Below, one piece after another: positions 1-41,417 of a DNA stretch of 41,417 nucleotides; position 1 is the first letter of the stretch, and every line of letters starts with the position of its first letter. The DNA comes from Candidatus Kapaibacterium sp. (lineage in GTDB: Bacteria > Bacteroidota > Ignavibacteria > Kapaibacteriales > UBA4661): NCBI GenBank assembly GCA_004292595.1, contig RDXM01000122.1:1-41417 (forward strand). The letters are read 5' to 3'. A program made the translations under genes and the position numbers. Under the pieces are notes generated by a model, which saw only the letters and a list, made by a program, of their open reading frames with translations, searched no databases and was not told where the DNA came from.

Positions 1-81
1 GGGCAGGAATTGCCCGAACAAACGCTTGGGGAGTCTGCCACCACGAGGGGCGACGTTGAACCAAGAAGCCCCCGCCTTTAG
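1..81 (+). CDS. tnpB: C-terminal fragment of IS200/IS605-family TnpB (OrfB), cut by the window edge
   Basis: Frame 1 reads from the first base to a TAG stop at 79-81 and gives 26 codons, including GQELPEQTLGES and ending EPRSPRL. This is the usual tail of TnpB proteins, where a GLELPE-like stretch is followed by an ETGSPRL-like end that runs into the transposon right end. TnpB is the RNA-guided nuclease encoded by IS605-type elements, and its mRNA 3' end overlaps the guide (omega) RNA. The stop codon lies inside the right-end hairpin, which is also typical. Everything upstream is outside the window, so I cannot say whether the gene is intact or whether a TnpA is present. The identification rests on the short tail plus the hairpin. 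Confidence 0.72.
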   Translation, partial: GQELPEQTLGESATTRGDVEPRSPRL

Positions 82-97
82 GCGTGGGGTGATTCAC
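68..97 (+). mobile_element. Right-end hairpin of an IS200/IS605-type element
   Basis: CCCCGCC (70-76) and GGCGTGGGG (81-89) form a stem with a TTTA loop and one mismatch, followed directly by TGATTCAC (90-97). A GC-rich hairpin around the tnpB stop codon followed by a GATTCAC-like end is the classic subterminal structure at the right end of IS605-family elements, and it also forms the scaffold end of the omega RNA. The true element boundary is probably within a few bases of 97, but cannot be fixed without an empty-site comparison. Confidence 0.65.
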
Positions 98-152
98 CTA
101 CTTTGAGTTCGTAGCCAGAGAAAAGCGTGAGATTTTCAGGGTCTAAAAACAG

Positions 153-267
153 TAGGGCTTACGAAAAAAGTCTAGGGCAAGGAGTTACAACACCTTGTTA
201 AATAAGAACTTGTGAAACAAGGGGTTGTAACCCCTTGCCCGCAAATGTTTCTTTTTCGTAAGTCCTA
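153..267. repeat. Nested inverted repeat, MITE-like
   Basis: An outer pair (153-170 with 251-267, a near-perfect reverse complement around GCTTACGAAAAA) encloses an inner pair (175-199 with 216-240, 23 of 25 positions, built on GGGCAAGGAGTTACAACACC). The whole unit would fold into one long hairpin. There is no coding potential in 82-301. It lies between the IS605 right end and the 3' end of the GT2 gene, so it could be a small non-autonomous element or a bidirectional terminator-like structure. Other copies were not found in this window. Confidence 0.6.
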
Positions 268-301
268 AACAGAAAAGAAACTAGTGCTAAGGCTAGATTA
301 G

Positions 302-955
302 TTATCCAGCAGCCGATACCTCTGTTCTTTGGAATGCCATAGTACACAGCGAATCAGGCGTGGTACGGTCGTAGCGATAGGTGGGTTCGTTGGTACGCAG
401 AATGTTCAAACCTTGTGTGTGAGCTTTTTCCATAAACGCAGCACCTTCGGCGTAGCGTTCGGTGCCGAATGCGCCCAGTTCTAATGCGGTGCGGCGACGA
501 AGAACCATTGTTCCTTCCATCACGCATTCGCTGATGTGGATGAGCTTGGAAGGGTCGTTGCGGTCTGCCACAAAGGGATTGCCAACGACTTCCACGCCGC
601 CGTGAAGCACGTCGGTATGCGGGTTCTGGGCAAGAATTGCGCGTCGCGATGACAAATGATGTGGCAAATACTCATCGTCCGAATCCAAAAACGTGCAGTA
701 TTCGCCAAGTGCAGCCATCATGCCGAGCGTCCGCGAAAATCCCACGCCACGATTGGAATGCTCCATGCTGCGAATCTGCCGAAAGCGGCGCACATACTCG
801 CTTGCGAGGCTGCTTGTTCCATCGGTGCTGCCGTCATTGACAATCAGAGCTTCCCAATCGGTTTCGTCTTGTTGTAGCAAGGATTCAAGCGCACGCGGCA
901 GCACGTGTGCGCGATTGTAGGCGCATAAAATCACGCTAAAAAATGGTGTTTGCAT
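302..955 (-). CDS. Family 2 glycosyltransferase (GT-A fold)
   Basis: This is a 217-residue soluble protein. The N-terminus (FSVILCAYNRAHVLPRALES, then VNDGSTDGT) is the nucleotide-sugar binding start of GT2 enzymes, and FLDSDDEYLP near residue 90 supplies the metal-binding DxD motif. It presumably transfers a sugar from an activated donor in the cytoplasm during surface polysaccharide or lipid glycosylation; donor and acceptor cannot be read from the sequence. It is short for the family (often 250-330 residues) and has no membrane segment. ATG at 955 is followed at once by the family motif, so the start is secure. It lies 80 bases downstream of the alkyltransferase-like gene on the same strand, with a heptad-repeat tract between them. 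Confidence 0.87.
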   Translation of the reverse strand: MQTPFFSVILCAYNRAHVLPRALESLLQQDETDWEALIVNDGSTDGTSSLASEYVRRFRQIRSMEHSNRGVGFSRTLGMMAALGEYCTFLDSDDEYLPHHLSSRRAILAQNPHTDVLHGGVEVVGNPFVADRNDPSKLIHISECVMEGTMVLRRRTALELGAFGTERYAEGAAFMEKAHTQGLNILRTNEPTYRYDRTTPDSLCTMAFQRTEVSAAG

Positions 956-1005
956 AAGTTAATTTGCCAAAAAAATGAGTAAATACGGGATTCTCCAGCC
1001 TTTTT

Positions 1006-1033
1006 TCCTTTATCCCTTATCCTTTTACCCTTG
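1006..1033 (-). repeat. Purine-rich 7-nt-period repeat behind a stop codon
   Basis: Plus-strand heptads TCCTTTA, TCCCTTA, TCCTTTT and ACCCTTG follow each other without gaps; on the mRNA (minus) strand this is a GGGATAAAGGA-like purine tract. It begins two bases beyond the stop codon of the alkyltransferase-like gene. A nearly identical tract lies behind dnaB at 3458-3485. Confidence 0.6.
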
Positions 1034-1035
1034 AC

Positions 1036-1452
1036 TTACTCCTGCATCGGCGGTTGCCAAAAATGTTTTGCCAAATTCACCCTCTCGCCGATAAATTCTA
1101 CCTCTTCCGCCTCCAAAAGTTCGCGCATCAGTGTTGGCGTTGCGAAATGGTGCTTGCCCGATAATTCGCCATTGCGATTGATAACGCGGTGCGCTGGAAT
1201 ATCGGTAGCGCGGTGCGCACTGTCCACCGCATTCATGGCGTAGCCGACCATGCGCGAGGACGACTTCGCGCCGAGTGCTTCTGCGATTGCGCCGTAGGTC
1301 GTTACGCGCCCGAAGGGGATGTGTTGGGCAAGCTCCCACACGCGGTGGAAAAAATCTTGCTGTTTGCTGGTTTTGGGCAATATTGCGTTTTGCATTGCAT
1401 TTTGCAGCGCGTCGCGGGTGCGCTGTGGAGAAGAAGTGCTTGAACGCGGCAT
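1036..1452 (-). CDS. Alkyltransferase-like protein (ATL), MGMT-family without the acceptor cysteine
   Basis: This 138-residue protein matches the C-terminal DNA-binding domain of O6-methylguanine-DNA methyltransferases: FFHRVWELAQHIPFGRVTTYG (helix-turn-helix region, residues 34-54), then SSSRMVGYAMNA with the arginine finger. The active-site PCHRV of true methyltransferases reads PAHRV here (residues 86-90), so alkyl transfer is not possible. Family knowledge: ATL proteins bind and flip O6-alkylguanine and hand the lesion to nucleotide excision repair; most have PWHRV, so Ala is a variant. The frame stays open upstream to 1572, but those codons translate the palindromic repeat at 1519-1600, so I start at ATG 1452. 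The upstream ribosome-binding site is weak. Confidence 0.85.
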   Translation of the reverse strand: MPRSSTSSPQRTRDALQNAMQNAILPKTSKQQDFFHRVWELAQHIPFGRVTTYGAIAEALGAKSSSRMVGYAMNAVDSAHRATDIPAHRVINRNGELSGKHHFATPTLMRELLEAEEVEFIGERVNLAKHFWQPPMQE

Positions 1453-1518
1453 ATTTACTGGGGTTTTGAGGAGTGTGGGTAAAATCTTACAAATCTCTGT
1501 ACCATAAAACGACACCTC

Positions 1519-1600
1519 ATAGTGGCACAGACATTCCTGTCTGTGAGTGTTGGTGCGGTGTTCAGGCGACAAACACAGACAAGAATGTCTGTGCCACTAT
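1519..1600. repeat. ~80-bp palindromic interspersed repeat, copy 1
   Basis: Arms GTGGCACAGACATTCCTGTC... (from 1523) and ...TGTCTGTGCCACTAT (to 1600) are reverse complements over about 24 bases with one mismatch. Each arm holds its own small palindrome, CAGACA/TGTCTG. The centre contains GGTGCGGTGTTCAGGCGAC. Related copies lie at 25523-25600, 33823-33900 and 37949-38026. It sits between the HAD phosphatase 3' end and the ATL 5' end. Confidence 0.9.
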
Positions 1601-1628
1601 TGATTTTTTTTTACGTGTTTTTCGATTC

Positions 1629-2411
1629 CTATTCCGTTTCAAAGGCAAGTTTTCGCTTCAGCACGGCTTGGTGTCTGCTTCGCAGCCGACGGCGGGCAAT
1701 CAATCCTTCCACAATTTTCTGCACATCCTGAAACGACGTATAAGGATAATGCGGCAAATGGTGCTTGTTGCAATATGCGGCGAGGCTTTTTTTAGCGAAA
1801 ATTATATCGGCGTGTTCTGCGGCACAAAAATCGGAATACCCGTCGCCGATGTAGATAATAAGCGCATTCTGGGGAATATTGCGGAGAACGGAATTGCGTT
1901 TGCAGGACGCGCAAAAGCACGTGCAAGATTCATCGCGTCCAGGAAAGAAGGGTGCAAATATGCCGTTTTCGCTGCGCAGCAAACGATTACAATAGCGTGG
2001 CAAAAATTTTGTGCTGCGTTCTCCTTCACCCAGAATTGGCATCAATTCTCGCTCCACAACCGTTTCGATATAGACATCAAAGCCATCGCTGACGACCGTC
2101 AAAGGGATATTGTTATCGTGGCAAAAGCGGACAAACGGCGCAAAATATGGGTCGGCGGCTTGTTTGCTTGCCCACGAGCGCATTTCTTCTAGGGTTGTTT
2201 CTGGTGTGATGGAAGCGCAGAGCAGTTTCCAGTATTCTGGCACCGTGAGTTCGCCGCGTTGTAGGCGTGGATAGTATTTGTCAAATTCGCCAAAGACCCG
2301 AAAAAGAGCATCGCCTAAGTCTTCTTGCGTGATGGTGCCGTCGAAGTCCGTAAAAATATGGAGGGAAGGCTTGATGTAGTGGGGCGCGGCGGTGCTTTGT
2401 ACTTGGCTCAT
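1629..2411 (-). CDS. HAD-superfamily phosphatase, MtnX-like (subclass IB)
   Basis: This 260-residue protein has HAD motif I DFDGTIT at residues 22-28 (nucleophile D22, acid/base D24), motif II in LTVVSDGFD (Ser in SDG), and motif IV GDGYSDFCAA. The region CASCKRNSVLR carries the CxxC-K pattern I know from MtnX-type phosphatases, which dephosphorylate 2-hydroxy-3-keto-5-methylthiopentenyl-1-phosphate in methionine salvage. No other methionine salvage gene is in the window, so the substrate is uncertain; phosphoserine-phosphatase-like enzymes share the fold. ATG 2411 (MSQVQ) is the first start and fits the family. The gene lies 23 bases downstream of the J-domain gene, so the two are probably cotranscribed. 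Confidence 0.8.
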   Translation of the reverse strand: MSQVQSTAAPHYIKPSLHIFTDFDGTITQEDLGDALFRVFGEFDKYYPRLQRGELTVPEYWKLLCASITPETTLEEMRSWASKQAADPYFAPFVRFCHDNNIPLTVVSDGFDVYIETVVERELMPILGEGERSTKFLPRYCNRLLRSENGIFAPFFPGRDESCTCFCASCKRNSVLRNIPQNALIIYIGDGYSDFCAAEHADIIFAKKSLAAYCNKHHLPHYPYTSFQDVQKIVEGLIARRRLRSRHQAVLKRKLAFETE

Positions 2412-2420
2412 AGAGATGTC

Positions 2421-2449
2421 CCGAGAACTAAAATTTACCGAGAACTAAA
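2421..2449. repeat. 17-bp-period direct repeat at a gene end
   Basis: CCGAGAACTAAA occurs at 2421-2432 and again at 2438-2449. The second copy encodes the last residues (FSSR) of the J-domain protein, so this looks like a small tandem duplication across its stop codon. Confidence 0.5.
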
Positions 2450-3394
2450 GTAGGTATTTTCCATAAAATCATTGTGAAATGCTTGCTCGTGCTGCTTTTC
2501 TGGGCTTGGCGCGGGAAGCGGCATATCTGCGTGCAATGACGCGAGAAAAGCCCGCGAGCGCTCGGCTTCGCGCTGTTTTTCGTGGATGTCGTTTCGGAGG
2601 CGTTGCTGCTCGGAGGCGCACCACGTAGGGCTTTTGAGGAGGTCTTGAAGCGTGTAGGGTTCGCTTGTGGTGATGTCGCGGAGCTTGCGTTCTTCCACGC
2701 GCAAACGTGCTTCGAGGCGTATGATTTCTGCCTTCAAATACTCTTGGTGCTGGAAGGTTCCATCTACATTTGCCTCCGAAAATTCTGATTCACTGCCCGC
2801 GCACACAAGGTCGTAAATCGTCTGCAAGTCGCGCTGGTTCTTGTGTTCGTAGGCGTTTTGGGTGGTGTGCCAGAATTGCTCAAAAAGTCTGGAAGCCTCT
2901 CTGAATGAGGTTTGTGGGGTATGTGTGTGAGCGGTTTGTTTATCGGGATGCAGTTTTTTTACAATGGCGCGGTACATTTTTGTAATTTCTTGCTCGTTCA
3001 CGGAAGCCGCGTGATTGCGGGCTTTTGCGGCAGTTTCGCGCTCCTCATTTGTCATGCCAAATGCTTCCTGAAAACGGCGGCGCATTCGGGCAAATTCTTT
3101 TTCGACAATCGCATTCACCACAGCAATCATCTGGGGTGTGAGCTTTTCGCCACGCTCAAGTTTTGTGCGGAAAAGCTCCTCGCGCCGCGTGAGTTCTGCC
3201 GCGTTCAAACTGGCTTTTTGGAGTTCTATTTCCAATGTGCGAAAGTGTTTGTCGCACTCCTGCATAATTGCTGGCAGTGCTTCGTCCTGCACACGGCGAA
3301 TTTCCTGCATACACTCTGAAAGCCTCTTCAAAAGGGCGTTTCGACGGATGCGAAGTTCTTCGGTGAGAAGGGAAGGAGTTGGTAAATTTTGCAT
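2435..3394 (-). CDS. DnaJ (J-domain)-like protein with coiled coils
   Basis: This 319-residue protein is charged and helical. Around residues 136-152 it reads ITKMYRAIVKKLHPDKQ, the end of J-domain helix II followed by the HPD triad that stimulates the ATPase of DnaK/Hsp70. The first 130 residues and residues 210-280 look like coiled coil (for example LKAEIIRLEARLRVEERKL). There is no zinc-finger or C-terminal DnaJ domain, so it is not DnaJ itself; internal J domains occur in adaptor-like proteins. An in-frame extension up to 3598 would overlap dnaB and has atypical composition, so I use ATG 3394 (MQNLPTPS). It follows dnaB by about 90 bases and precedes the HAD gene. The biological partner is unknown. 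Confidence 0.75.
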   Translation of the reverse strand: MQNLPTPSLLTEELRIRRNALLKRLSECMQEIRRVQDEALPAIMQECDKHFRTLEIELQKASLNAAELTRREELFRTKLERGEKLTPQMIAVVNAIVEKEFARMRRRFQEAFGMTNEERETAAKARNHAASVNEQEITKMYRAIVKKLHPDKQTAHTHTPQTSFREASRLFEQFWHTTQNAYEHKNQRDLQTIYDLVCAGSESEFSEANVDGTFQHQEYLKAEIIRLEARLRVEERKLRDITTSEPYTLQDLLKSPTWCASEQQRLRNDIHEKQREAERSRAFLASLHADMPLPAPSPEKQHEQAFHNDFMENTYFSSR

Positions 3395-3457
3395 AACAAA
3401 TGCTTGCAAGGCAGATGAATACTTGTGTTTGGAGATTTGCAGTGGAAAAGATATTGA

Positions 3458-3485
3458 ACCTTTATCCCTTATCCTTTTGCCCTTC
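3458..3485 (-). repeat. Purine-rich 7-nt-period repeat behind the dnaB stop
   Basis: Heptads ACCTTTA, TCCCTTA, TCCTTTT and GCCCTTC (plus strand) abut the dnaB stop codon at 3486. 25 of 28 positions agree with the tract at 1006-1033. In the mRNA it reads as GGGCAAAAGGATAAGGGATA. Confidence 0.6.
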
Positions 3486-5009
3486 TTAAAACGGTACTTC
3501 GTCGGTCGGGGCGGCAAGGGAAGCGTTGAAATTGGAAATGCTGGAAGCGAAGTCTGGTGCGGTGTCTGCGCCAAAGGTGAGATTTTCAAAGCGAGCATAT
3601 TCTTTCAAATATGCCACGCGCACCGTGCCGACGGGACCGTTACGCTGCTTGCCGATAATAAGCTCCGCAGTTCCAGCGGTAGTTTGTCCGTCGTCATAGT
3701 TTAGAAGTTCGTAGTGTTCGGGACGGTGGACGAACATCACCAGGTCAGCATCTTGTTCAATAGAGCCAGATTCGCGTAAGTCCGAGAGCATTGGGCGTTT
3801 GTCGGAGCGTGCTTCCACACCACGATTAAGCTGGGAAAGCGCAATAACAGGGATGTTTAGCTCTTTTGCAATTTGCTTTAAGGAGCGGGAAATGGTCGAA
3901 ATCTCGCGCTCGCGGCTTTCATTTTTCGCGGTTGGCGCATTCATCAGTTGGAGGTAGTCAATCATCACCACGCCGATATTTTGCTCTGCCTTCAAGCGAC
4001 GGCATTTGGCGCGAAGCTCCATGACGGAAAGCGAAGCACTGTCGTCAATAAAAATAGGCGTTTTTGCCAAGCGGTCCATTTTCTGTGCAAGCGGACCAAG
4101 TTCGTTTTGGTCAATGTCGCCACGCATGATTTTCTGCACGTTAATCCGTGCTTCCGCGCTTAGAAGGCGCATGGAAAGCTGTTCGGCAGCCATTTCGATT
4201 GAAAAGAATGCTACGCCAACATTCGAGTCCATAGCGATATTGCGTGCAATACTGAGTGCGAGAGCAGTTTTGCCCATTGACGGACGCGCTGCAATGATGA
4301 GCAAATCTGATTTGCGCAAGCCACCAATCATATCGTCCAACTTAACAAAACCCGTTGAAATGCCGAGATTTTCTTTATTCTCACCATTGACCATTGAGGC
4401 AATGGTAGCAAACGTCCCTTTGGCGAGATCCTTCATGCTGATATAGCTTTTGCGCAAGCGTTGTTCGGCGATGCAGAAAATCTCGCTTTCGGCTTTGTCG
4501 ATTTCATCCAGCGCGTCGGTGGAGAGGTCGTAGCAGCGTGCCAAAATATTCGATGAAGCATCAATAAGCTGGCGTTTCAGCGCGTGTTCCTGCACGATGC
4601 GGGCGTATTGGTCAATGTTCGCTGCGGTAGGGGTATTTTGGTTGATTTGTGCAAGATAAAATGAGCCGCCAATAGCCTCTAAGAGGTTGTGATTCCTCAA
4701 TTCTACACCGAGCGAGACAATATCAATCGTGATATTGCGTTCCGACATCCAGAGCATTAACTCAAAAATTTTCTTATTTTTTTCTTGATAAAAAGAGTCT
4801 GGAATCAGCACTTCTACTGACTTCGAGAGAGCGGCTTTATCAAGCATAATTGAGCCAAGTACCGCCATTTCAGCTTCTGTTGAGTGCGGCGGCACTTTAT
4901 CGCCAATAGTGGCGAGCTGTAAAACGTTATTAGAAGAACGCTTGCTTTTGGTTAATTGCGAATATGCAATTTCCGCATCACCACGTGTTTCGTCGAGGAA
5001 ATTTGACAC
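3486..5009 (-). CDS. dnaB: Replicative DNA helicase DnaB
   Basis: DnaB is the hexameric 5'-3' helicase that is loaded at the origin and drives the replication fork. In this 507-residue protein the N-terminal helical domain begins near PPHSTEAEMAVLGSIM (about residue 40), the Walker A motif is ARPSMGKT at 241-248, Walker B is VVMIDYLQLM, and the C-terminal RecA-like motif reads LSQLNRGVEARSDKRP followed by DLRESGSIEQDADLVMF. No intein is present, although dnaB genes often carry one. It starts at ATG 5009 with AAAGG 13 bases upstream. The 215 bases upstream hold a DnaA-box-like cluster. The gene heads a minus-strand run with the J-domain and HAD genes. Confidence 0.97.
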   Translation of the reverse strand: MSNFLDETRGDAEIAYSQLTKSKRSSNNVLQLATIGDKVPPHSTEAEMAVLGSIMLDKAALSKSVEVLIPDSFYQEKNKKIFELMLWMSERNITIDIVSLGVELRNHNLLEAIGGSFYLAQINQNTPTAANIDQYARIVQEHALKRQLIDASSNILARCYDLSTDALDEIDKAESEIFCIAEQRLRKSYISMKDLAKGTFATIASMVNGENKENLGISTGFVKLDDMIGGLRKSDLLIIAARPSMGKTALALSIARNIAMDSNVGVAFFSIEMAAEQLSMRLLSAEARINVQKIMRGDIDQNELGPLAQKMDRLAKTPIFIDDSASLSVMELRAKCRRLKAEQNIGVVMIDYLQLMNAPTAKNESREREISTISRSLKQIAKELNIPVIALSQLNRGVEARSDKRPMLSDLRESGSIEQDADLVMFVHRPEHYELLNYDDGQTTAGTAELIIGKQRNGPVGTVRVAYLKEYARFENLTFGADTAPDFASSISNFNASLAAPTDEVPF

Positions 5010-5149
5010 AGAAGTACCTTTGAAATCGGAAAAGTAAAATCAAGAAATGTGTGTGCTATATGGCGCATATTACCGAGCAAATTACAAAAAGCCTCGCACA
5101 ATACTGCACACAGAACGAAGGCTTTCTTTTTTAGGAACTTTTTCAGTGG

Positions 5150-5226
5150 TTTTCCACTTGTTTATGGAACATTATCCCCACAATTCTGCGTTATCCCCAA
5201 AGTTTTCCACATCGGTTTGTGGATTT
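5150..5226. promoter_or_regulatory. dnaB: Cluster of DnaA-box-like 9-mers upstream of dnaB
   Basis: Five 9-mers close to the DnaA box consensus TTWTNCACA lie within 77 bases: TTTTCCACT (5150), TTATCCCCA (5172), TTATCCCCA (5191), TTTTCCACA (5203, perfect) and, on the other strand, AAATCCACA (5218-5226). They lie in the gap between the dnaB start and the hisIE stop. Either DnaA controls dnaB transcription here or this is part of a replication origin. Three parS sites 6-11 kb away support an origin-proximal position. No strong AT-rich unwinding element is evident beside it. Confidence 0.5.
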
Positions 5227-5857
5227 ATTCTGCTGTTGAACGATTTTTCTTTGCATGGCGTTCCTGCAAGACAGATAAAACCTCATTCAGCGAGATATTC
5301 TTTGCTGCAAAAAGGACAAGCGTGTGAAAAAGTAAATCGGCAGCTTCGCCCTTGAAAAGCTCATCGTTGCTGTCTTTTGCCTCAATCACTATTTCGACGG
5401 CTTCCTCGCCAACTTTCTGTGCTATTTTGTTGATGCCACGCGCAAAGAGCTTGCTTGTGTAGGAATCAGGGCTTGGGTTCTGCTTGCGGTCAATGATGAT
5501 TTGCTCTAATTCATGCAGAAACGACGCGCTTTTGGGGATATTTTCCTCTTCAAAGCACGTATCTGCGCCCGTATGACAGGTTGGTCCTTCGGGATGTGCT
5601 TTGATGAGCAGCGTGTCGTCGTCGCAATCCTGCATGATTGCTTGTACGCGGAGGAAATGTCCCGACGTTTCGCCTTTTGTCCAGAGGCGAGATTTGGAGC
5701 GGCTGAAGAAGGTTACGATGCCTTCTTTTTCTGTTTTTTCCAGAGCTTCCGCATTCATATAGCCGAGCATCAAGACTTTATCGGTGTTTGCGTCTTGAAT
5801 AATTGCTGGGATTAAGCCGTTTTGTTTGTCGAAAGCGAGTTTTTGTGCGGTGTGCAT
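5225..5857 (-). CDS. hisIE: Bifunctional phosphoribosyl-AMP cyclohydrolase / phosphoribosyl-ATP pyrophosphatase
   Basis: This enzyme catalyses steps two and three of histidine synthesis. The N-terminal HisI half carries SRSKSRLWTKGETSGHF and the metal site DCDDDTLLIKAHPEGPTCHTG (residues 77-97; D77/D79/D81-type ligands and C94). The HisE half (from about residue 113) shows KVGEEAVEIVIEAKD and EAADLLFHTLVL, the MazG-like metal-binding helices. The length of 210 is normal for the fused enzyme. ATG 5857 (MHTAQKLAFD) is the natural start. Of the other his genes only hisH (12834-13436) is in this window, so the pathway is not one operon here. Confidence 0.95.
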   Translation of the reverse strand: MHTAQKLAFDKQNGLIPAIIQDANTDKVLMLGYMNAEALEKTEKEGIVTFFSRSKSRLWTKGETSGHFLRVQAIMQDCDDDTLLIKAHPEGPTCHTGADTCFEEENIPKSASFLHELEQIIIDRKQNPSPDSYTSKLFARGINKIAQKVGEEAVEIVIEAKDSNDELFKGEAADLLFHTLVLFAAKNISLNEVLSVLQERHAKKNRSTAE

Positions 5858-5977
5858 CGGGTATCGCGGAGTACGTGATTGATTGAAACGAAAAATATTG
5901 GGAAGGACAAATTACAAAAAACTGCGTAACTTTGTGTGATTATCCGTGTTGATTTGCAACTGGTCATCTGATTTTGG

Positions 5978-6098
5978 GGGACGCTGATAAAGATGATTTA
6001 ATGGATGAAGATGATTACATGAGATGAGCAGAAAATATCAAAGAGGTATGCGAATTCTTCATCATCTTCATCAATCCAATCATCTTCATCTGCGTCCC
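5978..6098. repeat. Large imperfect inverted repeat, ~40-bp arms
   Basis: The left arm 5978-6016 (GGGACGCTGATAAAGATGAT...) and right arm 6057-6098 (...ATCATCTTCATCTGCGTCCC) are reverse complements with a few mismatches, separated by about 40 bases. The arms are themselves internally repetitive, with GATGAAGATGAT-like units. The element fills most of the gap between hisIE (minus) and the EVE gene (plus), which are divergent. It could be a hairpin-type mobile relic or a structured leader; no terminator T-run follows. Confidence 0.7.
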
Positions 6099-6139
6099 AA
6101 CTCATTGCTCGCATTTTCGCAATTTTCCTTTTAAATTTT

Positions 6140-6553
6140 ATGCAGTATTGGCTTATCAAATCCGAACCCAACGTGTATTCGTGGGAAATGTTGGTGCAAG
6201 AAGGCTCAACGTGCTGGAGCGGCGTGAGGAATTATCAAGCGCGAAACAATCTCCGTTTGATGCGCTCTGGCGACCTTGCCTTGCATTACCACAGCAATAT
6301 TGGCAAAGAAATCGTTGGTATTGCGGCGGTTGTACGCGAGGCGTATCCCGACCCAACCGCCGACGGCGACCCAAACTGGGTCTGCGTGGACATTGCTCCC
6401 AAGCAAGCATTTGTGCGCCCTGTACGCCTTGATGAAATTAAAGCCGAGCCGCGTTTGCAGAAAATGGAATTGCTTCGGCAATCGCGTCTTTCCGTTGTTT
6501 CGGTGCGGGAGGATGAGTTTAATTTGTTGTGTGCGATGGGGCAGATGGCGTAG
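6140..6553 (+). CDS. EVE domain protein (thymocyte nuclear protein 1-like)
   Basis: This 137-residue single-domain protein opens with YWLIKSEPNVYSWEMLV and continues WSGVRNYQARNNLRLMRSGDLALHYHS, the family hallmark, with GIAAVVREAYPDPTA following. EVE domains belong to the PUA-like fold and are thought to recognise modified bases in DNA or RNA; some bacterial members are linked to modified-cytosine recognition. Here it stands alone between a large inverted repeat and tRNA-Leu, so a role in RNA modification or housekeeping is as plausible as defence. ATG 6140 is directly followed by the motif. No good Shine-Dalgarno sequence is visible. Confidence 0.93.
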   Translation: MQYWLIKSEPNVYSWEMLVQEGSTCWSGVRNYQARNNLRLMRSGDLALHYHSNIGKEIVGIAAVVREAYPDPTADGDPNWVCVDIAPKQAFVRPVRLDEIKAEPRLQKMELLRQSRLSVVSVREDEFNLLCAMGQMA

Positions 6554-6597
6554 AAGGAAGGATTGATGGAGCCTTTAGCAAAGGACACAAAGTTTCC

Positions 6598-6629
6598 TTG
6601 CCGTTTTCCACAATCCTTTCGTATATTTG
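6598..6629 (+). promoter_or_regulatory. Possible Bacteroidota-type promoter for tRNA-Leu
   Basis: CTTG ending at 6600, a 21-base spacer and TATATTTG at 6622-6629 resemble the Bacteroidota primary sigma factor pattern (TTTG, 19-21 bases, TAnnTTTG). It lies about 60 bases upstream of the tRNA. Whether this lineage uses that promoter type is not shown. Confidence 0.3.
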
Positions 6630-6689
6630 TAATCTTTTTCAGAAAATTTTTGTAGAAAAAATTATAGAAAAATTCTGATTCTGAACAAT

Positions 6690-6770
6690 GCGGGCGTGGC
6701 GAAATGGCAGACGCGCCAGACTTAGGATCTGGTGGGGTAACCCGTAGGAGTTCAAGTCTCCTCGCCCGCA
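6690..6770 (+). tRNA. tRNA-Leu (anticodon UAG)
   Basis: GCGGGCG (6690-6696) pairs perfectly with CGCCCGC (6763-6769), and A6770 is the discriminator, as in leucine tRNAs. The anticodon arm is CCAGA, loop CTTAGGA, TCTGG, which gives anticodon TAG and reads CUA leucine codons. The extra arm (GGGGTAACCC) is long, as expected for a class II tRNA, and the T arm contains GTTCAAGTC. CCA is not encoded. The trigger factor gene begins about 40 bases downstream. Confidence 0.97.
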
Positions 6771-6812
6771 CAATTCTTGACTTTCTTTCTCACCGTTTTT
6801 GCTTTTTCTCCA

Positions 6813-8135
6813 TTGGAAACGAACATTCTAACGCTCGACGGCTGCAAACGTGAAATTAAAATCACCCTCGCAGCACACGAACTCGAACCCCACTACGAAC
6901 AAGCCTACCTCCGCGCCCAGCCTGAAATTCAAGTGCAAGGCTTCCGCAAAGGAAAAGTTCCCCTCAACATCATCAAAAAACGCTTCGGCAAGGCTCTGGA
7001 AGCCGATGCCGTCGAGGATATTGCGACCACAGTTTTCCGCGAAGCTCTGGACAGTCAGGACATTCATCCTGTTGGTCAGCCTTCGTTGCAAGACGTTCAG
7101 CGCGAATCCGATGGTAGCATGACGCTGACGATTGGCTATGAAGTATTGCCAGAATTTGAGCTTGCGGAATATCGCAATCTTGACGTGGAAAAATTCACTT
7201 TTCCCGTTACCGAAGAAGATATTGAGAAGGAAATTGAGCGCATCACCGTTGAGCGTTCCGCGCTTGAGGATGCCGAGCAGGTTGAAAACGAAATGTTTTT
7301 CGTAAAAATTCGCTTGAACCCGCTTGATGCTGCGACGGGAATGCCGCTTATCGGCAGCAAAGGCGAGGAACGGAACGTCTTTTTGAAAGGCGAAGCACCT
7401 GGCTCAGAACTCAAAGCCTCGCTCTTGAATACTAAAGTGGGCGATACTTTCCGCTATGCCACAGAAGCCGCAGAAAATCAGCCTCCTCAGGTGATGATGG
7501 CTTCTGTGCAAGAAATTAAGCGCGTTGTGCCGGCGGAGTTCACGAATATTTTTGTGGAAGAATTGACCAATGGTCAAATTGGCTCAACCGAAGAGTTTCG
7601 TGCTGACTTGGAGCGTCAAATTGCGTTTGCTCGTACCAATTCTATCAAAGAGGCAATGCAGAATCAAGTCGTGGATAAGATTTTGTCTGCGCATGATTTT
7701 ATTCCGCCACAGGGTTTGATTCAGGAAGTTGTTTCCAATATGTTGCAACAAGATATGCAGCGTATGCCAGACAAAAAACTTCCGAAAGATTTTGATATCC
7801 GCCGCTATGTTGCTTCTGCAACGCCAATGGCTGCGAACACCGCAAAATGGATGATTATTCGTGAGCGCATTGTTGAGCGTGAAAACATCGAAGTTACAAG
7901 CGAAGATATGGATGCGTATATTGATGAAATGCTTCGCGGTATGGGCTTGGGCGAGAATTTACCGACGGAAAACGTTGAGTATTTCCGCTCTGCCTTTGCC
8001 AATGATGAAACGGTGAAAAGCCGCCTTCTTCACGATAAAGTGCTGAATACTATTTTGGATTACGCCGTTATCACGGAAAAAGACTACAAAGAAGTTCTCG
8101 CCGAGCGCGAAGCCGAACAGCTTGCAGGCGCGTAA
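6813..8135 (+). CDS. tig: Trigger factor (ribosome-associated chaperone, PPIase)
   Basis: Trigger factor binds at the ribosome tunnel exit and holds nascent chains. The ribosome-binding signature GFRKGKVP is present about 45 residues in, followed by IIKKRFG. The middle region (about residues 145-235) corresponds to the FKBP-like PPIase domain and the rest to the helical C-terminal arms (EELTNGQIGSTEEFRADLERQI and on). The length of about 440 is typical. The frame extends to TTG 6777, but that adds a hydrophobic stretch right behind the tRNA. TTG 6813 gives METNILTLDGCKREIKI, which matches family N-termini better, though it lacks a clear ribosome-binding site. clpP and clpX follow, the conserved tig-clpP-clpX order. 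Confidence 0.95.
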   Translation: METNILTLDGCKREIKITLAAHELEPHYEQAYLRAQPEIQVQGFRKGKVPLNIIKKRFGKALEADAVEDIATTVFREALDSQDIHPVGQPSLQDVQRESDGSMTLTIGYEVLPEFELAEYRNLDVEKFTFPVTEEDIEKEIERITVERSALEDAEQVENEMFFVKIRLNPLDAATGMPLIGSKGEERNVFLKGEAPGSELKASLLNTKVGDTFRYATEAAENQPPQVMMASVQEIKRVVPAEFTNIFVEELTNGQIGSTEEFRADLERQIAFARTNSIKEAMQNQVVDKILSAHDFIPPQGLIQEVVSNMLQQDMQRMPDKKLPKDFDIRRYVASATPMAANTAKWMIIRERIVERENIEVTSEDMDAYIDEMLRGMGLGENLPTENVEYFRSAFANDETVKSRLLHDKVLNTILDYAVITEKDYKEVLAEREAEQLAGA

Positions 8136-8191
8136 ATACGCCATTTGTACAATGTTGAATGATAACAGTTTGTGAAAATGTTTAAAAATAC

Positions 8192-8215
8192 TGTGTTTGA
8201 ACACAAAATTTTTTT
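8192..8215 (+). terminator. Weak terminator-like hairpin after tig
   Basis: TGTGT (8192-8196) and ACACA (8201-8205) enclose TTGA, followed by AAA and seven T residues (8209-8215). The stem is short and AT-rich, so the call is tentative. It would separate tig from clpP. Confidence 0.35.
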
Positions 8216-8234
8216 CACATTTCTCCGTTATTTG

Positions 8235-8264
8235 TTGCAATAAAGATAGGATTTGTACGATAAT
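8235..8264 (+). promoter_or_regulatory. clpP: Candidate promoter for clpP
   Basis: TTGCAA (8235-8240), an 18-base spacer and GATAAT (8259-8264) resemble a sigma-70-type -35/-10 pair, about 90 bases upstream of the clpP start. The match is based on sequence only. Confidence 0.35.
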
Positions 8265-8353
8265 TTAAGTATTATCACAGGAAAAATATCTGTGTTGAAA
8301 CGCAAATCTTATTTTCACAACATTTACAAAATTACTTCACCAAAGGTATAGCT

Positions 8354-9013
8354 ATGATTCACACCATTCAAAGCATTTACGACAACCATACTGACGAGAT
8401 TACGAATCAGTTAGTTCCTATCGTTGTCGAGCAGACCAGTCGCGGTGAGCGGTCGTATGATATTTTCTCGCGTTTGCTGAAGGAAAATATCATCCTTTTG
8501 AATACCCCGATTGAAGACGGAATTGCGGGATTGATTGTCGCACAGCTTCTTTTTTGCGCAAGCGAAGACCCGAAAAAAGATATTGTTTTGTACATCAATT
8601 CTCCTGGCGGCAGCGTAACGTCTGGCTTGGCGATTTACGATACGATGCAATTTATTCGCCCCGATGTTTCCACGATTTGCGTTGGTATGGCGGCTTCGAT
8701 GGCGCAAGTTCTCTTGTGCGCTGGTGCGAAAGGGAAGCGATATGCCTTGCCGCATTCGCGTATTATGATGCACCAGCCAAGCGGCGGCTCGCAAGGAACG
8801 CTGGCGGACATTGAAATCTACACCAAAGAAATGGTGCGGATGCGCGACCAACTCTATGGCATTATCGCAAAGCATACCGAAAAAGAAGTTGAGCAAATCA
8901 AAGCAGACGCTGACCGCGATAAGTGGATGAGTTCTGCTGAGGCTCAGGCATATGGTATGATTGATAAAGTTATGGAACGCAGCGAGGCTCTTTCCACTGA
9001 GGTAAAAGCCTAA
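8354..9013 (+). CDS. clpP: ATP-dependent Clp protease, proteolytic subunit
   Basis: ClpP forms the two-ring serine protease chamber fed by ClpX. This 219-residue protein has the catalytic triad at S115 (GMAASMAQV), H140 (MMHQPSGG) and D189 (DADRDKWMS), with the same spacings as E. coli ClpP. The oxyanion region SPGGSV (residues 83-88) is intact. The N-terminus is about ten residues longer than most mature ClpPs, which fits a cleaved propeptide. AAAGG lies nine bases before ATG 8354. One oddity is Ala-Gln after SM in the nucleophile motif, where Gly-Ala is usual. A strong terminator follows, so clpX is transcribed at least partly on its own. Confidence 0.97.
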
Positions 9014-9064
9014 GGTCTCGCTTCTGTTTTGCTGAAAAATATTTTGGATTGAAAATACTTACTA

Positions 9065-9110
9065 CCCGCGTAAAACCTTGTTTGCAAGACTTACGCGGGT
9101 TTATTTCTTT
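9065..9110 (+). terminator. Rho-independent terminator after clpP
   Basis: CCCGCGTAA (9065-9073) pairs perfectly with TTACGCGGG (9091-9099), followed by TTTATTTCTTTT. It separates clpP from clpX. Confidence 0.85.
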
Positions 9111-9142
9111 TATTCGATTGATTTCATCGCTCACTTTCTTTT

Positions 9143-10426
9143 ATGGCAAACAACCAATTTATGCAGACTGAGGATATTCACTGCTCTTTTTGCGGTCGCT
9201 CGTCGAGCGATGTAACCAGCATGATTGCTGGTCCAGGCGTATTTATTTGCGATATTTGCATTCAAAATTCTGTTGAAATTTTGCGCAAAAATGCAAATCC
9301 ATTTCCGCCGTCGCAAACTCGTAGCACGATGCGTGATTTTTCCTTGCTCAAACCCTCCGAACTCAAACGCGCTCTCGACCAATACGTCGTTGGGCAAGAC
9401 CACGCAAAGGAAGCGTTGTCGGTTGCGGTGTACAATCATTACAAACGAATGCAATCGCAGTCGCTGGTTGGTTCGCTTGAAGAAGTTGAGATTGAGAAAA
9501 GTAATATCTTGCTGCTCGGACCAACCGGGACAGGAAAGACGCTGCTTGCACAAACGCTTGCCCGCATTCTCGACGTGCCGCTCACGATTGCCGACGCAAC
9601 GACGCTGACCGAAGCTGGCTACGTTGGCGACGACGTAGAAAGCGTTTTGTCGCAGTTGCTCCAAAATTCGGAGTTCGATGTGGAGCGTGCCGAGCGCGGT
9701 ATTGTCTATATTGATGAAATTGATAAAATTTGTCGCAAGGGCGATTCGCCGAATATCACACGCGATGTGTCGGGCGAGGGTGTGCAGCAGGGCTTGTTGA
9801 AGATGTTGGAGGGAACAGTTGCTGGCGTTCCACCGCGCGGCGGACGCAAACACCCTGAGCAGCCGCTTGTGAACATCAATACGCGAAACATTCTGTTTAT
9901 CTGCGGTGGTGCATTCGATGGCTTAGAGCGCATCATTGCTCGTCGCTTGCGCACTTCGACGATTGGCTTTAATTCGGAAGAGCAAATGCACGTGGAAGCC
10001 GATGTTGCTCTGTTCCCGCGCGTAGAACCCGAAGACCTGCTCAAATATGGCTTCATTCCTGAGTTTATCGGGCGCGTACCGATTATTACGGCACTGGAGC
10101 CGCTTTCCGATGAAGCCATGCTCGACATTCTTCTTTCGCCGAAAAACGCCCTCGTGAAGCAATACCAAAAGCTCTTTTTGATGGAAGGGATTGAATTGGA
10201 ATTCCGTACCGACGCGCTGTTGCTCGTTGTCGAGAAAGCAAAAAAGCGGAAAACAGGTGCGCGTGGATTGCGCAGTATTTTGGAAGAAGCAATGCTGCCG
10301 GTGATGTACAAAATTCCCGACATGAAAAATGTACGGAAATGTATTATCACAAAAGCAGTTGTCGAAGACAAACACGAGCCAGAATATGTTTTGGCATTAG
10401 ATGAGCATTTACGAAAAACGGCGTAA
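9143..10426 (+). CDS. clpX: Clp protease ATP-binding subunit ClpX
   Basis: ClpX is the AAA+ unfoldase that recognises tagged substrates and feeds ClpP. In this 427-residue protein the N-terminal zinc-binding domain has the four cysteines CSFCG and CDIC (residues 14-17 and 38-41). Walker A is GPTGTGKT, Walker B is IVYIDEIDKI, and the pore and sensor regions (GYVGDD, FIPEFIGRVP, GARGLRSILEEAMLPVMY) are in place. ATG 9143 starts MANNQFMQTEDIHC, a normal lead into the zinc finger. It lies 130 bases after clpP with a terminator between them. Confidence 0.97.
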   Translation: MANNQFMQTEDIHCSFCGRSSSDVTSMIAGPGVFICDICIQNSVEILRKNANPFPPSQTRSTMRDFSLLKPSELKRALDQYVVGQDHAKEALSVAVYNHYKRMQSQSLVGSLEEVEIEKSNILLLGPTGTGKTLLAQTLARILDVPLTIADATTLTEAGYVGDDVESVLSQLLQNSEFDVERAERGIVYIDEIDKICRKGDSPNITRDVSGEGVQQGLLKMLEGTVAGVPPRGGRKHPEQPLVNINTRNILFICGGAFDGLERIIARRLRTSTIGFNSEEQMHVEADVALFPRVEPEDLLKYGFIPEFIGRVPIITALEPLSDEAMLDILLSPKNALVKQYQKLFLMEGIELEFRTDALLLVVEKAKKRKTGARGLRSILEEAMLPVMYKIPDMKNVRKCIITKAVVEDKHEPEYVLALDEHLRKTA

Positions 10427-10625
10427 CGAGGAGAGATTTTTGTGGTACGTGATACCTTCAAAACTCAACTCTAGGAATGTTCTGGTGTTTTTGTGGCACA
10501 AATGCTTATTCATGGAGGTTATTCGGTTGATGTGTAAGCATTTGTGCAGCCCAGCACACCATTCGTGGCGTTCCGATAAATTTTTTTTGAATTTTGTTCC
10601 CCTTTTGCTCACCTTTCCTCGCATC

Positions 10626-11729
10626 ATGCAACCTATCCCTTTTCTCGACCTCAAAGCTATCAATCTTGCTCACCAAGCCGCTCTGCAAGCCGCTTTTACG
10701 GAAGTCTTGCACAGTGGTTGGTTTATTTTGGGCAATAACGTTACAAAATTTGAAGAAGAATACGCGAAATTTTCTGGCACACAGCACGCAATCGGCGTTG
10801 CAAACGGCTTGGATGCGCTGCACATTGCACTGAAAGTGTTGGGAATTGGTGCGGGTGATGAGGTGATTGTTCCATCGAATACCTACATTGCAACTACGCT
10901 CACGACATCATTTGTCGGCGCAACGCCTGTTCCTGTCGAGCCTCGCGCTGCGACGTACAACATCAATCCCGACCTCATTGAAGCTGCGATTACGCCGCGC
11001 ACCAAAGCAATTATGCCGGTGCATCTTTACGGACAAGCGGCAGAAATGGATGCGATTATGGCGATTGCAAACAAGCACGGAATTCACGTGATTGAAGATA
11101 ATGCTCAGGCGCAAGGCGCGTTCTACAATGGTCGCCCGACGGGAAGTTTTGGGGCAATCAACGCAACGAGCTTTTATCCAGGCAAGAATTTGGGCGCACT
11201 TGGCGATGCTGGTGCAATCACCACCGACAGCGCAGATTTCGACAAAAAAGCCCGTTCATGGCGTAATTACGGCTCGCACAAGAAATATTACAACGAAGTG
11301 CTTGGCTTTAATTCCCGCTTGGACGAGCTGCAAGCCGCATTACTCCTCGTGAAACTGCCCTTTTTGTACAACGACAACGCCGAGCGTGAGCGCATTGCCA
11401 GCCTCTACGATGAGCATTTACGCGGTGTTGGAGACATTATCACGCCCGTTGTTGCAGAAAATGCTACGTCGGTGTTTCATCTCTACGTCATTCGCACGAA
11501 AAAGCGCGATGTGTTACAGGAACATCTCACGAAGCATGGTATTGGCACAATGATTCACTATCCCGTGCCACCGCATTTACAAGAAGCGTACAAACACGCT
11601 GCTTGGAAGCAAGGTCAATTCCCGCTTGCAGAGGAAATTGCCGAAACCTGTCTTTCCTTGCCGATATTTCCGATGATGACAAATGCTCAGGTTGAACAGG
11701 TGTGTGCGGCGATTCGTAGCTTTTTCTAA
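10626..11729 (+). CDS. DegT/DnrJ/EryC1/StrS sugar aminotransferase (FdtB/QdtB-like)
   Basis: This PLP enzyme transfers an amino group to a keto nucleotide sugar. The 367-residue protein starts MQPIPFLDLKAIN, the family N-terminus, and has the lysine that holds PLP at K187 in SFYPGKNLGALGDAGA, the aspartate in HVIEDNAQAQGA, and the substrate region GFNSRLDELQAALL. The FYPGKNLGALGDAG version and the C-terminal HYPVPPHLQEAY are typical of dTDP-3-amino-3,6-dideoxyhexose transaminases. A sugar 3,4-ketoisomerase that would make its substrate is encoded at 17252-17698, which supports that role. The frame is open further upstream to 10401, overlapping clpX, but family alignment places the start at ATG 10626. 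The exact sugar is not known. Confidence 0.9.
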   Translation: MQPIPFLDLKAINLAHQAALQAAFTEVLHSGWFILGNNVTKFEEEYAKFSGTQHAIGVANGLDALHIALKVLGIGAGDEVIVPSNTYIATTLTTSFVGATPVPVEPRAATYNINPDLIEAAITPRTKAIMPVHLYGQAAEMDAIMAIANKHGIHVIEDNAQAQGAFYNGRPTGSFGAINATSFYPGKNLGALGDAGAITTDSADFDKKARSWRNYGSHKKYYNEVLGFNSRLDELQAALLLVKLPFLYNDNAERERIASLYDEHLRGVGDIITPVVAENATSVFHLYVIRTKKRDVLQEHLTKHGIGTMIHYPVPPHLQEAYKHAAWKQGQFPLAEEIAETCLSLPIFPMMTNAQVEQVCAAIRSFF

Positions 11730-11752
11730 ATTCTTGTCAATATCTTTGTAAA

Positions 11753-11768
11753 TGTTCCCCGTGAAACA
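11753..11768. other. Probable parS site (one mismatch)
   Basis: TGTTCCCCGTGAAACA matches the ParB-binding consensus TGTTNCACGTGNAACA at all but one fixed position (C for A at position 7). It is intergenic, between the aminotransferase and the catalase-like gene. Confidence 0.6.
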
Positions 11769-11809
11769 AGTTCACAGGATTGCACTCAATTCTCTTTCCC
11801 ACTTTTCCC

Positions 11810-12799
11810 ATGATTGCTATGGCTCATCAACCTTCGACCGATTGGCGCGAAATCACGCAGCCCAATGAAGAACAACGCTATGCGGAATATGCTCGGCAGT
11901 TCTCTGAAATACAAGAACGCAAATCAGCAAAACATGGTAAAGGTCGCGGATTGCATCGTAAGCAAATACTCGGCTTGCCTGCGACGCTTGAGGTGTTGCC
12001 GAACCTTCCCGACCATGCACGGGCAGGGCTTTTCGCCCAAGCAGGAACATATCAAGCATTAGTGCGCCTTTCCAATGGCGGCTCTGCTCACGCACCCGAC
12101 AAAGTGCCGGATATTCGCGGCTTTTCCTTCAAAGTGCTTGGCGTACAAGGCGCATCAGCACTGGGCGGCGAGACTTCTGCACAAGACTTTTTGCTGATTA
12201 ACCGCGAAGTTTTTGGCATGAAAGGAAGCGCGGAATTTGCTGGCTTGGTGAAAGCTGCCGAAGGCGGTCCGTCGGGGCTGCTGAAACATTTTATCCGTCA
12301 AAATGGCTTCTTTGCTGGCTTCAAGAAAATCAAGGAATTGCAAGGCTCAATGGCAAAACCCTTTCACGGCTTTGCGGCACATACTTTCTTCTCTTCTGCG
12401 CCTATTTCATGCGGCAAGTATGCTGTTCGTGTGCGCCTTGTGCCAGAGGCAAGCAATGGTGCGCCCGCCAACTCGTCTGAGGATTGGTCGGCAGATGTCA
12501 TCCAGCGTTTGGAGAAATCTTCACTTTCCTATAACGTGCAAGTGCAGTTTTTTGTCAGCGAAAAGCTCACACCGATTGAGGACGGCTCGGTAAATTGGGA
12601 AGAATCGTTTGCGCCATATTTGACCGTTGCACGCCTCACGATTCCTCATCTCAGCGAATGGGCAACCGAGCGCGATGCAATCCAAACCCGCACCGAACAA
12701 GGTACATTCGACCCGTGGTGCGCCCTTGCCGAACACCGTCCGCTTGGCGACATTATGCGGGCGCGGAAAGTGGTGTATTATCAAAGCCAGAAAAATCGT
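11810..12799 (+). CDS. Catalase-family heme protein (small, SrpA-like)
   Basis: The coding frame runs to the stop codon at 12809-12811 (last coding residue GAV). The protein belongs to the short catalase-related family: YQALVRLSNGGSAHAPDKVP and DIRGFSFKVLGV correspond to the distal heme side, SAQDFLLINREVF to the next conserved block, and RPLGDIMRARKVVYYQS near the C-terminus holds the arginine and tyrosine expected near the proximal heme site. It lacks the N-terminal arm and flavodoxin-like domain of full catalases. Family members are heme peroxidases or catalases of uncertain substrate. No signal peptide is visible, so it is cytoplasmic. ATG 11810 and 11819 are both possible; an upstream TTG (11780) is unlikely. 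hisH follows after 22 bases. Confidence 0.85.
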
Positions 12800-12833
12800 G
12801 GTGCAGTATAATATTTATTTTGACAGGAATGTT

Positions 12834-13436
12834 ATGAATCTCGCTATTGTTCGCTATAACGCTGGAAATATTCAATCGCTCCTTTACGCGCTGGAACGCT
12901 TGAACATCACGCCAACTCTTTCCGATGACCCAAACGTTTTGCATTCTGCCGATAAAATTATCTTTCCGGGCGTTGGCGAGGCGCGGTCTGCGATGACGTA
13001 TCTTCGTGAGCGTGGGCTGGATGAAGTTATCACAAGTCTCAAGCAACCAGTCTTGGGAATTTGCGTCGGGATGCAGCTTTTATGCGCTTCTTCAGAAGAA
13101 AACGCCACGACGTGCATGGGAGTTTTTTCGGCAACGGTGCGGAAATTCGCGCCCGCGTCAGAGCAAAAACAAGCCTTCAAAGTACCGCAAATTGGGTGGA
13201 ACGAATTGACTGTAACGGAGCAGCATCCTTTATTTGGCAATCTTCCCAAAAAGCCGTTTGTGTATTATGTGCATAGCTACGCCGCCGATTGTGTCCCAGA
13301 AACGATTGCAACAACGGACTATATTGCGCCCTTTAGCGCGGCTCTGCATATGGATAACTTTTATGCTGTGCAGTTTCACCCTGAAAAAAGTAGTGAGGTT
13401 GGGTCGAGAATTTTGCAGAATTTTCTTGAACTTTAG
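12834..13436 (+). CDS. hisH: Imidazole glycerol phosphate synthase, glutaminase subunit
   Basis: HisH releases ammonia from glutamine for HisF in histidine synthesis. The protein is 200 residues, normal for the family. The class I amidotransferase nucleophile is C77 in GICVGMQLL, and the His-Glu pair is in QFHPEKSSEVG near residue 182. PGVG (residues 45-48) forms the oxyanion loop. ATG 12834 is preceded by AGGA. An in-frame upstream extension overlaps the catalase-like gene and is rejected. hisF is not adjacent, which is unusual. Confidence 0.95.
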   Translation: MNLAIVRYNAGNIQSLLYALERLNITPTLSDDPNVLHSADKIIFPGVGEARSAMTYLRERGLDEVITSLKQPVLGICVGMQLLCASSEENATTCMGVFSATVRKFAPASEQKQAFKVPQIGWNELTVTEQHPLFGNLPKKPFVYYVHSYAADCVPETIATTDYIAPFSAALHMDNFYAVQFHPEKSSEVGSRILQNFLEL

Positions 13437-13465
13437 TGTGTAAATGTATGTGAAGCCTTCTTTTG

Positions 13466-13491
13466 AAAAGCCGTCTTTGTACGGCTTTTTT
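13466..13491. terminator. Bidirectional terminator between hisH and thiN
   Basis: AAAAGCCGT (13466-13474) pairs with ACGGCTTTT (13481-13489), giving A-run/T-run flanks on both strands. It lies between two convergent genes, so it can serve both. Confidence 0.8.
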
Positions 13492-13506
13492 ATTGCACTG
13501 TTTTTG

Positions 13507-14187
13507 TTAAGCAATTATGGGCATATACGGCAAGTTCGCTTTCAGAAAAAGGAAGAGTTCTCCTGCGTGAATTTCCAGCCTAACCTTTGGAGCAGTCGCT
13601 CTATTCCTTGCTCCTTCTCGCCTTCCCAGCTCTAATTCTTCATTGTTTAAGTTCCATTCTAAACCTGATGTAGTAAGCCGCACCTTTGGTTGTGGAATGA
13701 GTGAAATCATATCATCTGCTCCAGCATCAAATTGAATGGATTCTCGAACAGAAAAGGCAGTTTTTCCGTTATCAAAAATGGCAAGATTTAGTGCTTGCGT
13801 TGAAGCACTTTCTCGTTTGGTAATGCTCCAATTATTTAGTGTGTGGTCGAGGTCGCCACCGTGTAAACCACAAACAAGAATATTTTTACTCCCTCTCTCT
13901 CGGACGAAAGCAATCGTCTTTTCGTAATCGGTCGAATTTTGGTCACTTACTTCATGGATAATAATTCCTTTTTGTTCTCGCCAGAAGTTAAGCTCCTCAA
14001 AAATGGAGTCCAAATCTCCCACAATATAGCTCGGCGTTATTCCTCGTTCTCGAAGTTTCTTTGCTGCGCCGTCTGCTGCTGCTATGGGAATGGGGATCAT
14101 TCGCTCAAAAAAAACTTTTTCGGGAACAGTACCATTCAAACAGATAATGACATCGGGAAGGACAAATTGTATTGTTTTGAAGCTCAT
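13507..14187 (-). CDS. thiN: Thiamine pyrophosphokinase
   Basis: This enzyme transfers pyrophosphate from ATP to thiamine to give the cofactor. The N-terminal domain carries AAADGAAKKLRERGITP, then YIVGDLDSI and DQNSTDYEKTIAFV, the three metal- and substrate-binding motifs of the family (the D-x-D-S and T-D-x-E-K blocks). HGGDLDHTLNN continues the active site. Length is 226 residues. GTG 14193 is an alternative start; I prefer ATG 14187. A perfect parS site begins nine bases upstream of this start. The region 13.5-16.3 kb is more AT-rich than its neighbours. Confidence 0.88.
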   Translation of the reverse strand: MSFKTIQFVLPDVIICLNGTVPEKVFFERMIPIPIAAADGAAKKLRERGITPSYIVGDLDSIFEELNFWREQKGIIIHEVSDQNSTDYEKTIAFVRERGSKNILVCGLHGGDLDHTLNNWSITKRESASTQALNLAIFDNGKTAFSVRESIQFDAGADDMISLIPQPKVRLTTSGLEWNLNNEELELGRREGARNRATAPKVRLEIHAGELFLFLKANLPYMPIIA

Positions 14188-14195
14188 AACCACAA

Positions 14196-14211
14196 TGTTT
14201 CACGTGGAACA
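14196..14211. other. parS site (ParB binding), perfect consensus match
   Basis: TGTTTCACGTGGAACA fits TGTTNCACGTGNAACA at every fixed position. It lies directly upstream of thiN, in the gap before the GNAT gene. Confidence 0.88.
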
Positions 14212-14299
14212 TTTACTATCATTGTGTACGTTGTTTATATCATTTCGTGCTTCTGAAGAAGCATACCTACATTTCTATCAGTATATTCTATCATTACAC

Positions 14300-14827
14300 T
14301 CAAAGTACTTTCATCATTAACACTTCGTCAATGTATCCTGTTTCGAGTTTGAGTGCGCGATACTCTACGCCATATTGGATAAAGCCCAAGTCTTCATAAA
14401 ATTTTTGCGCCGAAGAACCAGGCGGCGTAACAGTAATTATCGCTTGTTCACAACCAGCGTCTTGCTTTGCTGCTGTCAAAAGAAGCTCTGCAATGTGCTT
14501 TCCAATTCCATGCTTCCGTGCTGTAGGCTTTACATACATTCCCCAAAGCGTTCCCTTATGCCGACGCTTCACCATATTGTAGGGACATGTAAAGCATCCC
14601 ATTCCAACGAGATTACCTTCAGGTGTAAATGCACCTAAAGCAAAATTAAAGGGATATTTAAGCATTCGTTCAAAATAATGCTCTTTGTCGAGAAGAGGAG
14701 AGGCATTATAGGATGCGTAATCTGGACCGAATGCTTCGGGTTCATTCATCAACGCTTCGGCGCGAAGTTGAACAAACATAGTAAAATCCTCTTCTTCAAG
14801 AGGGCGATAAAGTATTGATGCTTCCAT
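14300..14827 (-). CDS. GNAT-family N-acetyltransferase
   Basis: This 175-residue protein has the GNAT fold signature: LWGMYVKPTARKHGIGKHIAELLL is the acetyl-CoA pyrophosphate loop (motif A, R/Q-x-x-G-x-G/A variant RKHGIGKH), followed by SSAQKFYEDLGFIQYGVEY (motif B). The start segment ILYRPLEEEDFTMFVQLR is typical. The acetyl acceptor is unknown; relatives acetylate amino groups of small molecules or proteins. ATG 14827 (MEASILYRP) fits the fold; an extension to 14896 is possible but less family-like. It is flanked by two parS sites on either side of its neighbourhood. Confidence 0.85.
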   Translation of the reverse strand: MEASILYRPLEEEDFTMFVQLRAEALMNEPEAFGPDYASYNASPLLDKEHYFERMLKYPFNFALGAFTPEGNLVGMGCFTCPYNMVKRRHKGTLWGMYVKPTARKHGIGKHIAELLLTAAKQDAGCEQAIITVTPPGSSAQKFYEDLGFIQYGVEYRALKLETGYIDEVLMMKVL

Positions 14828-14968
14828 AATGTACGTTTTTTCTTTACTAAAATTCTGTTTGTAATGCAAATGTTCGTTTGATGCTTGATGATACATGGGG
14901 CGGCAGTAATAATCTTTCTTGAAACATTATCAGAAAGATGATGTCCTTTCAGGAAGAACAGGCTATCA

Positions 14969-15922
14969 TTACAATGCCCATTCGTGATGACCATCTATCT
15001 GCAACTGTCTGCGCATGGTGAAAAGTCCGCTTTCTATACCCGAAAATCGGATGCCAAACATTGCTTCTGCCTTGAGCGGAATCATACCGCCGCGCATTGG
15101 ACGTAATGCAGCTTGATGTAGCTCTACAGTTGTTATGGGCTGAATAAGGCTTGCATCCTGTTTGAATACTTTGGCAATCATTTGGGCAAAATCATAGCGG
15201 GAACACCAGTCTGCACCGCCAACATGAAACAAACCTTTTGTTCGGGTATGAATTATTTTGTTCGTGAAATATGCTATATCGTCAATCAAAGTCGGATTAG
15301 AAAATTGGTCATTGACCACACCGAAAGGCTTTTTTTCTGTGAGCTTGTTGAGTACCCACATCACAAAGTCTGGTTTCAAAAGATGTGTCGCACCGTACAA
15401 AACATTTGTCCGAATAATAGTCCAATCAATATTTCCGCCAATACACGCATTTTCACCAGCAAGTTTTGTTTTGGCATAATATCCCAGAGGATGCGGCATA
15501 TCGGTTTCAATATACGGTCCATGTACGCCATCGAACACATAATCCGTTGAAAAGTGAATCAAGTGTGCATCCACTAATCGGCACACAGCAACAATATTTT
15601 CTACGCCCGAAACATTTACATTCCACGCAAGTTGCCGCTCGCTTTCAGCTTTATCAACGTTGGTGTAAGCGGCGGTATTTACGATAATATTTGGCTGAAG
15701 CTCTAAGCAATACTCTTTCAATTCCTTCCGATTTGTAAAATCACATCTCGTGCTTGGGGGCATATTATTATCATATTGTGAATGCCCAGAAGTCATAAAA
15801 TACCAATCGGCAATAGACGGCAGACGGCGACAAACACGCCAGAGTGCTTCGGCTATTTTACTGCCAGAGCCGATAATAAGAACCTTAGGTTTTTCCTTTG
15901 GTATAGTGTGAAATGTGTGCAT
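14969..15922 (-). CDS. RmlD-like dTDP-4-dehydrorhamnose reductase / SDR sugar reductase
   Basis: This 317-residue extended SDR has the RmlD layout: NTAAYTNVDKAESE, LIHFSTDYVFDG, and the catalytic YYAKTK motif (Tyr-x-x-x-Lys), ending with the substrate-binding region RPMRGGMIPLKAEAMFG. RmlD enzymes reduce dTDP-4-keto-6-deoxyhexoses with NADPH. The nucleotide loop reads GSGSKIAEAL rather than GxxGxxG, and no rmlA, rmlB or rmlC is in the window, so the substrate may be another keto sugar. Start ATG 15922. It presumably works with the surface sugar genes at 10.6 and 17.2-19.8 kb. Confidence 0.83.
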   Translation of the reverse strand: MHTFHTIPKEKPKVLIIGSGSKIAEALWRVCRRLPSIADWYFMTSGHSQYDNNMPPSTRCDFTNRKELKEYCLELQPNIIVNTAAYTNVDKAESERQLAWNVNVSGVENIVAVCRLVDAHLIHFSTDYVFDGVHGPYIETDMPHPLGYYAKTKLAGENACIGGNIDWTIIRTNVLYGATHLLKPDFVMWVLNKLTEKKPFGVVNDQFSNPTLIDDIAYFTNKIIHTRTKGLFHVGGADWCSRYDFAQMIAKVFKQDASLIQPITTVELHQAALRPMRGGMIPLKAEAMFGIRFSGIESGLFTMRRQLQIDGHHEWAL

Positions 15923-16095
15923 CGCAGTAAATTTAAAGAGTAATCAAAAAGAGTCGTTGAAAAGAGTTAGCAAAAACAATACTCAACGATAAAATACTCA
16001 CTCCATCGCAATAAATCAATACATTTTGCATTGCCCCTCCAATATAAAAATGAAGGCTTTATTCTTCATCGTATATTACCTACTTTTACATCTGA

Positions 16096-16121
16096 AATAA
16101 TGTTCCACGTGGAACATTATT
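16096..16121. other. parS site, perfect 16-mer inside a 26-bp perfect palindrome
   Basis: The core TGTTCCACGTGGAACA (16101-16116) is identical to the ideal symmetric parS sequence, and the symmetry extends five bases on each side. It lies in the 354-base gap between the divergent RmlD-like and SPFH genes. That gap otherwise holds only AT-rich sequence with a short GTAATAAAA direct repeat near 16210, likely promoter DNA. Confidence 0.92.
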
Positions 16122-16276
16122 TGTGAAGATGATAATGCCGCTTGTTTCAGTTTGTAAATATGCAAAAAGAGTGTAATTTGTTGGACGAAAAATAACGAAA
16201 AAAGTACGTTGTAATAAAACTGTAATAAAAACACACCTATTTCATCCTCAACTTTTTACAAATATCAGGAGACGTT

Positions 16277-17209
16277 ATGGATTCAATGATTGGTTTTGTG
16301 GTTAGTTTTGTGGTCGTTCTTCTTCTTCTCTTTAGTGCATTCGTAACGGTGCAACAAGGAACGGTTGCTGTCATTACAATTTTTGGGAAATTTCAGCGTG
16401 TAATGAATCCAGGCTTGAACATCAAAATTCCCTTTATTGAAACGGTCTTTCGGCGCGTTTCGGTGCAGAACCGTTCAGCAGAATTGGAATTTCAGGCAAC
16501 AACAATAGACCAAGCAAATGTTCATTTTACAGCAATGCTCCTTTTTTCGGTCGTAAATCATGCGGAAGAAACTATCAAAAATGTAGCGTTTAAGTTTGTT
16601 GATGAGCAGAATTTTATGCAAGCATTGGTGCGCTCCGTGGAAGGCTCGGTACGGGGGTTTGTGGCAACAAAAAAGCAGTCGGAAATTTTGGCATTGCGCC
16701 GTGAAATTGTCGAAGATGTAAAAGACCAGCTCGACCACACGCTGGAAGGTTGGGGGTATCATCTCATTGATTTACAAATGAACGACATTACTTTTGATGA
16801 AGCCATTATGCGCTCTATGGCGCAGGTAGTGGCATCGAATAATCTCAAAGCAGCAGCAGAAAATGAAGGTCAGGCATTGCTTATTACCAAAACAAAACAG
16901 GCGGAGGCGGAAGGAAATGCTATTCGCATTGCTGCCGAAGCAGAGCGCCAAGCGGCGCAGTTGCGCGGTCAAGGTATCGCGCTTTTCCGCGAAGAAGTTG
17001 CCAAAGGCATGACTCAAGCTGCAAAAGAAATGCAAGCTGCGCAAATGGACACCTCTGCAATTCTCTTCTCCATGTGGACGGAATCGCTCAAGCATTTTGC
17101 AGAATATGGCAAAGGAAATGTTATTCTTTTGGATGGCTCAACCGAAGGTATGGCGCGGACAATGCACCAAATGATGTCGCTCACGCAATTACAAGAGCAG
17201 AAAAAATGA
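16277..17209 (+). CDS. SPFH/Band 7 (stomatin/prohibitin-like) membrane protein
   Basis: This 310-residue protein has one N-terminal membrane segment (IGFVVSFVVVLLLLFSAF, residues 5-22), then the SPFH domain starting VQQGTVAVITIFGKFQRVMNPGLNIKIPFIE, and a long Ala/Glu-rich coiled coil (KQAEAEGNAIRIAAEAERQA). Such proteins oligomerise at the inner membrane and act as scaffolds for proteases (HflK/HflC-like) or membrane microdomains. CAGGAG lies upstream of ATG 16277, one of the better ribosome-binding sites here. It stands alone, without an NfeD partner, next to a parS site. Confidence 0.92.
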   Translation: MDSMIGFVVSFVVVLLLLFSAFVTVQQGTVAVITIFGKFQRVMNPGLNIKIPFIETVFRRVSVQNRSAELEFQATTIDQANVHFTAMLLFSVVNHAEETIKNVAFKFVDEQNFMQALVRSVEGSVRGFVATKKQSEILALRREIVEDVKDQLDHTLEGWGYHLIDLQMNDITFDEAIMRSMAQVVASNNLKAAAENEGQALLITKTKQAEAEGNAIRIAAEAERQAAQLRGQGIALFREEVAKGMTQAAKEMQAAQMDTSAILFSMWTESLKHFAEYGKGNVILLDGSTEGMARTMHQMMSLTQLQEQKK

Positions 17210-17251
17210 TACAAGCTACAGATGAAATTCTGTTGAAGCTACTGCAAAGTA

Positions 17252-17698
17252 TCAGGCATCTAACCTTTTATTTTGCAAAAAATCATCATAATTACGGTAA
17301 TAGTCTTGCTCGGAATAAAAATTTGATGCCAACACAAACAACACCGCACCTGATGAAAAACCGACAAGTTCGCGCCAAATCATCGTCGGCACGTACAAGC
17401 CATTATATGGGCGGTCGAGTGTAATCGTGGTTTTATCGCGTCCGTCGTCCAACACGACTTGGAAGCTGCCAGAGAGTGCAACAATGAGTTGCTGCAAATC
17501 CTTGTGTGCGTGTCCGCCACGCTCTGCACCGCCTGGCACGTCGTAGAGGTAATACGCCCGCTTGATGTCAAAGGGCAGCACACCGCGTCCATTCTCAGTA
17601 CTGCCCGTAGAAGCTGATTCCACAAACGACAAACTGCCGCGCATATCTTCGCCAAGTTTGGGAAGGCTGATGATAGAGCAATGGTGGATAGTAGTCAT
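17252..17698 (-). CDS. Sugar 3,4-ketoisomerase (FdtA/QdtA, WxcM-like cupin)
   Basis: This 148-residue cupin has DIKRAYYLYDVPGGAERGGHAHKDLQQ, with the active-site histidines in GGHAHK, then LIVALSGSFQVVLDDG and the end SNFYSEQDYYRNYDDF. All of this is typical of dTDP-4-keto-6-deoxyglucose 3,4-ketoisomerases. They shift the keto group from C4 to C3 so that an aminotransferase of the FdtB/QdtB type can install a 3-amino group; such an aminotransferase is encoded at 10626-11729. ATG 17698. No acetyltransferase domain is fused. Confidence 0.9.
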   Translation of the reverse strand: MTTIHHCSIISLPKLGEDMRGSLSFVESASTGSTENGRGVLPFDIKRAYYLYDVPGGAERGGHAHKDLQQLIVALSGSFQVVLDDGRDKTTITLDRPYNGLYVPTMIWRELVGFSSGAVLFVLASNFYSEQDYYRNYDDFLQNKRLDA

Positions 17699-17746
17699 AG
17701 AAACGAGATGTAATGCGGTTTCGCGGCTTGTTTTCTCAAAAGGAAT

Positions 17747-18511
17747 TTATTTCCTCAATCCAAAAATAAGATACAGCAAGGGGCGTAAAATACGCCACCA
17801 ATCAATAAACGGTCGGATATGCGAGTATTTACGCCCTTTAAGATTCAGAACGGTTTTTTTGTCTTCAGGGTATATTTTCGAGGTCGCAACCTCCGTAAAA
17901 CGCCATTTCTTGGATTTCAGCACTTTGTAATGCAGATACGTCTCGAACTCGTAGGTATCAAGCCATTCTTGGTGCATATTGATATTCGGGTCGTCGAAAA
18001 TATCTGTGCGATAAGCGCGAAAGCCGTCTAGCGCATCGGTGCAACGTTTTCCCGTAATGACCGAAAACATAAGCGCGTGAACTTTCACCATCACCAGGCG
18101 GAAAAGCGGCGTGTGCTCGCGGCGATTGTCGGCATCCATGCCGCTCAAGTAGCGCGAACCCTGCACGTAATCTGCTTTTCCCTCAAGAATCGGCGCGAAC
18201 AGGCGTGAAATCTCTTCGGGATGATTTTTATTATTTCCAGGAATAATGGCAACAGCCTGAAAACCCTGCTGCCGTGCGTATTCGATACAATTTTTGATAG
18301 CTTTACCCACACCACGATTAGGATTGGTACGGAGTACAGGGTAAGAGTAGCGTTCTAAGCAAGTATCGGAGCCATCGGTCGAGCCATCAATATGGACGAC
18401 AACGGCAAAGGGAAAGGTTGAAGGAAATTTCTGCAACGTGCGTTCAAGGTCGCCGCCGTTATTGTACGTTACCAGCCCTACAATACAGTCTTTTTCAGTG
18501 ATACCGCTCAT
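17747..18511 (-). CDS. Family 2 glycosyltransferase, GNNK variant (polyprenyl-phosphate type)
   Basis: This 254-residue GT-A protein contains VGLVTYNNGGDLERTL, then VVHIDGSTDGSDT and NRGVGKAIKNCIEYA. Where DPM-type GT2 enzymes have D-x-D (PADLQ/DGDGQ), it reads IIPGNNKNHPEEI. The remaining features (VQGSRYL, DALDGFRAYR) are as in dolichyl/undecaprenyl-phosphate sugar transferases. From memory a bacterial subfamily with GNNK exists, so this is probably a subfamily trait rather than decay. There is a hydrophobic C-terminal patch but no clear membrane helix pair. It lies in a minus-strand run between the ketoisomerase and the GT4 gene. Confidence 0.83.
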   Translation of the reverse strand: MSGITEKDCIVGLVTYNNGGDLERTLQKFPSTFPFAVVVHIDGSTDGSDTCLERYSYPVLRTNPNRGVGKAIKNCIEYARQQGFQAVAIIPGNNKNHPEEISRLFAPILEGKADYVQGSRYLSGMDADNRREHTPLFRLVMVKVHALMFSVITGKRCTDALDGFRAYRTDIFDDPNINMHQEWLDTYEFETYLHYKVLKSKKWRFTEVATSKIYPEDKKTVLNLKGRKYSHIRPFIDWWRILRPLLYLIFGLRK

Positions 18512-18654
18512 TCTGCTTTGCCTAAAGTGGTCAAAAAATGGTCAAAAAGTTTGGATAAATTTTGCAAGCCAGCAAGTTACACAATTCTTAGGAAAGAGGG
18601 AAGGTGAAAGCGTGTTTTGTCGAGGTTTGTGAAGAAAATTATTTCCGTTGAAAA

Positions 18655-19806
18655 TTACTTCTGCAAAATTTCTTCAAATAAAACATGAATTTGTGCAAAC
18701 GCATTCGACTGAGCTTTTGTGCGTACATTAGCAGAGAAGTCCGTTGTGGCGCGGAGTTCGTAGAATCGTTGCACAGCATTTGCTAATGCTTCTGGCGATG
18801 CTGGTGGCACAACCAAGCCTGTTTTTTCGACCTCCACCGACTCCGCTAACCCACCAACATCGCTTACAATGACAGGGCAATCAAAACCGTAGGCAATGCC
18901 CAGAATCCCGCTTTGTGTCGCGCTTCGGTAGGGAAGTATGACTACATCGGAGGCAGCGTAAAATTCCGCAACAAATTCATTGGGAATAAACGAATCGAAC
19001 ATTTTCACCGACTCGGTAATGCCCAGCTCGTCAATAAGCCGATAATAGCTTTTGCGCTCGTCGTAAAATTCACCCGCAACAAGCAGCTTCACACGAGGAT
19101 TGGTGCGGTGTATAAGCGGCATTGCTTGGAGCAAAATATCCAAACCTTTGTACGTGCGAATGTAGCCGAAAAAGAGAATTACGTCATCGTCATTCGTATA
19201 ACCAAACTTCGTCTTTGCCGCATATTTACTGGTGTTGCGGGCAGTTTGGGCATAAAATTTACCGAAGACGGGTAATTCAGAACGATAAACGGGTATATTT
19301 TTCGCAAACGGTTTGACATCTTCTGCAACCTGACCCGACAACACCAGAAATGATGCGGCATTAGCGAGACCGAACTTGGTCAGAAATTTATCAATAAACC
19401 GTGCTTCGTGCGAAATAACATTTTCCGTGATAAAGAGAATTTTTTTGCGATATTCTTTGCCCAGAAGCGTAGAAATGACGCGGTGTGCAGGTCCAAAAAA
19501 GGGATTCCACCAATCGAACACAACCAAATCTGGCTTTAGTTCTCTGATGCGCCGTGCTGTGCGCCACCACGACACAGGATTGACCGAGTTTATGAGACGC
19601 TCATTCGGAATTTGCTTGGTCATTTCTTGGCTTTGGTCGAACTGCGTTGTTCCTGGAAAAAGCAGCGACGGATAGAGCAAGGTGTAATTGATAAAATGCA
19701 CCTCGAAATGCGGCGCAAGTGCCTCGTACAAATGCGACATAAACAGCGCATTCCCGCCACGATACGGATATGCTGGACCAAGTAAAACGATTCGTTGTTG
19801 TGCCAT
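18655..19806 (-). CDS. Family 4 glycosyltransferase (GT-B fold)
   Basis: This 383-residue protein has an N-terminal acceptor domain starting RIVLLGPAYPYRGGNALF, the glycine-rich loop of GT4 enzymes. The C-terminal donor domain has ILFFGYIRTYKGLDILLQAMPL, VILPYRSATQSGILGIAYGFDCPVIVSDVGG and LAESVEVEKTGLVVPP, which includes the S-G-I-x-G-I-A variant of the E-x7-E motif. It transfers a sugar in surface polysaccharide synthesis at the cytoplasmic side. ATG 19806. The GT2 and ketoisomerase genes downstream on the same strand are probably part of the same pathway. Confidence 0.92.
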   Translation of the reverse strand: MAQQRIVLLGPAYPYRGGNALFMSHLYEALAPHFEVHFINYTLLYPSLLFPGTTQFDQSQEMTKQIPNERLINSVNPVSWWRTARRIRELKPDLVVFDWWNPFFGPAHRVISTLLGKEYRKKILFITENVISHEARFIDKFLTKFGLANAASFLVLSGQVAEDVKPFAKNIPVYRSELPVFGKFYAQTARNTSKYAAKTKFGYTNDDDVILFFGYIRTYKGLDILLQAMPLIHRTNPRVKLLVAGEFYDERKSYYRLIDELGITESVKMFDSFIPNEFVAEFYAASDVVILPYRSATQSGILGIAYGFDCPVIVSDVGGLAESVEVEKTGLVVPPASPEALANAVQRFYELRATTDFSANVRTKAQSNAFAQIHVLFEEILQK

Positions 19807-19954
19807 GTTGGAGAGCGTGATTCAATCTGTATAATTTTTTGCCGCAATTTACGCACAAATCTCGTAGTTTCGTGTGCGGAAAAAACTGCAAACGCATTCT
19901 CCGCCGAAAAACAATTTGCAACAACACATCATTCACCCTTCAACACAAGTAATT

Positions 19955-21313
19955 ATGCGCTATACCGTCGTTGGTGCAGGCAAAAGCGGCATTGGTGCTG
20001 CGACGCTCGCACAAGAACTAGGACACACCGTTTTTCTCACCGAAGCAAAACCACACGAGCAAGCAAAAGACGCTGCTGACCTTCTGCTGAAACGCAGTAT
20101 TGATGCGGAGTTTGGCGGACATACCGATAAAGCCATGCTCGCCGATTGTCTCATTACCTCGCCGGGCGTTCCGCCTTCCAGCCCACTTTTTATCGAAGCG
20201 GAAAAGCGTGGTATTCCGATTATCAGCGAGGTAGAATTTGCGTGGCAGCAGATTGACCCCCTGAAAAATCCCGTCGTTGCTATTACGGGAACAAACGGAA
20301 AGACCACCACGACCGCGCTCACAGCGCATATTTTTAATAATTCTGGCAAAAAAGCGATTGCTTGTGGGAACATTGGCAAGGCAATGACGACGGTCGTAAA
20401 AGACGTGGAAGAAGGAACAATTTTAGTCGTCGAAGCCAGTAGTTATCAGCTTGACAGGGTTTCGACCTTTCGTCCCGACGTGGCAATGATTTTGAACATC
20501 ACCCCCGACCATCTGAGCTATCACGGCACATTCGAGCAATATTGCGCCGCAAAGTATAAAATTTCTCAGAACCAAAATGAAAAAAATGTGTTAATTTTGA
20601 ATGCCGATAATGAAGCGTCGCTTGCAGCAGCGCGGCTTCCCAATCGTGCGCACATCCTACCTTTTAGTCTATATCCCTTGCAGCAGGGCGCGTTTGCTGC
20701 TCAGAGCAGTATTCGGTTTGTTGGAATGGACTCTGCTTCTTCTTCACAGCATACAGAGGAACAATTAATGACCATTGATGAACTCCGTATTCCAGGGACT
20801 CACAATGTCTATAATTCAATGGCTGCAGCCTTGGCTGCGCGTGCCTTTGAAGTGCGCAATGAGAATATCCGTGATAGCCTGATGAGTTTTCGTGGCGTGG
20901 AACACCGCTTGGAGTATGTTCGATTGCTCAACAACATCGAATTTATCAACGATTCCAAAGCAACGAATATCAACTCAACGTGGTATGCACTTTCCAGTTT
21001 TAAGAAGCCCCTTGTGTGGATTGCTGGTGGGCGCGGCGACAACAACGATTACGCCCAACTCGACGACCTTGTCCGCAAGAATGTACGCGCTGTTGTGGCG
21101 ATTGGCGAAGAAAAAGATGCAATTTTCAATCACTTCAGCGTGATAACGCGCTGCATCAAAGCGGGCGATATGCAGGATGCTGTGCGCATTGCCGCAGAAC
21201 AGGCTTCCAGCGATGATGTGGTGCTGTTTTCACCCGCTTGCAAGTCCTTCGATATGTTTGCCAATTACGAGCATCGCGGCGATGTTTTCAAGGAAACGGT
21301 GCAGAATTTGTGA
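19955..21313 (+). CDS. murD: UDP-N-acetylmuramoylalanine--D-glutamate ligase
   Basis: MurD adds D-glutamate to UDP-MurNAc-L-Ala in peptidoglycan synthesis. The 452-residue protein has the UDP-binding start RYTVVGAGKSGIGAATLA, the ATP loop VVAITGTNGKTTTTAL (GTNGKTT at 112-118), LNITPDHLSYHGTFEQYCAAK with its metal and carbamylation-region residues, and the C-terminal domain GVEHRLEYV ... NDSKATN ... IAGGRGDNNDY. ATG 19955 matches the family; an in-frame extension to 19874 is not needed. It is not in a division/cell-wall cluster and is divergent from GT4 genes. A toxin-antitoxin pair starts 18 bases after its stop. Confidence 0.96.
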   Translation: MRYTVVGAGKSGIGAATLAQELGHTVFLTEAKPHEQAKDAADLLLKRSIDAEFGGHTDKAMLADCLITSPGVPPSSPLFIEAEKRGIPIISEVEFAWQQIDPLKNPVVAITGTNGKTTTTALTAHIFNNSGKKAIACGNIGKAMTTVVKDVEEGTILVVEASSYQLDRVSTFRPDVAMILNITPDHLSYHGTFEQYCAAKYKISQNQNEKNVLILNADNEASLAAARLPNRAHILPFSLYPLQQGAFAAQSSIRFVGMDSASSSQHTEEQLMTIDELRIPGTHNVYNSMAAALAARAFEVRNENIRDSLMSFRGVEHRLEYVRLLNNIEFINDSKATNINSTWYALSSFKKPLVWIAGGRGDNNDYAQLDDLVRKNVRAVVAIGEEKDAIFNHFSVITRCIKAGDMQDAVRIAAEQASSDDVVLFSPACKSFDMFANYEHRGDVFKETVQNL

Positions 21314-21331
21314 TGATTACGTGATATTTTT

Positions 21332-21625
21332 ATGCAGGGATTTGAATGGGATGCAGAGAAAGCCGCACTAAACCTCAAGAAACATGGTGTTTCCTTTGAA
21401 GAAGCAGAAAGTGTTTTTATGGATAGTTTTGGCTTGGAAGAGCTTGACGAGGAGCATTCCCAAGCAGAAGTTCGTTTGGTATTGATTGGCTTGTCGTCAT
21501 CGTTGCGTGTGTTGGTGACAGTGTACACGGAACGTGGCTCTAAAATTCGTTTAATTTCATCACGGAAAGCAAATGCAAAAGAACGCAAAGCATACCAAGC
21601 CTACCGCCAGTCAAGCGGTGGATGA
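21332..21625 (+). CDS. brnT: BrnT-family toxin (DUF497)
   Basis: This 97-residue protein begins FEWDAEKAALNLKKHGVSFEEA, the DUF497 hallmark, and ends with IRLISSRKANAKERKAY, where the arginine-rich strand-helix forms the RNase active region. BrnT is a RelE-like ribonuclease toxin. The gene begins 18 bases after murD and overlaps the following antitoxin gene by 53 bases, so the two are translationally coupled. A normal BrnT antitoxin binds the toxin and represses the shared promoter. The overlap with murD's transcription unit is unusual. Confidence 0.88.
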   Translation: MQGFEWDAEKAALNLKKHGVSFEEAESVFMDSFGLEELDEEHSQAEVRLVLIGLSSSLRVLVTVYTERGSKIRLISSRKANAKERKAYQAYRQSSGG

Positions 21626-21821
21626 TGATTTGCACGTACCAGAATTTGATTTTTCTCGTGCAAAGCCGAATAGGTTTGCTAAACGGTGCGCAAAGGGTAC
21701 AACGCGAACAATCATTAGTGCGACAGGCGAAAAAAAAGTGTACGTCTCGCTTGATGCCGATGTGGCAAAGAAATTTCGCTCGTCAAAATCGGTGAATGAG
21801 ACTCTTCGTTCTTTTCTGTAG
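21573..21821 (+). CDS. Antitoxin partner of BrnT
   Basis: This 82-residue protein starts inside the toxin gene. The middle part DFSRAKPNRFAKRC and the end VYVSLDADVAKKFRSSKSVNETLRSFL look like the antitoxins that accompany DUF497 and similar toxins, where the last ~25 residues form a ribbon-helix-helix-like DNA-binding/dimerisation unit. It probably neutralises BrnT and autoregulates. An intrinsic terminator follows at 21872. Family assignment to BrnA proper is not certain, because the tail differs from the classical one. Confidence 0.78.
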   Translation: MQKNAKHTKPTASQAVDDDLHVPEFDFSRAKPNRFAKRCAKGTTRTIISATGEKKVYVSLDADVAKKFRSSKSVNETLRSFL

Positions 21822-21871
21822 TCTTGTTTTTGCAGTACGCCGCTCATAAAAATTTAGGGTAAAAAAATTGG

Positions 21872-21910
21872 GGGAAGCCAGCATTTGTGAGGGCTTCCCT
21901 TGCTTTTTTT
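21872..21910 (+). terminator. Rho-independent terminator after the toxin-antitoxin pair
   Basis: GGGAAGCC (21872-21879) pairs with GGCTTCCC (21892-21899), followed by TTGCTTTTTTT. Confidence 0.85.
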
Positions 21911-21998
21911 GAAAAATGAATATCGTTGTATAAATGCTTATGTAATTGTTTATGTAAGTGCTTATGTAATATACATTGACACACAAACACAAGAAACC

Positions 21999-22616
21999 AT
22001 GCGCTTTTCAAGAATAATCTTCACAATATTTGCATTGGAAATATTCGCAGGATTCAGCCTCGAATCGTGCAACAAAGCCGAAGCTGGAAAGCCAGAAGCC
22101 TCAGCACGGAAGCGTGTTCCCGATGTACTTGTGCGCACAACAAACGGCGACACGGTTCGTCTTTCTCATTACTACAAGCAAGCTCCGATGCTGCTTTCCG
22201 TCTATCTCGGCGTGGGCTGCCCGATGTGCGTGATGAGCATGAAGCAACTTTCTCAGCACGCGCTCCGTATAAAGACCTACGGTTGGAATGTCGTCGCCCT
22301 CAGCAACGACGCGCCAGAAGATAACCGCACCGCGCTCGAAAAACCGAACTTTGATAGCTCATTTGTGCAGGCAGGGGAAAATTTTGCCATTGAACTTTTG
22401 TCAGATTCTGACCATGTTGCAATGGAAACACTCGGCTGTTATCGGCGAAAATTGGACACCGAGCGGCATGGAATGTTTCTCATCGACAAGCAAGGTTTTG
22501 TGCGCTTTGAAGCCATTGACCGCCGCCCATATGAGCAGTGGCAAATTTTGATTGACAGCATGAAAGTCTTGAATCAAGAAGCGAGAGCAAACGCACAAAA
22601 TCAAGGTACTCGCTAA
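21999..22616 (+). CDS. Redoxin (peroxiredoxin/thioredoxin-like) lipoprotein
   Basis: This 205-residue protein has a hydrophobic leader ending at a probable lipobox LESC (C24), followed by a thioredoxin-fold domain: VLVRTTNGDTVRLSHYYKQAPMLL, then LGVGCPMCVMSMKQLSQ with a CPMC active site (C74, C77). The rest (WNVVALSNDAPEDN, FLIDKQGFVRFEAID) is as in AhpC/TSA-type redoxins. It is likely periplasmic and membrane-anchored, acting in thiol redox or metal-centre maturation. ATG 21999 gives the leader; upstream codons to 21900 come from a terminator. The heme/copper lipoprotein gene follows after 52 bases, suggesting one operon. Confidence 0.83.
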   Translation: MRFSRIIFTIFALEIFAGFSLESCNKAEAGKPEASARKRVPDVLVRTTNGDTVRLSHYYKQAPMLLSVYLGVGCPMCVMSMKQLSQHALRIKTYGWNVVALSNDAPEDNRTALEKPNFDSSFVQAGENFAIELLSDSDHVAMETLGCYRRKLDTERHGMFLIDKQGFVRFEAIDRRPYEQWQILIDSMKVLNQEARANAQNQGTR

Positions 22617-22668
22617 AAAATCATCGAATAAATATCTCTCCATATTTCATTTACTAAAGGTTTCACTC

Positions 22669-24051
22669 ATGCGTTCCTCATTGTTTTCTCGGATACCCGC
22701 ATTGATACTGAGTTTCTCGCTCGGTTCTGCAATTATTAGCTCCTGTGGAATGGACACCAATGGTCAGCAAAATCCCGTTGAAGCTGGCTCGGACTTTGCC
22801 ATTCTGCAAGAAAAAATTCTTACGCCAAACTGCGCCACAAGCGGCTGCCACGACTCGCGCAATGCTGTTGGCGGTTTGGATTTATCGCCCGCCGTTGCAT
22901 ACAACAATTTGGTCGGCGTTGCGGCAACAAATGAAAACGCCAAAGCTGATAAACTCTTGCGCGTGAAAGCAGGCGACCCGTACAAGAGCTTTTTGTACGT
23001 TAAGCTCGATAGCGCGAATCTGCACAAGTCCGATGGCTACGGAAGCGTGATGCCGCTTGGTTCACGCGCACTTCCAGCAGGACAGTTGCAATTTATTACG
23101 TTGTGGATTGCTGGTGGCGCGTCAAAATCTGGCTCAACGCTTGACCGTGCGCTCCTCAACGACCCACGCCCGCAAAATGAAACCATCGCACTGGCGCCAC
23201 CCAGCAATGGTGTGCAGTTCCGCGTACCAAGTTTTGGTATTCCGCCACAATTTGAGCGTGAAATTTTTTATGCGCAAAAGAACCCACAAGATTTGCTCGT
23301 CACAAAATTTGAACTCATTCAGCGCGACCGCAGCCACCACTTTATTTTGTACGCCTTCGACCCAAAACGCACCTCAAGTATGCCGCAAGTAGGCGTTTTC
23401 CGCGACTTGTATAATGCTAAAGGGGAATTTAGCAATCAAACACTCTCCAGTATGTCGGGACGCACGTTTGTGATTGGTTCGCAGTTGAAGCAGGAAACAA
23501 TCGAATTTCCCGAAGGAATGGCAATGAAAATCCCCTCAACATGGCTTCTGGACTTGAATTCGCACTACACCAACGGCACACGCGAAACCACACAAGGCGA
23601 AGTATTGCTGAATCTGCATTCCACCACGCCCGACAAAGTAAAAACGCTCGTCAAGCCGCTTGAATTGGGCTTTTACAACCTTTCCTTACTGCCGAAAAGA
23701 GAAACCGTCGTGGAGACAACCTTTTTGGTCGGCGGGGCAAGCCAGCGCGGGCGCGACCGCTTTGATGCAGGTGATACGGTTATCAATCTCATTGGCGTAA
23801 CCTCGCACACACACCGCATGGGACGGCGGTTTGTGGTGCAAATTGTGGGCGGTGCGCGTAATGGCGAAACGATTTACACCTGTACAAATTGGCTCAATCC
23901 GCCGCTTGTTCACTTCAAAACGCCGATTGTTCTGCGTCGTGGAGAGGGCTTGAAATCTATTGCCACGTACTTCAACGATACCGACGAACCCGTTTCGTTC
24001 GGCTTCCGCTCGACCGATGAAATGAACTTCATTTTTGGGTATTACTACTAA
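22669..24051 (+). CDS. Lipoprotein with c-type heme motif and copper monooxygenase-like (PHM/DBM) domains
   Basis: This 460-residue protein has a lipobox ISSC (C26). Residues 46-150 resemble a Planctomycete-type cytochrome c domain: LTPNCATSGCHDSRNAVGGLDLS, with an unusual C-x4-C-H heme motif (C55, C60, H61), and FITLWIAGGA. Residues about 170-460 fit the ascorbate-dependent copper type II monooxygenase fold: RSHHFILYAFD (CuH-type histidines), LDLNSHYTNGT and TSHTHRMGRRF (His ligands), and a final STDEMNFIFGYYY with the methionine expected at the second copper. It probably acts on the cell surface or in the periplasm as an oxidoreductase; the substrate is unknown. The redoxin gene upstream may serve copper or heme maturation. 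Confidence 0.78.
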   Translation: MRSSLFSRIPALILSFSLGSAIISSCGMDTNGQQNPVEAGSDFAILQEKILTPNCATSGCHDSRNAVGGLDLSPAVAYNNLVGVAATNENAKADKLLRVKAGDPYKSFLYVKLDSANLHKSDGYGSVMPLGSRALPAGQLQFITLWIAGGASKSGSTLDRALLNDPRPQNETIALAPPSNGVQFRVPSFGIPPQFEREIFYAQKNPQDLLVTKFELIQRDRSHHFILYAFDPKRTSSMPQVGVFRDLYNAKGEFSNQTLSSMSGRTFVIGSQLKQETIEFPEGMAMKIPSTWLLDLNSHYTNGTRETTQGEVLLNLHSTTPDKVKTLVKPLELGFYNLSLLPKRETVVETTFLVGGASQRGRDRFDAGDTVINLIGVTSHTHRMGRRFVVQIVGGARNGETIYTCTNWLNPPLVHFKTPIVLRRGEGLKSIATYFNDTDEPVSFGFRSTDEMNFIFGYYY

Positions 24052-24055
24052 GAAA

Positions 24056-24090
24056 GGATGAAGTCTGAGGGCTGAAGGAAGAAGCTGAAA
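24056..24090 (+). repeat. Purine-rich 7-nt-period repeat behind a stop codon
   Basis: Heptads GGATGAA, GTCTGAG, GGCTGAA, GGAAGAA and GCTGAAA begin four bases after the stop codon of the heme/copper lipoprotein gene, on the mRNA strand. Confidence 0.55.
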
Positions 24091-24113
24091 ATGATGTGCA
24101 AAAAATGATGTGC

Positions 24114-24173
24114 AAAGAGCGCAGACACTCACGTCGCCACAAGCTGGCAATCGTAAGTATCTGCGCTCTTTTT
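24114..24173 (+). terminator. Terminator-like hairpin after the heme/copper lipoprotein gene
   Basis: AGCGCAGA (24118-24125) pairs with TCTGCGCT (24160-24167), extended by AAAG/CTTT, then TTTTT. The loop is about 34 bases, long for an intrinsic terminator. Confidence 0.6.
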
Positions 24174-24216
24174 GTAAATAGTTCGTGTGATTTCAAAATA
24201 CAAGGCAAACTCAAAA

Positions 24217-24252
24217 AATCCTGAGAATCCTGTCAATCCTGAAATCCGTGAC
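24217..24252. repeat. Short tandem 9-nt repeat (AATCCTGNN)
   Basis: AATCCTGAG, AATCCTGTC, AATCCTGAA and a degenerate ATCCGTGAC follow in tandem in the gap before the small membrane protein. The period is clear; the function is unknown. Confidence 0.55.
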
Positions 24253-24281
24253 CGTCGAACGAAGCATTTCCGATGATGAGC

Positions 24282-24491
24282 TTAATTGATATACGTTTGA
24301 TACGCAATAATCGCAAGTACAATCAACACCAGCCAAATAGCCACTTTGACGAGTTTTTTCAAAATTGCAAAGCCCAAGCCAACCGCAACAACCGCCAAAA
24401 CGACCTGTAAAAACAAGGGCAAACGCGAAATGCTGTCAATAAGTTCATTGGAAAGCAGTAACGCAAAAGGAGCTGAAAAGAGAGTATTCAT
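24282..24491 (-). CDS. Small membrane protein, unknown function
   Basis: This 69-residue protein has a hydrophobic stretch LPLFLQVVLAVVAVGLGFAI and a second one, VAIWLVLIVLAIIAY, separated by LKKLVK. It may span the membrane twice. No family is recognised. ATG 24491 and the stop at 24282 are clean, and the codon pattern is consistent with a real short gene. It is divergent from the LipM-like gene and has no obvious partner. Confidence 0.5.
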   Translation of the reverse strand: MNTLFSAPFALLLSNELIDSISRLPLFLQVVLAVVAVGLGFAILKKLVKVAIWLVLIVLAIIAYQTYIN

Positions 24492-24569
24492 GCGGGTTTG
24501 AAGAAAAAATGAAAGAAAAAATTATTGATAAGCAATGTTTGATGACGACCATTTTTTGGGAACGGCAAA

Positions 24570-25451
24570 ATGCAACAAATCACGGAAAAAGCGGAGAAAA
24601 ATTCAATGCAAGCGCACATTTCTGAAGACAGTATTTCTGAGAAAGATATTTGCCAATTTTTTGGAGTGCAGTCGCTCACGGAGGTAGATTTTATCAAGCA
24701 TCCAGAGCATTCGCCCGCAGAAAATATGCTGTTCGATATTGCTCGCGCCGAAGCCCTTCTTGAGCGAAAAGCCGCACCAATGCTGCGTTTGTACTCGTGG
24801 AAGCCGTTTGCCGTGTCGTTAGGGGCGCACCAGCGCGAGCGCGACATTGATACGCAGCGTTGCCACGAGCGAGGGCTTGAGATTGTACGCCGTCCCACAG
24901 GCGGTCGGGCTGTGCTTCATGCGGAAGAACTCACCTATTCACTCGCTGTGCCGCTTCAGACCGAAGGCGCGCCGCAGCGCACGATTCACGAGATTTACCG
25001 CGATGTTCACATTATTTTGCTAAACGCCTTGCAGCGTCTAGGGTTTCGGGGGATTTTCTTTCAAAAATCACAAACCGATTTTCGTGCATTGTATCGCTCA
25101 AGCCACGTATCTATGCCGTGTTTCGCTAGTTCGGCTCGATATGAATTGATGCACGAAGGGCGGAAAGTTGTCGGTAGTGCGCAAAAATTGTACAGCAAGG
25201 ATGGGCAAAATGTGGTCTTGCAGCACGGTTCAATACTGCTCGGCAGAGCGCATGAATGCTTGGCTGATGTTCTTAATCTCAGCGATGATACTGAGCGTGA
25301 AGAAGTGCGGCGCGTGATTCGCTCGCAGTCCGTGAGTTTACAAGAAGTGTGGGAGGAGGAGGGAAATACGCCGCAAGAAATATCGTGGGAATGCTGTGCT
25401 GATGCGGTCTTTGAGGCGTTTGGAAATGTAGCTAAAGTGAAAGTTGAGTGA
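24570..25451 (+). CDS. Octanoyl/lipoyl transferase, LipM-like (BPL/LplA/LipB family)
   Basis: This 293-residue protein has the lipoate/biotin ligase fold: SPAENMLFDIARAEALLE, YSWKPFAVSLGAHQRERDI, then VRRPTGGRAVLHAEELTYSLAV (the R-R-x-x-G-G-R/G-A-V-x-H motif), and CFASSARYELMHEGRKVVGSAQKL. The Cys at 184 (MPCFASS) corresponds to the acyl-accepting cysteine of LipM-type octanoyltransferases, while the lysine in GRKVVGSAQ binds the acyl chain. It likely moves octanoate from acyl carrier protein to lipoyl domains, though a lipoate ligase role is possible. ATG 24570; an internal start at 24606 is an alternative. No other lip gene is nearby. Confidence 0.82.
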   Translation: MQQITEKAEKNSMQAHISEDSISEKDICQFFGVQSLTEVDFIKHPEHSPAENMLFDIARAEALLERKAAPMLRLYSWKPFAVSLGAHQRERDIDTQRCHERGLEIVRRPTGGRAVLHAEELTYSLAVPLQTEGAPQRTIHEIYRDVHIILLNALQRLGFRGIFFQKSQTDFRALYRSSHVSMPCFASSARYELMHEGRKVVGSAQKLYSKDGQNVVLQHGSILLGRAHECLADVLNLSDDTEREEVRRVIRSQSVSLQEVWEEEGNTPQEISWECCADAVFEAFGNVAKVKVE

Positions 25452-25522
25452 AAGGAAATGCCGCATTTTTTGTAGTTTTGTTGGCGTTAGAATTTCTAGC
25501 TGCATGGCAAAAACTCTTCAAT

Positions 25523-25600
25523 AGTGGCACAGACATTCCTGTCTGTGTTTGCCGCCTGAATCCAGCACCAATACTCACAGGCAAGAATGCCTGTGCCACT
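25523..25600. repeat. ~80-bp palindromic interspersed repeat, copy 2
   Basis: This has the same arms as copy 1 (AGTGGCACAGACATTCCTGT at the left, AAGAATGCCTGTGCCACT at the right); the centre GCCGCCTGAATCCAGCACC is in the opposite orientation to copy 1. It lies between the LipM-like gene and the membrane GT2 gene. An apparent N-terminal extension of the GT2 gene partly translates it. Confidence 0.9.
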
Positions 25601-25682
25601 GAAAGCAGATTTTGCTTGGTGTTCAAAGTTTTTTCGTGTATCCAAATTTTCCACCTTGTTCCATCTTGAATTTACCAGCTTC

Positions 25683-26636
25683 ATGCCAAAACTTTCGGTC
25701 ATTATTCCGTGTTATTTCAACGAAGAAAATATCCCCGTAACCGCACAAACACTCATTCAGAACGAAGCACATTTTGAGAGCGATGTGGAATTTGAGTACG
25801 TGTTGGTGGACGACGGCTCGAAGGATAAAACCTTTCAAGCGATTCTCGCTTTCCGAGCGCAATATCCGCACAAGGTAAAAGCTCTGAAACTGGCAGCAAA
25901 TGTGGGTTCGCACAGTGCCATTCTCGCGGGACTGCACCATGCAACAGGCGATGTTTGTGTGATTCTCGCTGCCGACCTACAAGACCCACCAGAACTTATT
26001 CCCGAAATGATGACGCACTGGAAGCAAGGCGTAAAGCTCGTTCTGGCGAATCGCACCGACCGCGAAGAATCCTTTGGACAGCGTTTTTTTGCAACGACGT
26101 TTCACAAACTTATCAAACGCCTCGCGCTGAAAAATGTTCCCGATGGCGGATTCGACCTCGCTTTGTTTGATGCGGCGTTGAAAGATGAAATTGTGCGGAT
26201 GTCGGAGAAAAACACGCACATCTTGTATTTACTGGTTTGGCTGGGCTATGAATACGTGAATATCCCTTACACGCGGCGCAAACGCGATATCGGCGTGTCG
26301 CGCTGGACGCTGGCAAAGAAGGTAAAACTCCTCGTGGATTCGTTTATTGCGTTCTCGTTTTTCCCAATTCGCGCTATCTCGGTGATAGGATTGGTGCTGG
26401 GTTTGGGGGCGTTTGGCTATGGCGGGTTTGTGCTTTTGGCGCGGTTTTTTGGTTGGATTCCCTACGTGCAGGGCTGGTCGTCGCTGATGGTCGTATTCAT
26501 GCTGGTTTCAGCGTTTCAAATGATTGCGCTTGGCATTATTGGCGAATACGTCTGGCGTGCGCTGGATGCGTCGCGTGCGCGACCGAATTTTATTATCGAA
26601 ACAATTTTAGACAATACCTCAGAGCAGCAGAAATGA
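25683..26636 (+). CDS. Membrane-anchored family 2 glycosyltransferase (GtrB/DPM-like)
   Basis: This 317-residue protein starts MPKLSVIIPCYFNEENIP, then YVLVDDGSKDKTFQ and VILAADLQDPPELIPEMM (the metal-binding D-x-D region). The tail has RRKRDIGVSRWTLAKKVKLLVDSF and two membrane helices (about residues 232-255 and 270-295). This is the layout of undecaprenyl-phosphate sugar transferases such as GtrB/ArnC, which load one sugar onto a lipid carrier at the inner membrane. ATG 25683; codons upstream to 25587 derive from repeat copy 2. It converges on the carbamoyltransferase gene, with a heptad tract between. Confidence 0.93.
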   Translation: MPKLSVIIPCYFNEENIPVTAQTLIQNEAHFESDVEFEYVLVDDGSKDKTFQAILAFRAQYPHKVKALKLAANVGSHSAILAGLHHATGDVCVILAADLQDPPELIPEMMTHWKQGVKLVLANRTDREESFGQRFFATTFHKLIKRLALKNVPDGGFDLALFDAALKDEIVRMSEKNTHILYLLVWLGYEYVNIPYTRRKRDIGVSRWTLAKKVKLLVDSFIAFSFFPIRAISVIGLVLGLGAFGYGGFVLLARFFGWIPYVQGWSSLMVVFMLVSAFQMIALGIIGEYVWRALDASRARPNFIIETILDNTSEQQK

Positions 26637-26651
26637 TGAGGGCTTTACGCC

Positions 26652-26686
26652 TTTCATCCCTCATATTTCAGCCCTCATCCTTCCTT
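26652..26686 (-). repeat. Purine-rich 7-nt-period repeat at the carbamoyltransferase stop
   Basis: Plus-strand heptads TTTCATC, CCTCATA, TTTCAGC, CCTCATC and CTTCCTT run across the stop codon (26675-26677) of the carbamoyltransferase gene; on the mRNA strand they read GGATGAGGGCTGAAATATGA. The tract also lies 15 bases past the stop of the convergent GT2. Confidence 0.55.
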
Positions 26687-27655
26687 CAGATGTTCGAGCA
26701 TTTGCTTCAAAATAGTTTGTGCGGCAACAACACGATTCTGTGCTTGGTGCAACACCAGTGATGATGCGCTGTCCAGCACTTCGTCGGCAACTTCAACATT
26801 GCGACGCGTCGGAAGACAGTGCATAAATTTTCCATTGTTGGTGAGGCGCATTTTGTCGCCCGTGATAGTCCATGAGCGGTCTGTGGCTGGCAGGAGCATT
26901 GTTCCGTAAGCCTCATCATTGAAAGCAGACCAGTTTTTTGCATAGACAAAATCGGCATCCGCGAGAGCTTCGTCTTGATTGTGCAGTATTTGTGCGCCTT
27001 TGGTGAATTGCTTGTCCAGTTCATAGCCTTCGGGATGTGTGATGACCAAATCAACATCGGCGCGGCGCATCCATTCGGCAAAAGAGTTGGGAACGGCTTG
27101 GGGCAAGGCTTTCGGGTGTGGTGCCCACGACAACACCACTTTCGGGCGGCGCGTCATTTTCTCGCGGCGGCGTATTTCCTCAATCGTCATCAAATCGGCA
27201 AACGACTGAAGCGGGTGGCGCGTGGCAGATTCCAAGCTGAGAAGCGGCTTCTGGGCGTAGCGGCGGAATTGTTCGAGTGTGTGTTCGCTTGTGTCGGCAG
27301 CTTTGTCAGTGAGCGAGGCAAATGCTCGCACGGCAACAATATCGCAATATGCCGCAATCACCGCCGCGCCTTCTTTGATGTGTTCTACGGTGTCGCCATC
27401 CATCACTGCGCCGTCCTGCAATTCCAATTTCCATGTTTCCGTTCCAACATTCACAACAAGCGTATTCATGCCGAGATTGAGCGCGGCTTTCTGCGTAGAA
27501 AGGCGTGTTCGCAAGCTGGAATTAAAAAACACTAAACCAAGTGTACGATTGCGCCCAAGTTCGTTCCACTGCAAAGGCTGTGCTTTCACTTCCAATGCGG
27601 CTTCCAGCAATGCTGGCAGGTCGGGAACGGCGTGAACAGAGGTAAAGGAATTCAT
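26675..27655 (-). CDS. N-succinylornithine / N-acetylornithine carbamoyltransferase
   Basis: This 326-residue protein makes N-acyl-citrulline from carbamoyl phosphate and N-acylornithine in the Bacteroides-type arginine pathway. The carbamoyl-phosphate loop is FFNSSLRTRLSTQKAA (SLRTR at 47-51, where classical ornithine enzymes have STRTR). VVLSWAPHPKALPQAVPNSFAEWM is the extended substrate loop of the acylornithine enzymes, and FMHCLPTRRN the HCLP motif. These differ from ordinary ArgF. Whether the substrate is the succinyl or acetyl form cannot be decided here. ATG 27655 (MNSFTSVHAV); an extension to 27700 is unlikely. No other arg gene is in the window. Confidence 0.9.
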   Translation of the reverse strand: MNSFTSVHAVPDLPALLEAALEVKAQPLQWNELGRNRTLGLVFFNSSLRTRLSTQKAALNLGMNTLVVNVGTETWKLELQDGAVMDGDTVEHIKEGAAVIAAYCDIVAVRAFASLTDKAADTSEHTLEQFRRYAQKPLLSLESATRHPLQSFADLMTIEEIRRREKMTRRPKVVLSWAPHPKALPQAVPNSFAEWMRRADVDLVITHPEGYELDKQFTKGAQILHNQDEALADADFVYAKNWSAFNDEAYGTMLLPATDRSWTITGDKMRLTNNGKFMHCLPTRRNVEVADEVLDSASSLVLHQAQNRVVAAQTILKQMLEHLKEG

Positions 27656-27719
27656 GGTGTTGGGAAATTGGAAAAAGAGTGCGTAATTGAGCCTGTCCAT
27701 CTCTGTATTCGATACAGCT

Positions 27720-28835
27720 TTAAGCAGGGTCTATTTCGTGTAATAAAACAGCATTTTTCTGGGTTTGAGTACCTTTAATTTTAACTTGTTCGCTCCAGTA
27801 TTTCTTGACAATATCACCCAAGCCAGTGGGGACGTTAACGGAATAATTGATATTGTCCTCCGACTTTAAGCGGATATTATTCTCATCTTGATTTGCCGCA
27901 AATAATCTTCCCGTTATCGTAACAAAGTCATCATCAAGAGAGGTGATTGCTTCTTTTGTCGTTGTGCTTATTGGTAATGAAGTAATCTCTTCCCTTGTTC
28001 TTGTGAACTGGATGTTTTTTTGATGACCATTTCTGATAACAGATAATCCCACAAGATTAACATCTTTTCCATCGGGCGCAAGGTCTCGTGATAAACCTAT
28101 AAAATTCATAAAATACGTTTCATCAGGAATCTTTTCTTTTAATGCCTTGAAATCTGCTCTATTGACTAAACCGATATTTTCTACAATATCATTTATAATT
28201 TCAGTTGTAGGGCTAAATCCTTCTATTTCAAACTGGTCTTGTAAACCTAAACGAATAGTAAATGCCATGCTTGCAGCTCTTGGAACCGAAATATAAGGCT
28301 GAAAATGAGCTTTAATAGCGTTTTCTATTCTTCCACTTGTTCTAAATGGTTTTCCAAGTTTGCGTTCAGCCGTTCTCAATGCTATATCTTCAAATGTCGA
28401 TATTTTTTGGAAAACTAAGTCGGATTTTACGACTCCATATCCAACACCAGGTCCAGCAACAACGAGTTGTAATTCTGTTGATTCTAGGGCAATTCCCTGT
28501 AACGATAAATGCCGTTGAAAATGAACGTCTTCCAATAAATTTCGTAATTCTTCTGCAATTTCTGTTGGTGGTTCTCCCGATAACGCAAGACAAATCATTT
28601 TTTCAGCTTGAACTACTTCAGAACAATTTAAAGCAAGTGAAGCTGCGCTTTTCAGGAGAACCGAAACAGAAGGCTCACCAATATTTTTTTTGTAGGCAGT
28701 AAGAGCAGCTTCTTTTTCTAGCTCAAATGCTTTCAAAAAATAGCCTTGTGCTTCATCAAAATTCCCTTGGAATTTCTTGATAAAGGCAATATCAGCGTAT
28801 TCGATTGCTTCTGTATGTAGTTTCTGGATGTTCAT
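27720..28835 (-). CDS. Uncharacterised protein with N-terminal TPR-like repeats, partner of the next gene
   Basis: This 371-residue protein starts with helical repeats (IEYADIAFIKKFQGNFDEAQGYFLKAFELEKEAAL, TPR-like), followed by LLKSAASLALNCSEVVQAEKMICLAL and GEPPTEIAEELRNLLEDV. The middle is an alpha/beta region (VVAGPGVGYGVVKS, GFSPTTEIINDIVENIGLV) and the tail has YSVNVPTGLGDIVKKYWSEQ. I recognise it, from memory only, as a conserved protein that occurs next to the 176-residue gene upstream. I can give no function. Its start ATG overlaps the upstream gene's stop (ATGA), so the two are translationally coupled. The DNA is clearly AT-rich compared with the flanks, which hints at acquisition. 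Confidence 0.75.
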   Translation of the reverse strand: MNIQKLHTEAIEYADIAFIKKFQGNFDEAQGYFLKAFELEKEAALTAYKKNIGEPSVSVLLKSAASLALNCSEVVQAEKMICLALSGEPPTEIAEELRNLLEDVHFQRHLSLQGIALESTELQLVVAGPGVGYGVVKSDLVFQKISTFEDIALRTAERKLGKPFRTSGRIENAIKAHFQPYISVPRAASMAFTIRLGLQDQFEIEGFSPTTEIINDIVENIGLVNRADFKALKEKIPDETYFMNFIGLSRDLAPDGKDVNLVGLSVIRNGHQKNIQFTRTREEITSLPISTTTKEAITSLDDDFVTITGRLFAANQDENNIRLKSEDNINYSVNVPTGLGDIVKKYWSEQVKIKGTQTQKNAVLLHEIDPA

Positions 28836-29362
28836 TTTTTCTCACCAAATTTTGCAGTTGGGCGACCAAATTCTACAACGCCAATATACGCAGGTAATCT
28901 CAAATTATCAGAAAGATTTGTTTGTTGTAACTTGATATTGTATCGTCGATTAAGCTCTGTTTTGTTACCCTGAAAAATCCCTGAAATCTCTAAACGCGCT
29001 TTTTTCTGAAACAAAATATCATCTTTATCTCCAAGCCAATAATCGAAACCAGTTTTCCGTACCGATTTTTCAATGATTGTATATTTGGTCAGCTTGAGAG
29101 CAAGCAAGACCGCGAGACACACAGCACCATACTCAGTCGCATCAATCTGGTCTTTCCAAGCTCTATCAAGTTCCTCGCTATAAATATCTGTCCACACTAA
29201 CGTGTAGTTTTTTGCTGCATCGCCCGATACAGGAAACGTTGTACCAGCACCATTATGATTTTGGTGAGCTAAACAAACAACACATCCTTCATGCAAAAAC
29301 GCGCCTGCAACAGGAGTAATACCCGGTAAACCATTCTTGATGTCATTGATATTGAGTATCAT
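28832..29362 (-). CDS. Uncharacterised protein, first gene of the two-gene cassette
   Basis: This 176-residue protein begins MILNINDIKNGLPGITPVAGAF and has the blocks ATEYGAVCLAVLLALKLTKYT, SVRKTGFDYWLGDKDD and ARLEISGIFQG, then LPAYIGVVEFGRP. The GFDYWLG...ARLEISG pattern is memorable and I have seen it in proteins from several phyla annotated only as hypothetical; a distant similarity to a restriction-endonuclease-like fold is possible but unproven. It overlaps the following gene by four bases. The pair sits between the carbamoyltransferase and a sensor-regulator gene. The only upstream space is about 20 bases to the sensor gene's stop, so the cassette may be transcribed with it or from a promoter inside it. 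Confidence 0.72.
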   Translation of the reverse strand: MILNINDIKNGLPGITPVAGAFLHEGCVVCLAHQNHNGAGTTFPVSGDAAKNYTLVWTDIYSEELDRAWKDQIDATEYGAVCLAVLLALKLTKYTIIEKSVRKTGFDYWLGDKDDILFQKKARLEISGIFQGNKTELNRRYNIKLQQTNLSDNLRLPAYIGVVEFGRPTAKFGEKK

Positions 29363-29383
29363 TCTTCAGATTTCACCCTTTTC

Positions 29384-30496
29384 TCAATTATCCCTCGTGA
29401 CTTCATCGGTAATTGGCAATTCGATTTGCACAGTCGTTTTGTTGTCGTTGCTGCGAATGGTAAGGTGTCCGTCGTGAAGTTCGAGGAGTTTTTGCGTGAT
29501 GCTCAGACCCAAGCCAGAGCCTTGTTGTTCGTAGATTTGGCGGTCGAATTGCGTGTATGCGCCGATGGCAGCGATTTGTTCTGTCGTCATTGGGCGACCG
29601 TTATTGGTAATGCGCAGGCGGTACATTTTGGCATCATGTTCTGATTCAAGATAAATTTTCGATTCGGGGCGCGAGTATTTAAGGGCATTATCAACGATTT
29701 CTTCAATAATTTTGGTAAAATACATCGTGCTAATGGCAATCGGAACATCAGGACTCAGTTCAAAAATTATATCTTCTTGTCGTTGCTCGTGATATGCTTT
29801 TGATATTGCTACGTCATTGACAATGCTTTCTGGCGACGTAACAATGTCGTAGTGCGATACTCGCAGACGCGAGGACTCGCTTTGTAAGGACATGAGTTTT
29901 GCGTACAACAAAAAGTTTTGCACTAGGTGATGGATGCGCCGTGCGGAAGAATTTAACTGTTGCAGCATTTCCATAATTTCATCGCGTTCCAAGCCATCGT
30001 AGCTGGAGAGGAGTAGTTCAGAAAAGCCTAAAATGCCGCTCAGGGGCGTGAGAAACTCATGTGGCAAGGCAAGGCTAATATTTTCACGGAGTTGGTGCAA
30101 TTTTTTATCGGCGACATCTTTCAGATTTTTTTGCTTGCGAAGCCGCGTATCTACTGCTTGGAGAAGCTCTGCAACACGAAAGGGTTTGGTGATGTAATCG
30201 TCAGCACCAAGATTCATCCCGATACGCAAATCCGACGTGTCGGCGCGGGCAGTAAGAAAAATAAACGGAATTGTGGATGTTGCTGCTTGAGATTTGATGC
30301 GGGTCAGAACGCCGTGTCCGTCTAATTCTGGCATCATTACGTCGCAGAGAATGAGGTCGGGCAAATGTTCTTCCGCCAAACGCGCACCAATAGCTCCATT
30401 GGGCGCACTTATCACGTTGTAATCGTTGGTTTCGAGTATCTCAACGATATTTTCACGAACAAATTGCTCATCTTCAATAATTAGAACTTTTTTCAT
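29384..30496 (-). CDS. Hybrid response regulator / histidine kinase (receiver first)
   Basis: This 370-residue protein has an N-terminal receiver (MKKVLIIEDEQFVRENIVEIL, phospho-acceptor D52 in LILCDVMMPELDG, conserved Lys in YITKPFRV), followed by a HisKA domain with H146 in LPHEFLTPLSGILGFSELL, and a HATPase_c domain (N box IVDNALKYSRP, G2 box GSGLGLSI). The receiver-then-kinase order without a sensor domain or membrane segment suggests a cytoplasmic kinase controlled by phosphorylation of its own receiver, as in some sporulation or motility regulators. ATG 30496 is preceded by no strong ribosome-binding site. Cognate output regulator and signal are unknown. Confidence 0.92.
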   Translation of the reverse strand: MKKVLIIEDEQFVRENIVEILETNDYNVISAPNGAIGARLAEEHLPDLILCDVMMPELDGHGVLTRIKSQAATSTIPFIFLTARADTSDLRIGMNLGADDYITKPFRVAELLQAVDTRLRKQKNLKDVADKKLHQLRENISLALPHEFLTPLSGILGFSELLLSSYDGLERDEIMEMLQQLNSSARRIHHLVQNFLLYAKLMSLQSESSRLRVSHYDIVTSPESIVNDVAISKAYHEQRQEDIIFELSPDVPIAISTMYFTKIIEEIVDNALKYSRPESKIYLESEHDAKMYRLRITNNGRPMTTEQIAAIGAYTQFDRQIYEQQGSGLGLSITQKLLELHDGHLTIRSNDNKTTVQIELPITDEVTRDN

Positions 30497-30828
30497 AACA
30501 GTACGCAGCAAATGTGTGGAGAGGTATCAGCTTTGTGGCGTGTTGTGTGGTCATTCGTGAGGTTTATCTCTGCTCCTGCACGTGTTTTAGCATAATCTCA
30601 GCAAGATACACAATTCAAATGTTCTATGCACATTTTTCCAACAATCTTTTCGCGGGAATTTCTTCATTTTCTGTCTGCCAAAGTTTTCGTAACTTTCAAG
30701 ATTGTGAAATTTTTTTAGTTACAAAAGTAACAACATCATAGCTATACAAATCATACCATAAAATCAGACTTTACAATTCACATCATTTTCTCAAACATCA
30801 CGTGTACTTCATGGAAGGAGCATTCATC
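30497..30828. other. Divergent promoter region, 332 bases without a gene
   Basis: This AT-rich gap lies between the sensor-regulator (minus) and TPR lipoprotein (plus) genes. It contains one clean short dyad, GTTAC-AAAA-GTAAC (30718-30731), which could be an operator. I see no RNA gene and no convincing small coding region. Confidence 0.5.
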
Positions 30829-32487
30829 GTGAACAATTACATTTTGAAAAGTGCCGCCGTAGCAATCTTCAGCGCAGCACTGTATTCTTGCGGTGGTGGT
30901 ACTGCTTCGCAGCTTTCAACAGCACGCCAAGCAATGAGCAAAGCCGAGCAAACAAAAGCAACACTCGCGTTCCAAAAAGACAAAGAAAAAGTTGCTAAAG
31001 CACAAGGCGATATTGATAATCTGTACAAAACAGCCTACGCAACCTTGCAAAACGAGGTTATGCTGGGTTCTTCGAGCGCGAATATCGCCGAAGCATGGTA
31101 TTTGCTGGGCAAAGCAAGCAAAGAAGTAGGAAATATGGACAGCATGGCTGTTGCCTTCAAGCAAGCAGATAAGCTCTTTCCCGCCGATGACAAACTCGGC
31201 AAGCAAGCTCGCTCAGAAATGACAGGCTATATGTTCGAGGGCTGGGCAAATGGCTTCAATAAAGGCGTTGAGGCGTATAATGCTGCCGTTGGCACAGAAG
31301 ACGAAAAGGCTCGCAAGCCTAAATTTGAAGAGGCTGTCCGCCTTCTCAGCAATGCAGCGGCAATGAAGCCCGAAAATACGGACATTTACCCCATTATCGG
31401 TGCAGCACAACAAGGCGCGGGCGACACATTGGGTGGCGTGGCAACGTATGAAAAATATATTGGTTTCGCGCAACCCGGCATTGATGCTCTGTCGCAACGC
31501 AGCGCAATACTGAACATGACCCGCGAAGAAGCATTGGAAAAGCTCGGCAAACCTGCTTCGAGCAAAGGTCTCGCGCCGCAGCCAGGCGATTCGCTGATTT
31601 TGGATAAATATAGCTTCGATGGCAAAGATTTGTGGGTGTTCTATCCGCGCAACAAAGAAGGAAAATTCACGCTCGACGGCTTCAAATCGAATATCCCAGC
31701 TTCGTGGGCACCTTTTGAGCAAGAGCGGTTTGTTTCCTACGACAACCGCATGAATATGTATGTTGCGTATCCGTACTACACGCAGAAAAACTACGACAAA
31801 GCATTGCAGTTCATTGACAACGGTTTGAAGTTGAAGCCCGCCGACGAAGAATTGGCGAATTTCCAATCGCAAATTTACACCGAGAGCGGTCGCTTGGAGC
31901 AAGCAATGGCGAAGCTCAAAGACCTTGTTGCGAAATATCCCGACAATAAAAATTATCTGGCGCAGTACGGTACAATGCTCTCCAATGCCAATAAATTTGA
32001 TGAAGCTATTGGCATTTTTGAGAAAACCTTGCAACTCGACCCGAAGTTTGAAAACGCGATTGGCAACCTCGCTGGCGTGTACAAAAACAAAGCCGCAACC
32101 ATTCAAAAAACAGAGCAAGATGCCTTTGACAAAGCTGAAGCTGCTCGTAAAAAAGACAAAAAAGTTCCTGAATATAAAATAGATAACACCAAGTATTTTC
32201 CCTTCTTGAAAAAGTCGGCAGAATACTACGAGCAGTACCGCAAACTTCCAGGGAAAGACCGCGATGTCGGTGTCTTGGAGCAGCTTTTGAACATTTACGA
32301 CGTTGTTGAGGATAAAGAAAATTATCGTAGAGCAGCAGGTGAATTTGTTGCGTTGGAATACGCAAACGATAAAAACCCGCGCTTCTACGAGGCATTGTCG
32401 CGTATTTACGGCAAGCAAAAAAATAGCGCGAAAGTAAAAGAATCGCTCGACAAAGCAGACGCATTGCGCAAAGCAGGCGCGAAGTAA
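30829..32487 (+). CDS. TPR-repeat lipoprotein
   Basis: This 552-residue protein starts at GTG 30829, chosen because GGAAGGAG lies nine bases upstream and the resulting leader MNNYILKSAAVAIFSAALYSC ends in a lipobox (C21). The mature part is helical and repetitive, with TPR units such as NYDKALQFIDNGLKLKPAD, RLEQAMAKLKDLVAKYPD and KFDEAIGIFEKTLQLDPKF. It is likely anchored in the outer or inner membrane facing the periplasm and acts as a protein-protein scaffold; TPR lipoproteins are common in gliding and type IX secretion lineages. Specific role unknown. Three palindromes and a terminator follow. Confidence 0.85.
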   Translation: MNNYILKSAAVAIFSAALYSCGGGTASQLSTARQAMSKAEQTKATLAFQKDKEKVAKAQGDIDNLYKTAYATLQNEVMLGSSSANIAEAWYLLGKASKEVGNMDSMAVAFKQADKLFPADDKLGKQARSEMTGYMFEGWANGFNKGVEAYNAAVGTEDEKARKPKFEEAVRLLSNAAAMKPENTDIYPIIGAAQQGAGDTLGGVATYEKYIGFAQPGIDALSQRSAILNMTREEALEKLGKPASSKGLAPQPGDSLILDKYSFDGKDLWVFYPRNKEGKFTLDGFKSNIPASWAPFEQERFVSYDNRMNMYVAYPYYTQKNYDKALQFIDNGLKLKPADEELANFQSQIYTESGRLEQAMAKLKDLVAKYPDNKNYLAQYGTMLSNANKFDEAIGIFEKTLQLDPKFENAIGNLAGVYKNKAATIQKTEQDAFDKAEAARKKDKKVPEYKIDNTKYFPFLKKSAEYYEQYRKLPGKDRDVGVLEQLLNIYDVVEDKENYRRAAGEFVALEYANDKNPRFYEALSRIYGKQKNSAKVKESLDKADALRKAGAK

Positions 32488-32532
32488 TTATACCGTTTCG
32501 ATTGTAAAATGAATAGTTTCAATTCTCCGAAA

Positions 32533-32552
32533 CAAGGCAGCATGCTGCCTTG
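32533..32552. repeat. Perfect 20-bp palindrome
   Basis: CAAGGCAGCATGCTGCCTTG is self-complementary over its whole length. It lies 46 bases after the TPR lipoprotein stop. Confidence 0.7.
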
Positions 32553-32606
32553 CTCAAATCAAAGTATTCAAAATACAGTCAAAAATATCGAAAAGTAAAG
32601 GAATTG

Positions 32607-32639
32607 AGATGTAGTCCACCTTTGAGGTGGACTACATCT
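32607..32639. repeat. 14-bp-stem hairpin without T-run
   Basis: AGATGTAGTCCACC (32607-32620) pairs perfectly with GGTGGACTACATCT (32626-32639) around a TTTGA loop. No T-tract follows, so it is not a typical terminator. Confidence 0.75.
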
Positions 32640-32695
32640 GAAGCAACAAGCCTTTTTCAGTATAGAGCGGCATTTTTCGTGCAAGGCAGTATTTG

Positions 32696-32735
32696 TGGGA
32701 GTTTCAAGCTATTTGAAGCTCCCATTTTTGTTTTA
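32696..32735 (+). terminator. Terminator after the TPR lipoprotein gene
   Basis: TGGGAGTTTCAAG (32696-32708) pairs with TTTGAAGCTCCCA (32712-32724) with one G-T pair, followed by TTTTTGTTTT. Confidence 0.75.
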
Positions 32736-32773
32736 AAGACGTTGGGTAATTTTCTTTGCAAACGCAGGTGCAA

Positions 32774-33802
32774 TCAGCCTTCTGCGGCTTTGCGCAAACG
32801 ATTCATAAGTGCGACATTCTGCCGCAAAACGTCATCGTAAATGACAATAACGGCTTCGAGGCGTTCATCATCGGCGGCACGAAGTTCTGCATAGAGGTTT
32901 TGCTCGGAGAGCGCGTAAATAGTCGTGTTCAAGGTACTTTTGCCCAGCAAGGATTTCGCGCTCCCGGTAAAGATTTTTGCCCGTGAAAACCGCACAAAAA
33001 CTGCTTCCGCTTCTTCGAGCGAATCCACAATCAACACCTGCGCATTTGGCGCGTAGTGGCGATACTTCATGCCTGGCGAAAGCGGTGGTTGCTTGTCTTT
33101 CCCATTTGTGCTGTTTTCCTCAAAGCGCACTCCAAATTGTTCGGCAACGGTATTCAATTTGTCCAACGTAATGCTGCCCGGACGCAAGATATGAGGCGGG
33201 TTAGCAAGGATATTGATAACAGTTGATTCTATTCCAAGCGCACACGTGCCGCCGTCCAACACAGCATCTATGCGCCCTTCAAGGTCGTGCATGACGTGGG
33301 CAGCCGTCGTTGGGCTGGGATAGCCAGAGCGATTCGCCGACGGCGCGACAAGCGGCTCTCCCGTTTTGCGAATAAGTTCCAGCGCGACAGGATGCTTTGG
33401 AAAACGCACAGCGACGGTGTGTAAGCCAGCAGTAACAATATCTGGCACAACGTTTTTTTTTGGTAAAATGAAGGTGAGCGGACCTGGACAGAATCGCTCA
33501 AAAAGCACGTCGAAAAATTCTTGGTGAAAAGGAGAAAAATTTTGCGGCGAAAGGTCTGTAATGCTGACCAAATCTTGCTTCTCAGCACAATGCACAATAA
33601 GCGGATTATCGCTCGGACGACCCTTTGCACGAAAAATATTCTGCACCGCTTCCTCGTGAAAAACTCCTGCTCCTAAGCCATAAACGGTTTCCGTTGGAAA
33701 AGCAACATTTCCGCCTGAAGCAACTATCTGTGCGGCTTTGGTGATGTTTTTGTGCGATGCTTCGAGAAGCAAGGTTTGGTAGTCGTGCGTAAGAGTATTC
33801 AC
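32774..33802 (-). CDS. sua5: L-threonylcarbamoyladenylate synthase, long (Sua5) form
   Basis: Sua5/TsaC makes threonylcarbamoyl-AMP for the t6A37 modification of tRNAs. The YrdC domain is complete: GGNVAFPTETVYGLGA, IFRAKGRPSDNPLIVH and VAVRFPKHPVAL, then APSANRSGYPSPTTA. The linker SPGMKYRHYAPNAQVLIV leads into the C-terminal Sua5 domain, so this is the two-domain type. GTG 33802 and TTG 33820 are both possible starts. I choose GTG, though neither has a good ribosome-binding site, and repeat copy 3 begins three bases beyond the TTG. A length of about 342 fits Sua5. Confidence 0.93.
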   Translation of the reverse strand: MNTLTHDYQTLLLEASHKNITKAAQIVASGGNVAFPTETVYGLGAGVFHEEAVQNIFRAKGRPSDNPLIVHCAEKQDLVSITDLSPQNFSPFHQEFFDVLFERFCPGPLTFILPKKNVVPDIVTAGLHTVAVRFPKHPVALELIRKTGEPLVAPSANRSGYPSPTTAAHVMHDLEGRIDAVLDGGTCALGIESTVINILANPPHILRPGSITLDKLNTVAEQFGVRFEENSTNGKDKQPPLSPGMKYRHYAPNAQVLIVDSLEEAEAVFVRFSRAKIFTGSAKSLLGKSTLNTTIYALSEQNLYAELRAADDERLEAVIVIYDDVLRQNVALMNRLRKAAEG

Positions 33803-33822
33803 GATATTCTTAAATGTCAAGT

Positions 33823-33900
33823 AGTGGTCTGAGGCTTCTTGCCTGTGAGTATTGGTGATAGATTCAGGTGAAAAGCACAGACAGGAATGTCTGTGCCACT
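33823..33900. repeat. ~80-bp palindromic interspersed repeat, copy 3 (diverged)
   Basis: The right arm CACAGACAGGAATGTCTGTG plus CCACT is well kept; the left arm (AGTGGTCTGAGGCTTCTTGC) has decayed. The centre GAGTATTGGTGATAGATTCAGG has the orientation of copy 1. It lies between queE and sua5. Confidence 0.8.
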
Positions 33901-33957
33901 GAAGCCTGAATTCTGCTCAGTGTTCGGAGATTTTGCTGGATAGAACGGCTCTCATGC

Positions 33958-34671
33958 CTACACGCCACGCGCGTCGGGATGCCAAATAAATTTGTGCATT
34001 TGGAGCTGAAAGCGCACAGGGAGGCGGTCGGCGAGAATCCATTCCACCATCTGTTGAAATTCGATTGCACCAAACACAGGCGAGAACAGCACACTTGCGC
34101 ATTTCGCGTCCAAAGACCGCTCCAATACGAGATTCTTCGACCATTCGTAATCTTCCCGCGAGCCAATGACAAATTTCACTTCGTCGTGCGGGCGCAGAAT
34201 ATCAAGGTTGGTGTAATTATTCATCGGCATCATTTTCGAGCTAGGCGTTTTCATGTCGATAATGCGAATCACGCGCTCGTCGCAGGGCGATGTATCCACG
34301 TGTCCGCCCGTTTCTACGGCGACGGTAAAACCTTCATCGGCGAAATAGCGCATGAGCGGAAAAACATTGGGTTGTTCCAAAGGTTCGCCGCCCGTAAATT
34401 CCACAAAGCCGCATCCATACTCGCGTACACGGCGGTTGATGTCTTCGCCCGTAACGTCCAGTCCGCCTGTGCGCCTGTCAATCGAATATTTGGTGTCGCA
34501 GTAGGAGCAGCGCAGTTTGCAGCCGTGCAGGCGCACAAACACGCATGGTAAGCCCGCCCGCGTTCCTTCGCCTTGCACGGAATAGAAAATTTCGTTGAGC
34601 AAAAAAGGTAAAGAAAGCGGATTGGCGTCTTGAAGAGCGCGTATCTGCTCGGTTCTGAGCGGTGGAATCAT
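33958..34671 (-). CDS. queE: 7-carboxy-7-deazaguanine synthase
   Basis: QueE is a radical SAM enzyme that forms the deazapurine ring of queuosine/7-deazaguanine. The iron-sulfur cysteines are in HGCKLRCSYCDT (C51, C55, C58; C-x3-C-x2-C). EIFYSVQGEGTRAGLPCVFVRL is the typical lead-in, FVEFTGGEPLEQP the GGE SAM-binding motif, and IDMKTPSSKM the substrate loop. ATG 34671 (MIPPLR) is preferred over TTG 34698. No other que gene is present, and there are no dpd genes, so tRNA queuosine synthesis is the likely destination. Confidence 0.94.
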   Translation of the reverse strand: MIPPLRTEQIRALQDANPLSLPFLLNEIFYSVQGEGTRAGLPCVFVRLHGCKLRCSYCDTKYSIDRRTGGLDVTGEDINRRVREYGCGFVEFTGGEPLEQPNVFPLMRYFADEGFTVAVETGGHVDTSPCDERVIRIIDMKTPSSKMMPMNNYTNLDILRPHDEVKFVIGSREDYEWSKNLVLERSLDAKCASVLFSPVFGAIEFQQMVEWILADRLPVRFQLQMHKFIWHPDARGV

Positions 34672-34822
34672 GGTGGTTTGATAACGGTGTATTTGCAAAA
34701 AAAGAAATGAACATGAGTATTTCTCAGCATTTCAGGCTTGTGCAACATTGTTTCGGAAAAATGTTGTAGATTCTCGTGCTGTGGCGAAACAAAATTACCA
34801 AAAAATCAGTATTTTCGCGTCC

Positions 34823-35338
34823 ATGAATACACAAGAAATCATACCGCCCGCAAACACCGACGCACATTCTGGCACAGAAGCCGCATCGGAACAGCATTTT
34901 CACTATCGTTTGGATTTTTATTGGCAAGCGGTAGCGGCGTACGCGATTGCGCTCATTGCCTACGCGCTCGTGAAAGGCACAATTATTGACGGTTCGCTCA
35001 CGCTGACGCTACGCGACCCCGTGATGATTGTGCTTGCGGTTGTTGTTGTTGCCTCGTGTTTGGTGTCGCTGGCAGCGTGGTTTATGCGGCGTACCATCAC
35101 GATTGGCACGGATTTTATTCGCCTTCAAACGCGCTTGCGTACACGCACCTTCTCGCGGGAGCAGATTGCGGGTATTGCGCTGGGTAAGAAAAAGCTCTTA
35201 AACGTGCGTGGCTCCTATCGTTTGGCAAAAATTCGCCTTGCGAATCGTCGCCGTTTATTGCGTATTCGTCCGTCCTTGTACGAGCAGGAGCAGGAACTTG
35301 TTCAAGCCTTGATTGCTTTCAAGCGTCGTCTGGGCTAA
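34823..35338 (+). CDS. Membrane protein with PH-like C-terminal domain
   Basis: In this 171-residue protein, two hydrophobic helices (AVAAYAIALIAYALV and VMIVLAVVVVASCLVSLAAW) are followed by a region ITIGTDFIRLQTRLRTRTFSREQIAGIALGKKK, which has the strand pattern of bacterial PH-like domains that sit next to membrane helices. The tail is strongly basic. Function unknown. ATG 34823 (MNTQEII); the open frame upstream to 34748 is not supported. It is divergent from queE and precedes the 3-hydroxybutyryl-CoA dehydrogenase gene. Confidence 0.65.
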   Translation: MNTQEIIPPANTDAHSGTEAASEQHFHYRLDFYWQAVAAYAIALIAYALVKGTIIDGSLTLTLRDPVMIVLAVVVVASCLVSLAAWFMRRTITIGTDFIRLQTRLRTRTFSREQIAGIALGKKKLLNVRGSYRLAKIRLANRRRLLRIRPSLYEQEQELVQALIAFKRRLG

Positions 35339-35511
35339 GGCTATTCGTCCGTCAAACAAGTTTTTAGCGTCTTGTGGCTTGAGACAAGAGTGGTCTGCGC
35401 TACCGATACATACTGGCTTTGGTGGTAGTGCAGATGCTTCTGTCTGCGCCTTTTCCGAAAATCCCACACTTCACATTTCACCAACTCCACCACCACCAAT
35501 TACTGAGATTT

Positions 35512-36372
35512 ATGGATTTGTCTTCAATCAAAAATATCGTTGTTGTCGGCGCAGGCACGATGGGTAATGGCATCGCGCACAATTTTGCGCAATACGGTTA
35601 CGAAACAACAATGGTGGACACAAAGGCGGAATTCCTTGAACGCGCCATGAATACTATCACGGCGAATCTCGACCGCCAAGTAAAAAAAGGGGCAATCACC
35701 GCCGACGACAAAACAGCAACGCTTGCACGGCTGAAAACCTCAACAAACCTTGTTGAACAGTGCAAAACGGCAGATTTTATCGTCGAAGCAGCAACGGAAA
35801 ATCAGCAACTCAAAAGCGTGATTTTCCACACGATGGACGACCACAGCCCAGAACACACCATCCTTGCAACGAATACCTCTTCAATTTCGATTACGGAAAT
35901 CGCTGCCTTCACCAAGCGTCCGGGCAATGTGATTGGAATGCACTTTTTCAATCCCGTTCCCGTGATGAAGCTCTGCGAGATTATTTGCGGCATTGCGACA
36001 ACGGAAGATACCTTTGCAGTGACGGAAGAATTGGCGACGAAAATCGGCAAAACGACCGTGTGTGTGCAGGATTATCCAGGCTTTATCTCGAATCGTATTT
36101 TGATGCCGATGATTAACGAAGCGATTTATTGCGTGATGGAAAATATCGCAACGATTGAGGATATTGATACCGTGATGAAATTGGGCATGAATCATCCAAT
36201 GGGACCGCTCACGCTGGCTGATTTTATCGGCTTAGACACGTGCTTGGCAATTATGAACGTGCTGCACGAGGGCTTGGGCGACAGCAAATATCGTCCGTGT
36301 CCGCTTTTGAAGAAAATGGTTGCGGCAGGATACCTTGGAAAGAAGGTAGGACGAGGCTTCTACAAGTATTAA
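35512..36372 (+). CDS. 3-hydroxybutyryl-CoA dehydrogenase
   Basis: This 286-residue enzyme oxidises or reduces (S)-3-hydroxybutyryl-CoA/acetoacetyl-CoA with NAD(P). The Rossmann motif is IVVVGAGTMGNGIAHNFAQYGY (GAGTMG at 13-18). The family signature HFFNPVPVMKLCEII contains the catalytic histidine, and LGMNHPMGPLTLADFIGLD lies in the C-terminal dimer domain. It probably takes part in fatty acid or butyrate-type acyl-CoA metabolism, but no thiolase or crotonase is adjacent. ATG 35512; upstream open codons to 35419 are not supported. Confidence 0.93.
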   Translation: MDLSSIKNIVVVGAGTMGNGIAHNFAQYGYETTMVDTKAEFLERAMNTITANLDRQVKKGAITADDKTATLARLKTSTNLVEQCKTADFIVEAATENQQLKSVIFHTMDDHSPEHTILATNTSSISITEIAAFTKRPGNVIGMHFFNPVPVMKLCEIICGIATTEDTFAVTEELATKIGKTTVCVQDYPGFISNRILMPMINEAIYCVMENIATIEDIDTVMKLGMNHPMGPLTLADFIGLDTCLAIMNVLHEGLGDSKYRPCPLLKKMVAAGYLGKKVGRGFYKY

Positions 36373-36392
36373 TCTGAAAAAATTACTTCTCC

Positions 36393-36425
36393 GTGAGGCT
36401 CTCAATTCCTAATTGAGGGTCTCAC
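36393..36425. repeat. Hairpin after the 3-hydroxybutyryl-CoA dehydrogenase gene
   Basis: GTGAGGCTCTCAATT (36393-36407) pairs with AATTGAGGGTCTCAC (36411-36425) with two imperfect positions. No T-run follows, so termination is uncertain. Confidence 0.55.
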
Positions 36426-36500
36426 TTCCCTCGTAAAACCTCGCTTTTGTGTGCTTCTCCTGATTTGTCAATTTCCCCAACTTCTTTTTCGCATTGCGCC

Positions 36501-37889
36501 ATGAACAGTTCTTGCCCTGTAAAAGCCGCATCAATGCTTGCTTTTCTCGCTATTTCTCTAATGACACTTACCGCGTGTGCTGCGCTTCGCGCCTCAGCAA
36601 GCTACACGCAGGACACGCCGATAGTACGCGGTGTGCGGGTCTATGGCGGTGCAAATGAAAGTGCGCCACCGATAGTACTGCGGAGTAGCAATGAGAACAC
36701 TTCTCCAAATGATGACCGAAACGCAAGTAATGGCGCGATGTTGGGGGCAAGTTATGTAACGGTGGAACTTGATGTGCAAGCGAATTTTATGCCTGCGTTT
36801 GTAGTGCGCTTTGTGCATTGCGACGCGCTTTGGCGCGAGGATTCGCAGAATATCATCATCAATACGCCGCTTTTGCGCACAACAAACGTCGAGGTGCGTC
36901 AAGCAAGTTTTGTCTCGAAATACTTCACCCACCGCGCTGTTTTTACCGCGCCGAACAACGAAGTGCAGTTACAATTTTCGGGAAATTGGAAAGCAAAAAT
37001 TTACGAACAAAACGACCCAACAACGGTGCTTGCAGAGGCGCGATTCTTTGTTGTGGAGCAGGTTGGAGCGTGTGCGCTGGGGCTTATTTCCGACACCTAT
37101 CGCCCCGCGATTGGCGGAACAAGCATGGCAGCTTATACGATGGAAGCAAGCATCCAAGCACCTTCGGAGTACGTTGATATAAATTTTCAAACCGTACAAA
37201 TTTTTCGGAATAATCGTTGGCACGAACCCCGCATCATTACGCAAAACAACGACCTCACGCGCACGGAAATCCTCTACAACAAAGGCGCAGCAACGACGGT
37301 GCTAGGCTTTACCACCGCACAAAAGCGGTTTCGGATTGCGGGCATTCCTGCCGAAAATGAGTATCGTGTTGTGGATATTTCTAATCCCGCCTTCGCACCT
37401 GCTGGCTCTTCGGCAATTCGCCTTGCGCCGCTCGCCGATATTCGCCGCAATGGTGGTGTAAACTTCGTTCCCGCCAATGATGGTGCGCTCATTACGCGGA
37501 ATGTTACCTCTGGCAACGATGAATACGTGTTTGTGGAATTCATTCTCGACCCCGAGCAAAATCCCTCCTCGAAAGAACTTTTTCTAGTTGGTTCGTTCAA
37601 TAATTGGCGAGCGCAAGCCGCATGGAAACTAGAATACGATACAGCAACGCGCCTCTACCGCCTCAAACAATGGATTCGACGCGGACGGCATAATTACCTA
37701 TACGCCACAGGGCGCACCAATCCTACAACAAAAGCGATTGACGACATAAGTTTTGAAGAATGCGAAGGAAATGTCCTGTCGGCAAATCATACGTTTTACG
37801 CGCTGTACTACTATCAAAACCCGAACAATGGTAGATATGATGCGCTCTATGGCGTATCTGCTGTTAATGCTTCGCGCAGAACGCGCTAA
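36501..37889 (+). CDS. DUF5103 / type IX secretion system plug-like lipoprotein
   Basis: This 462-residue protein has a lipobox LTAC (C26). The DUF5103 pattern is clear: IVRGVRVYGG, VTVELDVQANFMPAFVVRFVHCDALW, SKYFTHRAVFTAPNNEVQLQFSGNWKAKIYE and FFVVEQ, then the late E-set-like unit ELFLVGSFNNWRAQAAWKLEYD ... RGRHNYLYATG. In Flavobacterium the Plug protein closes the SprA translocon of the type IX system at the periplasmic side. That makes this gene the best taxonomic and functional marker of the window, although no other T9SS gene is nearby. ATG 36501; codons upstream to 36447 are not needed. The assignment is from remembered motifs. Confidence 0.82.
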   Translation: MNSSCPVKAASMLAFLAISLMTLTACAALRASASYTQDTPIVRGVRVYGGANESAPPIVLRSSNENTSPNDDRNASNGAMLGASYVTVELDVQANFMPAFVVRFVHCDALWREDSQNIIINTPLLRTTNVEVRQASFVSKYFTHRAVFTAPNNEVQLQFSGNWKAKIYEQNDPTTVLAEARFFVVEQVGACALGLISDTYRPAIGGTSMAAYTMEASIQAPSEYVDINFQTVQIFRNNRWHEPRIITQNNDLTRTEILYNKGAATTVLGFTTAQKRFRIAGIPAENEYRVVDISNPAFAPAGSSAIRLAPLADIRRNGGVNFVPANDGALITRNVTSGNDEYVFVEFILDPEQNPSSKELFLVGSFNNWRAQAAWKLEYDTATRLYRLKQWIRRGRHNYLYATGRTNPTTKAIDDISFEECEGNVLSANHTFYALYYYQNPNNGRYDALYGVSAVNASRRTR

Positions 37890-37948
37890 TACTGCTTCGT
37901 CCCTTTGTACACGACAAATCTCTTGAAGAGCGTATAAAATCAGGCTTC

Positions 37949-38026
37949 AGTGGCACAGACATTCCTGTCTGTGTTTGTCGCCTGAATCCCGCACCAACAC
38001 TCACAGACAAGAATGTCTGTGCCACT
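37949..38026. repeat. ~80-bp palindromic interspersed repeat, copy 4
   Basis: The arms are AGTGGCACAGACATTCCTGT on the left and GAATGTCTGTGCCACT on the right, nearly perfect. The centre TCGCCTGAATCCCGCACC has the orientation of copy 2. It lies between the plug-like gene and the large exported protein gene. Confidence 0.9.
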
Positions 38027-38096
38027 ATTTGAAAGAGTTTTGTCGTGTACAGAGGCTTCGTCCTCATTCTTATTCAATCTTTTTCTCCTCCAAGCT

Positions 38097-40520
38097 ATGC
38101 GTACACGTTTTTTGCTTCGTTGGCTACAAGCCGCGTGTTTTCTTGTTTTCTGCGCTTGTTTGTGGCAAAATCTCTTTGCACAGACAACATCTTCTACCCA
38201 AAAATCTGCCTCAAAGACCGCACCAATCCTGACGAAACAGGATTCCGCTATTATGCGAGCAACAAGTATGCGCATTACTCGTGCCGAAATTGGACGGCGT
38301 GTAATTATTGACGGTAGTTTCAGTCCAAATAGCTGCAATAACCCACAAGGCTCGCCAATACTTGCTTGCAAGATAGGGAACGCGCCAGAAGAATTTCTGC
38401 CGTTAGAGGAGCGTTTTGCGTACAAAAATCCACGTTTGGGGAGTAATAGCTGGTCGCATCATTTCCGCTTTGGCTATATTTCTGCCGAAGCCAAGCAAGT
38501 TGTGGCGCGAGTCTTGTGGCTGCGCGGCGCAGATACAATTACGTTGATGCGAGATACTGTGCCTCCTACGTTCTTGATATTGCGTCCAAATACTCGGTAT
38601 CAAAACACTCTTTCTCAAGCCCAAGAACAACCGTACACAATCCTCCGCTCTAAGCCTGATGAATACAAGCCTTTGGAAGATTCCGTGCGTATGCGGTTTA
38701 CGGTTGCTAACATTACGCCGCCATACTCTGTCTATGTTCCTTTGCAGGTAAAAACCTCTGCAAGTCTGGCAAATACAGGTGTTGATGCCATAGGCAAAAA
38801 GCGTGGTGATACTGAAATTATTTACGCAACAACGGGAAATATGGAGATTATCGGTACGTCGCCGTACATAGATTTTGCTTCATCGGGGCTGGCTGTCTAT
38901 GCAGGAAATACGCTGGATACAAGCATTTCGTGGAAATGTTCGCCAAGTACAGTGCGTTTGATTGCACTTCGCCCAAACAAGGCAGGATATAGCTTTGATG
39001 CAGAGTTTGAAGCATCAGGAATATCATTGCCGCATCTCGACCGTGAATTATATTCCTTGAAAGGCGCATTGGTATTGAAGTTTGGGCTAAAAGTGCGCAA
39101 TCCCTACAATGGCATGGTGGATTCTGTGCCAATCGAAAAGAAGTATGCGCAGATTTCATCGGCGTTTGTGCATGAATCTCCTTCGCAATCTGATGAGGAA
39201 ATCGGTCGTGAAGATACGCAAACATGGCTTCAGAAGTATCTTCGAGCAATAAAATTACCTGAAAAATTTGCACCGCTTTTGAGTGCGAAAAATCTGACAG
39301 CGCATATTCTCAAGCCAGAAAGAGGCTGGGGAAGCAAAGTAAGTCAGCGTTTGAACGAAGAGTATAAGCCTTTTGCAAGATCATTATTCGGTTCTGAAGA
39401 TGCATACAAAAGCGAATGTGATATTTGGTCGAAACTAGAGTGGAACGCTCGCTTAGGGCTTCCGAAGCCAGCTCGAATGATTGCTGAAAGTTCTTCGCCA
39501 GAAATTTGCGAAAAAATGTGGCAGAGGTACGCCAGTTTCTCTGCGCCGCGAATGACGCACTTTGTGGTGTTTCTGGATGAAAATAACTCCCGCAATGCGA
39601 CTTCTGGAAAAGTATTACTTCTTGTGCCGCTTGGTATCACGCCAGGTTGGGGCAATGAACTGAAGCAAGCCAGCGACCGCGACCTGATACAATGCGCCCT
39701 CAGCAGTAATAATGCGTTTCTTTCTCAAGCAATGACGTACGCCGAATTGCAAAAAATTCTGCCGAAAACGAACAAGCGTGATGAATTTGGTAACGAGGTG
39801 TACCGCGAAACCATAACAGAGCCAAACCTCGCTCTGCATCTTGATTCGGTGATATACAAGGAGCGATATAGCGCGTCGATTTCTTCTTGGCGGACAGCTT
39901 CTGTCGATTACCGAGCGTTTTTGCAATGGTGCGATAGCACTCGAACAAGCGGAAGTGCGCCCTTTAGCGTAATGGAGACCGATACAGCAGCAATGGTGCG
40001 CCTTCGAGAGGCATATTCGTCATACTATGTGTCGGCGCAGCCGGATAAATCAGAAGCACTCTGTTCTAACACGCAAGAAATAAAGCGGTTTGCAGCCGCA
40101 GGTAAGGAAATTCCCATTTATCTGACTGAAGAAGATGATGCGGAATGGGAGTGTCGTTCTGTGGCTTGGCAGTATGAAAGGCAATATAAATCAAGTAATA
40201 TCGCCAAAGTCCTCGTCGTTTTTGCTGCATCAGGTGAGCGCAAAGGTTTACCGCTCTTCGCGCTCACGGTTGCCACGACGCGGCAAGACTCCAGCAAACT
40301 CGCGCTTCCTTTGTTCCAGCAAGTACGGAAGCCATATCTGGACAGAATGCTCAGTGTGCAAGATTTACAAGACTTACCCTGTGAGCAGTTTGACGGCGAA
40401 TGCCCTGTACGCGGCTCTATGACTACGGAGTACCGCACCTTGTACGATTACTGCACAATGAAAACGAGGCAAGGAGTTTTTCGCAACCGTGCTTCGGAGT
40501 TGATTTCAAGCCGTCGCTAG
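38097..40520 (+). CDS. Large exported protein of unknown function
   Basis: This 807-residue protein has a typical signal peptide (RTRFLLRWLQAACFLVFCACLW ending LFAQ, residues 2-28). The early region (MRITRAEIGRRVIIDGSFSPNSCN) suggests beta-rich domains; residues about 160-370 contain Ig-like-looking stretches (SVRMRFTVANITPPYSVYVPLQV). No catalytic motif is recognised, and no C-terminal T9SS sorting domain is evident (tail RNRASELISSRR). It follows the plug-like gene by about 200 bases with repeat copy 4 between, so an outer-membrane or periplasmic role is likely. ATG 38097; codons before it translate repeat copy 4. Confidence 0.8.
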   Translation: MRTRFLLRWLQAACFLVFCACLWQNLFAQTTSSTQKSASKTAPILTKQDSAIMRATSMRITRAEIGRRVIIDGSFSPNSCNNPQGSPILACKIGNAPEEFLPLEERFAYKNPRLGSNSWSHHFRFGYISAEAKQVVARVLWLRGADTITLMRDTVPPTFLILRPNTRYQNTLSQAQEQPYTILRSKPDEYKPLEDSVRMRFTVANITPPYSVYVPLQVKTSASLANTGVDAIGKKRGDTEIIYATTGNMEIIGTSPYIDFASSGLAVYAGNTLDTSISWKCSPSTVRLIALRPNKAGYSFDAEFEASGISLPHLDRELYSLKGALVLKFGLKVRNPYNGMVDSVPIEKKYAQISSAFVHESPSQSDEEIGREDTQTWLQKYLRAIKLPEKFAPLLSAKNLTAHILKPERGWGSKVSQRLNEEYKPFARSLFGSEDAYKSECDIWSKLEWNARLGLPKPARMIAESSSPEICEKMWQRYASFSAPRMTHFVVFLDENNSRNATSGKVLLLVPLGITPGWGNELKQASDRDLIQCALSSNNAFLSQAMTYAELQKILPKTNKRDEFGNEVYRETITEPNLALHLDSVIYKERYSASISSWRTASVDYRAFLQWCDSTRTSGSAPFSVMETDTAAMVRLREAYSSYYVSAQPDKSEALCSNTQEIKRFAAAGKEIPIYLTEEDDAEWECRSVAWQYERQYKSSNIAKVLVVFAASGERKGLPLFALTVATTRQDSSKLALPLFQQVRKPYLDRMLSVQDLQDLPCEQFDGECPVRGSMTTEYRTLYDYCTMKTRQGVFRNRASELISSRR

Positions 40521-40862
40521 GGAATTATCTTGAACTGTATATTGAAAGCACAATGATTCTGTTGCCTTGAATGCCTCATCAAAACTAGCTTTTGAAGATG
40601 TTCTCATTGCTTGATATAAAGAAAATTTTTGTCGTGAACTCTCTGAAAACAAGTCATAGTCAGCGATGCAAAGATTCAGGTTCGTAGAGAACGTGTGCAA
40701 TTCGTAAAAGTATATTGCTTAAACACAAGCATTTACCGTGCGTGTAGAGGTGTTGTTCTGAGTATTTTCTTGTACAAAGTCTTTGCGATATTCCTTGAAA
40801 GCTAGTATTGAAGAGGCTTGTAGAGCATTTAGTGATATATTTTCAGACAAAAGTAAAGTCAT
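40506..40862 (-). pseudogene. Possible degraded small gene, one in-frame stop, two similar halves
   Basis: From ATG 40862 one minus-strand frame runs to 40506 and is broken only by a stop at 40719-40721. The upper half reads LLSENISLNALQASSILAFK and the lower LFSESSRQKFSLYQAMRTSS with ASFDEAFKA; the two look like diverged copies of one helical segment. I recognise no family. It may be noise in an AT-rich gap. Confidence 0.22.
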
Positions 40863-41417
40863 GGGATAAAAACGGGACAAAAAACGGGTCAATTTTGGGA
40901 GCAAGGAGAGTCAAAAATCAAAAAGTTCTAAAAAAAGCACCTCAAAAGCGGGTACAAAAAGCACAAAAAAACGGACAAAAGCATAAAAAAGTAAAAATTT
41001 TTGAACAGGTCAAGCAACAAGAACTGGAGCGGCGTTGAGGGTGTTTCCGCGAACCGATTCTAAAACTTTTTTGCAAGATTTGTAAAAAAGATTTGCATTT
41101 CTTGGAGCAAACCCCTAATTTAGCAGTCCGTTTACTTCACGACGGCACACGTTCTTCGACAACGCCTTGCGGCACGGAATCAAAAACTATCTTTTGGATA
41201 GTATCGTTTTTCGGGTGTTTTTAATAAGCACCATGCAGCAAGAAAACAGCAATCATACTTTCCGCAACAGATAGCCAAGTTGTGCAAACGGGAAGGATGA
41301 GGTAGGAGGACAAGAGGGAACATGAAGCGTTCTTTGAAAGCAGAAAGCACAAAAAAGAATCAACAAAAAGGTTGATGGTTATACAGTACATAACGTACAG
41401 GTAAAGCCCACAACTCA
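40521..41417. other. Gene-free end region, possible rRNA operon leader
   Basis: No convincing intact gene lies in these 897 bases. Between 40857 and 41038 the plus strand is strikingly A-rich and T-poor and gives a lysine-rich open frame that looks like a composition artefact. At 41086-41102 and 41187-41202 there are short dyads. The sequence ends in GCCCACAACTCA, which could be the lead-in to 16S rRNA, but no rRNA sequence is visible in the window. Confidence 0.45.
41329..41339 (+). promoter_or_regulatory. boxA-like motif of an rRNA leader
   Basis: GTTCTTTGAAA resembles the boxA antitermination element (TGCTCTTTGA) found a short way upstream of 16S rRNA genes in this lineage. It is 80 bases before the window edge. 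The call depends on 16S rRNA following just outside. Confidence 0.4.

Follow-up and report, generated by a model that had tools for sequence, protein, structure and literature searches.

What is the role of a cluster of DnaA boxes directly upstream of the replicative helicase gene dnaB? The initial annotation of this locus offered two answers, part of a chromosomal origin or a dnaB promoter under the control of DnaA. The locus lies in a stretch of 41,417 bp from Candidatus Kapaibacterium sp., analysed in full and called the window here, which corresponds to contig C96 of the own genome (G000), a draft assembly of 4.6 Mb in 199 contigs. The cluster and the genes around it are as follows.

3486-5009, minus strand: dnaB, replicative DNA helicase (GTG start at 5009; TIGR00665, 541 bits against a cut-off of 385)
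5010-5224: hisIE-dnaB intergenic region, 215 bp by the open reading frame limits
5150-5158, plus strand: DnaA box TTTTCCACT, one mismatch to TTWTNCACA
5172-5180, plus strand: DnaA box TTATCCCCA, one mismatch to TTWTNCACA
5191-5211, plus strand: double DnaA box TTATCCCCA-aag-TTTTCCACA with a 3-bp gap, its members being TTATCCCCA at 5191-5199 (one mismatch) and TTTTCCACA at 5203-5211 (no mismatches)
5218-5226, minus strand: weak DnaA-box-like 9-mer AAATCCACA, two mismatches, overlapping the hisIE stop codon
5225-5857, minus strand: hisIE, upstream neighbour of dnaB (NF002747, 293 bits; stop at 5225)

All five 9-mers that had been counted within two mismatches of TTWTNCACA, one of them perfect, are present at 5150-5226, 141-217 bp upstream of the dnaB start codon. 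The pair at 5191-5211 is the only double box of the window (2-3 bp gap, at most two mismatches in total). Over the whole window exact boxes are at expectation (6 vs a mean of 5.56 in 100 shuffles), and boxes with at most one mismatch number 139 against a shuffle mean of 110.5, above all 100 shuffles. With an exact box scored 3 and a one-mismatch box scored 1, the cluster holds the highest 70-bp score of the window (6), which was reached in 10 of 200 dinucleotide shuffles; its 80-bp score was reached in 15 of 200. The 200-bp score of 9, which includes a further box at 5323 within hisIE, was reached in none of 200 shuffles. Taken alone and judged within the window, the cluster is modestly, indeed barely, above chance, and the case therefore depends on comparison with relatives.

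The base change shared by the two TTATCCCCA copies had been taken for a lineage-specific box variant. This stands in part, as the sister species G005 has TTATCCCCA and TTTTCCCCA at the two positions. However, TTTTCCCCA is also found at dnaB in G007 and in the M20 peptidase region of G002 (see below), so the change is not peculiar to the dnaB site of the window.

The comparison of dnaB upstream regions covered 60 genomes in which the dnaB locus was usable, nine from family f1 (the own genome among them) and 51 from elsewhere in the order. Each genome was represented by the locus of its best DnaB match (weaker second matches, several of which were far more dissimilar, were set aside). G008, where dnaB is split, was left out of these counts, and G040 is represented by 225 bp upstream. 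A double box, or a pair of exact boxes within 60 bp, is present in the 400 bp preceding dnaB in 8 of the 9 family genomes (in the own genome through the double box only) and in 4 of the 51 genomes outside the family (G021, G032, G047, G058), vs 0 of 60 far-upstream and 0 of 60 coding-start control stretches. Boxes are absent from the dnaB upstream region of the congener G003. Over the 60 genomes, 39 exact boxes lie upstream of dnaB vs 4 downstream and 3 far upstream; a reversed control pattern gave 4, 2 and 2, respectively. Conservation of the 9-mers in relatives, which the initial annotation had named as a check, is thus borne out by paired or double boxes across the family.

The same association is visible in 892 kb of family sequence, a set selected partly because it holds dnaA, dnaB and parS. 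It contains 20 double boxes vs 2 for the reversed control, and 6 of the 20 belong to the dnaB loci of five genomes. Pairs of exact boxes within 60 bp occur in 14 of its 2,190 bins, 12 of which can be assigned by position to dnaB (5), dnaA (4), parS (2) and the origin candidate of G003 (1). Among 1,716 background windows of 200 bp in the family, two score 7 or more; both are dnaB upstream regions (G004, G007), and the dnaB contigs of these two genomes are themselves part of the background set. By blastn, hisIE adjoins dnaB in the sister G005 and does not in G003, G004, G006 and G009; by eye, the far side of the dnaB upstream region also looks different in G001, G002 and G007. The boxes are present at dnaB in G004, G006 and G009 though hisIE is not its neighbour there, so the site tracks dnaB and not its surroundings.

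Between the boxes and the gene, a promoter-like element (TTTTTTC-n-GCATATTGC) common to the congeners was recognised by eye about 60 bp downstream of the boxes; in the window's own genome it is degenerate. The predicted RNA structure of the dnaB leader is not more stable than shuffled sequences (z -0.28). The window also has a terminator-like inverted repeat (I12), which by eye is not obviously kept in G005, and a dispersed repeat of about 60-75 bp (1538-1598, 25523-25585, 33838-33912, 37935-38011), all four copies of which match a single place in G005 contig C60. Among the matches listed, the best named one for the DnaB protein is from an Ignavibacteriales MAG (48%), which would fit a position near Bacteroidota/Ignavibacteria.

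The gene for DnaA is not in the window, as had been noted, and was located on another contig of the assembly. Its product matches TIGR00362 (539 bits) and has an intact recognition signature, GRDHTTV. We take this signature to be typical of a DnaA that recognises the canonical box, which the protein of this species should, judged from its sequence, be able to read. Upstream of dnaA itself, all eight genomes of the genus have two or more exact boxes within 60 bp. No such cluster was seen at dnaA in G009 or in G008 (868 bp in view), which represent the other two genera of the family, nor at 20 further dnaA loci, in a survey spanning 30 of the 60 genomes with dnaA. The gene serS lies near dnaA in two congeners (G006:C20:53555-54826, G001:C104:4739-6010), and serS and rpiB flank a DnaA-box-dense region in G018:C87 and G039:C1.

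DnaA-box arrays also occur elsewhere in the own genome. Ten exact copies of TTTTCCACA with a 33-bp period lie upstream of a methyl-accepting chemotaxis protein gene (L205:7705-7857, corresponding to G000:C102:105704-105856), and seven exact copies with 12-nt spacing lie inside a methyltransferase-like reading frame (L202:3906-3986, in G000:C2). On both strands together, TTWTCCACA is found 174 times (100 of the 174 positions were inspected) vs 67 for the reversed pattern. The C102 array was rejected as the genome's own origin; third-position skew is plus on its left and mostly minus on its right, which is the wrong orientation.

Is the dnaB site itself an origin? This would require negative skew to its left. 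In the window, positive skew extends about 5 kb to the left and 6 kb to the right of position 5.2 kb, and the genes on the left have third-position skews of +0.07 to +0.31; in a genome of 199 contigs this is a local test only. In G005, which has boxes at dnaB, the skew is likewise positive on either side, without a flip at the cluster. G006 keeps the cluster, and its skew is negative or zero in 23 of the 24 8-kb windows along a 196-kb contig (dnaB at 157-159 kb); G047, also with boxes at dnaB, is negative in 21 of 24 5-kb windows, on both sides of the gene. In G032 the skew is strongly negative until near parS (70 kb) and mixed from there; around dnaB (32 kb) it climbs to +0.049 only locally and is negative again in the windows that follow. 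The skew at dnaB is mixed in G004 (boxes), mostly positive in G042 (one exact box) and negative on both sides in G003 (no boxes). Two genomes are ambiguous: G007 has a skew of -0.042 around dnaB and of about +0.09 over the final 7.5 kb of its contig, which is short beyond dnaB, and G009 rises to as much as +0.027 right of dnaB. Apart from these two, the genomes examined have no lasting minus-to-plus change at dnaB, which speaks against an origin there.

Two further relatives (G012, G019) are single-contig genomes, sampled at 20 places of 20 kb each. In both, the sampled skew changes sign from minus to plus close to parS (123 kb in G012, 1.477 Mb in G019), not at dnaB or dnaA. Their dnaB regions hold one exact box (G012) or none (G019); since the cluster is missing, these genomes give a hint at the origin location in the order and are no test of the cluster. 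An origin at dnaA was also rejected in both (dnaA at 725 kb and 1.324 Mb), with a small separation in G019, where dnaA is merely 150 kb from the skew turn. Around dnaA in G005, G006 and G007 the skew is uninformative.

The parS sites of the window, which the initial annotation had placed 6.5-11 kb from the cluster, are indeed found there, two of them exact and these 9-11 kb away.

11753-11768: parS-like site, one mismatch
14196-14211: parS, exact
16101-16116: parS, exact

They are the only ones of the assembly at one mismatch or fewer, vs one match per strand for the reversed pattern. Nearness of dnaB and parS is not general among the relatives. On the same contig, and among the parS sites listed, the distance is 37 kb in G032, about 0.1 Mb in G053, 0.6 Mb in G019 and 0.93 Mb in G012; in most other relatives dnaB and the listed parS are on different contigs. 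Double DnaA boxes were seen directly beside parS in three family genomes (G005 at L200:4168-4229, G003 at L201:9233-9308, G009 at L284:9383-9411), and the window has no double box beside its own parS sites. In contig C75 of the sister G005, the parS segment of the window (10461-17207) has the opposite orientation with respect to the segment on its right.

A better origin candidate for the genus is found elsewhere. On contig C172 of G003, all seven 3-kb windows left of 21 kb have negative skew, the next one is at -0.002, and all 15 right of 24 kb are positive. The flip coincides with a DnaA-box-dense region of about 0.45 kb (the origin-like core, L201:5640-6090 in G003:C172; other loci L287, L288, L289 and L290), 3 kb from parS and upstream of a gene predicted from its sequence to encode an M20-type peptidase. 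A like box layout precedes the M20 gene in G002, G004, G006 and G007. A profile of 111 positions built from these four and G003 scores 85-106 bits in its five source genomes; G001, which did not contribute to the profile, reaches 93 bits. The core is thus present in 6 of the 8 genus genomes, with the skew checked in G003 only, and it is probably where the genus starts replication. In the window's genome and in G005 the best profile scores are 18-19 bits, at the dnaA boxes and without a real match (150 of 893 and 150 of 1,037 first-look candidates, respectively, were searched); G008, G009 and G018 gave 13-21 bits. The 1.5 kb upstream of the M20 gene hold no exact box in the own genome and 2 in G005, vs 5-7 in the five source genomes. 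The origin of the window's species has therefore moved, diverged or is missing from both assemblies. In Melioribacter, the available part of one report places the origin between dnaA and dnaN (PMC3534657).

That the cluster is the chromosomal origin or part of it, with DnaA unwinding the DNA beside dnaB and the exact parS sites 9-11 kb off, would agree with several of these observations. It is the densest DnaA-box cluster of the window, the assembly's only parS sites are in its neighbourhood, and the core of the genus was not found in this species or its sister. Moreover, with 200-bp scores of 13 (G004) and 12 (G009), two of the dnaB clusters are about as dense as the M20 regions of G002, G004 and G007 (12-13), so box density is no clean separator of the two types of site. 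Like a bacterial oriC, the locus has several intergenic DnaA boxes and parS in the neighbourhood, but no skew minimum was seen at the site, no AT-rich stretch stands out clearly beside the boxes (AT per 50 bp is 0.56-0.70 over 5001-5300), and in congeners possessing the core the genus origin would be elsewhere. The skew does not flip at the cluster in the window, G005, G006 or G047, and in G032 its shift is near parS. The five congeners G001, G002, G004, G006 and G007 combine boxes at dnaB with the M20-upstream core. The origin half of the initial annotation is accordingly not upheld. The dnaB site is unlikely to be the origin of the window's species, and we consider this explanation quite improbable; it is still alive mainly because the species' origin was not found and G007 is ambiguous. 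A variant, that the ancestor of the window's species and G005 lost the M20-upstream origin and the dnaB operator near parS became oriC, is very unlikely. If true, a DnaA-regulated promoter would have turned into an oriC, leaving helicase gene and origin adjacent.

Two explanations remain that deny the boxes a role in dnaB expression. The cluster may serve to titrate or reactivate DnaA, as a datA- or DARS-like site that stands in front of dnaB by accident and has no effect on its promoter. Clustered boxes away from the origin are compatible with this, and the genome has other arrays, for example that on C102. However, the boxes follow dnaB where hisIE is not the neighbour, and such a site is unlikely here. 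The clustering of AT-rich 9-mers by chance, which the 70-bp shuffles reproduce at times, is highly improbable when the boxes are kept with dnaB in 8 of 9 family genomes and occur at neither of two control positions in any of the 60 genomes.

The preferred reading of the cluster is an operator through which DnaA controls the dnaB promoter (probability about 0.75). This half of the initial annotation is supported by the conservation of the boxes with dnaB, the double-box geometry, the box cluster at dnaA throughout the genus and published precedents. It is limited by the lack of boxes in G003, their presence in only 4 of 51 genomes outside the family, the lack of a dnaA cluster at the loci surveyed beyond the genus, the degenerate promoter-like element of the own genome and the 10 of 200 shuffles at 70 bp. 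DnaA would bind the 77-bp cluster cooperatively, with the double box (5191-5211) as its anchor, and would adjust dnaB transcription so that helicase supply tracks DnaA activity. The sign of control is a guess, activation; with the boxes about 60 bp upstream of the promoter-like element in congeners, an activator fits better than a blocking repressor.

Precedents come from other bacteria. According to the available part of a review, dnaB of C. crescentus has DnaA boxes and belongs to the DnaA regulon (PMC8203912), and the accessible part of a study in M. tuberculosis reports DnaA binding upstream of dnaB and under-expression of dnaB in a weaker-binding mutant (PMC7738170). As in the window, the boxes or the binding are directly upstream of the helicase gene. 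In these two species DnaA dependence or binding was measured, whereas in the window it is predicted, and the comparison does not imply that the sites are homologous. The available portion of PMC11317965 states that a spacing of 2 or 3 bp between boxes is preferred by E. coli DnaA and that one box of the pair may be imperfect; the E. coli double boxes (for example at purH, polA and DARS2) resemble the predicted one of the window in being same-strand pairs with this spacing, but lie at loci other than dnaB. The part of PMC4447404 at hand contains nothing on a dnaB promoter. Our literature search found no paper linking DnaA boxes and dnaB in Bacteroidota and none on the replication origin of Kapabacteria.

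The cluster would therefore be a new lineage's example of an already known type of DnaA-dnaB control. The M20-upstream core, conserved in the genus but not found in two sister species, offers a case for studying origin movement. The operator itself would add a lineage beyond Caulobacter and Mycobacterium in which the helicase gene is apparently controlled by DnaA, alongside dnaA itself, and bears on whether bacteria have repeatedly tied helicase supply to the initiator.
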